Source: Methylocystis silviterrae (GTDB taxonomy: Bacteria > Pseudomonadota > Alphaproteobacteria > Rhizobiales > Beijerinckiaceae). From it: a DNA stretch of 64,000 bases. Position numbers and translations under genes: made by a program. Below are positions 1 through 64,000 of this stretch, piece by piece (within the stretch, counting starts at the first letter, position 1; each line of letters starts with the position of its first letter). The notes under the pieces were generated by a model, which was not told the origin of the DNA, did no database searches, and was given only the letters and a program-made list of their open reading frames with translations. The stretch lies in the NCBI RefSeq assembly GCF_013350005.1, contig NZ_JABVWW010000007.1:67501-131500 (forward strand), written 5' to 3'.

Positions 1-1
1 G

Positions 2-1591
2 GCGCTCGCGCCGTCGAGCTTTGCAGGGGAAGTGCCTCCCTATAATCCGCTGAAGCTCATGACCGACGCCCGCGCTCCCGAAAACGCCGCCGAGGCCGAT
101 CTCGCCCCGGATCTCGCCGAAGTCTCGTTCGAGACCCGAGACCTCGCCGCCGTGCCGGTGACGGCTCAGAGTGCCCAATTGACGCTCGCCGAAGCGCAGG
201 CGCAGGTGATTGAGCAGGTCAAATCCAGCCTCGCCGCCGGAACGCAAGCGGCGGCGCTGCCCCTGCCCGGCCAGATGCTGCTCACGCGCACGAGCCGGGC
301 GGCGATCGACCCTCTCGCGCTCGCCTATGCGACCCCAGGCGGGTCGCTGACGCCCTTCTCCGGAATCGAAGTGCGCATGGTGGCGGAAAACGTCACCATC
401 GCGCCGCGCGATACGCTGCAGCCGACACAGATGGAAGAGAAGCTTGTCGTCGTGAAGCGAGGACAGACGCTCGCCGACGTGCTGGACAGCGTGGACGTGC
501 CCAAAGGCCGGGCCGCCGCAGTCGCCGCCGCATTCAAAAACAAACGTGGCGAGCCGGTGCGCGAAGGCCAGCGCGTCAAATTGCTCTTCGCCGACTTCGA
601 CGGCTCGGGCAAGAACATGCAGCTGGCCCGCATGTCGGTTTACAACGATGAAACGATCGAATCGGTCGTCGCTGCGACCGACAGGGGCGCATTCATGCAG
701 ACGCCGACGGCGCCCACGTCGCTCGCCAACAATGGCCGGTCGAAGTCGCACAATGAGGTCGAGGAAGACGAAGGCGCGATGCGCCTCTACGATTCTCTTT
801 ACGAAACCGCTCTCAAGCAGCAGATTCCGCGGCCGATCATCAATGAGCTCGTGCGGGTTTTCGCAAATGACGCCGATCTGCAGCGCGGCGTTTCCGGCGG
901 CGATACGTTCGACGTCTTCTATGACGAAGCGGAGGACGGCGCGAGCGTGGGTCGCGACGCGCTGCTCTATGCGTCGCTGACGACCCGTAACGAGACTTAT
1001 CGCTATTATCGCTTTTTTACCCCGGACGACGGGCTGCTCGACTACTACGACGAGAACGGCCGCTCGAGCCGCAAATTCCTTGTGCGCAAGCCAATCGCCA
1101 TCGGCGAAACGCGCTCTGGCTTCGGCATGCGCCGCCATCCGATCCTCGGCTATTACAAGATGCACACGGGCGTCGACTGGGCGGCGCCGATCGGCACGCC
1201 GATTCTCGCGGCCGGCAACGGCACGGTCATCAAGGCGCAGTGGGATTCGGGCTATGGACGGCGCGTTGAGATCCAGCACGCCAACGGCTACATCACCACC
1301 TACAATCACATGTCGGGCTTTGCGCGCAGCGTGAAGGAAGGCATACGGGTCAAGCAGGGCCAGGTGATCGGATTCCTGGGCTCGACCGGATTGTCGACCG
1401 GACCGCACCTTCACTACGAGGTGATGGTCAATGGCCATTTCGTCGATCCGATGCGCGTCAAGCTGGCGCGCACGCGCGAGATCGAGGGCCGACTTCTCGC
1501 AGAATTCAGGAAAGAGCGCGATCGCATCGATTCGCTGATGGCGAAGGCGCCGAACAACAACGCGAAAGTGGCGACTCGTCAGGCCCGGTAA
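2..1591 (+). CDS. M23 family metallopeptidase (5' truncated by window)
   Basis: Zn-dependent endopeptidase of the LytM/M23 family that cleaves or regulates cleavage of peptidoglycan cross-bridges in the periplasm. The reading frame is open to the left edge, so the true start lies outside; a GTG at 32 is only the first in-window candidate. The catalytic domain fills the last third: the zinc ligands sit in HTGVDW (about nt 1163-1180) and HLHYEV (about nt 1406-1423). Upstream, around nt 430-540, is a LysM/OapA-like stretch (KRGQTLADVLDSVDVPKG) that probably binds glycan. Length and order fit the NlpD/MepM-like group. It is followed convergently by the ACP-like gene. The family call is firm; the exact cell-wall bond is not deducible. 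Confidence 0.93.
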   Translation, partial: ALAPSSFAGEVPPYNPLKLMTDARAPENAAEADLAPDLAEVSFETRDLAAVPVTAQSAQLTLAEAQAQVIEQVKSSLAAGTQAAALPLPGQMLLTRTSRAAIDPLALAYATPGGSLTPFSGIEVRMVAENVTIAPRDTLQPTQMEEKLVVVKRGQTLADVLDSVDVPKGRAAAVAAAFKNKRGEPVREGQRVKLLFADFDGSGKNMQLARMSVYNDETIESVVAATDRGAFMQTPTAPTSLANNGRSKSHNEVEEDEGAMRLYDSLYETALKQQIPRPIINELVRVFANDADLQRGVSGGDTFDVFYDEAEDGASVGRDALLYASLTTRNETYRYYRFFTPDDGLLDYYDENGRSSRKFLVRKPIAIGETRSGFGMRRHPILGYYKMHTGVDWAAPIGTPILAAGNGTVIKAQWDSGYGRRVEIQHANGYITTYNHMSGFARSVKEGIRVKQGQVIGFLGSTGLSTGPHLHYEVMVNGHFVDPMRVKLARTREIEGRLLAEFRKERDRIDSLMAKAPNNNAKVATRQAR

Positions 1592-1638
1592 GCTTCGATC
1601 TCCGTTGCGGCCTCCGGGCTGGCCCCAAACGACCTTTC

Positions 1639-1905
1639 TTAGGCTGCCTGGCGCCATTCGTAGGCGGGAGCGAACTGGGCGGCGCGAACGCCCCGGACAA
1701 TATTCTCTATCGTCGCCATCGTCCGGCGGTTGAGCGAGTCGCGCGGGAATTCGACGCGAAAGTCGCGCTCGATCGCGAGCAGCAGGCGAATCGCCGTATA
1801 GGGCGTCATGCCCAATTCATAGAGATTGGCGCGCGGCGTCAGATGGCTTGCCGGGATGCAGATCTGGGCTTCCTGATCGATCAGGCTTTGGATCGTCTCG
1901 AACAT
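1639..1905 (-). CDS. Acyl-carrier-protein-like protein lacking the phosphopantetheine serine
   Basis: An 88-residue protein with the size and helix pattern of an acyl carrier protein (helix II region LGMTPYTAIRLLLAIERDF, residues 31-49). Canonical ACPs have Asp-Ser-Leu at the start of helix II, where Ser carries 4'-phosphopantetheine. Here the equivalent residues read Thr-Pro-Tyr, so holo-ACP formation at that site is not expected. The ATG at 1905 is preceded by an AAGGGAG ribosome-binding site about 6 bases upstream, which decides the start over longer in-frame options. No fatty-acid or polyketide gene is adjacent. It could be a pseudo-carrier acting as a protein-interaction module. The family fold is fairly clear; the role is unknown. 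Confidence 0.72.
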   Translation of the reverse strand: MFETIQSLIDQEAQICIPASHLTPRANLYELGMTPYTAIRLLLAIERDFRVEFPRDSLNRRTMATIENIVRGVRAAQFAPAYEWRQAA

Positions 1906-2018
1906 TTCGCTCTCCCTTGCCGCTTTGGATCTCAATGATCGAAAGCTACCCGGAACCCGAGAAAATGTTCGTGCGCCGACACACACGGAGCACCGCAGGG
2001 CGATCGGGAGAAGGGCTT

Positions 2019-2064
2019 CCTCATCCTGAGGAGCGTGCGCAGCATGCGTCTCGACGGACGAGCC
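2019..2064. repeat. Intergenic palindromic repeat, copy 1 (CCTCATCCTGAGGAG family)
   Basis: A hairpin-forming element that begins CCTCATCCTGAGGAG and ends TCTCGACGGACGAG. The same family occurs twice more, as an inverted pair at 37456-37589. Such REP-like elements are common between genes in Hyphomicrobiales. This copy sits immediately before the surviving piece of a vapC-like gene. Confidence 0.75.
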
Positions 2065-2069
2065 TGCTG

Positions 2070-2279
2070 TCGCTTTTGCGCAATCTTCCGAGGGTGCCGC
2101 TTGCCAGCGCCGACGAAGTCCTGGAGTTGATTGACCGGCGCGCGTTGCATGGCGCGGGCATCGGATATGTCGACGCCCATCTGATCGCAGCAACGCTGCT
2201 CGCCGCGCCGGCGTCGCTTTGGACAGGGGACAAACGACTGCAATCCGCCGCAGCGCGCATCGGAAACTCGGTTCTATAG
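2070..2279 (+). pseudogene. vapC-like PIN-domain toxin, C-terminal remnant
   Basis: About 65 residues match the C-terminal half of VapC-type PIN ribonucleases: the motif GIGYVDAHLIA holds an acidic active-site residue, followed by LWTGDKRL and AAARIG. The N-terminal half, which carries the first catalytic Asp (VDTS/VDTN motif), is missing. The intergenic repeat at 2019-2064 lies exactly where the coding similarity begins. No VapB-like antitoxin is seen nearby. The frame continues upstream to 1848, but that part reads through the antisense of the ACP-like gene and the repeat and has no protein character. I read it as a decayed toxin gene that has lost its 5' half. Confidence 0.6.
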
Positions 2280-3137
2280 GCCCACGCGCCGGCGCACGTC
2301 GGCTGGCGTCCAGCCCTCCGCGCGCAGCGCCCGCAGCGCTGTCGAGGCGGCGCTCTTCGCAAGCTTCTCGCCGTTCTCGTCCAGAACGAGGCCGTGATGG
2401 CGATAATCCGGCGCCGGCAGGTCGAGAAGACCTTGCAGCAGTCGATGCAGGCTCGTCGCTTCAAACAGATCCTTACCGCGCACGACGTCCGTCACGCCCT
2501 GCAGCGCGTCGTCGATGACGACGGCGATATGATAGCTCGCCGGCGTATCCTTGCGCGCAAGGACGACGTCGCCCCATTCCGCCGGATCGGCGACAATGTC
2601 GCCGGCGTCAAATTCGCGCCACGAGAGCCCCTGCCCCGCCAGAGCAGCCGCCTTACGCATATCGAGCCGCAGCGCGACGCCGCGCTGCGTTAGGACCTCG
2701 CGCGCCGCACGTCGCGGCTTGTCGCGGCAGGTTCCAGGGTAAAGCGGCGCGCCATCGGGGTCGTGCGGCCAATTCGGTTTCGCAACGGCGGCGCGGGCGA
2801 TGTCCGAACGCCGGCAATCGCAGGCATAAAGCAGCCCCTTGTCGTCGAGCCGTTCAAGCGCCCGCGCGTAATCGTCGAAATGTTCGGACTGGCGCCGCAC
2901 GGGCACCTCCCATTCAAGCCCGAGCCAGGCGAGGTCTTCATAGATCGCCGCTTCGAACTCATTCCGCGCGCGGCCCGTATCGATATCCTCGATGCGCAAC
3001 AGGAAACGCCCGCCGCATTGGCGCGCGAGATCGAAATTGAGGAGCGCCGAATAGGCGTGGCCGAGGTGCAGATAACCATTCGGCGACGGCGCGAAGCGGA
3101 AGACGCGCTGGCCACCCGCTGTCACTCCCGACGTCAT
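2274..3137 (-). CDS. gluQ: Glutamyl-Q tRNA(Asp) synthetase
   Basis: A truncated class I glutamyl-tRNA synthetase paralogue that attaches glutamate to the queuosine base of tRNA-Asp. Visible motifs: the nucleotide-binding APSPNGYLHLGH near the N-terminus (HIGH-class HLGH at residues 24-27), a zinc-site pattern CDC...Y...C around residues 110-140, and a KLAKS (KMSKS-type) motif near residue 250. At 287 residues it lacks the anticodon-binding domain of GltX, as expected for GluQ. The start is uncertain: ATG at 3137 lies inside the palindromic repeat 3133-3210 and has no clear ribosome-binding site, while a GTG at 3125 is a close alternative. Its 3' end overlaps the vapC remnant by 6 bases on the opposite strand. 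Confidence 0.93.
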   Translation of the reverse strand: MTSGVTAGGQRVFRFAPSPNGYLHLGHAYSALLNFDLARQCGGRFLLRIEDIDTGRARNEFEAAIYEDLAWLGLEWEVPVRRQSEHFDDYARALERLDDKGLLYACDCRRSDIARAAVAKPNWPHDPDGAPLYPGTCRDKPRRAAREVLTQRGVALRLDMRKAAALAGQGLSWREFDAGDIVADPAEWGDVVLARKDTPASYHIAVVIDDALQGVTDVVRGKDLFEATSLHRLLQGLLDLPAPDYRHHGLVLDENGEKLAKSAASTALRALRAEGWTPADVRRRVGL

Positions 3138-3210
3138 TGCGAGGAGCGCAGCCACGACGCAATCCAGCCGCCCACCAACGCCTGAATTGCTTCGCTTCGC
3201 TCGCAATGAC
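3133..3210. repeat. Palindromic repeat (GTCATTGCGAGGAGCG family)
   Basis: Inverted repeat with outer arms GTCATTGCGAG... and ...CTCGCAATGAC. The inner arms are imperfect (GCAATCCAG versus CTGAATTGC). This is a common alphaproteobacterial intergenic hairpin element. It separates cmk from gluQ and supplies the likely gluQ start codon. It may act as a transcript-processing or attenuation structure between the two co-oriented genes. Confidence 0.8.
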
Positions 3211-3216
3211 CAAACT

Positions 3217-3846
3217 TCAACGTCGCGCCTTTTCCACCATTCCCCGCGCGGCCGCGAAAGCCTCCTCGATGTCGAGGTCGGTCGTGTCGAGCGTCACCGC
3301 GTCGGCGGCCGCCTTTAAGGGCGCGGCGCTGCGGGCGCTGTCGCGGGCGTCGCGCTTCTTTACGTCTTCGAGAATGGCGGCGTAGTCGGCGTCTTCGCCG
3401 GCGCGCGCAAGCTCCAGAGCGCGGCGGGTGGCGCGCGTCTCCGGCGCCGCGGTGACGAAAATCTTCACCTTCGCGTCGGGGCAGATCACCGTGCCGATGT
3501 CGCGTCCGTCGAGGACGGCGCCTTCCGGCCGCGCCGCGAAGCCCCGCTGCATGTCGACGAGCGCCGCGCGCACCGCCGGCATAGCGGCGACGACGGACGC
3601 CGCCTCGCCCATGTCGCGCGCGCGCAGCCGCCTTTCGTCGAAGTCGGTGAGCGACAGGCTGCGCGCGGCGGCGACCGCAGCTTCGACGTCGTCGAGCGGG
3701 AGACCCTCCTCCAGCAGCGCGCAGGCCGTGGCGCGATAGAGCAAGCCGGTATCGAGATGCGGCAGGCCGTAATGCGCCGCAAGGCGTCGCGCCAGGGTGC
3801 CCTTCCCCGACGCCGCGGGGCCGTCGATGGCGATGACGAAGCTCAC
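3217..3846 (-). CDS. cmk: Cytidylate kinase
   Basis: Phosphorylates CMP and dCMP with ATP in cytosolic pyrimidine nucleotide metabolism. The P-loop GPAASGKGT occupies residues 9-17, followed by the DTGLLYRA substrate-binding stretch at about 32-39 and the [13 protein letters not shown] motif at about 114-126. Its length of 209 residues is normal. The start codon overlaps the aroA stop by 4 bases (ATGA), so the two genes are translationally coupled. The aroA-cmk order is common in alphaproteobacteria. Confidence 0.96.
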
Positions 3847-5189
3847 GAGAAGCGCGCTCCGAGTCGCTCCATCAGCGGGCGAAACGCCGGAAAGCTCGTC
3901 GCGATCATCGTGTCGTCGTCGACCGTGACTTTCTTCTCGGCGGCGAGACCCATGACCAGAAAGCTCATGGCGATGCGATGATCGAGATGCGTCTCGACCA
4001 TGCCGCCGCCGGCGACCCTGCCGCCGCGCACGATCAAGTCGTCATCGATGATCTCGCAGCCGACGCCATTGGCTTTAAGCCCGGCGGCGACCGCCTCGAG
4101 ACGATCCGATTCCTTCACGCGCAATTCGGAGAGCCCGCGCATCCGCGTCTCACCCTTGGCGAAGGAGGCCGCGACGGCGAGGATCGGATATTCGTCGATC
4201 ATTGAGGGCGCCCGCGCCGCCGGCACATCGACGCCGGCAAGATGCGAGAAGCGCGCGCGAATGTCGGCGACCTCTTCGCCGCCCTCCTCGCGCCTGTTCT
4301 CCAACGCGATATCGGCGCCCATTTCCTTGAGCGTCGTCAGCAGACCGCTGCGCAGCGGATTGGTCATCACCCCTTCGATGACGATGTCCGAGCCCTCGAT
4401 GATCAGCGCGGCGACGAGCGGAAAAGCGGCCGATGACGGATCGGCAGGAACCCGCACCTCCCGCGCGGTCATTTCCGGGCGCCCTTCAAGCGTAATCTTG
4501 CGGCCATGCGGGCCATGAGGCGCGCTTACGACCTTTGCGCCGAAATGCGCGAGCATTTTCTCGGTGTGATCGCGCGAAGCCTCGGCCTCGATCACCGTCG
4601 TCTGGCCGGGCGAATTCAGTCCGCAGAGCAGCACCGCCGATTTAATCTGCGCCGAAGCGACGGGCGTCTTGTATTCGACCGGCAAGGGCTCGCTCGATCC
4701 TTGCAGCACCAGCGGCAGGCGGCCGCCCTCGGCCTGCTCCAGAACCTGGGCGCCTTGCAGCGCCAGGGGATCGAGAATGCGCTTCATCGGGCGTTTCCGC
4801 AGCGAGGCGTCGCCGTCGAAGCGCGCGAGGATCGGGTGGCCGACGACGACGCCCATCATCAGCCGCGAGCCGGTGCCGGCATTGCCGAAATCGAGGGTCT
4901 CCGTGGGCTGCAGCAGCGAGCCGAGCCCGGCGCCCCAGACGCTCCAGCGACCGTCGTCATGGCGCAGGATCTTCGCGCCAAGCTGGCGGCAGGCCTGCGC
5001 CGTCCGCAACACGTCCTCGCCTTCGAGAAGCCCTTCGATCTTCGTCTCGCCGATGGCGAGCAGGCCGAAGATCAGCGCGCGATGCGAAACCGATTTGTCG
5101 CCCGGCGGGCGCACGCGGCCCTTAAGCGGCCCGGATTTATGGGCGCTGAGCGGCGCGGCGGGAGCATGGGCATGGGCGGCGTGCGGCAT
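3843..5189 (-). CDS. aroA: 3-phosphoshikimate 1-carboxyvinyltransferase (EPSP synthase)
   Basis: Transfers the enolpyruvyl group from PEP to shikimate-3-phosphate, the sixth step of the shikimate pathway. The protein shows [13 protein letters not shown] at residues 28-40, the [11 protein letters not shown] signature, RDHTEKML, and RVKESDRLE near the C-terminus. It belongs to the class with Gly-Thr-Gly rather than Gly-Thr-Ala in the PEP-binding loop, as in class II enzymes. I chose ATG at 5189 (448 residues) because the extra residues from an upstream ATG at 5234 are Arg-rich and unlike the family. It lies 115 bp downstream of tRNA-Gly on the same strand and overlaps cmk. Confidence 0.96.
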
Positions 5190-5303
5190 AGTCGCTTTCG
5201 GTCGAGCGCGATTCAATCGCCATCCGCTTCGCACTTTTGGCGACGATGCTCAACAGCGGCGGCCGGCGTCTGCGGGCGGATTTTTGCGTGGTTGGCTGGA
5301 GAT

Positions 5304-5378
5304 TGGAGCGGGCGATGGGAATCGAACCCACGACATTCAGCTTGGGAAGCTGACGTTCTACCTCTGAACTACGCCCGC
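5304..5378 (-). tRNA. tRNA-Gly (anticodon CCC)
   Basis: Reading the minus strand, a cloverleaf folds with acceptor GCGGGCG/CGCCCGC, anticodon stem TCAGC/GCTGA around loop TTCCCAA (anticodon CCC), a T arm with GGTTCGATTCC, and an encoded CCA at 5306-5304. The tRNA is 75 nt including CCA. Confidence 0.95.
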
Positions 5379-5433
5379 GCGCTCCTTGTGTAACGCGGGA
5401 GGCCGCCCGTTTCAACGGCGCAACCGAGCGCTC

Positions 5434-5548
5434 CACCCCACCCCGCGCCTTCGGCGCGACCCTCCCCCTCGAGGGGAGGGTAGACCGGCGCGCAGCACAC
5501 ACCCTCCCCTGGAGGGGGAGGGTCGGCGCGCAGCGCCGGGGTGGGGTG
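5434..5548. repeat. Large inverted repeat (CACCCCACCCCG ... CGGGGTGGGGTG)
   Basis: A 115-bp element with near-perfect inverted arms. The outer arms are CACCCCACCCCGCGC and GCGCCGGGGTGGGGTG; the inner arms are ACCCTCCCC and GGGGAGGGT. It lies between tRNA-Gly and the end of the cytochrome gene. The pattern matches a widespread G/C-rich intergenic repeat of Hyphomicrobiales. It may also serve as a terminator for the dcd-cytochrome transcript. Confidence 0.85.
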
Positions 5549-5557
5549 AAATTAAGC

Positions 5558-6562
5558 TCACCGTCCGCTGTTGGGATTCCTTACCTCCCCCTTCTCCTTC
5601 TCGATCTCTTTCAGCTTCGCGCGGATCGGGCCATAGGGCCCGTATTTGTGCTGCTCCTCGGAGAAGCCGTCGGCATAGGGGCCGTAAGGCGCGTCGATCG
5701 GCTTTTGCAGAAGGTCGGGAAAATCCCTTTCCAGCCCGGCGCGATGCGGCCGTGGCCTTGAGATCATCAGCGCCGCGACGTCCCAGGCCTCCTCCGGGGA
5801 AAGTCGCGGATGCAGATAATCGACGCCGTCCGGCATGTTGGAATGAATGAAAGTCGCCGCCGTGATCAGCCGCGCCATGCCGGCGCCGTCGTTGAAACTG
5901 TCCGCGCCCCAGAGCGGCGGAAAGGCGTAGCCGGCGCCAAGGCCTGGCAGGCTGTTCTGCACGCCGGCGCCGTCGACGTTGTGGCAGCCGATGCAGCGCG
6001 CCTGATAAATATCGCGCCCGCGCATCGGATCGGCGGCGCGGTCAAGCTCCGGCACGGTCCCCGCGCCGAGGCCCGAGAGCTTTTCTCCCTTGCGCACGCC
6101 GGTCGAGAGAAACTGAATATAGGCGACGATGGCGCGCATCGGCGCGGACGAAACCGGCAAAGGGCGGCCGTTCATGCTGCGCGTCATGCAAGAATTGATG
6201 CGCTCTTGCAGCGTGATCTGCGCGCCCGCGCGCGCGCTATAGGCGGGGAAATCCTCGGCGAGGCCAAAAATCGGCAGGCCGAATTTCTTCACGCCGGCGT
6301 CGAGATGGCAATTGCCGCAGGCGAGATTGTTGCCGGCATAGCGCTGCGCGGGGTCGGGCATATCCGGCCCAATATGGGAATAAGTCGCGGTGATGAGATC
6401 GCGCCCGTGGCGGATCAGCCGGCTATGCGCGTCGTAAGGCAGCGCGTCGACTTGCGGAACCGACCAGAACTTCGCGCTTGACGCGCCGAGTTCTTCCGCA
6501 GCGACGGAAGTCGCGAGCGCCAAGAGCGCGAAGAGCGCGCCGCCAGTAAGCGCCTTGCGCAT
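5558..6562 (-). CDS. Secreted diheme c-type cytochrome, TsdA/SoxA-like
   Basis: A 334-residue periplasmic electron-transfer protein. Residues 1-22 form a signal peptide (…ATSVAA|EELG). Two heme c sites are present: CGNCH at 82-86 and CIGCH at 190-194. Around the first heme the conserved block NNLACGNCH, then RINSCMTRSMNGRPLP (Cys125) resembles thiosulfate dehydrogenase TsdA, where a Cys following the first heme is the axial ligand. The C-terminal 60 residues are charged and Tyr/Gly-rich and exceed the core family. The ATG at 6562 has GGAG 8 bases upstream and lies 4 bp after the dcd stop, so the pair is an operon. Thiosulfate oxidation to tetrathionate is plausible; other diheme roles remain possible. 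Confidence 0.85.
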   Translation of the reverse strand: MRKALTGGALFALLALATSVAAEELGASSAKFWSVPQVDALPYDAHSRLIRHGRDLITATYSHIGPDMPDPAQRYAGNNLACGNCHLDAGVKKFGLPIFGLAEDFPAYSARAGAQITLQERINSCMTRSMNGRPLPVSSAPMRAIVAYIQFLSTGVRKGEKLSGLGAGTVPELDRAADPMRGRDIYQARCIGCHNVDGAGVQNSLPGLGAGYAFPPLWGADSFNDGAGMARLITAATFIHSNMPDGVDYLHPRLSPEEAWDVAALMISRPRPHRAGLERDFPDLLQKPIDAPYGPYADGFSEEQHKYGPYGPIRAKLKEIEKEKGEVRNPNSGR

Positions 6563-6566
6563 GAGA

Positions 6567-7667
6567 TCACTCCGCCATGAAATGTTTCGAGAGCTTGAGC
6601 CCCTGCCCCTGATAATTCGATACGCCGCTCTGGCCGTAAAGCGCCTTTGGGGTTTCCGCCATGCGTTCATAGACGAGGCGGCCGATGAACTGGCCGTCTT
6701 CGAGGATAAAGGGCACTTCGCGCGAGCGCACTTCGAGGACGGCGCGGGCGCCCGGCCGGCCGTCGGGGCCGGCGCCGAAGCCGGGATCAAAGAAGCCGGC
6801 GTAATGTACCCGGAACTCGCCGATCGCCGCGTCCATCGGCGCCATTTCGGCGGCGAGATCGGGCGGAATCGCGAGGCGCTCGTGCGAGGCGAGGATGTAG
6901 AAATCGCCCGGATCGAGAATGAGCCTTCCGTCGCGCGCCGGCAGCCGCTCCCAATAATCGTCGATGTGATAGGCGCCGATCCGATCGACGTCGATCACGT
7001 CGGTGTGCTTTTGCGCGCGATAGCCGATGATTCCCCCGAACGCGTCGGCGTCGAGCGCGACCCGCAGCACGACGCCGTCGCGCAAATTGAGCGGCCCGTC
7101 GACGAGCGGCGATGTGCGATGCAGTTCGGCGAGCGCCGCGTCGCCGAGCGTCCCGCCTTGCGATTCGCTCTGCGCATGCGCGCGAAAACGCAGTTGGTTC
7201 AATCGCGTGCCGGTGCGGACGCGCACCGAAAAGCTACGCGGCGACACTTCGGCGTAGAGCGGGCCGTGATATCCGGGCGCGACCTCGTCGAAGCGGTCGC
7301 CGCGATCCGTGATCAGCCGCGTGAAAATATCGAGGCGCCCCGTCGAGCTTTTCGGATTGGCGGCGCCGAGGACAGCGTCGCCGAGCGCCAGGCTTTCCAG
7401 AAGCGGCACGACATAGAAGCAGCCGCGCTCCAGCACGGCGCCGTCGCCTTCAAGCGACATCTCGTCATATTTGAGCGCGGAGAGGAGCTCGTCGACGCCG
7501 CGCCGCTTTCCCGGCAGAAAACTGGCGCGCACGCGATAGGCCTTGGGGCCGAGCCGCAGATCGAGACTGGCCGGCTGAATCTGCCCATGCGCCAAAGGCG
7601 CGGCAAGGCGGATCTGACCGGCCTCGGCCATCGCCTGAATCTGCCGGCTGGAAAGCACGCCGCCCAT
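6567..7667 (-). CDS. dcd: 2'-deoxycytidine 5'-triphosphate deaminase, long form
   Basis: Converts dCTP to dUTP, feeding dUTPase and thymidylate synthesis. At 366 residues it is the long alphaproteobacterial form, a tandem of two Dcd/dUTPase-like halves, compared with about 190 residues in enterobacteria. Visible motifs: PASLDLRLGP near residue 33, NPKSSTGRLDIFTRLITD (about 106-123) and LYAEVSPRSFSVRV. The C-terminal half has PGDFYILASHERLAIP and GRLVYERM. I chose ATG at 7667 because the preceding residues are unlike the family. The gene is immediately upstream of the diheme cytochrome; no metabolic link between the two is obvious. Confidence 0.93.
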   Translation of the reverse strand: MGGVLSSRQIQAMAEAGQIRLAAPLAHGQIQPASLDLRLGPKAYRVRASFLPGKRRGVDELLSALKYDEMSLEGDGAVLERGCFYVVPLLESLALGDAVLGAANPKSSTGRLDIFTRLITDRGDRFDEVAPGYHGPLYAEVSPRSFSVRVRTGTRLNQLRFRAHAQSESQGGTLGDAALAELHRTSPLVDGPLNLRDGVVLRVALDADAFGGIIGYRAQKHTDVIDVDRIGAYHIDDYWERLPARDGRLILDPGDFYILASHERLAIPPDLAAEMAPMDAAIGEFRVHYAGFFDPGFGAGPDGRPGARAVLEVRSREVPFILEDGQFIGRLVYERMAETPKALYGQSGVSNYQGQGLKLSKHFMAE

Positions 7668-7740
7668 TCGTCTACCGCCCTGTCGCCTTTCCTTGCGCTG
7701 GCATAAGCGCCAAATCGCGTCGCCTTTCAAGCCAAGGCTG

Positions 7741-7770
7741 TTGACAGCTGAGGTTCCTCTGGCCTCTATA
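7741..7770 (+). promoter_or_regulatory. Sigma70-type promoter of metZ
   Basis: TTGACA at 7741-7746, a 17-bp spacer, then CTCTAT at 7764-7769, with TATAAG overlapping just downstream. Transcription would start close to 7776, exactly at the riboswitch. Position relative to the aptamer is the main support. Confidence 0.6.
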
Positions 7771-7773
7771 AGC

Positions 7774-7832
7774 GCACGTGGTTATTTGAGCCGGCCGGCT
7801 TGCCGCCACGAAAAACAACGCGCTAAAAGGCC
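7774..7832 (+). promoter_or_regulatory. SAM-II riboswitch
   Basis: The sequence follows the SAM-II (metA motif) consensus found upstream of methionine genes in alphaproteobacteria: CGTGGTTATTTG at 7777-7788, CCGGCCGGCTTGC, then CCACG at 7806-7810 closing the P1 stem with CGTGG, and the A-rich AAAAACAACGCGCTAAAA 3' strand that forms the pseudoknot. It precedes metZ by about 90 nt. SAM binding is expected to lower metZ expression. Confidence 0.9.
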
Positions 7833-7860
7833 GGGTCTCCCTATGGAAGCCCCGCTTTTT
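7830..7860 (+). terminator. Possible attenuator hairpin downstream of the SAM-II aptamer
   Basis: CGGGTCTCC and GGAAGCCCCG can form an imperfect stem around CTAT, followed by TTTTT at 7856-7860 and lying before the metZ start codon. This would allow transcriptional attenuation. SAM-II elements usually act on translation, so this is tentative. Confidence 0.4.
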
Positions 7861-7923
7861 GCGTAGCAGCGCCGTTCGGCGCGCATCAAGCGAATGGCGC
7901 GCCTTCGCGCCGAGGGAGAACCA

Positions 7924-9129
7924 ATGTCCGCCGACGCCCCGCCCCGCAGGCCGCTCAAACCCGCGACGCAACTCGTGCATGGCGGGACGCAGCGCTCTTC
8001 CTTCGGAGAATTGTCGGAGGCGCTCTACCTCACGCAGAGCTTCGCCTATCCGACGATGGAGGCGGCCGAGGCGCGATTCAAGGGCGACGAGCCGGGCTTC
8101 ATCTATTCGCGCTTTTCGAACCCCACCGTGGCGATGTTCGAGCAGCGCATGTGCCTTCTGGAGGGTACGGAAGCGGCCCGCGCCACGGCGAGCGGCATGG
8201 CGGCGGTGACCGCAAGCCTGCTCGCCCAGCTCAAAGCGGGCGACCATGTGGTTTCGGCGCGCGCGCTGTTCGGCTCCTGCCTCTATGTCGTCGAGGATTT
8301 GCTGCCGCGATTGGGAATCGCTTCGACGCTCGTCGACGGCGCCGACCTCGAACAATGGAAGGCGGCCGTCCGTCCTGAGACGAAGCTCTTCTTCCTGGAA
8401 AGCCCGACCAATCCCGGGCTGGAGGTCTATGACCTCAAGGCGATCGCCGACATTGCGCATGAGGCCGGCGCGAAGCTCGTGGTCGACAATGTCTTCGCGA
8501 CGCCGCTCTTGCAGAAGCCCTTCGATTTCGGCGCCGACGTCGTCGTCTATTCCGCGACCAAGCATATCGATGGGCAAGGTCGATGTCTTGGCGGCGTGAT
8601 TTTGGCCTCGCAGGCGCTGATCGAAGAGAGCGTCCACAATTTCCTGCGCCAGACCGGTCCGGCCATGTCGCCGTTCAACGCCTGGGTGATGCTCAAGGGA
8701 TTAGAGACATTGCCGCTGCGCGTCGCGCAGCAGACCGCGAGCGCGGCCAAAATCGCCGACTTTCTGGCGACAGAGAAGGCCGTCGGCCGCGTGCTTTATC
8801 CGTTCCGCGCCGATCACCCGCAGGTCGATCTGGCGCGCCGCCAAATGTCGGGCGGCGGCACGCTGGTGAGCTTTAGTATGGCGGGCGGCAAGCCCGCGGC
8901 GTTCCGTCTCGCCAATGCGCTGGACGTGATCAAGATTTCGAACAATCTCGGCGACGCCAAGAGCCTCATCACCCATCCGGCGACGACGACCCATCAACGG
9001 CTGACGCCGGAAGCGCGCGCGTCGCTCGGCATCGGTGACGGGCTGCTGCGTCTTTCGGTCGGCCTCGAGGACGCCGACGATCTCGTCGACGATCTCGCGC
9101 GCGGGCTGTGGGCCGCCGCGCGCGCCTGA
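7924..9129 (+). CDS. metZ: O-succinylhomoserine sulfhydrylase
   Basis: PLP enzyme of the Cys/Met metabolism family that makes homocysteine from O-succinylhomoserine and sulfide. Features: YSRFSNPT at residues 61-68, SGMAAVTASLL at 90-100, ESPTNPGLEVYD at 159-170, and the PLP lysine K213 in SATKHIDGQGR. The HIDGQGR context is typical of MetZ rather than cystathionine beta-lyase. The ATG at 7924 has a GAGGGAGA ribosome-binding site; an ATG at 7894 would place the Shine-Dalgarno sequence inside the gene. The SAM-II riboswitch upstream independently supports a methionine role. Its length of 401 residues is normal. Confidence 0.95.
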   Translation: MSADAPPRRPLKPATQLVHGGTQRSSFGELSEALYLTQSFAYPTMEAAEARFKGDEPGFIYSRFSNPTVAMFEQRMCLLEGTEAARATASGMAAVTASLLAQLKAGDHVVSARALFGSCLYVVEDLLPRLGIASTLVDGADLEQWKAAVRPETKLFFLESPTNPGLEVYDLKAIADIAHEAGAKLVVDNVFATPLLQKPFDFGADVVVYSATKHIDGQGRCLGGVILASQALIEESVHNFLRQTGPAMSPFNAWVMLKGLETLPLRVAQQTASAAKIADFLATEKAVGRVLYPFRADHPQVDLARRQMSGGGTLVSFSMAGGKPAAFRLANALDVIKISNNLGDAKSLITHPATTTHQRLTPEARASLGIGDGLLRLSVGLEDADDLVDDLARGLWAAARA

Positions 9130-9132
9130 GCT

Positions 9133-9276
9133 TTACGGCCGCGCGCGGGGCCGCCTCTCGCGGCGGGGGGGAATTTTCGCCTCCTGCATCGCGCAGTCGG
9201 CGACGAAACAGGACACGGCAAGTATGGCGCAAAGCGTCTCAAGCACGACGCCCGTGATCAGTTCGTTCATCAGCAT
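9133..9276 (-). CDS. Small putative membrane protein (47 aa)
   Basis: A short frame with an AAAGGG ribosome-binding site and ATG at 9276 (another at 9270). It encodes a hydrophobic segment (LITGVVLETLCAILAVSCF) followed by VADC and a basic tail. The VADC motif echoes the TVADC motif near the C-termini of two DUF2946-type proteins upstream. It is last in a run of minus-strand genes that starts at 13764. I do not recognise the family. Confidence 0.4.
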   Translation of the reverse strand: MLMNELITGVVLETLCAILAVSCFVADCAMQEAKIPPRRERRPRARP

Positions 9277-9384
9277 GCCCTTTGGAAAGCAATCGTGGCG
9301 GAATGGTGAAAGTCGAAGCGGCGGCCCGCGGCGGCGGTGGGAGAAGAGAATTGACGCCGACGCAGGCCGTTTCGCGACGCAGCG

Positions 9385-9792
9385 CTAGGCCGCCGGCGGG
9401 GCGCGCGGGCGGTGCGCCGGGCTGGGACGGGGCGTCGGCGCGACGCAGTCCGCCACCGTCCGCGCGAGCATGAAGCTCGGGACGGGCGTCGCGCCGATCG
9501 GGCCGGGCCGCGCCGCGAGAGGCGCAAGACCGCTGCAAAACGCCTGACAGAGGATACAGGCGGAGCGATCGTCTTTGGGGCCCAGCCGCCCCGCAAGCGC
9601 GCCGGGTTGGGAGGCCCCCGGCGCGAAACAGATAAAGAGTTGAGCGATCAGACGCCCCCCGACGCCCGACTCGGCGACGCCGCGCGCGAGCGGCGCGACG
9701 GCAAAGAGCGACGCCGCCGAGAACAGCAGAATCGCACCAAGCCGCGCACGCGCGCGACGCAGCGAAGCGAGCCTGAACGCCGACGGAGACAT
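9385..9792 (-). CDS. DUF2946-type Cys-motif protein (paralogue A)
   Basis: A 135-residue protein with an N-terminal hydrophobic segment (about residues 18-38), a cysteine cluster ACILCQAFCSG near residue 80, and a C-terminal TVADCVAPT ... RAPPA block. The same architecture occurs at 10138-10503 and 13399-13764, so these are paralogues. DUF2946 proteins are of unknown function; the CxxC-type cluster suggests metal or redox chemistry at the membrane or in the periplasm. Its start is 4 bp after the stop of the 75-residue gene at 9797. It belongs to the minus-strand cluster around the TonB-dependent receptor. Confidence 0.7.
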   Translation of the reverse strand: MSPSAFRLASLRRARARLGAILLFSAASLFAVAPLARGVAESGVGGRLIAQLFICFAPGASQPGALAGRLGPKDDRSACILCQAFCSGLAPLAARPGPIGATPVPSFMLARTVADCVAPTPRPSPAHRPRAPPAA

Positions 9793-9796
9793 CGGT

Positions 9797-10024
9797 TCAG
9801 GTCGCGTCGGTCAAAGGCCGCGAGAATCTCGCGCGGCGTTCGAGGTCGATGAGGCGGATGACGCGCTGGTCATTTCCACGCCACAGAGGCGTCGGCACGA
9901 TTGCGGCGAGCGCCGCCATGCCGGGCGAATGACCCAGCTGCGCGCGCTCCCGCTCGATGAGAGATTCCAGCGTCGCGCCGGCGACGACGCTTTCCCGGCC
10001 GCTGGGGCTACGTTTACGAAACAT
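9797..10024 (-). CDS. Hypothetical protein (75 aa)
   Basis: The ATG at 10024 follows a good ribosome-binding site (GGGAG, 7-base spacing). The product is basic, without membrane segments or cysteines, and contains GATLESLIERERAQLGHSPGMAAL and WRGNDQRVIRLIDLERRARF split by a short linker. It may be a small cytosolic helix-rich protein. It lies between DUF2946 paralogues B and A with 4 bp to the latter, so it is probably co-transcribed. I do not recognise it. Confidence 0.6.
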   Translation of the reverse strand: MFRKRSPSGRESVVAGATLESLIERERAQLGHSPGMAALAAIVPTPLWRGNDQRVIRLIDLERRARFSRPLTDAT

Positions 10025-10137
10025 GGGCTTACTCCCGATCCGCCGCTTTGGCGCGGCGTTGTCCTTAAGCTGCGCCCGATGCTGCGCGCGCCCGGAGTTC
10101 AGGCGAGAGCGCAAAGCGGCGCGGCAGCGTCGAAGGA

Positions 10138-10503
10138 TCAGGAGTTGGCGGGAGGCGCTCGCGCCTGTCGGGAAAAATCCTGCAGGCGGGTCGGCAGGGC
10201 GCAGTCCGCCACCGTCCAATCAAGCGCTGTCCATTGGACGGGCGCCTTGCCGAGATGAATGACGCGTGCGGCAAGCGGCGCAACGCCATCGCAATGGTTT
10301 TGACAAAACAAACAGACGTCGCGGTGGCCCTTTGCGTGGCCTGGCGCCTGCGATCGGTCGCTCGAGGCGACGTCGGTAAAGCAAAATTCGCTGACGGCGT
10401 CTCCGGCGCCCAGCCGCGACGCGACCTGCGCCGCCGCAGGCGCGAAGGCCTGAACGGTCAGCGCGAGCGCGAACAGCAGAACTGTCAGCCAGTTACGACG
10501 CAT
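10138..10503 (-). CDS. DUF2946-type Cys-motif protein (paralogue B)
   Basis: A 121-residue protein with a signal-anchor-like N-terminus (RRNWLTVLLFALALTVQAF ... AAAQ), FCFTD near residue 40, and the cysteine cluster VCLFCQNHCDG near residue 65. The C-terminal TVADCALPT ... RAPPA matches paralogue A. A longer frame reaches 10566, but the hydrophobic start after ATG 10503 looks like the real N-terminus. The cluster CxxCxxxC with a flanking His could bind copper or another soft metal. It lies downstream of the TonB receptor (160 bp gap) on the same strand. Confidence 0.72.
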   Translation of the reverse strand: MRRNWLTVLLFALALTVQAFAPAAAQVASRLGAGDAVSEFCFTDVASSDRSQAPGHAKGHRDVCLFCQNHCDGVAPLAARVIHLGKAPVQWTALDWTVADCALPTRLQDFSRQARAPPANS

Positions 10504-10662
10504 AAAGTCTCGAGCCTTGGAATCGGCGCGCATGCGGAATTCACATGCGCGCATTGATGTAAGCAAAAAGCGAAGGCCACGACAAGTTAATCTTGGGGCG
10601 ACCGCCTCGCCGCGGCAATGCGTCTCAGCAGGACGATCGCACGCTCGGAACGTCCTGGCGGC

Positions 10663-13248
10663 TCACCTGACCGCCGACGTGCCTCCGGAACCACCCCGGT
10701 CGATCGTTACGCCCGATCCGTCCGGGCCGCCGAAGTCATAGTTGAGCGCGATAAAGAAGGTGCGCTGCGGATAGGGATTCGGATTCACATAGGCCTTCCA
10801 GCGGCCGATGTTGTTCACGCCGACGGACAGCCACCAATTCGGCTCGAGCCGGTATCTCGCCTTCATATCGAAAACGAGGATTTCACTGTCCACATTGCCG
10901 TAATTGTTGTGGTTGAAGTCGGTGTTCGCAAAGGTGACGAACGCCGGGGACGAGTAGCGCGCGCCAAGGGCGAACGACATGTCGGGATTGGGGCTGTAGC
11001 TCGCGACCCCGCGAAAACGAATTCTCGGGACGCGCGGGAACTGATTGCCGGCAAAGAGAATGCTGTTGAGATTGCCGCTCGACAGATTGGTCTGAATTTT
11101 CGCGTCGGTGAAGGTCAGGCCGCCCTCGAAATCCAGTCCCGGAACGAGAATGTCTTTCATATGCGCCGCCGCCTCGATGCCGCGAAACCGAACCTTATCG
11201 AGATTGGCGTTTTGCGAGACCTGCGTGCCGAAGATGGAGAGCGCAGTCTGGCTGGCGATGGCGTTCCAGCGGTCGTCGAGGAACAGGCTGATGCGCGGGT
11301 TGAAGAGCCCGATCGCGCCGCCGAACGCGTCGACCGTCCGATACTCCCCGGTCAGATCGTAACAGGTGCAGATTTCAGGCTGCAAATTTGGATTGTTGAT
11401 GAGCACCGAACTTGGGCTCGACAGGGACTGGAACAGTTCCGTGACTGTCGGGAAGCGGTAGGCGCGGGCGATCGAGCCGCGCAATGAAAGCTCTGGCGTA
11501 AAATAATACTCGAGCGCCGCCTTCGGCGAGAAGGCACCCTTATAGGAGTCCGGGAAATAGGTAATGTTCGCGGCTCTAAAGGGAAGGCCGACGATCGCCT
11601 GGCCCGCAGGGTTCGACGCGTTGGCGAACCCCCCAGTGCCGTTCATGCCGCCAAAGGCGCGCCACCACTCGCCGCGCGCGCCTGCGGTGAATTTCCAGTC
11701 CGGCAGAGGCCGCCAGACTTCCTGAACGTAGAGGCCTTTGGTTTCGGTTTTGCCGAAGTTCAACGCCTGGATCCCCATATAGTAATTATTGGGCCAGGAC
11801 ACGGTGCTGGTCTGCTTGGTCGCCAGCGAATAAAGATCGCCATGCGCGCCGAACGACACTTCATGCTTGCCGAGAATGTCGTAAGGCACGCGCCAGATGA
11901 AGCGCGCGTCGCCGGTGCGCCAGAACGTTCCGCCATTATTGGTGTTCAGACCGCGCGGATCGACATTATAGGCGGTTCCCGCTGCATTGATGCGTGGTCC
12001 GTAGGACTGCGCATTGTTGGTGAAGTCACGCAGGAAGTTGAACGAAGTCGCCGACAGATCGAAATCGAAGACGCCGCCGGTGTCCTGTCGAAGCTCCAGC
12101 GCCTGCATCAGGTGGTTTGCGGCGCCGTGCCCGGGATTGACGCCGCCGGGCGTGACGGAATACGGGCCAAGCTGCACGCGCCCGCTCTGGGTGTTGTAGA
12201 TCGGCATGCCGTTCTTGTCGTTAATGAAGCTTTGGACGCTGGTGGTGTTGTTCAGCGTCCAGAAGCCGACCTGATATTTGGCGCGCAGAAGCGGCAAGAT
12301 GTCATAAGAGACTTTGACCTTCGCCAAATCCGTTTGGACATAATCGGCGCCAGCCGCCGCCGTGATGATGCGCGGACGACCCTGTTGGTTGAAGTCCTGG
12401 AAGCCGCCAGAGAACGCCGAACCTGTGCCCGGCGTCAAAAAGTTGCCGGGGAAAGTTTGCGCCTGTCCTTGATTGTCCAGGTGTTCATAGCCGACCCAGT
12501 AACGGAAGTCGTTGATGCGATCTCCGACCAGGACGTTTGTCACGCCGCCGAGATTGAGTTCTTTCCTGCCATAGAGGCTGAACGGCTGCACCGCCACGGT
12601 GCCCATGGCGTGGACCTCGAAATCGTCCGGCATGCGCGTCGTCATCGTCAGCACGGCGCCGATCGAATTGCCCGGATAAAGCGCCGAGAACGGCCCGTAC
12701 ATCACATCGACGCGCGAAATTTCGGCGGGGGAAACCATGCCCCAGCGCGGCGCGAAGTTGAAGCTGTTGCCGAGCAGATTCGAGAGCAGCACATTGTCGG
12801 CATAGACAAGCGTCAGCGCGCTCTGAATGGTGCCCGTGGTGCGTGTCGAGACGATCGCGTTGCGATCGCCGATATAGCGCTCGCGAATGAGAATTGACGG
12901 CATATATCTGAACGCGTCGGAAGAGGTCATGATATTCGTGGTTTTTTGAATCTCTTTGCGCGTCCTGCTCTCGACGACCGCCGGAATGTTCGCCGGCAAG
13001 GTGCGGCTGAACGGCGCTGGCGTTGGCTCCGCGTAACGATCCGCCACAGCAGGCCCCGGCACAGGCGCCGCTGTGGTGACGCGTCCCTGTCCGCCGACGG
13101 GTCTGCCGACAGGACCCGGCCGCACAGGGCCGCGGACGCCGCCGACGCTGATCGTGGGAAGCGCCTGCTGCGCATCCGCGACCGACGGGGCGAGTAGGCT
13201 GATTACGGCGAAAGAGGTTCCTCCGAGGAGGCGAGAACGACGGATCAT
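10663..13248 (-). CDS. TonB-dependent receptor
   Basis: An 861-residue outer-membrane active-transport barrel. Signal peptide of about 25 residues, mature end AQQALPTISVGG (probable TonB box, shared with the receptor at 53369). After a Pro/Gly-rich linker comes the plug domain (RKEIQKTTNIMTSSDAFRYM..., IRERYIGDRNAIVSTRT), then the beta-barrel, with LALGARYSS-type strands at the C-terminus. The C-terminus runs past the usual final aromatic residue into a Gly-rich tail. ATG 13248 has AAGGA 8 bases upstream. The ligand is not deducible. Flanking DUF2946 genes on both sides suggest metal, possibly copper, uptake; siderophore or other uptake is equally possible. Confidence 0.92.
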   Translation of the reverse strand: MIRRSRLLGGTSFAVISLLAPSVADAQQALPTISVGGVRGPVRPGPVGRPVGGQGRVTTAAPVPGPAVADRYAEPTPAPFSRTLPANIPAVVESRTRKEIQKTTNIMTSSDAFRYMPSILIRERYIGDRNAIVSTRTTGTIQSALTLVYADNVLLSNLLGNSFNFAPRWGMVSPAEISRVDVMYGPFSALYPGNSIGAVLTMTTRMPDDFEVHAMGTVAVQPFSLYGRKELNLGGVTNVLVGDRINDFRYWVGYEHLDNQGQAQTFPGNFLTPGTGSAFSGGFQDFNQQGRPRIITAAAGADYVQTDLAKVKVSYDILPLLRAKYQVGFWTLNNTTSVQSFINDKNGMPIYNTQSGRVQLGPYSVTPGGVNPGHGAANHLMQALELRQDTGGVFDFDLSATSFNFLRDFTNNAQSYGPRINAAGTAYNVDPRGLNTNNGGTFWRTGDARFIWRVPYDILGKHEVSFGAHGDLYSLATKQTSTVSWPNNYYMGIQALNFGKTETKGLYVQEVWRPLPDWKFTAGARGEWWRAFGGMNGTGGFANASNPAGQAIVGLPFRAANITYFPDSYKGAFSPKAALEYYFTPELSLRGSIARAYRFPTVTELFQSLSSPSSVLINNPNLQPEICTCYDLTGEYRTVDAFGGAIGLFNPRISLFLDDRWNAIASQTALSIFGTQVSQNANLDKVRFRGIEAAAHMKDILVPGLDFEGGLTFTDAKIQTNLSSGNLNSILFAGNQFPRVPRIRFRGVASYSPNPDMSFALGARYSSPAFVTFANTDFNHNNYGNVDSEILVFDMKARYRLEPNWWLSVGVNNIGRWKAYVNPNPYPQRTFFIALNYDFGGPDGSGVTIDRGGSGGTSAVR

Positions 13249-13398
13249 GACGGTGTTCCTTGGCGCCGACGCCAGTCGGCATAGGGAGAGCGGCCGCAAC
13301 GTTGAACGCAACGCGCACGCGGACCAGTGATAATGGAGGCTGCTTTTTGGGCGGCAGATCGAGAACCGGACTGCGCGCTCTTGCGCGCGCCAGCGGTC

Positions 13399-13764
13399 TC
13401 AGGCGCGTGAGAGGGGCGGCGCCCGTGCGCTATGTGCGCGCGATGATCGCTCGGAGAGCGACAGCACCGCATATGTGGGCGCGTCGATCAGCGCATATTC
13501 GCCCAGCGCCACAACATGGTCCGAGGCCAGCGAAACCCATGCCGGCGGCGGTTCGCCACATAAGAGGCAGGATTGGCAGTTGTGCCGATGGCCAAGCCGA
13601 TCGTTGGGCGCGGACTGTTCGCCTGCGCGCACCTGCTCGCAATGAGCTGCAAGCGTCTCTTCGGGAGAGATCGAAGCGGCGCGCGCCAGCCCGGCTCCGC
13701 CGGCGACGGTCTGGACGACCATGGCCAGGATAAGCAGCAGGGTGCGAAGCGTCGTGAACCGCAT
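13399..13764 (-). CDS. DUF2946-type Cys-motif protein (paralogue C)
   Basis: A 121-residue protein with a hydrophobic N-terminal signal (RTLLLILAMVVQTVAGGAG), a His/Cys stretch HRHNCQSCLLCGEPP near residue 70, and a RAPP-containing C-terminal end like paralogues A and B. It is first in the minus-strand run, 150 bp upstream of the TonB receptor start. HxHxC plus CxxC gives a plausible metal site. Its start at 13764 is chosen for the signal-like N-terminus. Confidence 0.7.
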   Translation of the reverse strand: MRFTTLRTLLLILAMVVQTVAGGAGLARAASISPEETLAAHCEQVRAGEQSAPNDRLGHRHNCQSCLLCGEPPPAWVSLASDHVVALGEYALIDAPTYAVLSLSERSSRAHSARAPPLSRA

Positions 13765-13954
13765 TTTGATTCCGGTCAAAACTGACAACCCACTATTTAC
13801 AATTCACTGCATCGCGGATAGTCGCGGCGCGACGAAATGAGTCCGAAAAGCCGTTGGTGTGGCTATTGGGCCACAGTCTGTGATCGTTTGCGCGCCGATC
13901 GGCGCCCAATCAAAAACATTTCACTTTGCTGGCGCCCGTTCTAATCTTGCATCC

Positions 13955-14347
13955 ATGTACATCTCCATCACCAGAGATATTCAGGTCACGGCGCTTCCCG
14001 ACTTTCTGCCGGATCGCTCAGACCCCGACCAGGATCGCTACTTCTGGTCGTATACGATCGAGATCGCCAATCTCGGGCGCGTTCGAGTGCAGCTTCTGTC
14101 GCGTCACTGGATCGTCATCGACGCCAACGGGCGCCGCGAGGAAGTGCGCGGACCGGGCGTCGTCGGCGAACAGCCCGTGCTGGAGCCCGGGGAGACGTTT
14201 CGTTACGCCTCCGGCTGTCCGCTTGCCACGCCGTCAGGGATGATGCAGGGCAGCTATCGGATGATCACCGACGCCGGCGAAACCTTCGACGTCGAAGTGC
14301 CCGCTTTCTCGCTCGACAGTCCGCTGTCGCGTCCGACGCTGAATTAG
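13955..14347 (+). CDS. apaG: ApaG (Co2+/Mg2+ efflux-associated protein)
   Basis: A 130-residue beta-sandwich protein of the ApaG/F-box-associated fold. Motifs: FWSYTIEIANLG (about 29-40), VQLLSRHWIVIDANG and the glycine-rich PGETFRYASGCPLATPSG, followed by MQGSYRM. ApaG is linked genetically to Co2+ resistance and Mg2+ efflux; its biochemical role is not settled. ATG at 13955 removes 32 unrelated residues that precede it in frame. The gene ends 9 bp before the argE-like gene, so they probably form an operon. Confidence 0.93.
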   Translation: MYISITRDIQVTALPDFLPDRSDPDQDRYFWSYTIEIANLGRVRVQLLSRHWIVIDANGRREEVRGPGVVGEQPVLEPGETFRYASGCPLATPSGMMQGSYRMITDAGETFDVEVPAFSLDSPLSRPTLN

Positions 14348-14356
14348 GCCGGCGCG

Positions 14357-15514
14357 ATGGACCGCCTGGAAGACGCGATCGACCTGCTCTCCCGATTGGT
14401 CGCTTTCGACACGGTGAGCTCCAAATCCAATCTGCCGCTGATCGATTTCGTCGAAGCTTACCTGCGCGAACAGGAGGTGCGCTTCGTGCGCGCGCCGAAC
14501 GCCTCCGGCGATAAGGCCGCCCTCTTCGTCACGATCGGCCCCGACGCTGACGGCGGCGTGCTCCTGTCCGGCCACACAGACGTCGTGCCGGTCGCCGGGC
14601 AAGCCTGGAGCGCCGATCCGTTCACGCTGCGGCGCGACGCGACGCGACTCTATGGGCGCGGCGCGGTGGACATGAAGGGGTTCGACGCCGCTTGCCTCGC
14701 GATGATCCCGGAATTCAAGGCGGCGCGGCTGTCTCGGCCGATCCACATACTCTTGAGTTATGACGAGGAGACCACCTGTCTCGGCCCTCTCGACGTCATC
14801 GCGCGGTTCGGGGCCGACCTGCCGCGCCCTTCAGCCGTGATCGTCGGCGAGCCGACGTCGATGGAGGTCGCCGACGCGCATAAGAGCGTCGCCACCTATG
14901 TGACGCGCGTGCGCGGGTTCGAGATCCATTCGGCCAATCTGCATCGCGGCGTCAGCGCCGTGCATGTCGCCTGCAAACTCGTGTGCGAGCTGGAGCGCCT
15001 CGGCGAGGAGTTGCACGCCGCAGGCGATCCGAGCGGTCGCTTCGATCCGCCCTTCTCGACCATTCACGTCGGCGTGATTCACGGCGGAACGGCGCGCAAT
15101 ATCGTCGCCAAGGACTGTGAATTCCAGTGGGAGTTTCGAGCGTTGCCCGGCGCGCCGGCGAATTTCGCTTACGACCGGCTGGAAGCCTATTGCGAGGCTC
15201 TAAGACGAACGATTTTCGTCGGCTTTCCCGATGCCGGCGTCGAGACCACGATTGAGAATCAGGTGCCGGGGCTCGCGCCGCAGCCGGGCTCCGAGGCGGA
15301 GACCCTGGCGCTGCGGCTCGCCAAGCGCAATGGGACGATCGCCGTCCCTTATGCGACCGAGGCCGGTCAGTTTCAGCGCGCGGGCGTGGCCGTCGTCGTC
15401 TGCGGCCCTGGCCGCATCGACCAGGCGCACCAGCCCGACGAATTTATCGACATCGCCGAGTTGGCGGCCTGTCTTGAGTTCCTGCGTGGCCTAGCGCAGC
15501 AACTTCGCGCGTAA
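14357..15514 (+). CDS. argE: Acetylornithine deacetylase (M20 family)
   Basis: Zn-dependent amidohydrolase that releases ornithine from N-acetylornithine in arginine synthesis. M20 motifs: SGHTDVVP with His73 and Asp75, GAVDMKG with bridging Asp105, and YDEETTCLG with the catalytic/ligand pair Glu137-Glu138. The C-terminal YATEAGQFQRAGV matches ArgE. It has 385 residues, and the dimerisation lid domain is present in the middle. The symbol rests on similarity to ArgE; closely related succinyl-diaminopimelate desuccinylases are less likely given the TEAGQF region. Confidence 0.85.
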   Translation: MDRLEDAIDLLSRLVAFDTVSSKSNLPLIDFVEAYLREQEVRFVRAPNASGDKAALFVTIGPDADGGVLLSGHTDVVPVAGQAWSADPFTLRRDATRLYGRGAVDMKGFDAACLAMIPEFKAARLSRPIHILLSYDEETTCLGPLDVIARFGADLPRPSAVIVGEPTSMEVADAHKSVATYVTRVRGFEIHSANLHRGVSAVHVACKLVCELERLGEELHAAGDPSGRFDPPFSTIHVGVIHGGTARNIVAKDCEFQWEFRALPGAPANFAYDRLEAYCEALRRTIFVGFPDAGVETTIENQVPGLAPQPGSEAETLALRLAKRNGTIAVPYATEAGQFQRAGVAVVVCGPGRIDQAHQPDEFIDIAELAACLEFLRGLAQQLRA

Positions 15515-15524
15515 GAATCCTGCG

Positions 15525-15965
15525 TTAGCCGCAGACCCACATCCAGGTCTGACGGTAGGGATGCCAGCGCCAGCAACGGCCCACGCCGTAATCCCACCAG
15601 CGTCCGCGCCACCAACGCCCGCCGCCATGGCGCCCGCCGCCGCCTCCCCAGCCGCCGTGGTGACCGCCGCCGCCCCAGCCGCCACGGGGACCATGGCTGC
15701 CGCCGCCCCATTTGCCGCCGCCGCCCTGGCCACCGCCGCCTTGGCCGCCGCCACCCCATTTGCCGCCGCCACCGCCCTGGCCGCCGCCGCCCCATTTGCC
15801 GCCGCCGCCCTGGCCGCCGCCCATATTGCCGCCTTGGCCGCCTCCCCCTTGACCGCCACCGCCTTGGCCGCCTCCCCAGCCGCCGCCCGCGGCGCCGGCC
15901 GCAACGGGCATCGCCAGCGCGCCGATGAGCGCCGCGACCACAGAAATGTTCTTGAAAGCTGACAT
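15525..15965 (-). CDS. Secreted glycine-rich repeat protein
   Basis: A 146-residue protein with signal peptide (…ALIGALAMPVAAGAA) and a low-complexity region of GGGQGGGG and KWGGGG units (about residues 28-95). A Gly/His region follows, then a Trp/Arg-rich end RWWRGRWWDYG and CWRWHPYRQTWMWVCG. The terminal Cys-Trp block is also found in the 80-residue neighbour at 16219, so the two are paralogues. Low-complexity Gly-rich secreted proteins can be structural or cell-surface components. The arrays give antisense Ala/Pro-rich shadow frames that I discard. Function unknown. Confidence 0.78.
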   Translation of the reverse strand: MSAFKNISVVAALIGALAMPVAAGAAGGGWGGGQGGGGQGGGGQGGNMGGGQGGGGKWGGGGQGGGGGKWGGGGQGGGGQGGGGKWGGGSHGPRGGWGGGGHHGGWGGGGGRHGGGRWWRGRWWDYGVGRCWRWHPYRQTWMWVCG

Positions 15966-16218
15966 GACTCCACCTTCCGTTGAATTGCTCAGCGATCCGC
16001 GGTTCGGCGGAGGCTTGGGCTGAGGCATGACCCCACAGGTCTATGTGGCGTCGTTTGTACAATTTGCGAGCGATCCCTCTCCGGCGCCGCAACTGGGGGA
16101 CTCGCGAAAGCGCATCGCCCGGCGACAGCGGTTCGAGTGGCCTCAGGCGTTGGCCAAGCAAGAGGCCTCTTCGGCCGCCGCCGAAGAGTTTAGATTTCTT
16201 GCTTGGGTTCGAAGCTGG

Positions 16219-16461
16219 TCAGCACACCCAATGCCACTGGCCGTACCACCAGCGCCAGCAGCCGCCGCCGTAACCGCCCCAGCCCCTGTGGCCCCAGCCG
16301 CCATGCCAGCCACCGTGCCAGCCATGGCCGCCATGCCAGCCATGACCGCCATGCCAACCATGGCCGCCATGGCCGCCATGCCAGTGGCCGCCTGCGGCGG
16401 CGGGGGAAGAGGCAAAAAGCGCTCCCGCCAAAAGCGCGGCGTAGGAAAGTTTCTTCAACAT
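16219..16461 (-). CDS. Secreted His/Gly/Trp-rich small protein
   Basis: An 80-residue protein with signal peptide (LLAGALFASSPAAAG) followed by HGGHGWHGG repeats (about residues 25-55). The end is CWRWWYGQWHWVC, the same Cys-Trp layout as the larger Gly-rich protein 250 bp away. The regular His spacing (every 2-4 residues) could bind Ni, Cu or Zn in the periplasm. The two terminal cysteines could form a disulfide. I do not recognise a named family. Confidence 0.7.
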   Translation of the reverse strand: MLKKLSYAALLAGALFASSPAAAGGHWHGGHGGHGWHGGHGWHGGHGWHGGWHGGWGHRGWGGYGGGCWRWWYGQWHWVC

Positions 16462-16693
16462 GATTTTCTCCTGACAACACAGACGCCCTTAAGGCGCCTT
16501 ACACTGACTATGCTCTCCAGCGGCGAAGGGCGGTGCGTGGCCGCACATTCGGTTGCTCGCGCTTATGCGCGCGCATCACGTGAAGTCGGCCGCGCGCCAT
16601 TGCTTTCGTGAAGTGACCGGCTATAGTCCGCGCCCGTTCGGCGCTTGGAAATAATCCGCGTCGGGCTCCGAGCCCTTTAAAGAGATTTTCGCG

Positions 16694-17317
16694 ATGAAGC
16701 TGATCCCGGACGCTTTGGCCCAAGCCCAGACGCCCTCACCGCCTGCCGCCGAGACGCCTGCGAGCCCGCCGGCGCAGCCGACGGCGCCTTCCACGCCGGC
16801 GTCGCCAACTCCGCCACATCCGCCGACCGCCACCCAGACGGGTCAAGCCGTCGAGACGCCGCCCGAAGCGCACCAGCCTCCGACCATGCCGGAGATGCTC
16901 GGGCAGCTTATTCCCATCTTCGTGGTGATGGGCATCGTCTACATCTTGGTGATCCGCCCGCGCTCCCGACGCGAGAAGGAGCAGCTCGCGCAGCTGCGCA
17001 ACGTCCGACGCGGGGACACGCTCGTCACCACGAGCGGAATCGTCGCCAAGGTGACGAAATCCATCGACGACGCTGAAATCGAGGTCGAGATCGCGCCCAA
17101 CGTGCGGGTGCGCATGCTGCGCACGGCCGTCGCCGAAGTGCGCGCCAAGGGCGAACCCGTAAGGGAGGAGACGCCGCCGACCGCCAAGACTGGCGGAGCC
17201 AAAGGCGGCGGAAAGTCGGCGAAGTCTGCTGAAACCAAGTCGAGCGACGTCAAGACCGGCAACGGCAAGGCGGGCGACAGCAAGCCCGGAGACGCCGGAT
17301 CCGGCTCGCAGAGCTGA
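16694..17317 (+). CDS. yajC: Preprotein translocase subunit YajC
   Basis: Accessory subunit of the SecDF-YajC holotranslocon in the inner membrane. Features: a Pro/Ala/Thr-rich N-terminal extension (residues 10-60), a single membrane helix GQLIPIFVVMGIVYILVI (about 70-87), the RPRSRREKEQ stretch, then the conserved VRRGDTLVTTSGIVAKVTK domain, and a Lys/Gly/Ser-rich tail. At 207 residues it is longer than the E. coli protein because of both extensions, as in other alphaproteobacteria. It is followed by secD after 36 bp. Confidence 0.94.
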   Translation: MKLIPDALAQAQTPSPPAAETPASPPAQPTAPSTPASPTPPHPPTATQTGQAVETPPEAHQPPTMPEMLGQLIPIFVVMGIVYILVIRPRSRREKEQLAQLRNVRRGDTLVTTSGIVAKVTKSIDDAEIEVEIAPNVRVRMLRTAVAEVRAKGEPVREETPPTAKTGGAKGGGKSAKSAETKSSDVKTGNGKAGDSKPGDAGSGSQS

Positions 17318-17353
17318 CGCGGATCCTTTCGATCACTAGCCGATAGCAGGACA

Positions 17354-18946
17354 ATGCTGCGATTCTCGACCTGGAAATTTCTCGCCATTGTGGCGATGAC
17401 TGTCGCTGCGGTGCTTGTCGTCGCGCCGAGCATGTTGTCGCCGTCCCATTATGAAGAGTTGAAGTCGCGCCTGCCCGCCTGGCTTACGCCTCCGACCATC
17501 GTGCTCGGCCTCGACCTGCAGGGCGGCTCGCATGTGACGCTCGAAGTGGATCAGGCGGATCTCATCAGCACGCAGGTGAAAAATCTGCGCGACGACGTGC
17601 GCCGAATCCTGCGTGAAGAAAAGGTCGCCATCTCCGGCGGCATCGGAACGACCACGCGCGGCGTACAGGTGCGCGTCGCCGACCCTGCGGATCGAGAGAA
17701 AGTCCTTCCAAAATTGCGGCAGCTGCGCAACAGCTTCAGCGGCGCTCTCATGGGCGGGCCTTCCCCGCTCGACGTCGAGGCGTCGCCGGACGGCCTCATC
17801 CGCGTGACCGTCACCGACGCGGGCATCACGGACAAGTCGCGCAAGGCCGTCGAGCAATCGATCGAAGTCATTCGGCGGCGCGTCGACGCCCTCGGCACGC
17901 GCGAGCCGAGCATTCAGCGTCAGGGCGACGACCGCGTGCTGGTGCAGGTGCCGGGCCTTCAAGACCCCGAAACGCTCAAGGAAATTCTCGGCAAAACCGC
18001 GAAGCTCGAATTCCGCCTCGTCGCCGATCCCGGCCAGAATCCGTCGGAAGTCGAGGAACTCGATCAGGTCGAACAGGAAGGCAAGCTCGGCGTCGAGAAG
18101 CAGGTGATGGTCAAGGGCGAGGATCTCACGGACGCGCAGCCGGGATTCGACCAGCAAAGAAGTGGCGAGCCGGTCGTCAATTTTCGCTTCAACATCCGCG
18201 GCGCCCAGGCCTTCGGCGAAGTGACTTCCAAGAACGTCGGGCGCCTCTTCGCGATCATCCTCGACAACAAGATCATTTCCGCGCCGCGAATCTTGACGCC
18301 GATCACCGGCGGCTCCGGCCAGATTTCCGGGCGCTTCACCGTTGAACAGGCGAACAATCTCGCGATCCTGCTGCGCGCCGGCGCGCTGCCGGCGAAGCTC
18401 AACATCGTCGAAGAGCGCACCGTCGGTCCGGGACTCGGCCAGGACTCGATCGACGCCGGCAAACGCGCCGCCTATGTCGGCGCGGGCCTCGTCGTCGTCT
18501 ACATGCTCGTCACCTACGGCGTCTTTGGCGTCTTCGCCAATCTCGCGCTGTTTGTGCACATCGCCTTCATTTTCGCCGGCCTTGTGCTGCTCGGCTCGAC
18601 GCTGACGTTGCCGGGCATCGCCGGAATCGTGTTGACGATCGGCATGGCGGTCGATTCGAACGTGCTGATCTACGAGCGCATACGCGAGGAAAATCACGCC
18701 GGGCGCTCCATCCTCGCCTCGCTCGACGCGGGCTTCACGCGCGCCTTCGCGACCATCGTCGACTCCAACGTCACCATGTTCGTTGCGGCGGCGATCCTTT
18801 ATTTTCTTGGCTCGGGACCTGTGCGCGGCTTCGCCGTGTCGCTTGCGCTCGGCATTCTGACGACCATCGTCACCGCGGTGACCATGACGCGCATGATGAT
18901 CGCCGTCTGGTATCATTACGCGCGGCCGACGAAACTGCCGATCTGA
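17354..18946 (+). CDS. secD: Protein translocase subunit SecD
   Basis: Proton-motive-force-driven component that pulls secreted proteins through SecYEG. One N-terminal membrane helix precedes LGLDLQGGSHVTLEVD (about residues 51-66) and the periplasmic P1 region with RRRVDALGTREPSIQRQGDDRVLVQVPG. Five C-terminal helices follow, containing the conserved TIGMAVDSNVLIYERIREE. Its length of 530 residues is normal for the lineage. It forms an operon with yajC and secF (13 bp to secF). Confidence 0.97.
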   Translation: MLRFSTWKFLAIVAMTVAAVLVVAPSMLSPSHYEELKSRLPAWLTPPTIVLGLDLQGGSHVTLEVDQADLISTQVKNLRDDVRRILREEKVAISGGIGTTTRGVQVRVADPADREKVLPKLRQLRNSFSGALMGGPSPLDVEASPDGLIRVTVTDAGITDKSRKAVEQSIEVIRRRVDALGTREPSIQRQGDDRVLVQVPGLQDPETLKEILGKTAKLEFRLVADPGQNPSEVEELDQVEQEGKLGVEKQVMVKGEDLTDAQPGFDQQRSGEPVVNFRFNIRGAQAFGEVTSKNVGRLFAIILDNKIISAPRILTPITGGSGQISGRFTVEQANNLAILLRAGALPAKLNIVEERTVGPGLGQDSIDAGKRAAYVGAGLVVVYMLVTYGVFGVFANLALFVHIAFIFAGLVLLGSTLTLPGIAGIVLTIGMAVDSNVLIYERIREENHAGRSILASLDAGFTRAFATIVDSNVTMFVAAAILYFLGSGPVRGFAVSLALGILTTIVTAVTMTRMMIAVWYHYARPTKLPI

Positions 18947-18959
18947 AGGGGCGACATTT

Positions 18960-20027
18960 ATGAAACTTCTGCGCCTCGCTCCGGAGAACACCAAGTTCCC
19001 GTTCATGCGGTTCCGCCGCGTGAGCTATCCATTCTCGGCTGTGCTGTCGCTGATCGCGGTCGCCCTCTTCGTCTTCAAGGGCATGAATTTCGGCATCGAC
19101 TTCGCCGGCGGCACGGTGATCGAACTGCGCGCGAAATCCGGCGCCGCGGAAGTCGGCACGCTGCGCACGCTTGGCGAAGGCCTCCAGCTGGGCGACATCG
19201 AGGTGCAGGCCTTCGGGAATCCGGCGGACGCCACATTGCGCTTCGGTCTGCAGCCCGGCGGCGACGTCGCCCAGCAGGCGGCGGTGGAACGCGTGCGTGG
19301 CGCCGTCGGCGGATATTATGATTTGCGCCGCGTCGAGGTCGTCGGCCCGCGCGTCTCAAACGAATTGGTGCAGTCGGGCACGCTCGGCGTCGTGCTGTCG
19401 ATCATCGCGGTGCTGACCTATCTTTGGTTCCGCTTCGAATGGCAGTTCGCGATCGGCGCCGTGATCGCGACGATGCACGATCTGCTGCTCACCGTCGGCT
19501 TTTTCTCGATCACGCAGCTCGAATTCAACACCACATCGATCGCCGCGATCTTGACCATCGTCGGCTACTCGCTGAACGAAACCGTGGTGGTGCTCGACCG
19601 AATTCGCGAGAACATGCGCAAATACAAGAAACTGCCGACAGCGCAAATGGTCGACATGTCGATCAACGCCGTCCTGCCGCGCACGATCATGACCGCGACG
19701 ACGGTGATGCTTGCGCTGTTCGCGCTCGTCGCCTTCGGCGGCCAGGTGATCCGCTCGTTCTCGGTCGCGATGATTTGGGGCATTTTCGTCGCGACCTACT
19801 CGTCAATCTTCATCTGCTCGCCGATGCTGATCTATCTCGGGCTGCGCAATGAAGACGCCGACAAGGCGGCGCAGAAGCACGAGACGGAGCGCAAGGCCGA
19901 CGCAGCAGTTTCCGCGCGCGAGGACGTTGCGGAAGCGCCGCTCTCCGCGCCGCCGAAGTCCGCCGAAAAAGCGTCCGCGCCCTCTCGGAAGGCGTCCGGC
20001 AAACGCGCCAAGACGAGGCCGGCTTGA
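18960..20027 (+). CDS. secF: Protein translocase subunit SecF
   Basis: Partner of SecD in the translocon. It shows FGIDFAGGTVIELR (about residues 42-55) after the first helix, and GYSLNETVVVLDRIRENMRKYK (split across a helix and cytosolic loop) in the C-terminal membrane domain. A charged, Ala/Lys-rich cytosolic tail of about 60 residues follows the last helix and is longer than in E. coli. The stop overlaps the TTG start of the next gene. Confidence 0.97.
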   Translation: MKLLRLAPENTKFPFMRFRRVSYPFSAVLSLIAVALFVFKGMNFGIDFAGGTVIELRAKSGAAEVGTLRTLGEGLQLGDIEVQAFGNPADATLRFGLQPGGDVAQQAAVERVRGAVGGYYDLRRVEVVGPRVSNELVQSGTLGVVLSIIAVLTYLWFRFEWQFAIGAVIATMHDLLLTVGFFSITQLEFNTTSIAAILTIVGYSLNETVVVLDRIRENMRKYKKLPTAQMVDMSINAVLPRTIMTATTVMLALFALVAFGGQVIRSFSVAMIWGIFVATYSSIFICSPMLIYLGLRNEDADKAAQKHETERKADAAVSAREDVAEAPLSAPPKSAEKASAPSRKASGKRAKTRPA

Positions 20028-20401
20028 CGGGCGGGTCCGGCGGCTATGTTCCCGGCCGTCACAAAATCGATGACTATGGCGGCGGCGGCTTCCGCTTCGC
20101 CGACATGTCCCACCGCGGCTCTATTCTCGCGCTGCCCTCCGGCGTGCGCGCCGTGCCTCTGACCAGCGCTGCGGAGATCGACGATTCTATGATCGATAGC
20201 GCGCTTTCCGAAAGCGGCGGCCTCGACGTGTTTGTTGTCGGCACCGGGAAGGATTTGTTGCCGCTTGCCGGCGGCCTGCGTGCGAAGCTGCGCGCGGCGG
20301 GCGTCGGTTGCGAAACCATGGCGACGGGAGCCGCCGTGCGGACCTACAATGTTCTCGTCGACGAGAATCGGCGCGTCGGCGCGCTGCTGATCGCCGTGTG
20401 A
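20024..20401 (+). CDS. Mth938-like domain protein (NDUFAF3 homologue)
   Basis: A 125-residue Mth938/DUF498-type protein. Conserved features are IDDYGGGGFRF near the N-terminus, DVFVVGTGKDLLPL (about 68-81), the GVGCETMATGAAVRTYNVL block and RRVGALLIAV. The mitochondrial homologue NDUFAF3 (C3orf60) assists complex I assembly. The start is TTG at 20024, overlapping the secF stop, with no competing ATG before the conserved core. The next gene is the NDUFAF6-type protein, so the pair may act together in complex I biogenesis; that is inference from eukaryotic homologues. Confidence 0.85.
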   Translation: MTGGSGGYVPGRHKIDDYGGGGFRFADMSHRGSILALPSGVRAVPLTSAAEIDDSMIDSALSESGGLDVFVVGTGKDLLPLAGGLRAKLRAAGVGCETMATGAAVRTYNVLVDENRRVGALLIAV

Positions 20402-20405
20402 CATC

Positions 20406-21245
20406 ATGACCGCCGCCTCGCGGGAGCATTATGTGCAATGCGAGGAACTGCTGCGCGCGCGTGATCGCGACCTCTGGCTCGCCTGCCTCTTTGCACCCCA
20501 GGACGCGCGCCCGCACATTCATGCGCTCTACGCCTTCGCCCAGGAAACGGCGGACGTCAGCGGCAAGGTCACGCAACCGCTGCTCGGCGAGATGCGGCTG
20601 CAGTGGTGGGTCGACGCGCTGGAGGCCGACGCCGCGCAAGGCGAAGGCGTGCGCGCCAATCCCCTGGCCGACGCGCTGATCGACACGATCGAGCGATTCT
20701 CCCTGCCCCGCAGCGAATTCGTCGCGCTGGCGCAGGCGCATATTTTCGATCTCTACGACGATGCGATGCCGAGCTGGACGGCGCTGGAAGACTATTGCCG
20801 CGCTACGACGTCGGCCCCGATTCGCTGGGCGGCGCGAATTCTCGGCGCTGATCTTCAAGCCCCGTCGGCGGGGGCTTTCGATGAGGCGGGAGTCGCGCTC
20901 GGCCTCACGCGAATCTTGCGCGCTCTTCCTGAGGGTCCCCAACAGGAGAAATTCCTGCCGGACGAGGCCTTCACGCATGACGGCGGAGCCTCAGGCCGGC
21001 GCAGCGAGCTTGGTCCGATCGTGAGGAAATTGCACGCGCAGGCGCGCTCCCACTACGAGCGGGCGCGCCGGCTGGCCGTGGATCTCGGACCCGCCCGCGC
21101 CGCGCTGCTCCCGTGCGCCATCGCTCCACTTTATCTGGAGCGGCTGGCGCGAAGCGATTACGATCCGTTTCGCCCGCTTGGCGAACCCTCGCCGCTGCGG
21201 CGACAGTGGCGCATCTGGCGCGCGTCGCGCGGCGTGGGATTGTGA
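20406..21245 (+). CDS. Squalene/phytoene synthase-family protein (NDUFAF6-like)
   Basis: A 279-residue isoprenoid-synthase-fold protein. The N-terminal ALYAFAQETADVSGKV corresponds to the first Asp-rich motif of squalene/phytoene synthases but lacks its DxxxD spacing. The second region FDLYDDAMPSWTALEDYC is similarly altered. This pattern fits the NDUFAF6 branch, which is involved in complex I assembly rather than terpene synthesis. It starts 4 bp after the Mth938-like gene. A catalytic synthase is less likely because the canonical Asp-rich motifs are degenerate. Confidence 0.82.
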   Translation: MTAASREHYVQCEELLRARDRDLWLACLFAPQDARPHIHALYAFAQETADVSGKVTQPLLGEMRLQWWVDALEADAAQGEGVRANPLADALIDTIERFSLPRSEFVALAQAHIFDLYDDAMPSWTALEDYCRATTSAPIRWAARILGADLQAPSAGAFDEAGVALGLTRILRALPEGPQQEKFLPDEAFTHDGGASGRRSELGPIVRKLHAQARSHYERARRLAVDLGPARAALLPCAIAPLYLERLARSDYDPFRPLGEPSPLRRQWRIWRASRGVGL

Positions 21246-21281
21246 CACGAGCCGGAAGCAGCGCTCCATGGAATTACTGAA

Positions 21282-22616
21282 ATGACAACCGTCGAATATG
21301 ATTATGACGCGCGGCGCCTGCGCATGGAGACGCTGCTCATGCTCCGCTGGGTGGCCATCACCGGTCAGGCGGCGGCATGTATCGGCGTCTATTTCGTTCT
21401 GGGATTCGATTTTCCCGTCGGCCTCTGCTTCGTCTTCATCACGGCGTCGGCGACGCTCAACATCGGCATGCGCTTCGGCACGCCGCGCAGTTTCCGCCTC
21501 GGCGACGTCGAGGCCGCCGTCCTGCTGGGATACGACATCATCCAGCTGGGATTTCTGCTCTATCTCACCGGCGGACTGACGAACAGCTTCGCGATGCTGT
21601 TTTTGACGCCGGTGATCATCTCCGCCGTGTCGCTGCCGAGCAACCTGACGCTGCTGCTCGGCATCGTCATGATCGCGGTCGCGACGGTGCTCACGGTCGA
21701 ATATTATCCTTTGCCCTGGTATGCCGACGAAAAACTGACTTTCCCCATCCTCTACCGCACCGGCGTCTGGGCGGCGCTCGCGCTCAGCGCGGCGTTCATC
21801 GGCATCTACGCCGCGCGGGTGTCAGACGAGGCGCGGCTCCTCGCCGACGCGCTCGCGGCGACGGAATTGGTGCTCGAGCGCGAGCAGCACCTCTCGCAAC
21901 TCGACGGCCTCGCCGCCGCCGCCGCGCATGAACTTGGCACCCCGCTCGCGACCATTACGCTGATCATCAAAGAATTGCAGAATTCCCTGCCAGAGAATGC
22001 GCCGGCGCTGCGCGACGACCTCGCGCTTCTGGCGCAGGAGACGGCGCGCTGCCGGGAGATCCTGGGCAAGCTGGCCTCGCTTGGCGCAACGGACCAGAGC
22101 AGCGTGATGAATCTGCTGTCGATCGACACGCTGATCCAGGAAGTGGTTGAGCCGCAGCGTGAGATCGGCGTTGAGGTCGAAATTTCCAAAAATGGACCCT
22201 CCGACCCGCCGGTGCTGGCGCGTAATCCAGCGATTCTTTATGGGCTGGGCAACCTTGTCGAAAACGCGATGGACTTCGCCCATTCACGTGTGAAGATCGA
22301 CGCTTGGTGGAGTTCAAGCTACGTGACGATCGCCATTCAGGACGACGGGCCCGGCTACTCTCCAGACATTCTTGATCGTCTTGGGGACCCTTATCTGCGG
22401 GGTCGGCCGCTCGAACGGCGCACGAAAAACGATGCCGAGTCAGGGCTTGGCCTCGGCCTCTTCATCGCCAAAACCCTGTTGGAGCGCTCGGGCGCTACAG
22501 TCGAAACAATGAATGTTTCTCCGCCGCGCACTGGCGCGATCGCTAAAATCACTTGGCCGCGCGCCGCGCTCGAGCCCGCCGCGGCCAGGCCAAGGCTTCC
22601 CCAACAGGACAAATAG
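21282..22616 (+). CDS. regB: Redox sensor histidine kinase RegB/PrrB/ActS
   Basis: Membrane-bound sensor of respiratory redox state. Six predicted membrane segments occupy residues about 20-180. The quinone-binding signature region reads GGLTNSF at 97-103, with Ser where GGxxNPF usually has Pro. The H-box AAHELGTPLA puts the phospho-His at 216. Cys257 in ETARCREIL matches the redox-active cysteine of RegB. The C-terminal ATPase has NLVENAMDFA, DDGPGYS and GLGLGLFIAKTLL. The cognate regulator regA follows 60 bp downstream. This system controls respiration, carbon and nitrogen fixation genes in related bacteria. Confidence 0.93.
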   Translation: MTTVEYDYDARRLRMETLLMLRWVAITGQAAACIGVYFVLGFDFPVGLCFVFITASATLNIGMRFGTPRSFRLGDVEAAVLLGYDIIQLGFLLYLTGGLTNSFAMLFLTPVIISAVSLPSNLTLLLGIVMIAVATVLTVEYYPLPWYADEKLTFPILYRTGVWAALALSAAFIGIYAARVSDEARLLADALAATELVLEREQHLSQLDGLAAAAAHELGTPLATITLIIKELQNSLPENAPALRDDLALLAQETARCREILGKLASLGATDQSSVMNLLSIDTLIQEVVEPQREIGVEVEISKNGPSDPPVLARNPAILYGLGNLVENAMDFAHSRVKIDAWWSSSYVTIAIQDDGPGYSPDILDRLGDPYLRGRPLERRTKNDAESGLGLGLFIAKTLLERSGATVETMNVSPPRTGAIAKITWPRAALEPAAARPRLPQQDK

Positions 22617-22675
22617 AATCGACGCGACGCTGGCGATAAGCTAGATTTGACAAAAATCAGGGTTGGAAACGCACG

Positions 22676-23269
22676 ATGTCGACCGAAGAATTGAAGGCGG
22701 ATCGAGAAGGCGTCTCGGAACCTGAGCAAGTTCCAGCGCTGCCACAGGATCGTTCACTGCTGATCCTGGATGACGACAAGCCGTTTCTTGGCAGATTGAC
22801 GCGTGCGATGGAGGCCCGCGGCTTCCTGGTGACGCCCTGCGAAACGGTCGCCGAGGGTCTTGCCGCCCTTGAAACGAACCCACCGGCGTTCGCCATCATC
22901 GACATGCGGCTTGACGACGGCAATGGCCTCGACGTCATCTCAAAGCTGAAGACGTCACGTCCCGACGCGCGCGGAATCATCCTCACCGGCTACGGCAACA
23001 TCGCGACCGCGGTGACCGCGGTTAAGCTCGGCGCCTTCGACTATTTGGCGAAGCCCGCCGACGCCGACGAAATCTATCACGCGTTGATGGCGACGCAGGT
23101 CGATAAACCCGACGCTCAAGAAAATCCCATGTCCGCCGACCGCGTGCGCTGGGAGCATATCCAGAGGGTTTTCGAGTCTTGCGACCGCAATGTCTCGGAG
23201 ACGGCGCGGCGGCTCAACATGCACCGCCGGACCCTGCAACGCATTCTCGCCAAGCGTGCGCCCCGCTGA
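22676..23269 (+). CDS. regA: Response regulator RegA/PrrA/ActR
   Basis: Receiver plus Fis-type HTH regulator paired with RegB. Acidic pocket LDDD at residues 31-34, phospho-Asp76 in IIDMRLDDGNG, Lys126 in YLAKPAD. The C-terminal HTH (NVSETARRLNMHRRTLQRILAK) is the highly conserved DNA-binding helix pair of the RegA family. At 197 residues it has about 20 extra N-terminal residues. Transcribed with regB. Confidence 0.95.
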   Translation: MSTEELKADREGVSEPEQVPALPQDRSLLILDDDKPFLGRLTRAMEARGFLVTPCETVAEGLAALETNPPAFAIIDMRLDDGNGLDVISKLKTSRPDARGIILTGYGNIATAVTAVKLGAFDYLAKPADADEIYHALMATQVDKPDAQENPMSADRVRWEHIQRVFESCDRNVSETARRLNMHRRTLQRILAKRAPR

Positions 23270-23274
23270 CGACT

Positions 23275-23748
23275 TTAATTCGCCTGTTCGTCGCCGAAGG
23301 CCAGCAGGCAGTAACGGTCCGCCGCCATCGCCGCGAAGCGTAACAGCATCGAGCGTCGACGAGCGGGCGCGAGGGGGAAAGCCGGCGCCTCGCGCGTCAG
23401 TAGCGCCCCGTGGGCGTCCGCGACGATCAAGCCCGCATCATTTGGAAAAATCGCCGGATCGAGCGATGCGGGAATCGCGAAATAGAACCGATCGCAAAAG
23501 CCGCGATACTGCGGCCATTTAAGATCCGCGCGGAAATCCGCGTAGCTCGACTTGACCTCGACGATGCGCAGGCCCCCGTCAGATGCGAGCGCGATGAGAT
23601 CGGCGCGTCGGCCGTTCGGCAGGGGCGCTTCGCAAACGATCGAAAATCCGCAGGCCCTCAGATAGCGCCGGGCGCCACGGGCCACGCATTTGGTCACGTC
23701 GGCGCGGCTTTCGAGCGCCGTCGCGCCTTCTACGAGGATCGCGGTCAT
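23275..23748 (-). CDS. mmcB: MmcB family DNA repair protein
   Basis: A 157-residue protein of the DUF1052/MmcB family with a restriction-endonuclease-like core: LPNGRRADLIALASDGGLRIVEVKSS carries the Asp and ExK residues of a PD-(D/E)xK nuclease (about residues 46-70), followed by DLKWPQYRGFCDRFYFAI. In Caulobacter MmcB is an SOS-linked, ImuABC-independent damage tolerance factor. ATG 23748 with GGAG upstream is chosen over longer in-frame starts. It is convergent with regA and divergent from the potF-like gene. Confidence 0.88.
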   Translation of the reverse strand: MTAILVEGATALESRADVTKCVARGARRYLRACGFSIVCEAPLPNGRRADLIALASDGGLRIVEVKSSYADFRADLKWPQYRGFCDRFYFAIPASLDPAIFPNDAGLIVADAHGALLTREAPAFPLAPARRRSMLLRFAAMAADRYCLLAFGDEQAN

Positions 23749-23852
23749 AGTGTCTCCGCTGGCGTGTCGCCCGCTCCACCCAGCATGGCGCGTCGCCAAA
23801 GCGCGCGCAACCGTGATAGGTTCGCCCCATTGATCCACTACAGGCTTGGCGC

Positions 23853-24938
23853 ATGAAACGGCTTCTTCTCGCATGCCTCCTCTCGCTCGTCGCCGCAATA
23901 TCGCCCGTCCTGGGCGCAGAGCGCGCCGTCAACATTTTCAATTGGAGCGATTACATCGATCCAAGCGTTCTCGAGGACTTCACCCGAGAGACCGGAATCA
24001 AAGTCATTTACGACACCTATGACTCGAACGAAATGCTCGAGGCGCGGCTTCTTGCCGGCGACACCGGCTACGACGTGGTCGTGCCGTCGGCGACGTTCCT
24101 CCAGCGGCAGATTGCAGCGGGCGTGCTGCAGCCGATCGACAGAAGCAAGCTGGTCAACGCGCGCAATGTCTGGCCCGAGATCGACTCCAGACTTTCGCGT
24201 TTCGATCCGGGCAACCGCTACGCCATCAACTACATGTGGTACACGACGGGCGTCGCTTACGATGTCGCGAAGGTCCAGGAGCGGCTTGGCAAGCCGATAA
24301 CGAGCTGGGATCAGGTCCTGCGGCCGGAAAATTTAAAGAAGCTCGCCGACTGTGGCGTCTACATGCTCGACAGTCCGGAGGACATGTTCGCGATCGCGCT
24401 CAACAACCTGAAGCTCGATCCCAATTCGAAAAATCCGAAGGACCTTTCGCGAGCCGCCGGTCTCTTAGGAAGTCTGCGCCGCTATGTGAAGAAATTTCAT
24501 TCCTCTGAATATATCAATGCGCTGGCGAACGGCGACATTTGCGTCGCCATCGGTTGGTCGGGCGACAGTTTGCAAGCGCGCAATCGCGCCCGCGAAGCCG
24601 GAACCGACGTCGATATCGCTTACGTGATACCGACCGAAGGTTCGCTCCTGTCGCTGGACAATCTCGCGATCCCTAAGGATGCGCGCCATCTCGAGGAAGC
24701 CTATCTCTTCATCGACTATCTACTTCGACCAGACATCGCCGCGCGCAATTCGATCGCCACCAATTTCGCCAATGGCGTCGCGCCGTCACGACCGCTGATT
24801 GACAAGGCGGTCGCGAATGATCCGTCGGTCTATCCGAACGACCTCACCATGCGGCGCCTGTTTACCGTCACGGCGCCCGATCAGACGGTTCAGAAACTGA
24901 TCACCAGATTGTGGACGACGGTGAAGACCGGACGATGA
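23853..24938 (+). CDS. Polyamine ABC transporter substrate-binding protein (PotF/PotD type)
   Basis: A periplasmic solute-binding protein of 361 residues. Signal peptide of about 22 residues (…SPVLGA|ERAV), then NIFNWSDYIDPSVLEDF typical of the PotD/PotF family, YDVVVPSATFLQRQI, NYMWYTTGVAYD and DLTMRRLF near the end. It binds putrescine or spermidine in characterised relatives. No ATPase or permease genes adjoin it, so it is an orphan here: either it serves a transporter encoded elsewhere or senses polyamines. Confidence 0.9.
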   Translation: MKRLLLACLLSLVAAISPVLGAERAVNIFNWSDYIDPSVLEDFTRETGIKVIYDTYDSNEMLEARLLAGDTGYDVVVPSATFLQRQIAAGVLQPIDRSKLVNARNVWPEIDSRLSRFDPGNRYAINYMWYTTGVAYDVAKVQERLGKPITSWDQVLRPENLKKLADCGVYMLDSPEDMFAIALNNLKLDPNSKNPKDLSRAAGLLGSLRRYVKKFHSSEYINALANGDICVAIGWSGDSLQARNRAREAGTDVDIAYVIPTEGSLLSLDNLAIPKDARHLEEAYLFIDYLLRPDIAARNSIATNFANGVAPSRPLIDKAVANDPSVYPNDLTMRRLFTVTAPDQTVQKLITRLWTTVKTGR

Positions 24939-25011
24939 AGAGATCCGGCGCCGACGTGCGCCCGACGGAACGCGTCACGCATGACGCGTGAACCCAGCCG
25001 AGCGACGCTGT

Positions 25012-26514
25012 CTACTGCTCGCTCAATATGCGCTTCAGAAGTTCGATGACTTCGGCGAGCCCTTTGTCCTTGGAGGCGAGTTCCTCGATTTTCCGCACCG
25101 CGTGCAGCACCGTGGTGTGATCGCGGCCGCCAAATCTACGGCCAATCTCCGGCAGCGAGCGCAGCGTCAGCACTTTCGAGAGATACATGGCGATCTGCCG
25201 AGGCCGCACCACATTGGCGGTGCGCCGAGACGACAGAATGTCGGAGCGTGAAATATTGTAGTGGCTCGCCACGAGCTTCTGGATATCGTCGATCTTGACG
25301 CGTTTGGGATCCTGTGTGCGCACGAGATCGCGAATGGCCGTTTCCGCGGTCTCGACGGTCAGCGGCGCCCCGGTCAGCGTGGCGTGGGCGAGAAGCCGAT
25401 TGACAGCGCCTTCAAGATCACGGCCGTTCGTCGCGATCGTCCGCGCCACGTAGGAGATGACCTCCGGCGGCACGTGGAAACTGGATTGCGACTCCTTCGC
25501 CGATGCAATGCGCGCGGCGAGGATCTTGATGCGCAAGGACTCGTCCAGCGGGCCGATGTCGACGCAAAGCCCGCCCTTGAATCGCGACAGCACGCGCTCG
25601 TCGAGCGTGTCGAGCTCGGACGGCGGCCGGTCGGCCGCGACGACGACCTGACGGCCGGCGTCAATCAGCGCATTCAGCGTGTGGCAGAATTCCTGCTGGA
25701 TTGATTTGCCTTGGAGAAACTGAACGTCGTCGATGATCAGCACGTCGATGCCGCGCAGCTTCTCCTTGAACGCCAGCGACGTATGCGTGGTCAGCGAAGA
25801 GACGAAGCCGCTCATAAAGCGCTCAGCCGTCAGATAAATCGTATGGCGGCGGTTGTCGTTCGACGCATGCGCGAGCGCCTGCAGCAGATGCGTCTTGCCG
25901 AGCCCGACCGCCGCATGGGCGTAGAGCGGATTGAACATCGGAAGATCGCCGGAGCGCGCCTCCGCGACACGGCAGGCGGCCGCGTAGGCGAGCTGGTTCG
26001 ACGGCCCGACGAGAAAGGTCGAGAAGGACAGCCGACGATCAAGCGGCGAGCCGACGAATGCGTCGGCGTCGTGACGCATGGTCATCGGGCGAGCGGCGCG
26101 GCGCGCATTTCCTTCGTTGGCCGCTTCGAGAGCAGGCGCGAATGACGCGACGGCGCGCGCGGCGCAGTGCGTCGTGTTGGACTCGACCTGATCTGCGCCG
26201 TCTTCACGCGAGCGCGCTTTGCGCATAGGCGAACGTACGTCGATGACGACTCGCTCGACCTTCGAGAATTCGCTCGCGACGCGCGCCTTGATGCGCGGCG
26301 CATAGTGCGACTGCACCCAGCTTTTCAAAAATTTGGTGGGCACCGTCAGATGCACCGCGCCGCCGTCGATACGCTCGAGCTCCAATCGCGTGAACCAGGA
26401 ATTGTAAACCGCGTCGCCGAGGTCGCTCCTCAGTCTGTGTCGGACTCGGTCCCATTTCGAGCGATCTTCAGCGGTTACTCCGTCGTCTGCCAATTGTTCT
26501 CTATGATCGGACAT
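25012..26514 (-). CDS. dnaA: Chromosomal replication initiator DnaA
   Basis: Initiator ATPase that binds DnaA boxes and opens oriC. Four domains are visible: N-terminal domain I ([21 protein letters not shown]), a variable linker (about residues 100-150), the AAA+ core with Walker [10 protein letters not shown], Walker [12 protein letters not shown] and sensor regions, and domain IV with the signature [17 protein letters not shown]. At 500 residues it is normal. dnaN is not adjacent. rpsT lies about 0.9 kb upstream on the same strand. Confidence 0.97.
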
Positions 26515-27384
26515 ATCAGACCTTTTTTCCGAAACGAGCGCCAGAAAGGGAGCCCTCGGCGAATCTCGCCGCTGGCGCTGATCGAAAGGAACCTAGTTGG
26601 ATCGAGTAATTGCCGCCGCGAACGGCGCTAAATCAACACTCTTGAAGGCGGCCCAATCGCGAGCCGCGCGCATCTGCCGACGCTGGCGTCTTGCGTGAAA
26701 CAGACGCCGCAAGACGTCCCGAACGACCGCATGTTGATGCGATCGTTGACGCTGCGCGCTCCCTGGACTGTCTCGGCCAACCGCCCCTTCGCCATGGCAA
26801 AGCTCTCCCCTGGTCCGGGATCAGCGAGAATCCCGGATTGATGCGCGTCGCAGGAAACGGAATTTACTCTACGCCCGTGCGAACTGATCACTTGAGTTTT
26901 CAAGCCGAACGGCTGGAAGGCGGCAATGCGTCTCGCTCTGTGGGCCCCATCCGCGCCGGGGAACGCAGGTCGTTCCCCTCACTATTGCGCGCCCATGAAA
27001 AACTGACGCCGACCGCCCTTCGTTCGACCCTTCGAAGCTACACGTCAGCGCCATCACGCGCAACGACGCTCGCAATTAAATCTGTCATAATGATTGGACT
27101 TTTGTCGCGTGGCGCCGTGAACTTTCTTCATCTTCGACGATAAGCCGATGATTCGCCGCTCTTAAAATTCCGCGGGTGACATGCGCGTCGGGGCGACCGC
27201 TGCGCGCGGAGTAAGCGCCAAAAATAGTGTCAAGTGCCCGCGCTATTTCCCGTTCGTGACAGCTTGATTGCAAGAGATTGAATCGGGAGAATTTTGAATG
27301 ATCACGACTTATTGCTGCGAAAAAAAATTCCTGGCCGTGTCATCTGCGCTTCATGCGACGAATTGCCGTCGCCGTCCTGCGCAA
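26515..27384. other. Long dnaA upstream region without a confident gene
   Basis: About 870 bases between dnaA and the rpsT terminator. Several long frames exist but lack protein-like composition or ribosome-binding sites. The part from about 27060 to 27390 is more AT-rich than its surroundings. I see no perfect match to the DnaA box TTATCCACA on either strand, so I do not call oriC. A 29-codon frame at 27298 with GGGAGA upstream is a weak candidate peptide. The region probably holds the dnaA promoter and a long leader. Confidence 0.5.
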
Positions 27385-27412
27385 TAAAAAAGCCCGGCTC
27401 TCGCCGGGCTCC
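27385..27412 (-). terminator. Rho-independent terminator of rpsT
   Basis: On the minus strand a GC-rich stem AGCCCGG/CCGGGCT with a 6-base loop is followed directly by TTTTTT. It lies 37 bases past the rpsT stop codon. Confidence 0.9.
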
Positions 27413-27448
27413 ATAAATGCTGCGTCTACGTTATGCGCGGCGAATTCT

Positions 27449-27721
27449 CTATGCTTGTGCGGCCAGCGCCTTCACTCGCGCGGTCAGGCGCGAAACCTTT
27501 CGCGAGGCCGTGTTCTTGTGAATGACGCCTCGCTGTGCGGCGCGCATCACGATCGGCACGGCATTTTGCAGCGCGTCCGCCGCCACCGAGGCGTCGCCCG
27601 AGGCGATCGCCTCCTCGACCTTGCGCACAAAAGTGCGCATACGGCTGCGACGCGCCCGATTGACCGAAGTGCGGCGGGCGATCTTGCGAACGGCTTTCTT
27701 GGCCGAACTCGTATTGGCCAT
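27449..27721 (-). CDS. rpsT: 30S ribosomal protein S20
   Basis: A 90-residue primary 16S rRNA-binding protein of the small subunit. It begins [13 protein letters not shown] and shows the basic helical pattern [19 protein letters not shown] and [15 protein letters not shown] of bS20. The ATG at 27721 is the family start; a longer frame to 27760 is spurious. It has its own terminator and lies in the usual echA-rpsT-dnaA order of alphaproteobacteria. Confidence 0.97.
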
Positions 27722-27836
27722 GCTTTGCGTGTCCTTGAAAGTGACGGCGATGCCGCCCAAAAACCAAACGGCCGCGAAATCGCGGCCAAGTGGCGTGGTT
27801 TATAAGCGCGACGGCCGCCTTTCGTCAATGGCCGCC

Positions 27837-28610
27837 CTATCGATTGGCGAAGGCCGGCTTCCGCTTTTCCACGAAGGCGTTCATGCCTTCCTTTTGATCG
27901 CCCGTCGCGAAAAGTGAATAGAAAAGCCCTCGCTCATGTCGGATTCCCTCGGCGAGCGTCGATTCAAAAGCGCGATTGACCGCCTCCTTGGCCATGAGAA
28001 CCGCGGGAAGCGACATAGACGCGATCGTCGCGGCCGTCTTGATCGCCTCGGCGAGAAGATCGGCGGCCGGGACAATCCGCGCGACGAGGCCGGCGCGCTC
28101 GGCCTCCTCGGCGCCCATCATCCGACCCGTCAGTATGAGATCCATCGCCTTGGCCTTGCCGACGGCGCGGGTCAGCCGCTGCGTGCCGCCGGCGCCGGGA
28201 ATCACGCCGAGCTTGATTTCCGGCTGGCCGAATACCGCCGTGTCGGCCGCGAGTATGAAGTCGCACATCATCGCGATTTCGCAGCCGCCGCCCAGCGCGA
28301 AGCCAGAGACGGCGGCGATGATGGGCTTGCGGGCCCGCGCCACGACGTCCCACCGGCCGATGAAATCGTCGAGAAAGGCGTCGACGAAGCCCTTGTCGCG
28401 CATCTCCTTGATGTCCGCGCCAGCGGCGAAGGCCTTCTCGGAGCCGGTGAGGACAACGCAGCCGACGCCGTCATCGGATTCAAACTTCGCGAGCGCGTCG
28501 TCGAGCTCGGCGATGAGCCGCGCGTTCAGCGCGTTGAGCGCTTCAGGCCGGTTGAGACGGATCAGTCCGACTCGGCCCTGCGTCTCGACTGCAATCGTGT
28601 CATAAGTCAT
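27837..28610 (-). CDS. Enoyl-CoA hydratase
   Basis: Crotonase-fold enzyme that hydrates trans-2-enoyl-CoA in beta-oxidation, 257 residues. [11 protein letters not shown] (residues 60-70) forms the oxyanion/CoA pocket. The two catalytic glutamates are at 111 ([14 protein letters not shown]) and 131 ([16 protein letters not shown]). Both being present argues for hydratase rather than isomerase. ATG at 28610 is chosen because the in-frame ATG at 28658 overlaps the upstream Rrf2 gene. It is probably co-transcribed with the Rrf2 regulator. Confidence 0.92.
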
Positions 28611-28654
28611 GCGCGCCACCTCGCCAGTCCAGCGACTTCGCCGGCTCGCGCGCT

Positions 28655-29101
28655 TCATATCTCAAAATCGCCGCTCGCGTCCGCCCTTTCTCCAAAACCG
28701 AGCGTGACCGCGCGGGCGTGCAGATCGTCGAGCGTCACGTCGTCCAGTTGCCGGAGCGCGCTTTCTTCGGCTTCAGCGATGATCGGCTCCAGCACCGCCG
28801 AGAGCAGCGGCGGCGCCACGTCCGGCGCCTCCTCTTCAGCGCGCAAGGCGACGCGAACGATCTCGCCGACCGAAAGACGGCGCCTCTCGCGGGCCAGCGC
28901 ATAGCCCCCCGCTGGCCCTCTTACGCTTTTGAGAATCCCCGCTCTCACCAGGGCCTGCAGGACCGTCTCCAAGCGTCGCGGGGGAAGATCGTGACGCGCG
29001 GCGAGCTGCTTTGACGACACCGGTCGACCGCGCGCATGAAGCGCCACGTCGAGCGTCGCCATGAGCGCGAAGCGAGCGGTACGCGGCAGGAGCTTCATCA
29101 C
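28655..29101 (-). CDS. Rrf2 family transcriptional regulator
   Basis: A 148-residue regulator with the Rrf2 winged helix: [35 protein letters not shown] (recognition helix) and the wing [14 protein letters not shown]. The protein has no cysteine, so it lacks the iron-sulfur ligands of IscR or NsrR. It would therefore sense something else or act cluster-free. Its stop lies close to the enoyl-CoA hydratase start and its start overlaps dut, which suggests one operon coaBC-dut-rrf2-echA. Confidence 0.9.
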
Positions 29102-29559
29102 GCGCCTTCTCCGGTCAGTCCCGTCGACCCGAAGCCGCCGGCGCCGCGCGTCGTTGCGTCGAGATCGTCGACCTCCTCAAGCGTCACATGCGCCACCGGC
29201 GCGATCACGAGCTGGGCGATGCGCATGCCGCGAACGATCTCGAAGGGCTGCCCCCCAAGATTGATCAGCAGCGTCTTGATCTCGCCGCGATAGTCGCTGT
29301 CGATGGTGCCCGGGGCGTTGAGAACGGTGACTCCATGCTCAGCGGCGAGGCCCGATCGCGGGCGAACCTGTCCCTCATAGCCTCGAGGCAGAGCGATCGA
29401 GAGCCCTGTGGGGATGACATCGCGGGCGCCCGGCTCCAGCACCAGCTTTTGCCCCGGCGCCAGCGCGGCGTGAAGATCAAGTCCCGCCGCGCCTTCGCTG
29501 GCGTAAGCTGGGAACGGCAGACCATCGCCGTTCGGCAGTCGGCGGATCGCGATTTTCAT
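29098..29559 (-). CDS. dut: dUTP diphosphatase
   Basis: Hydrolyses dUTP to dUMP, keeping uracil out of DNA. The five trimeric-dUTPase motifs are visible in order: [33 protein letters not shown] (catalytic Asp), RIAQLVIAP and [10 protein letters not shown] (the flexible C-terminal arm). It has 153 residues. ATG 29559 overlaps the coaBC stop by 4 bases; its own stop overlaps the Rrf2 start by 4. It works together with Dcd, which is also in this window. Confidence 0.96.
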
Positions 29560-30821
29560 GACGCTTCGCCGCCGATCATCTGCGCCAGGCGCGCCACGAG
29601 CCGCTCGGCGAGGTCTTCCTTGCGAAGCCGCGGCCAATCTTCGACGCCCCCTCGCGAGACGAGGTGGGCCTGGTTCGTGGCCCCGCCAAATACGCCGGTC
29701 CCCTCGCTGACGTCGTTGGCGACGATGAGATCACATCCTTTTCGGGCGAGCTTTTCCTGCGCGTGGCGGATCAGGTCGCGCGTTTCCGCAGCAAAACCGA
29801 CCACCAAGCGCGGACGGTTCGGTCCGCGTGAGACGCTCGCAAGAATGTCGGGATTTTCGACAAGCGACAGGCTTGGCGCGCCGCGCTCGCCTTTCTTGAT
29901 CTTGTCGACCGCCGGCTCCGCGCGCCAATCGGCGACAGCCGCTGCGGAGACGAATATATCCGCCGGAAGCGCGGCCTCCACCGCGGCCAGCATGTTTCGC
30001 GCGCTCTCTATATGTATAGTCTCGCAGCCAGGGGGATCTGCGAGGGCGACCGGCCCTGAGATCAACGTCACGCGCGCCCCTGCGCGCGCCGCCGCCGCCG
30101 CAATGGCGTGCCCTTGCCGCCCTGACGAGCGGTTGGCGATGTAACGAACCGGGTCAATTGGCTCATGGGTGGGCCCGGAGGTGACGACGACATGCAGCCC
30201 TTCGAGCGCGCCGCCGCGCGTCAGCAGGCCTTCGGGCGCGGGCAGCCGGGTGTCCTGCTTCAGCGCGGTCTCGATTGCTTGGACGATCTCCAGCGGCTCG
30301 CTCATGCGCCCGGGTCCATATTCGCCGCAGGCCATGTCGCCGACGTTTGGGCCGACAAACCAAGCGCCGTCGCCGTGCAGCGTCGAGACATTACGCTGGG
30401 TTGCGGGGTGAAGCCACATGCGCACATTCATCGCCGGCGCATAAAGAACGCGCGTGTCGGTCGCGAGCAGCAGGGTGGTCGCAAGATCGTCGCAGAGACC
30501 GCGCGCGGCGCGCGCGAGAATATGCGCCGTCGCGGGGGCGACGACGAGAAGATCGGCGTCCCGCGACAGCTGAATATGGCCCATCTCCTGCTCGTCGGTC
30601 GCGGAGAAGAGATCGTCGTAGACTTTTTCGTTCGCGAGGCTGACGAAGGCGAGCGGCGTCACGAACTCCTTGGCCGCCGCCGTCATGACGACGCGCACCC
30701 GCGCGCCGCGCTCGCGCAGGCGCCGCACGAGATCCAGCGATTTATACGCGGCGATCCCCCCGCCGACGATCAGCAAGACGCGCTTGGCCTTAAGGCTCCG
30801 CGCACAACCCACGCCCGCCAC
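29556..30821 (-). CDS. coaBC: Bifunctional phosphopantothenoylcysteine decarboxylase / synthetase
   Basis: Two consecutive steps of coenzyme A synthesis in one 421-residue protein. The N-terminal CoaC flavoprotein half has [43 protein letters not shown] and the catalytic-Cys loop [13 protein letters not shown]. The C-terminal CoaB half has [21 protein letters not shown] (split across strands), AAVADWRAE and LVVGFAAET. The coaBC-dut gene pair, with 4-base overlap, is widespread in bacteria. Confidence 0.96.
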
Positions 30822-31192
30822 TGAAAAAACTCCGATCGCCGCAGGCGGAGAATACAGATTTTATGCGTAAGGCCAAACGACTTCGCTCATCCAATCAGGA
30901 GAGCTTTTCCGCTCGCGGGACGCTTGCGCCAACATGCGCCGCTCTGCGATAAGGTCGCGCGCGACGCTTTCCGGCAGGGCCAGGCCGACAAGCATGGTCT
31001 CTCCCGATTAAAACGCGGCTTCGCTGGCCTCAAGAATGACTGAAACGCGTTAGGCTTCAGCGATGCGACTCCTCGTCGCGCATGCCCAACGTCGGCCCCT
31101 ACGGCGAATGACATTCGATTAGACCTTTCGCAGCGCGGTGCTAGTGTGCGCCGGCGCCGCATATGTCGAGTCGAAAGGAAAAGGTGTGCGCG
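30822..31192. other. Intergenic region between divergent coaBC and DUF3124 gene
   Basis: About 370 bases. Frames here are short, Arg/Ser-rich and without convincing starts. The promoters of both flanking genes must lie here, but no strong consensus sequence stands out. Confidence 0.5.
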
Positions 31193-31747
31193 ATGCCGCT
31201 TAGCCCTGCCCCGCGTGTTCTTGCCCCGCGTGTTCTTGCGCTCGCTCTGGTCGTGAGCGCTTTCGTCACGGAGTGCGCGGCTCGGTCGCCGCTGCCGTCG
31301 GCTCAGCCCGTCATCGTCAGCCCCGACGCCACGACATCAGCTCCGGCGGAGAAACTCGCGCTTCGCGGGCGCACGTTCATTCCGCTGCATTCGACGCTCA
31401 TCGGGCAAGGCGGCGTGACGCGGCTGAACTTCTCCGGCGCGCTCTCGATCCACAACGCCTCGGCGACGAATATTCTCGCAATCGAAAAGATCGAATACCG
31501 CAGCGGCTCGGGTCAGTTGATCGAAAGCTACCTGAATGATCCCATCTATCTGAAGCCTTACGCTTCATCGCAGGTCACCATTGCGCAAGACGACGTTCGC
31601 GGCGGCACCGGCGCAAGTTTCACGGTCGACTGGTCAACGGCGCAAGGATCGGACGAACCCTTGATCGAAGCCGTGATGACCTCCTACACAGGTCCCCACA
31701 GCTACGCCATCCTCTCGCCGGGCCGCCGCGTTTCCCGGCCACAATGA
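31193..31747 (+). CDS. DUF3124 domain-containing secreted protein
   Basis: A 184-residue exported protein. It has an N-terminal signal (LALALVVSAFVTECAA); the Cys may be a lipoprotein-type residue, but the lipobox is poor. The DUF3124 core follows: RTFIPLHSTLIGQGG, LNFSGALSIHNASATN, YLNDPIYLKPYASSQVTI and GASFTVDWST. ATG 31193 has AAGGAAAAGG about 8 bases upstream, better than ATG 31163. A 15-bp tandem duplication (CCCGCGTGTTCTTGC twice, about 31207-31237) duplicates five residues of the signal peptide. Function unknown. Confidence 0.82.
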   Translation: MPLSPAPRVLAPRVLALALVVSAFVTECAARSPLPSAQPVIVSPDATTSAPAEKLALRGRTFIPLHSTLIGQGGVTRLNFSGALSIHNASATNILAIEKIEYRSGSGQLIESYLNDPIYLKPYASSQVTIAQDDVRGGTGASFTVDWSTAQGSDEPLIEAVMTSYTGPHSYAILSPGRRVSRPQ

Positions 31748-31790
31748 TCGCTCACGCGAAGGCGCCGCGTCGCTTTGACGCGACGGCGTC

Positions 31791-32930
31791 ATGATGACCC
31801 TTGCGATAAAAAGCGCGCCGCGCGTGCGCCGCCTGACGCTCAGCGACTTCCGCTCCTATGCGGCGCTCGATTGCCGCTTCGAGTCGACGATCATTGCGCT
31901 CTTTGGCGAGAATGGCGCGGGCAAGACCAATCTGCTTGAAGCGCTGTCGCTGTTCTCGCCTGGCCGCGGCCTACGCCGCGCGGAACTCGCCGAATGCGCG
32001 AGACGCGGCGGCGCCGGCGGGTTCGCCGTGTCGATCGAAGTCGAGGCCGACGGGGTGGCGACGCAGCTCGGCCACGGGCTGACGCCGTCAGGCGAGCGGC
32101 TTTTTCGCGTTGATCGCATGCCTGTGAGCTCTGCGCGGGCCTTCGCGGATCATGTGCGGGCGCTCTGGCTCACGCCAGCGATGGATGGACTTTTCTCAGG
32201 CGCGGCGGGCGAAAGACGGCGCTTTTTGGATCGGCTGGCGCTCGGCGTCGACGCCGAGCACGGCGCGCGCGCCAACAGGCTGGAGCGGGCGCTGCGCAAC
32301 CGAAACCGGCTTCTCGAAGAAGGCGTCGCCGACCGGCGCTGGCTCGACGCCGCCGAGCAGGAGATCGCCGCGCTCGGCGTCGCCGTGGCCGCCGCGCGGC
32401 GCGAAACCGTTTCGCGGCTCGTCGCGCTGATCGCCGCCGGACGCGACGACGCCTCGCCTTTTCCTTGGGCGGACGTGACGATCGAGGGCGAACTGGAGCA
32501 GCGGTTGGCGCTCGATCCGGCGCTCGCGGTGGAGGAGTGGTACCGCGGCGAACTCGCCGCATCACGACGCCGTGACGCCGCCGCCGGGCGCACATTGACG
32601 GGCCCGCAGGCGAGCGATCTCGCCGTGCGCCATGGCCCCAAGAACGAAGCCGCGCGCGCCTGCTCAACCGGCGAGCAGAAAGCCCTGCTGATGGGTCTAA
32701 CGCTCGCGCACGCCCGCCTCGTCGCCGCCATGACGGGACTCACGCCGCTCGTGCTGCTCGACGAAGTCGCCGCGCATTTCGACGTGACGCGCCGCGAAGC
32801 CTTGTTTCAGGAGCTTGAAACGCTCGGCGGGCAGATATGGATGACGGGCGCGGACCCGCTGCTGTTTGCGTCATTGCAGGGACGCGCCCAGCTCTTGCGG
32901 GTGACGCCGGGGAAAGTGGAGAAAGCCTGA
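31791..32930 (+). CDS. recF: DNA replication and repair protein RecF
   Basis: SMC-like ATPase that helps load RecA at gaps. N-terminal LTLSDFRSYAALDCRFE is family-typical. Walker A GENGAGKT is at 39-46. The ABC signature region ACSTGEQKALLMGLTLAHARL and Walker B LVLLDEVAAHFD are near the C-terminus. It has 379 residues. In many bacteria recF lies between dnaN and gyrB; here recQ intervenes before gyrB and dnaN is absent. Confidence 0.96.
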   Translation: MMTLAIKSAPRVRRLTLSDFRSYAALDCRFESTIIALFGENGAGKTNLLEALSLFSPGRGLRRAELAECARRGGAGGFAVSIEVEADGVATQLGHGLTPSGERLFRVDRMPVSSARAFADHVRALWLTPAMDGLFSGAAGERRRFLDRLALGVDAEHGARANRLERALRNRNRLLEEGVADRRWLDAAEQEIAALGVAVAAARRETVSRLVALIAAGRDDASPFPWADVTIEGELEQRLALDPALAVEEWYRGELAASRRRDAAAGRTLTGPQASDLAVRHGPKNEAARACSTGEQKALLMGLTLAHARLVAAMTGLTPLVLLDEVAAHFDVTRREALFQELETLGGQIWMTGADPLLFASLQGRAQLLRVTPGKVEKA

Positions 32931-33026
32931 CCTCCTCCGCGATCGTCGAAGCCCGAATCGATCTGGCTGGTCCGCAGCTTGCGTTCCTGATCGCCGCGCG
33001 AGCCTCTCCCATGCTATCCCGCCGCC

Positions 33027-34826
33027 ATGGCCATGCTTCCCCCGCAGGCGCGCGTCCTGCTCAAATCGGTTTTCGGCTATGACGACTTCCGCCCCGGTCA
33101 GGCCGAGATCATCGTCGCCGTGCTCCATGGCGGGCCGGTGCTCGCGGTCATGCCGACCGGCAGCGGCAAATCCATGTGCTATCAGCTTCCCGCGATCATG
33201 GAAGGCGCGCTCACCGTGGTCGTCTCGCCGCTCATCGCGCTGATGCGCGATCAGGTGCGGCAGATGCAGGCGCTCGGCGTTGCGGCGGCGACGCTCAACT
33301 CCATGAACGGCGCACAAGAGAATGACGAAGCCCGCCGCGCGATGCGAGACGGCGCGTTACGACTGCTCTATGTCTCGCCCGAGCGCCTGATGATGGACGG
33401 GCTGATCGCCGATCTGCGCCGCGCCGGGGCGCGACGCCTCGCCATCGACGAAGCCCATTGCGTATCGGAATGGGGCCATGATTTCCGTCCCGAATATCGC
33501 GAGATCGGTCGCGCCGCCGAAGCGCTCGGCGACATCCAGGCGATCGGCCTCACCGCCACGGCCGACGCCGCGACGCGCGAGGACATCGCCAGGCGGCTCT
33601 TTCCCTCGCCGCCACAGCTCTTCCTGCACAGTTTCGATCGGCCCAACATCGCGCTTAATTTCGCTCTGAAGGACCAGCCGAAACGCCAGCTCTCGCACTT
33701 TCTCGAAAAACACAAAAGCGAGAGCGGCATCGTCTATTGCTCGTCGCGCAAGCGCACCGAAGACCTTGCGGATTACTTTCAGGAGCAAGGTTACGACGCG
33801 CTCGCCTATCATGCGGGGATGGATCAGGCGGCGCGCAATCGCAATGGCGACCGTTTCCTGCGCGAGGACGGCGTTATCGCCGTCGCGACCATCGCCTTCG
33901 GGATGGGCGTCAACAAGCCGGATGTGCGCTTCGTCGCACATGCCGACATGCCGTCGTCCGTCGAGAGCTATTATCAGGAGATCGGGCGCGCGGGCCGCGA
34001 CGGGCTGCCGGCCGATACGCTGACGCTCTACTCGCTTGACGACATGGCCTTCCTGCGCCGGCGCATCGACGAAAAGGACGTGAGCGAGGAGCGCCGCCGC
34101 ATCGAGCACGACCGCTTCTCCGCGCTGGCCATGCTGTGCGAGACGCCACGCTGCCGGCGCCAGACGCTGCTCGCCTATTTCGCGGAAGAAGCCGCGCCTT
34201 GCGGATGCTGCGACGTGTGCCAGGGCAAGGTCGCGGTTTTCGACGGCGTCATCCCGACGCAAAAGGCGCTCTCCGCCATCTATCGCACCGGCCAGCGCTT
34301 CGGCGCCGGACATATCGCCGACGTGCTGAGAGGCGAAACGACCGACGCCGTGCGCCGGCATGGGCATGACGCGATCAAGACCTTCGGCGTCGGCAAGGAA
34401 TTCTCCAAATCGCAATGGTCGTCGATCATGCGTCAGCTCTTCGCCGCCGGCGCGCTGCGAACTGCAAGCGCGGAACATGGCGGCTTCGCCCTCACGCCAA
34501 AGGGCGAAAAAATTCTCTTCGGCCGCGAGACGATCATGCTGCGCGGCGATCCGCTGACGCGCAGCGACCGTCGCAAAAAAGCCGCCGCCGGCCTCGACGA
34601 GACGACGGATCGCATTCTCGCGGCCCTCAAGCGCAAGCGGCGCGAACTTGCGCAGGAGGAAGGCGTGCCGGCCTATGTCGTCTTCGCCGATCGCACGCTG
34701 ATCGACATGGCCGAAAAGCGGCCGGCGACGCTCGACGACATGCTCGCGGTGCACGGCGTCGGCGAGAGGAAAGTCGCGCGTTACGGCGACGCCTTTCTCG
34801 AAGCCTTGGCGGAGGCGCTGCGTTAG
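33027..34826 (+). CDS. recQ: ATP-dependent DNA helicase RecQ
   Basis: A 3'-5' helicase of 599 residues in recombination and fork repair. FGYDDFRPGQAEII (about 16-29) gives motif 0, MPTGSGKSMCYQLPA the Walker A, and IDEAHCVSEWGHDFRPEY the DEAH box and aromatic loop. The zinc-binding cysteines lie in CETPRCRRQ and CGCCDVC (about residues 370-402). A winged helix follows, and a C-terminal HRDC domain (LIDMAEKRPATLDDMLAVHG). All expected domains are present. It follows recF by about 100 bp. Confidence 0.97.
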   Translation: MAMLPPQARVLLKSVFGYDDFRPGQAEIIVAVLHGGPVLAVMPTGSGKSMCYQLPAIMEGALTVVVSPLIALMRDQVRQMQALGVAAATLNSMNGAQENDEARRAMRDGALRLLYVSPERLMMDGLIADLRRAGARRLAIDEAHCVSEWGHDFRPEYREIGRAAEALGDIQAIGLTATADAATREDIARRLFPSPPQLFLHSFDRPNIALNFALKDQPKRQLSHFLEKHKSESGIVYCSSRKRTEDLADYFQEQGYDALAYHAGMDQAARNRNGDRFLREDGVIAVATIAFGMGVNKPDVRFVAHADMPSSVESYYQEIGRAGRDGLPADTLTLYSLDDMAFLRRRIDEKDVSEERRRIEHDRFSALAMLCETPRCRRQTLLAYFAEEAAPCGCCDVCQGKVAVFDGVIPTQKALSAIYRTGQRFGAGHIADVLRGETTDAVRRHGHDAIKTFGVGKEFSKSQWSSIMRQLFAAGALRTASAEHGGFALTPKGEKILFGRETIMLRGDPLTRSDRRKKAAAGLDETTDRILAALKRKRRELAQEEGVPAYVVFADRTLIDMAEKRPATLDDMLAVHGVGERKVARYGDAFLEALAEALR

Positions 34827-34953
34827 CTTTTTCCCCGGCGCCGAGGCATAACCCTGGCCGGGAAGCCGGCGCGGGCCCGCCGCCCGCCGGAAAGGCTGTG
34901 AAACCGCCGGAAAGCGCAGTTATTCCGTGCATTTTGCAACCATTCCGGGGTAA

Positions 34954-37449
<2,496 letters not shown>

Positions 37450-37455
37450 GCCAAA

Positions 37456-37507
37456 GGCCCTCATCCTGAGGAGCGCGCAATGCGCGCGTCTCGAAGGACG
37501 AGGGCCG
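37456..37507. repeat. Intergenic palindromic repeat, copy 2 (CCTCATCCTGAGGAG family)
   Basis: Direct-orientation copy beginning CCTCATCCTGAGGAGCGCGC and ending CTCGAAGGACGAGGGCC. It starts 7 bp after the gyrB stop and is the left half of an inverted pair. Confidence 0.85.
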
Positions 37508-37535
37508 CCTCCAGAAACCAACGACTGTTAGCGCA

Positions 37536-37589
37536 GCCCTCGTGCTTCGAGACGGCGCCTTGCAGGCGCCTCCTCAGCATGAGGACTGC
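37536..37589. repeat. Intergenic palindromic repeat, copy 3, inverted
   Basis: Inverted copy of the same element (CCCTCGTGCTTCGAGACGG ... CTCCTCAGCATGAGGA), 28 bp from copy 2. Together they can fold into a large hairpin like a BIME. About 165 bp of unassigned sequence separates it from glyA. That stretch contains a TTGACA-like box at 37677-37682 but no convincing gene. Confidence 0.85.
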
Positions 37590-37754
37590 TTAGGCAAACG
37601 CGGCGCGAGCAAATAATGCGTTCTCTGTCCCAATTCGCCTGCGGGCGAATCCATCATTGTACGAAAGAGTTCGCGTTTGACACTACGCGCAACGACGACG
37701 ACATTCGCGTTGGATTGATCGAGAGAGGTATCGGCGCCACGGAACTGAGTAATC

Positions 37755-39011
37755 ATGACGGCGCATAGCCCACACATAGATATCGGCCTCTCCTCCGATC
37801 CCGAACTCGCCGCGGCGATCGCCGGCGAGTTGCGGCGGCAGCAAGAGGGCGTCGAACTCATCGCCTCCGAAAACATCGTCTCGCGGCTCGTGCTTGAAGC
37901 GCAGGGCTCGATCCTCACCAACAAGACCGTCGAGGGCCTGCCCTTTGCGCGCTATTACGGCGGAGCCGAATTCGCCGACGCGATCGAAGCGCTCGCGATC
38001 GAACGTGCGAAGAAACTTTTCAAATGCCGCTTCGCCAATGTGCAGCCGCATTCCGGCTCCAACGCCAACGCCGGCGTGTTTCTCGGCCTCTTGAAGCTCG
38101 GCGATGCGATTCTCTCCATGAATGTCGCCGCCGGCGGCCACATCAGCCATGGCCATCCGGCGACTTTGACCGGGCGCGATTATAAAATCGTCTCCTATGG
38201 CGTCAGCCGCGAGTCCGAACGCATCGATCTCGACGAGGTGCGCGATCTCGCGCGGCGCGAAAGGCCGCGCATGATCATCGCCGGCGGCTCCGCCTATGCG
38301 CGCGCCATCGATTTCGCGTCGATGCGCGCGATCGCCGATGAGGTCGGCGCCTATTTCCTGGTCGACATGGCGCATTTCGCCGGCCTTGTCGCGACTGGCC
38401 TCTATCCTGATCCCCTCCCCCATGCGCATGTCGTGACGACGACGACGTACAAATCGCTGCGCGGCGCGCGCGGCGGCATGGTTCTGTGGAACGACGAAGG
38501 CCTGAGCGGCCGGATCAACGCCGGCATATTCCCCGGCGTGCAGGGCTCGGTGCTGCTGCATGGCGTAGCGGGCAAAGCGGCGTGCCTTGGCGAAGCCTTG
38601 CGTCCGGAATTTGCAGCCTACAACCGTGCGGTGATCGACAATGCGCGGGCGCTGGCGCGCGCTCTTGAAGATGCCGGCCTGCGCATCGTCACCGGCGGCA
38701 CGGATATGGGTTTGATGCTGGTCGATCTTGCCGCGCGCGGTTTGACTGGCGATGTCGCCGCCAAGGCGCTGGAGCGCGCCGGCCTCGCCGTCAACAAGAA
38801 TATGATCCCCTTCGATCCGCGTCCACCCGAGGCGCCGTCGGGCCTGCGCCTTTCGAGCAACGCCGGAACGACGCGCGGCTTCGGCGCCGCCGAGTTCGAA
38901 AGGATTGCGGGATGGATCGATCGCGTGCTGAAAAATCCGAAGGATGACGCGTTGATCGAAGCTGTCCGCAAAGACGTCGCGGCGCTCTGCGCGCAACACC
39001 CAATCTATTAA
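37755..39011 (+). CDS. glyA: Serine hydroxymethyltransferase-family protein, divergent
   Basis: PLP enzyme of the SHMT family, 418 residues, with the expected LIASENIVSRLVLEAQGS (residues 35-52), NVQPHSGSNANAGVF, and lysine 233. Three conserved sites differ from standard GlyA. NKYAEGYPGKRYYGG reads NKTVEGLPFARYYGG, so the active-site Tyr is Thr58 while Glu60 is kept. The TTTHK motif reads TTTYK, with Tyr232 before the PLP Lys. The loop after the first helices is also altered. These changes could alter substrate choice; alpha-methylserine hydroxymethyltransferases are SHMT relatives to consider. The family is certain, glycine/serine specificity is not. Confidence 0.85.
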   Translation: MTAHSPHIDIGLSSDPELAAAIAGELRRQQEGVELIASENIVSRLVLEAQGSILTNKTVEGLPFARYYGGAEFADAIEALAIERAKKLFKCRFANVQPHSGSNANAGVFLGLLKLGDAILSMNVAAGGHISHGHPATLTGRDYKIVSYGVSRESERIDLDEVRDLARRERPRMIIAGGSAYARAIDFASMRAIADEVGAYFLVDMAHFAGLVATGLYPDPLPHAHVVTTTTYKSLRGARGGMVLWNDEGLSGRINAGIFPGVQGSVLLHGVAGKAACLGEALRPEFAAYNRAVIDNARALARALEDAGLRIVTGGTDMGLMLVDLAARGLTGDVAAKALERAGLAVNKNMIPFDPRPPEAPSGLRLSSNAGTTRGFGAAEFERIAGWIDRVLKNPKDDALIEAVRKDVAALCAQHPIY

Positions 39012-39019
39012 GCGCCCCC

Positions 39020-39340
39020 GTGAACGCTCCCCCCGTTCGTCTTCTCGTCTGCGTCGGCCCGCGCTGCGACGCCGAAGGGAAAGGCCGCACGCTGCTCGCG
39101 TCGGTCGAGACGTCTTTTGCGCAGGACTTTTCGCAGGAGCTGGCTTCCGGCCGTCTCATCATTACGACGCGCGATTGTCTGCGGCTCTGCACGCGCGATC
39201 CCGTCGTGCGTTTCGAACCGTCAGGCGACGCCCTGTCCAATCCCTCGCTCGACGACCTCTTGCGTCTCACCCGCGCCGCCCTTGTCGAGCAAATCCCAGC
39301 GCCATCGCGAAGTTACGATGAACAACAAAAGCTTAGTTGA
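39020..39340 (+). CDS. Thioredoxin-like [2Fe-2S] ferredoxin-domain protein
   Basis: A 106-residue protein with four cysteines arranged as VCVGPRC (Cys-x4-Cys) and DCLRLC (Cys-x3-Cys), the pattern of thioredoxin-like [2Fe-2S] proteins (NuoE-like fold). It starts with GTG at 39020, 8 bp after the glyA stop, so it is probably translated from the same mRNA. It may donate electrons to an unidentified reductase. No dedicated partner is adjacent. Confidence 0.78.
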   Translation: MNAPPVRLLVCVGPRCDAEGKGRTLLASVETSFAQDFSQELASGRLIITTRDCLRLCTRDPVVRFEPSGDALSNPSLDDLLRLTRAALVEQIPAPSRSYDEQQKLS

Positions 39341-39417
39341 ACCCGCTTTGCTTTTCTCAAGAACGGTTCTACGCTTAGGTTTGCGCATTACAGACGCGTA
39401 GGTGTGAAAGGATCAAC

Positions 39418-39666
39418 ATGCGTAAGCTCATTCCGTTTTCGTTTCTCTTGGCGTTCGCCGCCGCGACCCCCGCCTACGCTCAGGGCACGTCGCAGGAACG
39501 CTCCGACTGCATGGGCGACGCCCTGAGATTCTGCAGTTCCGACATTCCTTTCGTCGAAGAAATCGAATCCTGCCTGAGCCAAAATGTGGCGCGACTGAGC
39601 CCCGCCTGCCGCCGCGAGTTCGGCCCGACGCAGAGCACGAAGCTGCGCGAAGACCACTTCCAGTAA
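39418..39666 (+). CDS. Small secreted cysteine-containing protein (82 aa)
   Basis: Signal peptide MRKLIPFSFLLAFAAATPAYA (cleavage after residue 21), then four cysteines at 31, 39, 52 and 64 in CMGDALRFCSSDIP...CLSQNVARLSPACRREF. The spacing resembles a single GLG1-like Cys-rich repeat: CxxDxxRFC, then a second pair. Two intramolecular disulfides are likely in the periplasm. The gene stands alone, convergent with the RND permease. Function unknown. Confidence 0.75.
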   Translation: MRKLIPFSFLLAFAAATPAYAQGTSQERSDCMGDALRFCSSDIPFVEEIESCLSQNVARLSPACRREFGPTQSTKLREDHFQ

Positions 39667-39703
39667 GTAACGCGCCAAACGCGGCCTTTTGCGCCGCGCT
39701 CGA

Positions 39704-42700
39704 TCATTGAATCTTGCGCCGAAGGCCGTCGAGCCACCTCTTGGCTCGACCCAGATCAATCTTTTTTGCTTCCTGCAAGCCGATCTCTTGCGCGAAACTC
39801 CCTTCCGACCTTGCAGCCGCCGGCGTGGACTCGCGGGCGCTCCCCGACTGGAAAAAACGCGCGAAAATGCGCACGACCACATAGAAGGTCGGCGTGAACG
39901 CGAGGCCGAACAGCGTCACGCCGAGCATGCCGAAAAACACCGCCGTGCCGATGGACTGACGCATTTCGGCGCCTGCGCCCTGCGCGACGGCGAGCGGCAG
40001 CACGCCGAGAATGAACGCCAGCGACGTCATCAGAATGGGCCTAAGACGCGTGCGGGCGGCGGTGACGGCAGCGTCGAATTTGGACTGGCCACCGTCTTCA
40101 GCCTGCTTGGCGAATTCGACGATGAGGATGGCGTTCTTCGCCGCGAGGCCGATCAGCACGACGAGCCCAATCTCGACCAATATGTTGCGATCGAGCCCCC
40201 TTGAGACGACCCCGAGCATCGCCGCGAGAATGCACATCGGCACGATGAGGATCACCGAAACCGGCAGGAGCAGGCTCTCATAGAGCGCGGCGAGCAGCAG
40301 AAAGACGAAAACCACCGCAAGGCCAAACGCGATGGCGGCGGTATTCCCGGCAAGCTTCTCCTGCAGGGCGATTTCCGTCCATTCGAAGCCGAATCCTTGC
40401 GGCAGCTTCTCCGCCGCGAGCTTCTCGACCGCCGCGATGCCCTGGCCGGAGGAGACGCCGCGCGCGAGATTGAGCTGCACCTCCGCGGCCGGATAGAGAT
40501 TGTAGCGCGGCACGCGGAACGCGCCCGTCGTGTCGCGGAACGCAGCGACGGCGCCGATCGGCGCCATCGCGCCCGAAGCGCTGCGGGTCTTCAGATTGGC
40601 GATGTCGCGCAGCGTCAGGCGAAAGGGATCATCGGCCTGCGCCATGACGCGGTAGGTGCGTCCAAGGACATTGAAGTCGTTGACGAAGGTCGAGCCAAGA
40701 TAGACCGAGAGCGTCTCGAAAACGCGCGAGATCGGCACGCCGATGAGTTCGGCCTTCGTGCGATCGACGTCGGCGAAGATCTGCGGCGTGCGCGTGTTGA
40801 ACAGGGTGAACGCCTGCGTGAATTCTCCCGACTGACCAGCCGCGCCCGCGAGCGTCCATGTCGCGTTTTCGAGCGCAGGAAGTCCGCGCCCGGCGCGATC
40901 CTGCACATAGCCCTTGAGGCCGCCGCCGGTGCCGATTCCGGGCACCGAAGCCGGCGCCAGCACGAAGACGAAGGCGTCATTCAGTTTGGACAGTTGGCCG
41001 TAAAGGTCGGCTTGAATCTGCGCGGAGGACAGCCCCTTCTTTGCACGTTCCTCGAAGGCCTCCAGCGTGACGAAGATCACGCCGGTGTTCGGCGCATTGG
41101 TGAATGTCGCGCCGTCAAAGCCGGTGAAAACGACAGCATCCTTGACGCCCGCGCGCTTCAAAATAATGTCGGTCGCTTCGCGCATCACCTTGTCGGTGCG
41201 ATCGAGCGTCGCCCCGGGCGGCAATTGGAAAGCGGCGATCACATAGCCGCGATCGAGTTGCGGAATGAGGCCGGTTGGCGTTCGACGCAGTAGATCGAAG
41301 GCGAAAAAGATGAGGATCGCATAGACGGCGAGCATGACGACGCCAAGCCGCACGAGACGGCCCGTCGCCGCGCCATATGCCGTCGACACCCTGTCGAACG
41401 CGGCGTTGAAGGCGTCGAAGAAGCGACGCAGCGGCGCATGCGCCCAGCTCAGCCGATGCGTCTTCTCTTCCTCCTCGACATCATGCGGCTTCAACAACAT
41501 CGCCGCCAGCGCCGGCGACAGCGTCAGCGAAACAAAGGCTGAGATCAGCGTGGCGCTCGCGATGGTGATGGCGAATTGCTTATAGAACGCGCCCTGCAAG
41601 CCGCTGATGAAGGCGGTCGGGATGAACACGCCGCAGAGCACGAGCGCAATCGCGATCAACGCCCCGCCGACTTCATCCATCGTCTTGTGCGCGGCTTCCT
41701 TGGGCGAGAGCCCTTGCGCGAGATAGCGCTCGACATTCTCAACGACGACAATCGCGTCGTCGACGACGATGCCGATGGCGAGCACCAGGCCGAAGAGCGA
41801 GAGCGTGTTGAAGCTGAGGCCGGCGGCCGTCATCACGGCGAAGCTGCCGATCAGCGACACCGGGATCGCCGCCACCGGAATGATCGCCGCGCGCCACGTC
41901 TGCAGGAACAGGATGACGACGAGAACGACGAGGACGATCGCCTCGAGCAGGGTATGGACGACTTCGTCCACCGACTGCTGGATGAATTCGGTGGGATTGT
42001 AGACGACCGTGTAATCGACGCCGGCAGGGAAATTCTTCTTGAGCCGCTCCATCTCCTGCTTGACGGCCTCGGCCGTCTGCAAAGCGTTCGAGCCGGGACG
42101 CTGAAAGATGCCGAGCGCCGTCGCAACGTCGTGGTTGAGATAGGCGTTGAGCGTATAGTCCTGCGCGCCGAATTCGATGCGCGCGATGTCGCGCAGGTAA
42201 ATCTGCCCATCGGCGTCGGCGCGGATGACGATGTCGCCAAATTGCTCCGGCGTGCTGAGCCGTCCCAGAGTCTGCACCGAAAGCTGGAAGGCGCCCGCCG
42301 AGGCCGCTGGCGGCTGATTGACCGCGCCGGCGGCGACTTGCAGATTGGCGCCGCGCAGCGCGGCGATGACGTCGCCCGCCGTCAGATCGCGCGCCTCGAC
42401 TTTCGCCGGATCGAGCCAGACGCGCATCGAATAGTCTCTCGCGCCAAACAGGCGCGCGTCGCCGACCCCGTCGATTCGGGCGATGGCGTCCTTCACGTAG
42501 AGCGTCGCGTAGTTCGAAATATATTGCTGGTCGCGCGAGCCGTCGGGCGACAGCAGATGGACGACCATCATCAGATCCGGCGAGGCCTTCTTCACCACGA
42601 CGCCGAAGCGCGTCACCTCCTCCGGCAACCGCGGATTGGCGATGGCGACGCGGTTCTGAACGAGCACCTGCGCGAGATCGATGTTGACGCCCGGCTTGAA

Positions 42701-42985
42701 CACGACGTCGATCGACACGCGTCCGTCGCCCGTCGATTGCGACGTGATGTAGAGCATGTCGTCGACGCCATTGACCTCCTGCTCGATGGGCGAGGCCACG
42801 GTCTCGGCGATCACGTCCGCCGACGCGCCGGGATAGGTTGCGCTGATATTCACTGTCGGCGGCGCGATTTCCGGATATTCGGAGACGGGAAGCGCGCCTT
42901 GAGCAATCGCTCCCGCAAGCGTCAGAAGCACGGAAAGCACCGCCGCAAAGATCGGCCGCTCGATGAAGAAGTGCGAAATGCGCAT
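39704..42985 (-). CDS. RND efflux pump permease (AcrB/HAE1 type)
   Basis: Proton-driven inner-membrane efflux transporter, 1093 residues. N-terminal FFIERPIFAAVLSVLLTLAG is typical of the HAE1 family. The proton-relay aspartates are in AIGIVVDDAIVVVENV, and the conserved lysine in GLAAKNAILIVEF. Two large periplasmic loops and 12 membrane helices are present. The C-terminal tail after the last helix is about 40 residues longer than AcrB. The adaptor gene lies 20 bp upstream. No TolC-like outer-membrane gene is in the window. Confidence 0.95.
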   Translation of the reverse strand: MRISHFFIERPIFAAVLSVLLTLAGAIAQGALPVSEYPEIAPPTVNISATYPGASADVIAETVASPIEQEVNGVDDMLYITSQSTGDGRVSIDVVFKPGVNIDLAQVLVQNRVAIANPRLPEEVTRFGVVVKKASPDLMMVVHLLSPDGSRDQQYISNYATLYVKDAIARIDGVGDARLFGARDYSMRVWLDPAKVEARDLTAGDVIAALRGANLQVAAGAVNQPPAASAGAFQLSVQTLGRLSTPEQFGDIVIRADADGQIYLRDIARIEFGAQDYTLNAYLNHDVATALGIFQRPGSNALQTAEAVKQEMERLKKNFPAGVDYTVVYNPTEFIQQSVDEVVHTLLEAIVLVVLVVILFLQTWRAAIIPVAAIPVSLIGSFAVMTAAGLSFNTLSLFGLVLAIGIVVDDAIVVVENVERYLAQGLSPKEAAHKTMDEVGGALIAIALVLCGVFIPTAFISGLQGAFYKQFAITIASATLISAFVSLTLSPALAAMLLKPHDVEEEEKTHRLSWAHAPLRRFFDAFNAAFDRVSTAYGAATGRLVRLGVVMLAVYAILIFFAFDLLRRTPTGLIPQLDRGYVIAAFQLPPGATLDRTDKVMREATDIILKRAGVKDAVVFTGFDGATFTNAPNTGVIFVTLEAFEERAKKGLSSAQIQADLYGQLSKLNDAFVFVLAPASVPGIGTGGGLKGYVQDRAGRGLPALENATWTLAGAAGQSGEFTQAFTLFNTRTPQIFADVDRTKAELIGVPISRVFETLSVYLGSTFVNDFNVLGRTYRVMAQADDPFRLTLRDIANLKTRSASGAMAPIGAVAAFRDTTGAFRVPRYNLYPAAEVQLNLARGVSSGQGIAAVEKLAAEKLPQGFGFEWTEIALQEKLAGNTAAIAFGLAVVFVFLLLAALYESLLLPVSVILIVPMCILAAMLGVVSRGLDRNILVEIGLVVLIGLAAKNAILIVEFAKQAEDGGQSKFDAAVTAARTRLRPILMTSLAFILGVLPLAVAQGAGAEMRQSIGTAVFFGMLGVTLFGLAFTPTFYVVVRIFARFFQSGSARESTPAAARSEGSFAQEIGLQEAKKIDLGRAKRWLDGLRRKIQ

Positions 42986-43005
42986 AGCGTTCCTGATCTC
43001 GACGT

Positions 43006-44202
43006 CTATCGGTCGCTAACCGCGACAGGCGCTTCCTTGATCTCGCCTTCCTTGGGCTGAACGGTCGCGCCGGATCGAACCATCGGATTTGCGAGCCCGC
43101 CGATCACGATCCGATCCTTCGCGTCGAGGCCGGATTGGATCACGCGCAGACCATTGTGAATGGGGCCAAGACTCACGGATTTGGCGATGACCTTGTTGTC
43201 GTCCGACACGACAAGCACGGTCTTGCTCGTCTGATCGGAGACGACGGAAGCATCGGGAATGAGCAGCGCGGAGACGTCGCCGCCGAACAGGCGCAGGCGA
43301 CCAAACGTGCCGGGCGTCAGAAAATAGTCCTTGTTGTCGAAGACGGCGCGGCCACGGATCGTGCCGGAGCGCCTATTGAGCTGATTGTCCATGAAGTCCA
43401 TGACGCCGCTGCGGGTCCACTCGGTCTCGTCAGCAAGCCGCACCGAGACGCGATTTTTGAACTCGCGCGAGGTCTCTTTCGGACGCTCCGCTGAGCGCGC
43501 ATAGCGAATGTAGTCGGCCTCGGAGGCGTCGAAGATGAAGTGGATGGGATCGAGCGTCACGATCGTCGTGAGCAATGTCGCATCCGCCTGTCCGCCCTGA
43601 ACGAGATTGCCCGAATCGACGCGACGGTCCGACACGCGTCCGGCGATCGGCGCGCGGACCTGCGTCCATTCCAGATTGAGTTCCGCGTTGCGAAGCGCGG
43701 CTTCGGCGCTCAAAACCTGGGCCTTGGCGATATCATTGCTCGCTTTGCGCTGATCGACGTCGCGCGCGGTGATGGTGCGGCCCTGCGTCATCTCCTGCGC
43801 GCGGGCATAATCGCGGGTCGACGCCACGGCTTGCGCCTGCGCCCGAGTGAGCTCCGCACGCGCGCTGTCGACCGCGATCTGATACGGCCGCTGATCGATG
43901 ACGAAGAGGACGTCGCCAGCTTTGACGAACTGCCCATCGGTGAAATTGATCTTCTCCAGAGCGCCGGAGACGCGCGCGCGCACCTCGACCTGCTTTAAGG
44001 CCTCGAAACGACCTGTATATTCGTCCCAGCGCGGGATCGTCCTCGCGAGCGGGCGGGAGACCACCACTTCCGGGGCCGGACCCTCTGCGCGCGCCACTGC
44101 TGATTGGGCGAGAAACACCAACGCCGCGAGCGTTTTAAACAATGCGCTTGCGACTCTCCCGTGACCATCGCCGCCGCGCGCCGCCACAAAAGCCAACAGC
44201 AT
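43006..44202 (-). CDS. RND efflux periplasmic adaptor subunit (AcrA type)
   Basis: Membrane-fusion protein of 398 residues bridging the RND permease and an outer-membrane channel. It has a signal sequence (…AALVFLAQSAVARA), a lipoyl-half VRARVSGALEKINFTDGQFVKAGDVLFVID (split barrel strand), a coiled-coil hairpin (about 105-165) and APIAGRVSDRRVDSGNLV. ATG 44202 has GGAGGTGAG immediately upstream, which decides the start over a frame opening at 44487. It forms an operon with the permease. Confidence 0.94.
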   Translation of the reverse strand: MLLAFVAARGGDGHGRVASALFKTLAALVFLAQSAVARAEGPAPEVVVSRPLARTIPRWDEYTGRFEALKQVEVRARVSGALEKINFTDGQFVKAGDVLFVIDQRPYQIAVDSARAELTRAQAQAVASTRDYARAQEMTQGRTITARDVDQRKASNDIAKAQVLSAEAALRNAELNLEWTQVRAPIAGRVSDRRVDSGNLVQGGQADATLLTTIVTLDPIHFIFDASEADYIRYARSAERPKETSREFKNRVSVRLADETEWTRSGVMDFMDNQLNRRSGTIRGRAVFDNKDYFLTPGTFGRLRLFGGDVSALLIPDASVVSDQTSKTVLVVSDDNKVIAKSVSLGPIHNGLRVIQSGLDAKDRIVIGGLANPMVRSGATVQPKEGEIKEAPVAVSDR

Positions 44203-44382
44203 CTCACCTCCGGTTTTGACGTTCGCATTGAACCGGCCGTTCTTGACCGGCGCATAACGCAGGGACGACGTAAGGGCGGCGCTCCCAGAAGGCAAATCGC
44301 GCTGCGCAGCGTCTCCCCCGCCCCGCGTTGCCAAGCATTGCCGAAACGCGCAAACTGCCGCCTCCGGACGGAGGACGAAAAC

Positions 44383-44718
44383 ATGCCCTTGTTCCTGGCG
44401 CAGTTTGCCTATTCTCCTGCCGCTTGGTCCACCTTCGTCAAGGCGCCCCAGGACCGCGCCGCGGCTTCCGAAGCGCTTCTCAGGCACTTCGGCGGCCGCC
44501 TCATCGGATTATATTACACGCCCGGCGCAGAATATGACGGATTTGCGCTCTTCGAAGCGCCCGATGAAACCACCGCCGCGGCTATTGAGATCGCGGACGT
44601 CGCCGCAGGGCATCTGAGCCGCAATCGGCTCACCAGAGTATTCTCGGCTGACGAGACGAGCGCGATGCTCCTGCAGGCGGCCACGGCCCCGAGCATGACG
44701 CCTAAAAGTACGGCGTAG
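44383..44718 (+). CDS. GYD domain-containing protein
   Basis: A 111-residue GYD-family protein (MPLFLAQFAYSPAAWSTFVKAP, RHFGGRLIGLYYTPGAEYDGFALFEAPDE). These are small ferredoxin-like alpha/beta barrel proteins of unknown role, common in alphaproteobacteria. The ATG at 44383 follows GGACGGAGGACG. It is transcribed divergently from the RND adaptor. The upstream in-frame sequence overlaps that gene's 5' region and is not protein-like. Confidence 0.8.
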   Translation: MPLFLAQFAYSPAAWSTFVKAPQDRAAASEALLRHFGGRLIGLYYTPGAEYDGFALFEAPDETTAAAIEIADVAAGHLSRNRLTRVFSADETSAMLLQAATAPSMTPKSTA

Positions 44719-44902
44719 CACATCAATAGGCGCTGAGCAGGTCGACTTTAGCGTTCGCAAGCACCAAACGCCTCGCCAATAGCGCTGCAAGATTTCGCAT
44801 GATCCGCTCTCCGCTTGCTGGATGGCTCTTGCGGAACGAAGCATAGGCGTTCAGCGGCAGGCGCGGACGGTCGCGTTTTCTTCGTTCGTTCCGCGCCGCT
44901 AT

Positions 44903-45133
44903 TCAATTTCCGGAGCGTAAGATCAGCGGCGAGGCGCTAAAAGAGGCGATCAACTCGTGGCGCCTCGTCCAGTGCAGGAGCGCTCGGCCAAAGAGCGAAG
45001 CTATTCCCGTCAGCAGGACGACGGAGCCGAACTGCCAGATGCAGACCGACACTGCCGCGTCCTGTCTGAAGGAAAGCAGCGAGGCCGCCGCGGCCAGGGC
45101 CGTCGATGCGAGCGCGGCAAGTCCAATCGTCAC
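44903..45133 (-). CDS. Small two-helix membrane protein, start uncertain
   Basis: 76 residues from GTG at 45133, with two hydrophobic helices (TIGLAALASTALAAAASLL and VCIWQFGSVVLLTGIASLFG). No ribosome-binding site precedes the GTG. The protein-like frame continues upstream without a start codon (LDRLKRALADSPLQRRVDKRG) until a stop at about 45221. An ATG at 45219 lies one base out of frame. Either a noncanonical start is used or a one-base frameshift has separated the start from the body. It is divergent from the bufferin operon. Confidence 0.45.
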   Translation of the reverse strand: MTIGLAALASTALAAAASLLSFRQDAAVSVCIWQFGSVVLLTGIASLFGRALLHWTRRHELIASFSASPLILRSGN

Positions 45134-45254
45134 GAATGGCGCGCCGCGCTTATCGACTCTGCGCTGGAGCGGGGAGTCCGCTAACGCTCGTTTTAATCGA
45201 TCAAGCGTCGGCGCGCCATCTCACCTGACTTGCTTGTGCAGAGGAACGCAGACT

Positions 45255-45282
45255 GTAACCTTTGACGCCGTCGCGACGAAAT
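45255..45282 (+). promoter_or_regulatory. ECF-sigma-like promoter of the bufferin operon
   Basis: GTAACC at 45255-45260, a 16-bp spacer, then CGAAAT at 45277-45282. GTAACC-type -35 boxes are used by ECF sigma factors, including Caulobacter SigF, which controls bufferin-type genes. Distance to bufA is about 108 bp. Pattern-based only. Confidence 0.45.
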
Positions 45283-45389
45283 TGACCCATGAGACGGCGA
45301 ACGGTCGACTTGAATTGCGCGCCGAATACGTCAGATTTCAACCGATCGCCGTTTATGGATGAATCGGACGCAAGCAGAGGGAGATCAGA

Positions 45390-45668
45390 ATGTCAGACAA
45401 GAAGCTTTGCGCCGCGATTGCGATCGCGGGCGCCTTCGCGACGGCCGTCGCTCTGGCTGAAACGGCTAAGGCCGCGAACGACCAAGAAAAGTGCTTCGGC
45501 GTCTCCTTGAAGGGCAAGAATGATTGCGCGGCGGGCCCGGGAACCAGCTGCGCAGGAACGTCAAAGACCAATTATCAAGGCGACGCATGGAAATATGTTC
45601 CGAAGGGCACGTGCACGTCTATCGTAACGCCCAAGGGCAAGGGCAGTCTCGAGCCGATTTCGCACTGA
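45390..45668 (+). CDS. bufA: Bufferin precursor peptide, BufA1 family (DUF2282)
   Basis: A 92-residue RiPP precursor with an N-terminal signal peptide ([18 protein letters not shown]). The DUF2282 core has Cys35, Cys46, Cys54 and Cys75 in [25 protein letters not shown] and PKGTCTS. In characterised bufferins, cysteines of this core are converted to thiooxazoles by the BufB/BufC enzymes and the exported product binds copper. The ribosome-binding site is AGGGAGA about 8 bases before ATG. bufB begins 8 bp after its stop. All four expected operon members follow in order. Confidence 0.9.
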
Positions 45669-45676
45669 GGCCAGGC

Positions 45677-46603
45677 ATGGGCGCGCGTTCCGCCCCCGAA
45701 CATTGCCGCGAGCGCGCAGCGTCCTCGCTGCCCGCTCGCGCTGGAGTCGGTTTCAAGAGCGTGCATTTCCCCGACATCGAAGCCTCGGCGCGCGATGTCG
45801 GTTTTTTCGAAATCCACGCCGAGAATTACATGGGCGCCGGCGGGACTCCGCACGCGCAGCTTATGCCTTTGCGCCGAGATTCGCCCCTCTCGATCCATGG
45901 CGTCGGCCTGTCGATCGGCGGCGCTGAGCCTCTCGATCGCGCGCATCTTGGCCGTCTGAAGACGCTTGTCGAACGCTATGACCCGGCCGCGTTCTCCGAA
46001 CATCTCGCCTGGTCGACGCAGGGAACGCGCTTTCTGAACGACTTGCTGCCCCTGCCCTATAACGCGACAACGTTGGCGCATGTCGTCGCTCATGTGGATG
46101 AAATCCAGGAGGCGCTCGGCCGGCCGATCCTCCTCGAAAACCCAGCAGCCTATCTGCGGTTCCAATCCTCGGAGTATTCGGAGATCGAATTCCTGCGCGA
46201 GGTCGTGCGCCGCACGGATTGCCGGCTGCTGCTCGACGTCACCAACGCCTATGTCAGCGCAGCAAACCTGGGTTTCTCAGCGGATGAGTATATCGACGCC
46301 TTCCCAATGTCCTATGTCGAAGAGATTCATCTTGCCGGATATGCCGACGATGTCGATGAAGTCGGCGCGCCTCTGCTGATCGACGCGCATTGCGCGCCCG
46401 TCCCTGACGCGGTTTGGCGCCTCTATGATCGCGCGCTGGCGCGACGCGGACCGGTCGCGACGCTAATCGAATGGGACAACAACATTCCCTCCTGGCCGAC
46501 CCTCTTGGCGCAAGCCACGCAAGCGGAGGCGTTCCTTGGAAGGCGGCGGCGTGCTGTCGAAGACAGCTTGAGATCGGAGGCGCTTCATGACGATCTCGGC
46601 TGA
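45677..46603 (+). CDS. bufB: MNIO-family RiPP maturase BufB (DUF692)
   Basis: Multinuclear non-heme iron oxidase that modifies bufferin cysteines, related to MbnB of methanobactin synthesis. 308 residues of TIM-barrel type with the conserved MNIO metal and substrate blocks: FFEIHAENYMG, LSIHGVGLSIGG, FSEHLAWS, ILLENPAAYL, LLLDVTNAYVSA, EIHLAGYADD, LLIDAHCAPV and LIEWDNNIP. The block usually written DVNN reads DVTN. ATG 45677, 8 bp after bufA, is chosen; upstream in-frame sequence is bufA in another frame. Its 3' end overlaps bufC by 17 bp. Confidence 0.93.
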   Translation: MGARSAPEHCRERAASSLPARAGVGFKSVHFPDIEASARDVGFFEIHAENYMGAGGTPHAQLMPLRRDSPLSIHGVGLSIGGAEPLDRAHLGRLKTLVERYDPAAFSEHLAWSTQGTRFLNDLLPLPYNATTLAHVVAHVDEIQEALGRPILLENPAAYLRFQSSEYSEIEFLREVVRRTDCRLLLDVTNAYVSAANLGFSADEYIDAFPMSYVEEIHLAGYADDVDEVGAPLLIDAHCAPVPDAVWRLYDRALARRGPVATLIEWDNNIPSWPTLLAQATQAEAFLGRRRRAVEDSLRSEALHDDLG

Positions 46604-47360
46604 CTTCGATCAAGGCGCATTTGTCCGCGCCCTACTCGACCCAGAGCTGCCGCCGCCCAACGAGCTCGAAACCCCCGGCGGCTTTCGGCCAGAGCGACGG
46701 TTCGCCGTCTATCGCAACAATGTGTGCGTCGGACTGGTCGACGCGCTGGCGGAGCGCTTTCCAATTTGCTTACAGTTGGTCGGCGATGAATTTTTCCGCG
46801 CCATGGCGCAATGCTATGTGCGCGAACGCCTTCCGCGCACGCCGATGCTTTTCGAATATGGCGACGCGTTTGCGACATTCGTCTCGAATTTCAAGCCGGC
46901 GCGCGAACTTCCTTACCTTCCGGACGTCGCGCGGCTCGAGTATGCCGTGGGCGCAGCCTATCACGCCGCTGACGCCGCGCCGCTACCGTTGGAATTGATC
47001 CGCGCCCTGCCGCTCGATCGATTGGAGAGCGCAACGGCTGTTCTGCATCCCTCGACGCAGGTCGTAGCGTCCGCCTATCCGATCGTTTCGATCTGGCGGC
47101 GGCATATGTCAGATGAAAAGATGAAGCCGCTGGAATTGGACCGCGGCGAAGAGGCGCTCGTCGTTCGTCCTGAGCTGGCGATCAGCGTGTCACCGCTTCC
47201 TTCCGGCGGATCGGATTTCGTGGATGCGCTTAGGAGCGGAGGAACATTCGGCGAAGCCGTGAATGCGGCGACCGCCGTCGCGATGGATTTCAAACTGACC
47301 GACTGCTTGCGCGAGCTTCTCTTGACTGGAGTCTTCGTAGCCGTCAGCGTCGCGCACTGA
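46587..47360 (+). CDS. bufC: BufC, putative DNA-binding/partner domain protein (DUF2063)
   Basis: A 257-residue DUF2063 protein, the usual partner of DUF692 maturases, which binds the precursor and presents it to BufB. The N-terminal block FAVYRNNVCVGLVDALAERFP and LPYLPDVARLEYA are family-typical. The C-terminal part (about 130-257) is a second, more variable domain with TQVVASAYPIVSIWR. The start overlaps the end of bufB, so translation is coupled. The older annotation of DUF2063 as DNA-binding is not supported by context. Confidence 0.9.
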   Translation: MTISADFDQGAFVRALLDPELPPPNELETPGGFRPERRFAVYRNNVCVGLVDALAERFPICLQLVGDEFFRAMAQCYVRERLPRTPMLFEYGDAFATFVSNFKPARELPYLPDVARLEYAVGAAYHAADAAPLPLELIRALPLDRLESATAVLHPSTQVVASAYPIVSIWRRHMSDEKMKPLELDRGEEALVVRPELAISVSPLPSGGSDFVDALRSGGTFGEAVNAATAVAMDFKLTDCLRELLLTGVFVAVSVAH

Positions 47361-47416
47361 ATTTAAAAAACGCGTTTTGGCTTGGCCGCGGCGATCATTG
47401 ATGGAGTTTGAATGCA

Positions 47417-47899
47417 ATGAATTTCATAAGAAAGATCGCACGCTGGTTGGATGCGATCCCCTACGCCCTGATCGCCCTCTTCCTGCGCATCGTCGCCGCG
47501 CATCCGTTCTTCGTCTCCGGTCAGACAAAGATTGAAGGACCGACTCTAGGCCGCGAAATTTTCGGCTTTGATCTTTCGATCCAGATTCCGACAGCGGTTC
47601 GCAGCGCGACCTTCGCGCTATTCGCCGACGAATATAAACTGCCGCTCATTTCGCCGACCGCCGCCGCCTATGTGGCAAGCGGCCTCGAATTCGTCCTGCC
47701 GCTGCTGCTTGTCCTTGGGCTTTTGACGCGCCTATCGGCGTTCATTCTTCTGGCGATGACAATCGTCATCCAGATCTTCGTCTATCCCGATGCATGGTGG
47801 ACGGTTCATGCCTATTGGATGGCGATCCTCACCGTGTTGGTCGCCCGCGGGCCCGGCGCGATCTCCCTCGACCATCTGCTGTTTCGGCGCCGAAGCTAA
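47417..47899 (+). CDS. bufD: DoxX family membrane protein BufD
   Basis: A 160-residue membrane protein with four predicted helices (ALIALFLRIVAAHPFF; AAYVASGLEFVLPLLLVLGL; LSAFILLAMTIVIQIFVYP; HAYWMAILTVLVARGPGAIS), typical of DoxX. DoxX genes commonly end bufferin operons; the role is unproven. GGAG 10 bases upstream supports ATG 47417 over the TTG at 47408. It is 56 bp after bufC on the same strand. Confidence 0.88.
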   Translation: MNFIRKIARWLDAIPYALIALFLRIVAAHPFFVSGQTKIEGPTLGREIFGFDLSIQIPTAVRSATFALFADEYKLPLISPTAAAYVASGLEFVLPLLLVLGLLTRLSAFILLAMTIVIQIFVYPDAWWTVHAYWMAILTVLVARGPGAISLDHLLFRRRS

Positions 47900-47993
47900 G
47901 CGACGCGGCCCCTCTTGAGCGGCGGCGAAAAGCGCCGTCGCTGCATCCGAGACGCAAGCTCCATCTGTTCGTCGCCCACGCCTGATTCACCGC

Positions 47994-48128
47994 TTACGGC
48001 GCCTCGACATAGACAACAGATCCTGTCTGCTGAGGCGCAGTATGGGCATGAGCCAAACCGGTGCCGACTCCGAAGAAGATGACCGACCCGATGACGGCTC
48101 CGACAATCGCGCTGGTAAAATTCGACAT
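47994..48128 (-). CDS. Small exported/membrane protein (44 aa)
   Basis: A short gene with an excellent ribosome-binding site (CAGGAGG, 4-base spacing). It encodes a single hydrophobic segment (AIVGAVIGSVIFFGVGTGLA) followed by HAHTAPQQTGSVVYVEAP. The LAHAH end could be a signal-peptidase site leaving a 20-residue peptide, or the segment could remain as a membrane anchor. It is convergent with bufD. No family recognised. Confidence 0.65.
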   Translation of the reverse strand: MSNFTSAIVGAVIGSVIFFGVGTGLAHAHTAPQQTGSVVYVEAP

Positions 48129-48256
48129 GACGTCCTCCTGTTGTTTTGCTGAGGAGAACGCTACTCGTTACAGATCCGTGCGAATGTGCGCCATCGCACG
48201 TGGCCCTCGAGAGGACCAAGTCGCGTGGCTTCTCAGCGCCTTCAGCAGGAATTGCG

Positions 48257-48490
48257 TCAGCGGCGATTTGCCCACACGCCGAGGATCGCTCCGCCGATCG
48301 CGCCGGCGATGGCGCACACGAATGCAACGGAAAGTCCTGCCGCGGCGACGCCCAAACCTGCGGCCAGTGCGGAGCCGATTCCGGCAAAGGCGAGTGGAGC
48401 CGTCGCGCCGCTGATGTCGTCAGAGGTCTTTGCGTCGGTCGTGGCGTATGGCTTGGCGTATGGCTTGGCCATCTTCGGTGTCTTGGCCAT
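48257..48490 (-). CDS. Small glycine-zipper membrane protein (77 aa)
   Basis: The basic N-terminus MAKTPKMAKPYAKPYATTD is followed by a long Gly/Ala-rich hydrophobic region (GIGSALAAGLGVAAAGLSVAF and AIAGAIGGAILGVW) with GxxxG spacing. GAGGAA precedes the ATG at 48490. The architecture suggests two closely packed helices in the inner membrane. It is isolated on the minus strand between two other small genes. Unknown function. Confidence 0.6.
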   Translation of the reverse strand: MAKTPKMAKPYAKPYATTDAKTSDDISGATAPLAFAGIGSALAAGLGVAAAGLSVAFVCAIAGAIGGAILGVWANRR

Positions 48491-48706
48491 TGTAGTGTTC
48501 CTCGCTTGCGCTCAGGCCTTCCGCCTGATCGCGCTCGCAAGGACAGATAGGGCGCCACGCTTCGAAGGGACGAGGCGTGCGAACGCTGAAGCAGCTTAAG
48601 GAGGGGACCCCACGACCATTGCGCGCGTGGTGCGACGCCGCGCTCTAGCAAGATTTTCAATCCGACTTCAGGCGCGGCCGTCTCAGGCGCGATACACGGC
48701 TTTACA

Positions 48707-48949
48707 TCACCGGCGGCGTAACGGGTAATCTTCGCTGTCGTAAAGCGGCCGAATCTCGCGGCCGAAAAAGTGCTCTTCATCCACTTCCAGGGAGCAGCCG
48801 GCGAGCGCTTTTGGCGTGAGCTCCTCTACGGCGAAGCGAATAGCCTCCGAGGCGTGCTCGAAGCGCCGAAAATTGAGGGACTTCGAATGCGAATTGGCCG
48901 CCTTGGAAAAATAGAGAGCGGCTTCCGTTGTATATTGCTTCGCGTCCAT
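48707..48949 (-). CDS. Conserved-looking small cytosolic protein (80 aa)
   Basis: A balanced, soluble-looking protein (YFSKAANSHSKSLNFRRFEHASEAIRFAVEEL, then LEVDEEHFFGREIRPLYDSEDYPLRRR). Its ribosome-binding site is GGAGGT 5 bases before ATG 48949. The gene starts 16 bp after the stop of the 88-residue gene, so the two probably form an operon. No named domain recognised. Confidence 0.7.
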   Translation of the reverse strand: MDAKQYTTEAALYFSKAANSHSKSLNFRRFEHASEAIRFAVEELTPKALAGCSLEVDEEHFFGREIRPLYDSEDYPLRRR

Positions 48950-48965
48950 CGACCACCTCCAGAAA

Positions 48966-49232
48966 CTATTGCATGAACTCTTCCCGCGCCACGAGTTCGA
49001 GAGCGGATTCTACGGCGACCCTTTCCTGCCCATCGCGTTCTCTCTTCATCCGGTACTGCAGGCCGGCGCCGGCGTCTGGCAGATGGCGCGTGACGCTAAA
49101 CGAATCGGTTCCCGTCGCGGCTCCGAATTTTTGGATCACGCGAACCCCGATCGCGAATTTATGCGATGGGGTGGCGGTAAGCCTTTGCGCCGGACGCCGA
49201 AAGCTTCGGATCGTATCGTTGTCATTGGTCAT
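48966..49232 (-). CDS. Small hypothetical protein (88 aa)
   Basis: Soluble, without cysteines. It begins with Asn/Asp-rich MTNDNDTIRSFRRP and contains FAIGVRVIQKFGAATGTDSFSVTRHLPD and a mixed-charge C-terminal half. GAGGAG lies about 9 bases upstream of ATG 49232. It is the first gene of the two-gene unit with 48707-48949. Function unknown. Confidence 0.6.
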   Translation of the reverse strand: MTNDNDTIRSFRRPAQRLTATPSHKFAIGVRVIQKFGAATGTDSFSVTRHLPDAGAGLQYRMKRERDGQERVAVESALELVAREEFMQ

Positions 49233-49297
49233 GTGGAGGCGCTCCTCGAGTGATCGTCATGAGCGCATTCAGGCGATGAGCCCGCGATGCGCTCGAC

Positions 49298-49453
49298 TTA
49301 ACGCCGTCGCTTCGCGTCGGCTTCGCGCGCCTGAAGCTTTTCAACGGTCAGCCAGGACGAATCCTTAAGGACCGCCGCCGCACCCCCGTCGCGGGTTTTG
49401 TCTTTCTTGGGCTTTTTCGCTTCGCGATTACTGCGCCGTTGGCCTTTAGCCAT
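49298..49453 (-). CDS. Small basic protein (51 aa)
   Basis: A Lys/Arg-rich protein starting MAKGQRRSNREAKKPKKDK, with a short C-terminal helix (WLTVEKLQAREADAKRRR). The N-terminal MAKGQxRSNRE motif is, as I recall, found in short Hyphomicrobiales proteins of unknown role. GAGGGGG precedes ATG 49453. The high charge could mean nucleic-acid binding. Confidence 0.65.
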   Translation of the reverse strand: MAKGQRRSNREAKKPKKDKTRDGGAAAVLKDSSWLTVEKLQAREADAKRRR

Positions 49454-49530
49454 GTCCGCCCCCTCGTGTGAATGGGCCTCGCGCTCAACGTCCACTGCTG
49501 CGCTTTTCTGCGCGGACGCTTAGTAGTCTC

Positions 49531-49603
49531 GTTCCTCCTGAAAGGAACATTCCCGGCCCCTGCCGATCGGCCGCATTGCGGCTGGACCACCAGGGGCCGG
49601 GAA
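49531..49603 (-). terminator. Structured 3' end of the cold-shock gene
   Basis: A 13-bp perfect inverted repeat (TTCCCGGCCCCTG at 49550-49562, CAGGGGCCGGGAA at 49591-49603) lies 5 bp past the csp stop. A smaller GTTCCT/AGGAAC hairpin follows at 49531-49548. There is no T-run, so it may be a stabilising or Rho-linked structure rather than an intrinsic terminator. Confidence 0.55.
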
Positions 49604-49608
49604 GATGA

Positions 49609-49821
49609 TTAGGCTGCGACCTGCAGCTGATCGGCAGAAGATTTTCCGCTACGACGATCGATGGCGATTTCGTAGTTGAGCTTCTGGCCTTCCGCGAGAC
49701 CCATAAGTCCCGCGCGCTCAACCGCGCTGATGTGGACGAATACGTCCGGGCCGCCGGACTCCGGCTGGATGAAGCCAAAGCCTTTTTGGGCGTTGAACCA
49801 TTTTACGATACCGGTCTGCAT
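49609..49821 (-). CDS. Cold-shock protein (CspA family)
   Basis: A 70-residue OB-fold single-strand RNA/DNA-binding protein acting as an RNA chaperone. RNP1 KGFGFI is at 13-18 and RNP2 VFVHI at 27-31. AAGGA precedes the ATG. About 380 bases separate it from the next gene upstream; a long 5' leader of the kind seen in csp mRNAs could occupy part of that gap. Confidence 0.95.
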
Positions 49822-50201
49822 TGACGTGTCCTTTCGAGAACAGCTGTCTGCGCCATGCAGATTGCGTGGCGCTTGGGGATCGAAGTTCTGGAGAGGAAGT
49901 CAGAAGCCGACGCGCCAAGGGAGCGGAAGCAAGATCATTCGGCCGAAACTCGATATGTAATATTTAGCGCATATCGGCGAAAATACAAGCTGCAACGCGG
50001 GAAGGACTGAGCGAATATGAGGCCTCGGCCGACCATCGAAGGCGAAACATTCCGACCCTTTGATGGAGGCAAGAATAGGCTCAGCTTCACCTTCGAGACG
50101 AATTAAGTCCAGAAAGAAATTGCTTTCGTCGATCGCAACGCCCATTTCGTGGACACCCTCCGGCTTCGCGGCAGTGAGCACACGGCGAAGGAGCAAGGGC
50201 G
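49822..50201. other. Intergenic region upstream of the cold-shock gene
   Basis: A minus-strand frame runs through here (to 50448), but its N-terminal part is antisense to the 50202 gene and its composition is poor. An internal piece, VHEMGVAIDESNFFLDLIRL, looks protein-like and could be a decayed gene. Otherwise I see only a probable csp promoter/leader region. Confidence 0.4.
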
Positions 50202-50480
50202 ATGAGCGAAAAAGCGATTCTCCGATTTGCGTCATCCGCGTGGTGGGCTGAGCATCCCCGCACGCATCTGGTTGTCGTGCATGCGATTCTTTTCGCTCTC
50301 CACCGAGATCTGACCTCAGAGGAGATCTGGCTCTCGCCCACCACCGACGAGTGGCGAAAAGTTGCTGAACTCGCCGCTGACTGCTGCGATGACGGCGATT
50401 TGGCGTTGACCGGAGATAGAATGGCTTGGCGGATCCTATCGAGAACATTTCGCGGAGACGCGCCGCCCTTCTCGATCTAA
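50202..50480 (+). CDS. Hypothetical protein (92 aa)
   Basis: Soluble, acidic protein with Trp pairs (RFASSAWWAEHPRTHLVVVHAILFALHRDL), then LSPTTDEWRKVAELAADCCDDGDLAL. CAAGGGCG precedes ATG 50202. A competing minus-strand frame covers the same DNA, but this one has the better start and composition. No family recognised. Confidence 0.5.
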   Translation: MSEKAILRFASSAWWAEHPRTHLVVVHAILFALHRDLTSEEIWLSPTTDEWRKVAELAADCCDDGDLALTGDRMAWRILSRTFRGDAPPFSI

Positions 50481-50600
50481 AGGCGTCGGGCGCCAGTAGC
50501 GGAAGCCGCTCCGACTTTCTGCCCCATTCCGCCTAAATAGACGGCTGACACGCCAGCTCCCGCGCGTCATCCGCAGCGCTCGCGAGTAGACCAGCAAGTT

Positions 50601-51971
50601 TCAATTCGCATTCGATCGCGGAAACTCCAGCTTGAACGTCGCGCCGCCTCCGGGCGTGTCCTCGACCCAGATATGGCCGCCGTGTGCGTCTACGATTTCC
50701 TTGGCGACGGCGAGGCCAAGGCCCGTGCCGGGAGTGGTTTCGTTCTTTCGCCAGAAGGCCTCGAAGACCAATTCGCGGTCCGTCTCTTCCACGCCGCCAC
50801 CATGATCGATTACTTCGAGCGTTGCGTTCTCGGCGACGCGAACGTGAACCATGCCGCCCTCTGGCTCGGCGCGAAGAGCGTTGTCGATGACATTCGAGAT
50901 GACGGACTCAAGCGCCGGCCGATTGCCCTGTATAAGAGCAGGCGCGCTGGGCGCGTCGAGAACGATCTGGCGCCGCGCCTTCAGCGCCAGAAGCGCTGCG
51001 TCCGCAATGATCGTTCTCGTCAACGCGACGAGGTCGATCGTGTGATCAAGCTTTGTCGATTGTTGACCGAGCCGCGCGGAAGCCAGCAGCTGCTCGACGA
51101 TGTTGCGTATTCGCCGATGATCGCGTTTCAGATCATTCTTAAAGGTCGGCTCCTCAGGCGCATCAAGCCGCACGCCGAGCACGTTAATGGGCGTGCGGAG
51201 TTCATGCGCGGCATTTGCCGTAAAACGCCGTTGCCGGGCGACGCCGGCATCGAGCCGCGCCAAAGCGTCGTTTACCGCGTCGACGAGGGGTCCAACTTCG
51301 CTCGATACGTCATTTGCATCGAGGCGTTGGTCCAGGCTGCTCATGTCGATTCGTGACGCCTGTGCCGCCACGCGTCTGAGCGGCCTCAATCCCCACCGCA
51401 CGGCGAACCAGGCTGCGCCTGCCGACATCAAAATCGCCATGACCAGGTAGGCGGTCAACCAGCGCGTTTCCTCAATGGCGGCGTCGACAATGTCGCCCCA
51501 ACGAAATTTCTGTCCGTAGACGGCGATGTGAAGGCGCCCGAAGGGAGTCCATTCTGGTTCCATAAGGCCCGCACGAATAGCGCTTGGATCGCCAGGCAGG
51601 ATGAAATGCACATGGGTCGGGCTGATCTCGATGAGAGGCTTCAGCATCGCGATGAGCTCTGGCGAGGAACCGGCAATTGGGTCACGGCTCAGCCTTCGAA
51701 ACGCCGCGAACTTCATAGCGGGCGCGCGCTTCAGATCTTCTAGCAGGTCCGGCGTCGGCCTGATCTCCAGCATTTTATCTTCATTCATCGCCAACGATGC
51801 GATGATCTGCTTTTTTGCGCGAATCGCCGACAACTCATCGAGCGATGTGGCGAAAATTTCTACTCCCGTAAGGCCGATGCCGATCGTTACCAGCCATGCG
51901 ATCGGAAAGGCTATAATTTGTGCAAGGAATAGACAGCCGACAATGCGTAATACGAGCGAATGCCGTCTCAA
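50601..51971 (-). CDS. Sensor histidine kinase (two-component system)
   Basis: A 456-residue membrane sensor kinase. Helix 1 lies at about 8-34 and helix 2 at about 172-192; the 135-residue periplasmic loop between them has no recognised fold. HAMP follows (about 193-245). The H-box TANAAHELRTPI puts phospho-His at 256. The ATPase has VIDNALRAEP, DHGGGVEE and GTGLGLAVAKEIV. Its start overlaps the regulator stop by 4 bases (ATGA). The loop presumably detects an envelope signal; the neighbouring TonB-receptor cluster makes metal or siderophore sensing a reasonable guess. Confidence 0.92.
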   Translation of the reverse strand: MRRHSLVLRIVGCLFLAQIIAFPIAWLVTIGIGLTGVEIFATSLDELSAIRAKKQIIASLAMNEDKMLEIRPTPDLLEDLKRAPAMKFAAFRRLSRDPIAGSSPELIAMLKPLIEISPTHVHFILPGDPSAIRAGLMEPEWTPFGRLHIAVYGQKFRWGDIVDAAIEETRWLTAYLVMAILMSAGAAWFAVRWGLRPLRRVAAQASRIDMSSLDQRLDANDVSSEVGPLVDAVNDALARLDAGVARQRRFTANAAHELRTPINVLGVRLDAPEEPTFKNDLKRDHRRIRNIVEQLLASARLGQQSTKLDHTIDLVALTRTIIADAALLALKARRQIVLDAPSAPALIQGNRPALESVISNVIDNALRAEPEGGMVHVRVAENATLEVIDHGGGVEETDRELVFEAFWRKNETTPGTGLGLAVAKEIVDAHGGHIWVEDTPGGGATFKLEFPRSNAN

Positions 51972-52645
51972 TCAAGCAACTCCGTCACCATGTAGCCAAC
52001 GCCGCGAATAGTGTGAATGGCGACGCCAGCGTTCAACACGATGACCCGTCGCCGCAAACGCGACACCGCCATATCGAGCGTATTGTCCTGAACGTCGTCG
52101 TGTGGAGAGAAGACCTCGTCGAGAAGAGTCTCGCGCGAAACCACGCGATTGACGCGCCGCAGAAGAGAATCGAGCAGGACCAATTCCCGCCGGTGCAGCG
52201 TGACGATTCTGTTCGAGATACGGACGTCACGCGTCGTCGGGTCAAAAGACAGCGCGCCCACGACGATCGGCTTTGGCGCGCCGCTTCCCGGACGCCGAAC
52301 GCAGGCCCGTATTCTCGCGACCAGCTCCTCTCCTTGAAAAGGCTTCGTCACATAGTCGTCCGCGCCGAGATCGAAGCTCGACACCTTTTCTCCCGTGTCA
52401 TCCATTGCCGTCAGCACCATGACGCGAATGCCCGGCCTCAGTTGCCGCGCAAGCGGCATGAGCGACAGCCCATCGCCATCAGGCAGACGACGATCGAGAA
52501 GCAAGAGGTCATAGTTTGATCGTTCGACAGCTTCTCGCGCAGCGCTCAGACAGCGGGCTTGATCAACGTCGAAACCGGCCTGGGCGACTAACGACGCCGT
52601 CAAACGCGCCGCGTCCAGCTCGTCTTCAACCAACAATATTCGCAT
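51968..52645 (-). CDS. OmpR-family response regulator
   Basis: A 225-residue regulator. Receiver: VEDE acidic pair at 6-9, phospho-Asp51 in LLLLDRRLPDGDG, and VTKPF with the conserved Lys at about 102-106. The C-terminal winged helix has LHRRELVLLDSLLR and VSRLRRRV followed by IHTIRGVGYM. ATG 52645 starts directly at the receiver strand, removing an unrelated N-terminal extension. It forms an operon with the kinase and diverges from the DUF2946-like gene, sharing about 200 bp of promoter region. Confidence 0.94.
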   Translation of the reverse strand: MRILLVEDELDAARLTASLVAQAGFDVDQARCLSAAREAVERSNYDLLLLDRRLPDGDGLSLMPLARQLRPGIRVMVLTAMDDTGEKVSSFDLGADDYVTKPFQGEELVARIRACVRRPGSGAPKPIVVGALSFDPTTRDVRISNRIVTLHRRELVLLDSLLRRVNRVVSRETLLDEVFSPHDDVQDNTLDMAVSRLRRRVIVLNAGVAIHTIRGVGYMVTELLD

Positions 52646-52848
52646 CTGGGCAACGATCCCTTCGCGCCGTTGATTATCGAATTTGGTTTCTAAATTCGCA
52701 AGACAGGACAGATCGGCGCGAAGGGCCGGCTGTTGCCCGAAAGACACAGCGTCTCGAATTCGCGCCAAAATTTCTCACGTCAGACTCATGTCAGGCACAT
52801 CGGCCCCGCTTTGGCTATTTATTCTCCACCAGGCGAAGAACGGCGACG

Positions 52849-53289
52849 ATGCGGCAGATCGGAAGTCCCGCGACAAAGACGAGCGAGAACGCTGATTGGC
52901 GTTTCGGACGCGTTCGCGCGGCTCTGTTCGGCTTTGTCGCATTTGTCATGGCGCTTCAGGGAGTTGTTTTCGCTTCGCCCTGGGCGCGAAGCGCTTCTCA
53001 TGAAGAGATTGCCGTAGTCTCGATCGCGGCCGTCGTCGATTGTGCGCAAGATGACTCGCGCCTGCCAGCGAGCGACGGTCACGCGCATAAGTGCTCTTTG
53101 GCTGGCCTCTGTTGCTTGGCAAGTTGCAAGGTGCAGACGTTTGGTCTCCCGGGAGCGGCATTTAGCCTAGCGCCCTGGCGCCGATTGGCGGCCGATGCTG
53201 TTAAGCGACACGCTCCCGCACGCAGCCGACTCGCGCTTGCCGGTTGGGCGAGCGCCTGGTCTTCGCGCGTCCCGCCGCAGGCGGCCTAA
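52849..53289 (+). CDS. DUF2946-like Cys-motif protein (paralogue D)
   Basis: About 146 residues with a hydrophobic segment (AALFGFVAFVMALQGVVFA) and the His/Cys cluster DGHAHKCSLAGLCCLASCK near residue 75. The arrangement of a membrane segment, then a Cys-rich patch, placed beside a TonB receptor copies the cluster at 9.4-13.8 kb. The ribosome-binding site is weak (AGGCGAAG), so a later start is possible. It lies 80 bp upstream of the receptor at 53369. Membership of DUF2946 is by architecture, not certain homology. Confidence 0.6.
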   Translation: MRQIGSPATKTSENADWRFGRVRAALFGFVAFVMALQGVVFASPWARSASHEEIAVVSIAAVVDCAQDDSRLPASDGHAHKCSLAGLCCLASCKVQTFGLPGAAFSLAPWRRLAADAVKRHAPARSRLALAGWASAWSSRVPPQAA

Positions 53290-53368
53290 TTCGCGGCTCG
53301 CGCCCTAAGCTCTCCTCTTCTTCTTCTCGTCTGCTCGAGCGCCGTGACAATCGCTCTGGAGTTTCTCA

Positions 53369-55729
53369 ATGAACTCGTCCGTTCTACTGCGCGGCGTTTC
53401 CGCCGGCGCGCTGTTGCTCGCCTTCGCGTCTGAATGCGCCCGCGCTCAGCAAGCGTTGCCTACGATCAGCATCGGAGGGCGCCAGCGCGCGCCATCGACT
53501 CACATATCGGGTCCGCCAACGAACGAGCCCGCCACGTCCGATTCGGGACCGTCATCCAATTTCCCAAGCGAGCCGAAGACGCCCGCCGAAGGCTATGTGG
53601 TGAATGACGCCACGACGGCCACCAAGACCGACATCCCAATCAGGGAAACGCCTGTGTCGGTGAACGTGGTCCCCAAGCAAGTGATGATCGACCAAAACAA
53701 TACAACCGTCCAGGAAGCCCTAGAGAATGTGCCAGGCGTGCGGTCCAACAACAACGAGGTCGAAGGATACAACTTCAAGATTCGCGGCTTTCAGAGCCTC
53801 AATATCTATCGCAACAATCTGTCTCTCGGCAATGTCAACCCCGGCATGCTCGACACCGCCAATCTGGAGCGCATCGAGGTGCTCAAGGGACCAGCGTCGA
53901 TACTTTACGGACGCGCGGAGCCCGGAGGATTGATCAATCTGGTGACCAAGCAGCCGCTCGATCGCGCCCGCTACGTTGTCGATCAACAGTTCGGATCTTT
54001 CAACTGGTATCGCACGCAGTGGGATTTCACCTCTCCTGTCGCTGAGGTTCCGGGGCTCGCCTATCGTGTCTCGGGAACCTATCAGAACAATGGCTCATTT
54101 CGCGGATATTCAGGGGGCGGAGAGCGCGTGCTCGTCGCGCCGGTGGTAAGCTACCGTCCGAGCGCCTGGACCGAGTTCACCCTAGAAGGACAATATTCAG
54201 GTCTGAAGGCGCAAAGCGACGTCGGAATCCCGACAATCGGACCGAAGTCCGCGCCGGTCCCGTTGAGCCGCTCATACCAGGAGGCCAATGATCCGCGCGA
54301 CCGCTTCGAGAACTATCTAATCAGTTATAAACTCCGTCAGAATCTCAATGAGGATTGGAAGGTCACCAACCGCTTTCTTTACGCCGCCGCCCCAATTTTC
54401 GATAAGCCCAATATCACGCCACTCTGCGTGACGCCGATGTGCGTCGACACGGATGGGCGAATGCTGCAACGCATCGGGCAATACCAGTTCGCGTCCGCTC
54501 GTACCTTCTCGACCAATATTGACATCGAAGGGAAGTTCGTGGCGCTTGGCGGCAAACACACATTTCTGATGGGGCTCGATTATCTGAACACCTATTACGA
54601 CTATTACTTCGCCAACGGTGCCGCACTCTATCCGATCGACATTTTTAGCCCGATCCATGGAACGGTACCGTCCTTCGCCTATTTTGATTCACAAATTGGA
54701 TCGGGAGGCAAATTTCATTCATCGACTCTCGAGAGACAAAAAGGGCTTTATGTCCAGGATTATGTCACATGGTTTGACCGTCTGCATGTGCTTGTCGGCG
54801 TCCGCTACGATGTAGCGGATCAAACGATAGGAACGTCATCGAGCTTTGAGAATGGCGGCGGCGTTTACGATGCGAGCAAGGACTTGGCGATCGCCAGTCG
54901 ACTGCGATCGCCGACGGCCATCGACAGGGGTTGGAGTCCGCGCGCTGGCGTCGTCTACGACATTCTTCCCCAGGTCAGCGTTTACGGCAGCTACTCAAGA
55001 TCTTTCGGCCAGAACAACGGCTTTACCGCCGACAGACAGCCTTTAGGGCCGCAGCGCGGCCTGCAATGGGAGGTCGGTCTGAAGGCCGAGCCTCTGCCGG
55101 GCCTGAGCGCCACGCTCGCCTTCTTCCAAATCACCAAATCCGGGGTGCCGACACGGGATTTCGCGTCATTGGCACCCATCGCGCAGAAGCTTGCCGGATT
55201 GCAGCGCAGCCGCGGAATCGAGGTTGACGTACTCGGCCGCGTTACCGATCGCATGACGATCGTGGGCAACTACGCATTGATCGACGCGACGGTTATCGCC
55301 GACAATCCGGTGAATCGATTAAACCCTTTTGGCTTTTTCGATGCCACGATCTTCGGAGAAGGTGGCGGCCTTCTCGGCAACCACCTCGACAATGTTCCGC
55401 GTCATTCGGGCAAAATCTTTCTGACCTACGCTTTTGGCGACAACGGCCTCGGATTACGTGTCGGCGGCGGCGTAACGGCCTCGACGCGTGCATGGGGCGA
55501 TATCCAAAACACATTTGTGCTGCCGGGATGGGCGCGTCTCGACGCCTTCGCGAGCTACGCGACGCTGGTCGAAGGCTATAAGGTGACCGCTCAGCTCAAT
55601 CTCAAGAACATCAATAACGCGCAGTATTTCACCGGTGTGGACGATTTCTTCAACTACAATGTTCCACCGCTGAATGCCATTCCCGCTAATCCCTTCACCG
55701 CGACTGGGCAGATCAGAGTGGAGTTCTAG
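53369..55729 (+). CDS. TonB-dependent siderophore-type receptor
   Basis: A 786-residue outer-membrane receptor. Signal peptide (…LLLAFASECARA), then AQQALPTISIGG, the same probable TonB box as the receptor at 10663. The plug shows RETPVSVNVVPKQVMIDQN, VQEALENVPGVRS and GYNFKIRGFQ, with LKGPASILYGRAEPGGLINLVTKQP (plug end), typical of FhuA/FpvA-like siderophore receptors. The protein ends in F after GQIRVE, the outer-membrane signal. The PepSY gene follows 3 bp later, so the two form an operon. Confidence 0.94.
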   Translation: MNSSVLLRGVSAGALLLAFASECARAQQALPTISIGGRQRAPSTHISGPPTNEPATSDSGPSSNFPSEPKTPAEGYVVNDATTATKTDIPIRETPVSVNVVPKQVMIDQNNTTVQEALENVPGVRSNNNEVEGYNFKIRGFQSLNIYRNNLSLGNVNPGMLDTANLERIEVLKGPASILYGRAEPGGLINLVTKQPLDRARYVVDQQFGSFNWYRTQWDFTSPVAEVPGLAYRVSGTYQNNGSFRGYSGGGERVLVAPVVSYRPSAWTEFTLEGQYSGLKAQSDVGIPTIGPKSAPVPLSRSYQEANDPRDRFENYLISYKLRQNLNEDWKVTNRFLYAAAPIFDKPNITPLCVTPMCVDTDGRMLQRIGQYQFASARTFSTNIDIEGKFVALGGKHTFLMGLDYLNTYYDYYFANGAALYPIDIFSPIHGTVPSFAYFDSQIGSGGKFHSSTLERQKGLYVQDYVTWFDRLHVLVGVRYDVADQTIGTSSSFENGGGVYDASKDLAIASRLRSPTAIDRGWSPRAGVVYDILPQVSVYGSYSRSFGQNNGFTADRQPLGPQRGLQWEVGLKAEPLPGLSATLAFFQITKSGVPTRDFASLAPIAQKLAGLQRSRGIEVDVLGRVTDRMTIVGNYALIDATVIADNPVNRLNPFGFFDATIFGEGGGLLGNHLDNVPRHSGKIFLTYAFGDNGLGLRVGGGVTASTRAWGDIQNTFVLPGWARLDAFASYATLVEGYKVTAQLNLKNINNAQYFTGVDDFFNYNVPPLNAIPANPFTATGQIRVEF

Positions 55730-55731
55730 CG

Positions 55732-56952
55732 ATGCCGCGCGCGCTGTTCGTATGGCTGCATCGGTGGGCTGGACTGACGATGGCAGGCTTCCTGATTGTA
55801 GTCGGCCTAACGGGAAGCCTGCTCGCGTTCTGGGGCGAGTTGAATCACTGGCTGACGCCGGAACTTTATCCCGGTCAGCGCGCTGGGATAGAGCTCGACG
55901 CGGCGACGCTGGCGCGCCGCGCCGAATCCATCGTCCCGCAGGCGCGCGCAGCGACCGTCTACATGGGCCATCCAGGCTCGGTCTCGATCGGCATGGAGGC
56001 GAGCGACGGCGCGCCGCCGCTCGACTTCGAATTTATCCATCTCGATCCGGTCGATGGCCATGAACTCGGGCGCGTCACGTGGCATGGATTGCCCAAACGC
56101 AAGAACGACATCATGCCCTTCGTCTACGGCCTTCACATGTATCTGGCGATGAGCGGGATCGGCGACTGGATACTGGGCTTCGTAGCGCTCACTTGGACGC
56201 TCGATTGTTTCGTCGGCTTTTATCTGACGCTGCCCGCGGCCGGCCAGCGCTCGCGCAAAGGCTTCTTCGCGCGCTGGAGGCCGTCATGGCTGGTGAAGCT
56301 CAAGAGCTCCTTCTATCGCGTCAATTTCGACCTGCATCGCGCGAGCGGCCTGTGGCTCTGGGCGATGCTGCTTGTCTACGCCTGGTCGAGCGTGTTTTTC
56401 ACGCTGCCCAATTTCTACACGCGTGCGACGCAGCTTGTTCTCGATTCCGAAACTCCCGTCTGGGCGCAGGAGGGAACGCCGCAGAACGATACGCGCGCGC
56501 CGATGGAATGGGAGGCGGGGCAAGCGACCGGCGAGCGGCTAATGCAAGAGCAGGCGCGCGAGCACGGCTTTGCGATAGAACGCCCGCTAGCGCTCTATAA
56601 TCTGCGCGACAAGGGCCTTTACGAATATCGCGTGCGCTCGTCGCGCGATATCGGCGACAAGGCTGGGTCTACTTCGATCCTGTTCGATTCACGCTCGGGC
56701 GAACTGAAGACCATCAGCCTGCCGACAGGCCATCGCAGTGGAACGACGCTGACCACCTGGCTCGTCGAACTGCATATGGCCAATCTCTTCGGTCTTCCCT
56801 ACCGCATCTTCGTGTGCGCGATGGGGCTCGTGATCGCGATGCTTTCTGTGACGGGGATCTACATCTGGTGGAAGAAGCGTTCGGCGCGGCTGTCGCATGT
56901 TCAGCGGCGGAGTGCGGTCCGGCCCGCGCCGGCGGAGCGAACGCCCGCGTGA
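55732..56952 (+). CDS. PepSY domain-containing membrane protein
   Basis: A 406-residue PepSY-TM protein. N-terminal LHRWAGLTMAGFLIVVGLTGSLLAF is the first helix with the conserved HRW, and further helices lie near 150-165, 210-230 and 355-375. A large periplasmic PepSY-like domain sits between them. Such proteins accompany siderophore receptors and some reduce ferric siderophores using conserved His residues (HRWAG, FVYGLHMYLAM, DLHRASGLW). It has 3 bp to the receptor gene. Ferric-siderophore reduction is the likely role. Confidence 0.9.
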   Translation: MPRALFVWLHRWAGLTMAGFLIVVGLTGSLLAFWGELNHWLTPELYPGQRAGIELDAATLARRAESIVPQARAATVYMGHPGSVSIGMEASDGAPPLDFEFIHLDPVDGHELGRVTWHGLPKRKNDIMPFVYGLHMYLAMSGIGDWILGFVALTWTLDCFVGFYLTLPAAGQRSRKGFFARWRPSWLVKLKSSFYRVNFDLHRASGLWLWAMLLVYAWSSVFFTLPNFYTRATQLVLDSETPVWAQEGTPQNDTRAPMEWEAGQATGERLMQEQAREHGFAIERPLALYNLRDKGLYEYRVRSSRDIGDKAGSTSILFDSRSGELKTISLPTGHRSGTTLTTWLVELHMANLFGLPYRIFVCAMGLVIAMLSVTGIYIWWKKRSARLSHVQRRSAVRPAPAERTPA

Positions 56953-56991
56953 TTTGAACGCGCATGGATTGACTTATTGATGGAGCGACAA

Positions 56992-57315
56992 ATGGATTTA
57001 GACCGGATCGAACGTGGAAGTCTTGTCCAAAATCTGCGCCGCGCGCTGCCGCTCTCGGCGCATCCTAAGCAGGCGCTCATCGCTTTTTTGCGCGAACGCG
57101 GCGTCGTCACGCGCGGCGCGCCGCGGCTCGTCGTCCTCGATATTTTCGACGCCGGAGCGGCGGGCGGCCTGATGTGCCGCTTCGCCATCGCCGAGGATGG
57201 CGAGGCCTCAAGCTTCATCGCGCCGCTGACGCAAGTCGCGCTCTACCGCAGACATCCCGGCGCGCGTTCGCGTGTCGTACGCCGTCGAAAGGCGCCGCCT
57301 CCCGGCGCGGCATGA
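56992..57315 (+). CDS. Conserved-context hypothetical protein (107 aa)
   Basis: A soluble alpha/beta protein (LVQNLRRALPLSAHPKQALIAFLRERGV, RLVVLDIFDAGAAGGLMCRFAI, IAPLTQVALYRRHP). GGAG six bases upstream supports ATG 56992 over the ATG at 56980. Its stop overlaps the next receptor start (ATGA), so it is in the receptor/PepSY operon. No family recognised; it may modulate iron uptake. Confidence 0.7.
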   Translation: MDLDRIERGSLVQNLRRALPLSAHPKQALIAFLRERGVVTRGAPRLVVLDIFDAGAAGGLMCRFAIAEDGEASSFIAPLTQVALYRRHPGARSRVVRRRKAPPPGAA

Positions 57316-59405
57316 GAGCGACGCTTGTCGCTCTGCTTTGCATATGCGTCGGCGCCGCGCAGGCGCACGCCGAGGAGCAGCGGGAGAACGAGCGCAAGGA
57401 GACGCTGCAATGCGAGGGCAAGAGGCGCGGCAAAGAGACGAGCGGCGCCGAAGAGCAGAACAAGGAGCGCAGCCAAATCGAGCGCAGACAAGGCGAGCGG
57501 CGCGCCGACGCGCCCAATGCGCAGACGCTCGGGCGCGACCAGAGCGGCGTCTATGTCAACGCGCCCGCCGCCAACAGCGCCTATTCGCCAAGCTTCGTCA
57601 TGCGCGGCTTTCCGAGCGGACTGACGCTCTTCGACGGCGCCTCGCACGGCTTCACGGCCCAGGACGTCGATCTCTCCACCGTCGATCACGTCGAATTCTT
57701 CAAGGGTCCGGGCGCCATGCTGTTCGGCAAGGCGCTCGGGGGCTATGGCGGCGCCGCCAATTACATCCGCAAGGCGCCGACGCAGGAGACCTTCGCCCGC
57801 GCCGTCGCCACCAAGGCCAGCTTCGACGTCACGAGGTTCACCGCCGACGTCAACGCGCCGCTCAACGACGAGAAGAGCCTCTTGTTTCGCATGACCGGCT
57901 CGGCCCAGAGCCTCGGGAGCTTCGTCGATTTCACGCGCACCCGCAGCTTCGATATCGCGCCGATGCTCGCTTTCACCGCCGACGATGGCGACCGCGTCAG
58001 CCTGCGCGCCGAGCACAATGGCGCAAGGGTCGTCTGGCGCGACGGCCTGCCGGCCGATCCGGTGTTTCTGCATGTCCCCAAGGAGTTCTACGCCGGACTT
58101 CCGGCGAATGAACATGAAACCCCCTTCTTCGACGATCTCACCTTGCGCTATGAGCACGCCTTCAACGCCGACTGGAGGGTCGCCGCGGTCGTCGATTATT
58201 TTCTCACCGCCAACCGCTGGGGCTGGTTCACCGGCTGGGGCTATGACGGATTCCAGTCGGTCGTCTTCGGCAGTCCGGTGCGCGCGCGGACCGCCAACCG
58301 CAGCTTCGACGCGCAGTTGCGCCTCAACGGCCGTTTCGACACGGGCTTTCTCGCCCACAGCGTCTTTCTCGGCCTCGAACATTGGGACTTCTATTTCGGC
58401 TACGACAATGACGTCGCGCGTTATGAGGCGGCGCCGCTCAATATCTTCGCGCCCGTCTATTCGCCCGGCGTCAGTTACGCCGGCGCCTTCTGGTCGAATG
58501 GCGTGGCGCGCGCCATCAGCCGTTCGGTCTACGGCCAGGACCTGATCGACCTCAACGAGAACTGGCGCATTCTTGTCGGCGGGCGCTACGATCTTCTTTC
58601 GCAGCGCGAACGCGTCTTCGATCCCCTCGGCGCGCTGACCGGCGAGCCGACATCGAGCCTGAGCAAAGGGACCAGGGGCTATTTTTCGCCGCGCGCCGGC
58701 ATTCTCTATAGGCCCGACGAAGAGACGCAGTTCTTCGCCGCTTACGGCAAATCGCTGATCCCCAACACCGGCGTGCGCATTCAAAGCGGCGAAGCGCCGC
58801 CACCGCAGCAGGACACCCAATATGAGATCGGCTTCCGGCGCGAGTTGCTGGATCGCAAGGTGAGTTTCGAAGTCGGGCTCTTCGACATCACCCGCGACAA
58901 TGTCGCGATCCCCAATCCAGCCAATCCGAGCGGCTTCTATTCGGTCGTCACCGGCCAGCAGCACAGCCATGGCGTCGAGGTCAACCTCGGCGGCGAGATC
59001 CTGCCGAATCTCAAAATCAACGCCGCCGCCACTTTCCTGCATGCGCTCGTGTCGAAGGACGACAATATCCCCTCGCAGCGGGGTAGCGATCTCTTGGGCG
59101 CGCCGCGCCGCGTCTACAACTCTTCCGCCAATTACACATTCGACACGGGCGACCTCAAGGGGCTCGAACTCGGCGCAAGCTACTACTACGCCAGTCGCCT
59201 CGAAGCGACGCTGCCCAACACCTATGGCTTCACCCTCGCGCCCCAGCAAATGCTCGGCGCGACGCTCGGGTACGCCCTCAACGACAATCTCAAGCTGGAA
59301 ATCAACGCCGCCAACTTCACCAACCGTCCAAACTGGACCTCAAACGGCGCGCTCTACCATGGCGAGCCGCGGACCATCGCCGCGAGCCTCAGTTACAAAT
59401 ACTGA
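57312..59405 (+). CDS. TonB-dependent receptor with atypical charged N-terminus
   Basis: A 697-residue receptor with signal peptide of about 20 residues (LLCICVGAAQAHA). The next 50 residues are almost all Glu, Lys, Arg, Gln (EEQRENERKE..., RRQGERRADAP), where a TonB box and the first plug strands would be expected. Plug similarity resumes at SAYSPSFVMRGFPSGLTLFDG and FFKGPGAMLFGKALGGYGGAANY, then a full barrel ends in LSYKY. No TonB-box-like motif is seen. Start at ATG 57312 overlaps the previous stop. It may be a receptor fused to a new leader, or a decaying copy. Confidence 0.85.
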   Translation: MRATLVALLCICVGAAQAHAEEQRENERKETLQCEGKRRGKETSGAEEQNKERSQIERRQGERRADAPNAQTLGRDQSGVYVNAPAANSAYSPSFVMRGFPSGLTLFDGASHGFTAQDVDLSTVDHVEFFKGPGAMLFGKALGGYGGAANYIRKAPTQETFARAVATKASFDVTRFTADVNAPLNDEKSLLFRMTGSAQSLGSFVDFTRTRSFDIAPMLAFTADDGDRVSLRAEHNGARVVWRDGLPADPVFLHVPKEFYAGLPANEHETPFFDDLTLRYEHAFNADWRVAAVVDYFLTANRWGWFTGWGYDGFQSVVFGSPVRARTANRSFDAQLRLNGRFDTGFLAHSVFLGLEHWDFYFGYDNDVARYEAAPLNIFAPVYSPGVSYAGAFWSNGVARAISRSVYGQDLIDLNENWRILVGGRYDLLSQRERVFDPLGALTGEPTSSLSKGTRGYFSPRAGILYRPDEETQFFAAYGKSLIPNTGVRIQSGEAPPPQQDTQYEIGFRRELLDRKVSFEVGLFDITRDNVAIPNPANPSGFYSVVTGQQHSHGVEVNLGGEILPNLKINAAATFLHALVSKDDNIPSQRGSDLLGAPRRVYNSSANYTFDTGDLKGLELGASYYYASRLEATLPNTYGFTLAPQQMLGATLGYALNDNLKLEINAANFTNRPNWTSNGALYHGEPRTIAASLSYKY

Positions 59406-59549
59406 TGGCTTTCGACATTCGCGCATGGCGGCGAGCAAGCGTCGTTCGGCAGCTGAGAGATCCTCTCTCTCCTGCTCCGGTTTGGCGTGCCGGCAGCGCG
59501 GCGCTGACCGCGCCGCTGGTCGTGAGCAGGCCGACGCTTCTGATACTGA

Positions 59550-59708
59550 TGCGCCCGCCGCGACCATCTGCGCGCCCTCGCCCCGAGGGTCGAAGTCGGC
59601 GAGCGGGAAGTCCGCATCATCGGCAACAAGAGCGCCTTGCTCCGCACCCTCCTCCCCGCGTCAGGCGGGAAATCGACGGGAATTGGCGTCCCCAGTTTTG
59701 TTCGGAAG

Positions 59709-59738
<30 letters not shown>
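59550..59738 (+). pseudogene. Site-specific recombinase C-terminal remnant at tRNA-Arg
   Basis: An open frame of 62 codons without a start reads RDHLRALAPRVEVGEREVR, then IGNKSALLRTLLPASGG and VPSFVRKWRAREDSNL before a stop at 59736. This matches the C-terminal end of large serine recombinases, whose final residues are encoded by a tRNA-gene attachment site. The last 10 codons are the 3' part of the tRNA-Arg gene on the other strand. Sequence from 59406 to 59549 has no convincing gene. It marks an excised or decayed integrated element. Confidence 0.65.
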
Positions 59739-59785
<47 letters not shown>

Positions 59786-59915
59786 AGGCGCAGAGCTTTT
59801 CTACAGGAAGGACCGTTGCGCCGCAACGGCGGCGTCTGCCCGAGACGACGTTCCGGCGACATGCTAAGGCCAAGACCTGAATCCTGAGGGTAAGACCTTA
59901 AGCTGAGAGACCGTC

Positions 59916-61031
59916 TTGGCGTTACTCGATCAATGGCTCGAGCGATTGCGCAACGCGCGCGATGAGCTTGTCGCCAATCCGCGATTCCAGCGCTGGACGT
60001 TGAAAAATCCCATCACGCGGCCCTTGGCGCGGCGCGGCGCGCGCGCCGGCCTCGATCTCGCCGCCGGCTTCGTCTACTCGCAGGTTCTCGTCGCCTGCGC
60101 CCAACTGAAGCTCTTCGACGTTTTGCGCGACGGCCCGTTGAGCCTCGACGCGCTGGCGTCGAAACTCGCGCTTTCTGAGCCCGCCACGCGGCGCCTGCTG
60201 GAGGCTGCCGCTTCGCTGGGCCTTGCCGAGCGACGCGGCGCGAAATACGGGCTGGGATTGCTCGGCGCCGCCTTCGCCGGCAATCGCGCGGCGCTCGCGA
60301 TCGTCGAACACCAGCCGCTGCTTTACGCAGATCTCGCCGATCCCGTGGCGCTGCTGCGCCAGGAAAAGCGTGGGCGGCTCGCCGATTATTGGCCCTATTC
60401 GGATGGGGATGCGCCCAAGGCGTTGTCGGCGCAACAAGTCGGCCCTTACAGCGCCTTCATGGCTGCGACGCAGCCGATGGTCGCGCAGGAAGCGCTCGAC
60501 GCCTACGACATTTCGCGTCATCGGCGCCTCCTGGACATCGGCGGCGGCGAAGGCGTGTTTCTCGCAGCCGCCGCGGCCCGCGCGCCGCATCTGCAGCTTG
60601 CTCTCTTCGATCTTCCCGCCGTGGCGGCGCGCGCCAAAGAGCGGCTCGAAGAGTCCGGCCTCCTCTCGCGCGCCGACATTCATGGCGGCGACTTCCTCAA
60701 TGACGCTCTTCCAGAGGGCGCCGACGTCGCGACCCTTATTCGCATCGTGCATGACCATGACGACGCTTCGGCGCTGAAGCTCTTGCGCAATGTGCGCAAG
60801 GCGCTCGCGCCCGGCGCGACGCTGCTCATCGTCGAGGGCATGTCCGGCGTCAAAGGCGCCGAGCCGCTCGACGCCTATTACGGCTTCTACACGCTGGCCA
60901 TGGGCCGCGGCGAGCCGCGCCGCGTCGAAGAGATTGAGGCGCTGCTGCGGGAAGCAGGCTTCGGCAAATTCCGACTCCTGCGCAATGCGTTGCCGGCTCT
61001 TGCGAGCATACTTTCAGCTAAGGCAGTCTGA
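59916..61031 (+). CDS. SAM-dependent O-methyltransferase, CrtF-like
   Basis: A 371-residue class I methyltransferase of the plant-type O-methyltransferase/CrtF group. An N-terminal dimerisation winged helix (LSLDALASKLALSEPATRRLLEAAASLGL) precedes the SAM site LLDIGGGEGVF at 205-215, and IRIVHDHDD carries the catalytic-type His region. The closest characterised function is demethylspheroidene O-methylation in carotenoid synthesis, but no crt gene is nearby. The start is TTG at 59916 after GAGAGA. The substrate stays open. Confidence 0.82.
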   Translation: MALLDQWLERLRNARDELVANPRFQRWTLKNPITRPLARRGARAGLDLAAGFVYSQVLVACAQLKLFDVLRDGPLSLDALASKLALSEPATRRLLEAAASLGLAERRGAKYGLGLLGAAFAGNRAALAIVEHQPLLYADLADPVALLRQEKRGRLADYWPYSDGDAPKALSAQQVGPYSAFMAATQPMVAQEALDAYDISRHRRLLDIGGGEGVFLAAAAARAPHLQLALFDLPAVAARAKERLEESGLLSRADIHGGDFLNDALPEGADVATLIRIVHDHDDASALKLLRNVRKALAPGATLLIVEGMSGVKGAEPLDAYYGFYTLAMGRGEPRRVEEIEALLREAGFGKFRLLRNALPALASILSAKAV

Positions 61032-61041
61032 GCCGTTTAGA

Positions 61042-61141
61042 CTGGATTCCCGATCGCGCGTCGCGCGTCGGGAATGACAGCCAATGGAACGAAGCTGCAG
61101 AATGTCATTCCCGACAAGCCGCAGGCCTGATCGGAATTCCG
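61042..61141. repeat. ATTCCCGA-type inverted repeats (two tandem hairpins)
   Basis: Two palindromes: ATTCCCGATCGCGCG...CGCGTCGGGAAT at 61046-61076, and ATTCCCGA...TCGGAAT at about 61107-61136. They belong to a repeat type frequent between alphaproteobacterial genes. They lie between the convergent methyltransferase and pgi genes. Confidence 0.7.
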
Positions 61142-61144
61142 ACT

Positions 61145-61176
61145 AAAGGCGAAGAAAGCTGCGTCTTCGCGCCTTT
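61145..61176. terminator. Possible bidirectional terminator between methyltransferase and pgi
   Basis: AAAGGCGAAGAA and TCTTCGCGCCTTT form a stem with a two-base bulge and a short loop, just past the pgi stop. There is only a short A/T flank on each side, so termination is tentative. Confidence 0.4.
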
Positions 61177-61186
61177 GGCGGTCGAC

Positions 61187-62821
61187 TCAGTGCGCCCTTC
61201 GCCACGCGATCAAGCCTGCGGTCGAGCCGTCCAGCCCTTGCGTCGATTCGTCCCTGTTCTCGACGATCGGCGCCAGGCGGTTGGCGAGTTCCTTGCCCAG
61301 TTCAACGCCCCACTGGTCGAAGGGATTGATGTCCCAGATCACCGACTGAACGAAGACCTTGTGTTCGTAAAGCGCAACGAGTCGCCCGAGCGTGCGCGGA
61401 TCGAGATGTCGGTAAAGCAGAACGCTGGACGGGCGATCGCCTGGAAACGTCTTATGCGGCGCGAGGCGTGCGATTTCCTCCTCGCTCAGCCCCTGCCCGC
61501 GCAATTGCACTTTCGCTTCCTCTAGCGTTCGACCGCGCATAAAAGCTTCGGCTTGCGCCAGGCAATTGGCGAAAAGCAATTCATGATGGTGCTCGTCGGC
61601 GGCGGTGGGCTCGGCCGCGACGAGGAAGTCGATCGGGACGACGTCGGTTCCCTGATGCAGCAGTTGAAAGAATGCGTGCTGGCCATTGGTGCCAGGCTCG
61701 CCGAAAATCACCGGCCCGGTTTCATAATCGACAGGCGCGCCTTCGCGCGTCACCGACTTACCGTTCGACTCCATGTCGAGCTGTTGCAGATAGGCCGGAA
61801 ATCGCGCGAGGCGCTGATCATAAGGGATAACCGCATGCGCGGCGCATCCCATCACGTTTCTGTGCCAGACGCCGAGAAGTCCCATCAGCACGGGAATGTT
61901 TTGCTCAAGCGGCGCTTCGAAGAAGTGCGAATCGATATCGTGCCCGCCCTGCAGAAACTGCAGGAAGTGTTCCGGTCCCACGCCGATCGCGAGCGCAAGG
62001 CCGATCGACGACCACAGCGAGTAGCGCCCGCCAACCCAATCCCAGAAGCCGAAGACGCGCGCGGGATCGATTCCGAATTCGGCGACCTTGTCGAGCCTGG
62101 TCGAGACGGCGGCGAAATGCGACTTCACCGCAGCTTCGCCGAGCGCTGCGACGATGCGGGTGCGCGCGCTTCTCGCGTTCGCCATCGTCTCCTGCGTCGT
62201 GAACGTCTTCGATGAGATGATGAACAGCGTGCGCGCCAAATCGAGATTTTGCAGCGTGTCATCGAGATCGGCGCCGTCGACATTGGCGACGAAATGCATG
62301 CGCGGACCCTCGCCGGCAAAGGGCGAGAGCGCGCGCGACGCCATCGCCGGACCCAGGTCCGAACCGCCGATGCCGATATTGACCACATCGCCGAACGGCG
62401 CGCCTGTCGCGCCGCGAAGGTCGCCAGAGCGCACGGCGCGCGCGAAGGCGAAAACCTTGTCGCGTTCGGCTTCGATCAGCGGCCGCATGTTTTCGCCGCC
62501 GACGAGAAGCGGACGCGACGAGAGATCGCGCAGCGCCATATGCATGGCGGCGCGCCTTTCGGTGTTGTTGATGCGTTCGCCAGAGAACAACGCTTCGCGC
62601 CGCGCGTCGAGATCACGCGTCTTCGCCAGCGAGGTCAGCAGCGCGATCGTCTCGCGCGTCACTCGGTGCTTGGAGAAGTCGAAGAGAAAATCGTCAAGCT
62701 TGACGCTGAAATTTCTAAAACGCGCGGAGTCCTCCGCAAAGAGATCGAGCGTTCGCGTCCGCGCCAAAGCGGAAGCGTGGAACTTCAGCGCCTCAAAAGC
62801 GACGGCGACGGCGTCCGACAT
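61187..62821 (-). CDS. pgi: Glucose-6-phosphate isomerase
   Basis: Interconverts glucose-6-phosphate and fructose-6-phosphate, 544 residues. The first signature FGDVVNIGIGGSDLGPAM, the second GGRYSLWSSIGLALAIG, and ESNGKSVTREG are present. The C-terminal region holds FDQWGVELGK with the conserved lysine. ATG at 62821 is the simplest start; a TTG at 62839 with AAGGAAA upstream would add six residues. It is convergent with the methyltransferase and divergent from the last gene. Confidence 0.95.
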   Translation of the reverse strand: MSDAVAVAFEALKFHASALARTRTLDLFAEDSARFRNFSVKLDDFLFDFSKHRVTRETIALLTSLAKTRDLDARREALFSGERINNTERRAAMHMALRDLSSRPLLVGGENMRPLIEAERDKVFAFARAVRSGDLRGATGAPFGDVVNIGIGGSDLGPAMASRALSPFAGEGPRMHFVANVDGADLDDTLQNLDLARTLFIISSKTFTTQETMANARSARTRIVAALGEAAVKSHFAAVSTRLDKVAEFGIDPARVFGFWDWVGGRYSLWSSIGLALAIGVGPEHFLQFLQGGHDIDSHFFEAPLEQNIPVLMGLLGVWHRNVMGCAAHAVIPYDQRLARFPAYLQQLDMESNGKSVTREGAPVDYETGPVIFGEPGTNGQHAFFQLLHQGTDVVPIDFLVAAEPTAADEHHHELLFANCLAQAEAFMRGRTLEEAKVQLRGQGLSEEEIARLAPHKTFPGDRPSSVLLYRHLDPRTLGRLVALYEHKVFVQSVIWDINPFDQWGVELGKELANRLAPIVENRDESTQGLDGSTAGLIAWRRAH

Positions 62822-62994
62822 TCTATTCTCGAAAAGCAAGGGTGTTTCCTTAGCGATTTGTAGCCGATTCGAAGGCGGAGGGCGCGCAACGACTTTACGC
62901 CGAGAGGCTGGACCCTAAATTTTTACTGTATTGTGACAGAGGGATGTGAAATCCATATCTGTTCAATGACGGTTTTCTGACAGCAAGGACGACG

Positions 62995-64000
62995 ATGGAC
63001 GCGATTCACTTCCTCGACGTGCGCGACGGCGGCCCGGTCGCCCATGCGACGGCGCGGATCGACGCGGCGGCCGCGCTTCGCAAGGCCTGTCTTGGCGCGG
63101 CGGCGCCGGTCGGCCGCCTGTGCCTGCCGCCGATTGACCGTATCGCCGCGAATTGGCTGAAACGCTCCGCCTCCGCCTATCGGGGGGAGCTTGAGCGCAT
63201 CGTCGCCATTCTCGGCTTTCCCGGCGCGATGACGCTGAACATGTCCTATCTCTTCGCCTGCACCACCCAGGCTTACGAGGACGAGCACGGTCTGCCGCGC
63301 CTGCGCCGCACGCTCGACTGGCCCTTTCAGGGCCTCGGCAGGGGCGTCGAAATCGCGTTGCAGTCCGGCGCGGCCGGCGAATTTTACAACGCCACCTGGC
63401 CGGGGGCCGTGGGCGTGCTGAGCGCGATGGCTCCCGGCCGCTTTTGCGCCTCGATCAATCAGGCGCCGATGAAGCGGCGCACGCAGGGCTCCATCGGCTT
63501 CGCCTATGACGCCGTCCTCAATCTGCGCGACGCCTTGGCAAGCGAAGGCGGCTGGCCGCCGGACCATGTGCTGCGCTATGCCTTCGAAAATTGCGCGAAT
63601 TTCGAGGCGGCCGTCGAGTTTATCGCCAGCGCGCCGATTGCGCGTCCAACGCTCTTCACCCTGGCGGGGGTCAGGCGCGGCGAGTTGGCGCTGATCGAAC
63701 GCACGGAACATGAGGCGCGCGTTCTGCGCGGGCCGGTCATCGTCGTCAATGATTGGCAGGAGCCGCAGGCCGGCTGGCAGGCGCGCATGAGCTATGAAAA
63801 CAACGTCAATCGCAAGGCGGCGATGCGCGCCGTCGCGCCCGACGCGCCGCCCTTTTCCTGGGTGCGTGAGCCCGTGCTCAACCGCTTGACGCGCCTCGCG
63901 GTGGAAATGTGCGCCGTCGGCGTGGGCGATTTCGCTGCGCGCGGCTACGAGTGCCCCTATTTGAAAGGCCAGCCGGAGCCTGTGACGCAGGATTTCTTTC
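62995..64000 (+). CDS. Ntn-hydrolase-like amidase (acid ceramidase/choloylglycine hydrolase type), 3' truncated
   Basis: The frame from ATG 62995 (AAGGAC upstream) stays open to the window edge, 335 codons. A possible nucleophile Cys89 lies in MSYLFACTTQAYEDEHG, followed by RLRRTLDWPF, the Cys-Thr-Thr and Arg-x-x-Asp-Trp pattern of acid-ceramidase/NAAA and choloylglycine hydrolase relatives. FCASINQAPM and MSYENNVNRKAAM follow, with an Asn-Asp pair in VVNDWQEPQ. No signal peptide is seen, so it is probably cytosolic. In true members the Cys becomes N-terminal after autocleavage; here about 88 residues would be removed. Substrate unknown. Confidence 0.68.
   Translation, partial: MDAIHFLDVRDGGPVAHATARIDAAAALRKACLGAAAPVGRLCLPPIDRIAANWLKRSASAYRGELERIVAILGFPGAMTLNMSYLFACTTQAYEDEHGLPRLRRTLDWPFQGLGRGVEIALQSGAAGEFYNATWPGAVGVLSAMAPGRFCASINQAPMKRRTQGSIGFAYDAVLNLRDALASEGGWPPDHVLRYAFENCANFEAAVEFIASAPIARPTLFTLAGVRRGELALIERTEHEARVLRGPVIVVNDWQEPQAGWQARMSYENNVNRKAAMRAVAPDAPPFSWVREPVLNRLTRLAVEMCAVGVGDFAARGYECPYLKGQPEPVTQDFF

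Follow-up and report, generated by a model that had tools for sequence, protein, structure and literature searches.

A Buf1 bufferin operon with a SigF-type promoter and a deleted neighbouring sigF-nrsF pair in Methylocystis silviterrae

Genes bufA, bufB, bufC and bufD occupy positions 45390-47899, on the plus strand, of the window, by which we mean the whole 64,000-nucleotide stretch analysed. This window belongs to contig C62 in the 3.85-Mb draft genome (64 contigs) of Methylocystis silviterrae. BufA (45390-45668, +) is a 92-aa DUF2282 (Buf1) precursor, BufB (45677-46603, +) a 308-aa MNIO enzyme, BufC (46587-47360, +) a 257-aa DUF2063 partner with an RRE-like C-terminal half, and BufD (47417-47899, +) a 160-aa DoxX membrane protein, for which a TTG upstream at 47408 is an alternative possible start. 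An 8-bp gap separates bufA and bufB, bufB and bufC overlap by 17 bp, and a 56-bp gap precedes bufD; this order and spacing agree with those given in a preliminary description of the locus. All four products score above their Pfam cut-offs (DUF2282, PF10048, 87.2 bits against 22.4; MbnB_TglH_ChrH, 336.5 bits; DUF2063, PF09836, 85.5 bits; DoxX, PF07681, 53.0 bits against 23.6), which covers the three families (DUF2282, MNIO and DUF2063) for which an HMM search had been proposed. BufB also scores 368.1 bits on the NCBIfam bufferin-maturase model NF050167 (cut-off 310). Counting against the names given here, the other three proteins fall short of their nearest NCBIfam models (BufA on BufA2, 21.2 bits against a cut-off of 60; BufC on HvfC, 45.7 against 142; BufD on HvfX, 45.4 against 80). 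These models describe sister families of the window proteins, and the NCBIfam search turned up none dedicated to the precursor or the partner of Buf1 systems. Among the 17 Methylocystis loci fetched with this operon type, 15 have the four genes in the same order and the remaining two (L068 and L077) are interrupted by contig ends, so the arrangement is more than chance. Judged by its sequence, the window operon is a genuine Buf1 bufferin operon, of a kind already known from Caulobacter. A further locus, L080 (genome G006), has bufA, bufC and bufD and no bufB match within its stretch.

BufA carries a Sec-type signal peptide at approximately residues 1-28, as judged by eye, with an extra cysteine (Cys7) inside it, followed by core cysteines 35, 46, 54 and 75 (codons at 45492, 45525, 45549 and 45612). 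The earlier claim of a DUF2282 precursor with a signal peptide and four core cysteines is thus borne out, and the four core cysteines are kept in 42/42 BufA tblastn matches from the fetched loci, the window copy excluded. Neither BufA nor BufC has a PDB sequence match up to an E value of 1. Bufferins are reported to bear thiooxazoles and to bind and sequester copper in the periplasm, and modification in Buf1 falls on the central cysteines, the outer pair being joined as a disulphide (PMC12452194); DUF2282 systems are likewise assigned to the thiooxazole class (PMC13097082). By analogy, Cys46 and Cys54 of BufA would be the modification targets.

The MNIO assignment of BufB is supported by its iron-ligand positions and fold as well as by the family models. 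In the MbnB of the 7dz9 complex, the iron ligands are H55, H91, E135, D165, N168, H194, D209 and E238, with D240 as the general base (PMC8888699). In an alignment with 7dz9, BufB residues H74, H109, E154, D187, N190, H218, D236, E265 and D267 stand opposite these nine positions in the same order, and all nine are invariant in 18/18 rows of alignment A3. The predicted BufB model (pLDDT 86) finds 3bww, TglH and MbnB as its closest structures. For the predicted BufC model (pLDDT 88), the only three PDB matches at E<=0.001 are MNIO partner structures, namely two TglHI partner chains and NGO1945, with moderate TM-scores of 0.51-0.63. An MNIO tree of 31 rows places the DUF2282-adjacent enzymes on one side of a branch with support of 94/90, a side that also includes six unlabelled named relatives; the BufA2-type enzymes and the enzyme of contig C11 are grouped apart (92/84), as are the MbnB enzymes (100/100). 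This tree left out a junk, wrong-strand row (L064) and the row C5, whose branch was very long; with both included, the support for the Buf1 group is 41/0. Placement of BufB outside the bufferin clade had been named as evidence against the assignment; BufB sits with the DUF2282-adjacent MNIOs and away from MbnB, in a tree that contained no experimentally studied Caulobacter BufB.

A SigF-type promoter at 45255-45280 (+) matches GTAACC-N16-CGAA exactly, with 135 bp from its first base to the start codon of bufA. This is the motif of Caulobacter SigF (PMC3511200, Kohler et al.). Caulobacter SigF and its regulon, including a DUF2282 operon, have been reported as copper-induced, with a sigF mutant being copper-sensitive (PMC8224329). 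The interval of the preliminary description begins at 45255, the first base of the promoter, although the promoter itself went unmentioned there. The exact promoter is present in 17/17 fetched loci of the same operon type (L065-L079, L081 and L082). Among 39 bufA upstream regions, which include many near relatives, 22 contain an exact match and 31 a match within one mismatch; 60 rounds of dinucleotide shuffling give 0.017 and 0.43, respectively. Outside the genus, 7/10 scanned regions come within one mismatch of the motif. The scan located bufA by its cysteine pattern, so that L092, L094 and L104, where bufA was found by tblastn, fell outside it, and L066 contributed just 282 bp. Eight of the 39 regions (L080, L083, L084, L090, L091, L095, L099 and L100) fail the N16 motif at one mismatch; L084 has an exact match and L099 a one-mismatch match with an N15 spacer. 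In L087, L088 and L089, an exact motif lies 373-378 bp upstream of bufA.

The sigma factor gene itself adjoins bufA, upstream and divergent, in 16 of the 17 same-type loci (in L066 the contig ends before sigF), and the anti-sigma factor gene nrsF comes after sigF in 15 of those 16 (in L081 the contig ends inside nrsF). Such adjacency is a common feature of SigF regulons but does not define them. In the window, what is left is an nrsF stump at 44933-45151 (-), detected by tblastn and aligning at 87% identity with sister NrsF (231 aa) over residues 153-228. By blastn against sister loci L071, L072, L073, L075 and L076, the deletion junction falls at 45149-45153, and approximately 1.07-1.12 kb of the five sister loci is missing, comprising the whole of sigF and nrsF residues 1-152. 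Comparison of the deletion edges revealed no long shared repeat suggestive of a collapsed assembly. On this evidence, which comes from one draft assembly, the sigF-nrsF pair neighbouring bufA is deleted in the strain and the promoter is retained.

Loss of the activator could have left bufABCD intact but silent: local sigF is absent, the sigma factors encoded elsewhere in the genome might be blind to the promoter, and the genes would be destined to decay. Against this, the promoter is intact, bufA-D contain no stops, and their dN/dS values relative to eight sisters (0.04, 0.27, 0.29 and 0.12) match those of 28 sister pairs (0.03, 0.25, 0.29 and 0.12), although this comparison is a weak test for recent loss. 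The genome also encodes candidate replacements. Two further nrsF genes, each adjoining a sigF, are located on contigs C7 and C8, two islands that carry paralogous gene sets. The island SigFs are 67% and 63% identical to sister SigF and share 14 and 15 of the last 20 aligned region-4 residues (a label that agrees with Pfam) with the bufA-linked SigF of L073. Because of these differences, which amount to 5-6 of the last 20 residues and count in favour of a silent operon, recognition of the bufA promoter by an island SigF is not certain.

Motif sites are concentrated on the islands. Within one mismatch, the 72.5 kb of island sequence contain 19 sites versus 3 for the reversed motif, compared with 5 versus 7 in the 116 kb of the other loci and the window. 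A genome-wide count of exact matches was rejected as evidence, with 9 found versus 8 for the reversed motif; 7 of the 9 are clustered on C7 and C8, which make up 3% of the genome (Poisson, ~8e-9 at the reversed-motif rate). A clear start follows at a distance of 18-81 bp for only eight of the 19 island sites, which limits the case for control from the islands; two more fall within the island sigF genes, and the other nine lack a clear target. Those eight starts belong to the two BufA2 precursors, the two TIGR04282 genes, the two radical SAM genes, a single TIGR04283 gene and the second bufA. That eight island genes in the same genome are preceded by the motif speaks against a silent operon, which we regard as unlikely. 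Instead, we infer that SigF from an island is able to act on the window operon in trans.

The contents of the islands also bear on what the operon is for. Proteins above the cut-offs of TIGR04282 and TIGR04283, models named for arsenosugar synthesis, are encoded on both islands, where the same type of promoter occurs, and Caulobacter SigF is also triggered by chromate and cadmium (PMC3511200), as would be expected if the product mainly handled another metal, arsenic or oxidative stress rather than copper. However, the island ArsM-like and ArsS-like proteins score below their model cut-offs, the bufferins described bind copper (PMC12452194), and copper tolerance in Caulobacter requires the regulon, which copper induces (PMC8224329). 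A mainly non-copper role is thus improbable, more so than a silent operon. Copper need not be the natural signal, though, given that Caulobacter SigF answers chromate and cadmium as well. Arsenosugars were not found together with MNIO or DUF692 among the literature matches listed.

The host had been described as a likely methanotroph, and we concur: the best four named BufB matches are from Methylocystis (89-90%), and the genome encodes two pmoA/amoA-family genes. Contig C1 carries a methanobactin locus with MbnB, MbnC, MbnM, MbnF and a sigma factor ending in an MbnA precursor, each above its cut-off. A methanobactin-kind copper-uptake role for the window operon, suggested by the common enzyme superfamily and by the strain's genes for a copper-dependent methane monooxygenase, is rejected as very improbable, as BufB fails the MbnB model TIGR04159 (49.2 bits against a cut-off of 325), the precursor has a Sec signal peptide and not a leader, no MbnC, MATE exporter or MbnA-kind precursor adjoins bufB, and the true methanobactin locus is elsewhere in the genome. 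The model failure and the separate locus likewise uphold the earlier view that this system is distinct from methanobactin.

Seven MNIO genes are encoded in the genome, window bufB and six others; the preliminary description covers neither these six nor the sigF-nrsF deletion. Two of the seven adjoin DUF2282 precursors, two adjoin BufA2 precursors above the model cut-off (C7 and C8), one adjoins a His/Cys-rich 76-aa protein without a family, one adjoins a TIGR04222 protein, and another is MbnB. The most extreme genome among >40,000 has been reported to have seven MNIO genes (PMC12452194), by a counting method that differs from ours; by the MbnB model, none of the other 119 genomes surveyed exceeds five. 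In a genus sample of 39 genomes including the host, DUF2282 is found in 20/21 genomes with MbnB above the cut-off and in 6/18 without (Fisher p = 7e-5, not corrected for phylogeny). Among genomes at least 90% complete, the corresponding figures are 18/19 and 5/13 (p = 0.0009). The one MbnB genome without DUF2282, G008, has another MNIO match near an NrsF match.

The closest known system is the Buf1 operon of Caulobacter vibrioides, CCNA_03362-03366 with sigF and nrsF, which shares the precursor family, MNIO, partner, DoxX protein, gene order and SigF motif (PMC8224329, PMC3511200, PMC12452194). The window operon differs in having no adjoining sigF, a stump for nrsF and sigF-nrsF pairs on other contigs, and in belonging to a host with a methanobactin locus of its own. 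Methanobactin (MbnABC, contig C1) resembles the window system in MNIO superfamily, iron-ligand residues and cysteine-derived copper ligands, but involves a leader peptide instead of a Sec signal, MbnC instead of DUF2063, oxazolone-thioamide groups, and copper uptake. The oxazolin/fontiphorin (EGKCG) operons HvfABC and FonABC likewise pair an MNIO with a DUF2063-RRE partner, and PMC13097082 places them and the DUF2282 systems together in a class of thiooxazole captophorins; their precursors, however, have EGKCG repeats, and window BufC and BufD are under the HvfC and HvfX cut-offs. The BufA2-type operons of C7 and C8 also combine a periplasmic bufferin-type precursor, an MNIO, a DUF2063 gene and a SigF-type promoter (at one mismatch), but with another precursor family and MNIOs in the separate tree group. 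Among the literature matches listed, in which few subscription papers were covered, no paper treats both Methylocystis and DUF2282, and methanotroph and bufferin appear together only in PMC12538549 (Microbulbifer). The main text of a Methylosinus copper transcriptome (PMC12811070) mentions neither DUF nor DoxX proteins. New here are the exact SigF-type promoter of the operon and the deleted local sigF-nrsF pair beside an intact bufABCD.

Taken as a whole, the evidence is best explained by a Buf1 copper-buffering operon controlled in trans by a SigF paralogue, to which we assign a probability of roughly 0.65. Metal stress would induce transcription from the promoter at 45255-45280 and, because the neighbouring sigF-nrsF pair is deleted in this strain, one or both island SigF paralogues would drive bufABCD. 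BufA would be made in the cytoplasm and presented by BufC to BufB, a predicted multi-iron enzyme that would oxidise Cys46 and Cys54 to thiooxazoles. The modified peptide would be exported by Sec and closed by a Cys35-Cys75 disulphide, and in the periplasm mature BufA would chelate excess copper. BufD would be an inner-membrane accessory. The bufferin would act opposite to methanobactin, which is encoded in the same genome for copper uptake. Thiooxazoles, copper buffering and the copper response are predicted from homology and the promoter match.

What makes the operon interesting is its surroundings, a methanotroph that has both methanobactin and seven MNIO genes and in which a bufferin operon has been severed from its local sigma factor. 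Methanotrophs have a high need for copper, yet its excess is harmful, and this strain opens the question of how one cell may run copper-uptake and copper-buffering RiPPs with enzymes of a single superfamily. With the genes and promoter unchanged and the local sigma factor gone, the deletion offers a natural experiment on control by SigF. We tentatively suggest, as a possibility somewhat short of even odds, a regulatory hand-over in which the two SigF-controlled islands were gained or duplicated and the local sigF-nrsF pair was then lost. If true, it would mean that in a methanobactin-making cell, a copper-buffering operon has been wired into a wider, island-encoded metal-stress regulon of BufA2 operons, a second Buf1 operon and arsenosugar-type genes.

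Upstream of the bufABCD operon, the window encodes a multidrug-type RND efflux permease and periplasmic adaptor (39704-44487, minus strand). A two-component system and a divergent TonB-dependent siderophore-type receptor gene lie at 50601-55729; the receptor exceeds the TIGR01783 cut-off, and the two-component system most resembles heavy-metal sensor kinases, but below cut-off. In genome G006, matches to bufA, bufC and bufD were found at 2533-4188 of locus L080 and no bufB match was found alongside them, so that this is apparently a Buf1 locus without its own MNIO.

Elsewhere in the M. silviterrae draft genome, the reading frame of an ECF sigma factor on contig C1 continues into that of MbnA, the methanobactin precursor (L027 8077-8937, minus strand), a fusion that has been described previously. 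The MbnA core, MCASTCAATNG, agrees with the type predicted for M. hirsuta CSC-1 in PMC3621798. An MNIO gene on contig C11 lies directly downstream of a gene for a secreted-looking, His/Cys-rich protein of 76 aa (L025 6344-6571, plus strand; C11 285843-286073). This protein had no match in NCBIfam and Pfam searches and is possibly a further precursor type. Contig C5 carries an MNIO gene adjoining a TIGR04222 membrane protein gene (L026 6104-7847, minus strand). By eye, genes near this pair resemble PQQ synthesis genes.

Two paralogous islands, on contigs C7 (L023 and L024) and C8 (L021 and L022), each carry a sigF-nrsF pair, one BufA2-MNIO-DUF2063 gene set, MTA-phosphorylase-like and ArsM-like methyltransferase genes, and radical SAM, TIGR04282 and TIGR04283 genes. 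Several island genes have SigF-type promoters, matching GTAACC-N16-CGAA within one mismatch. Since PMC12452194 reports sigma and NrsF genes from Buf1 clusters and not from Buf2 clusters, BufA2-type operons with SigF-type promoters merit attention.
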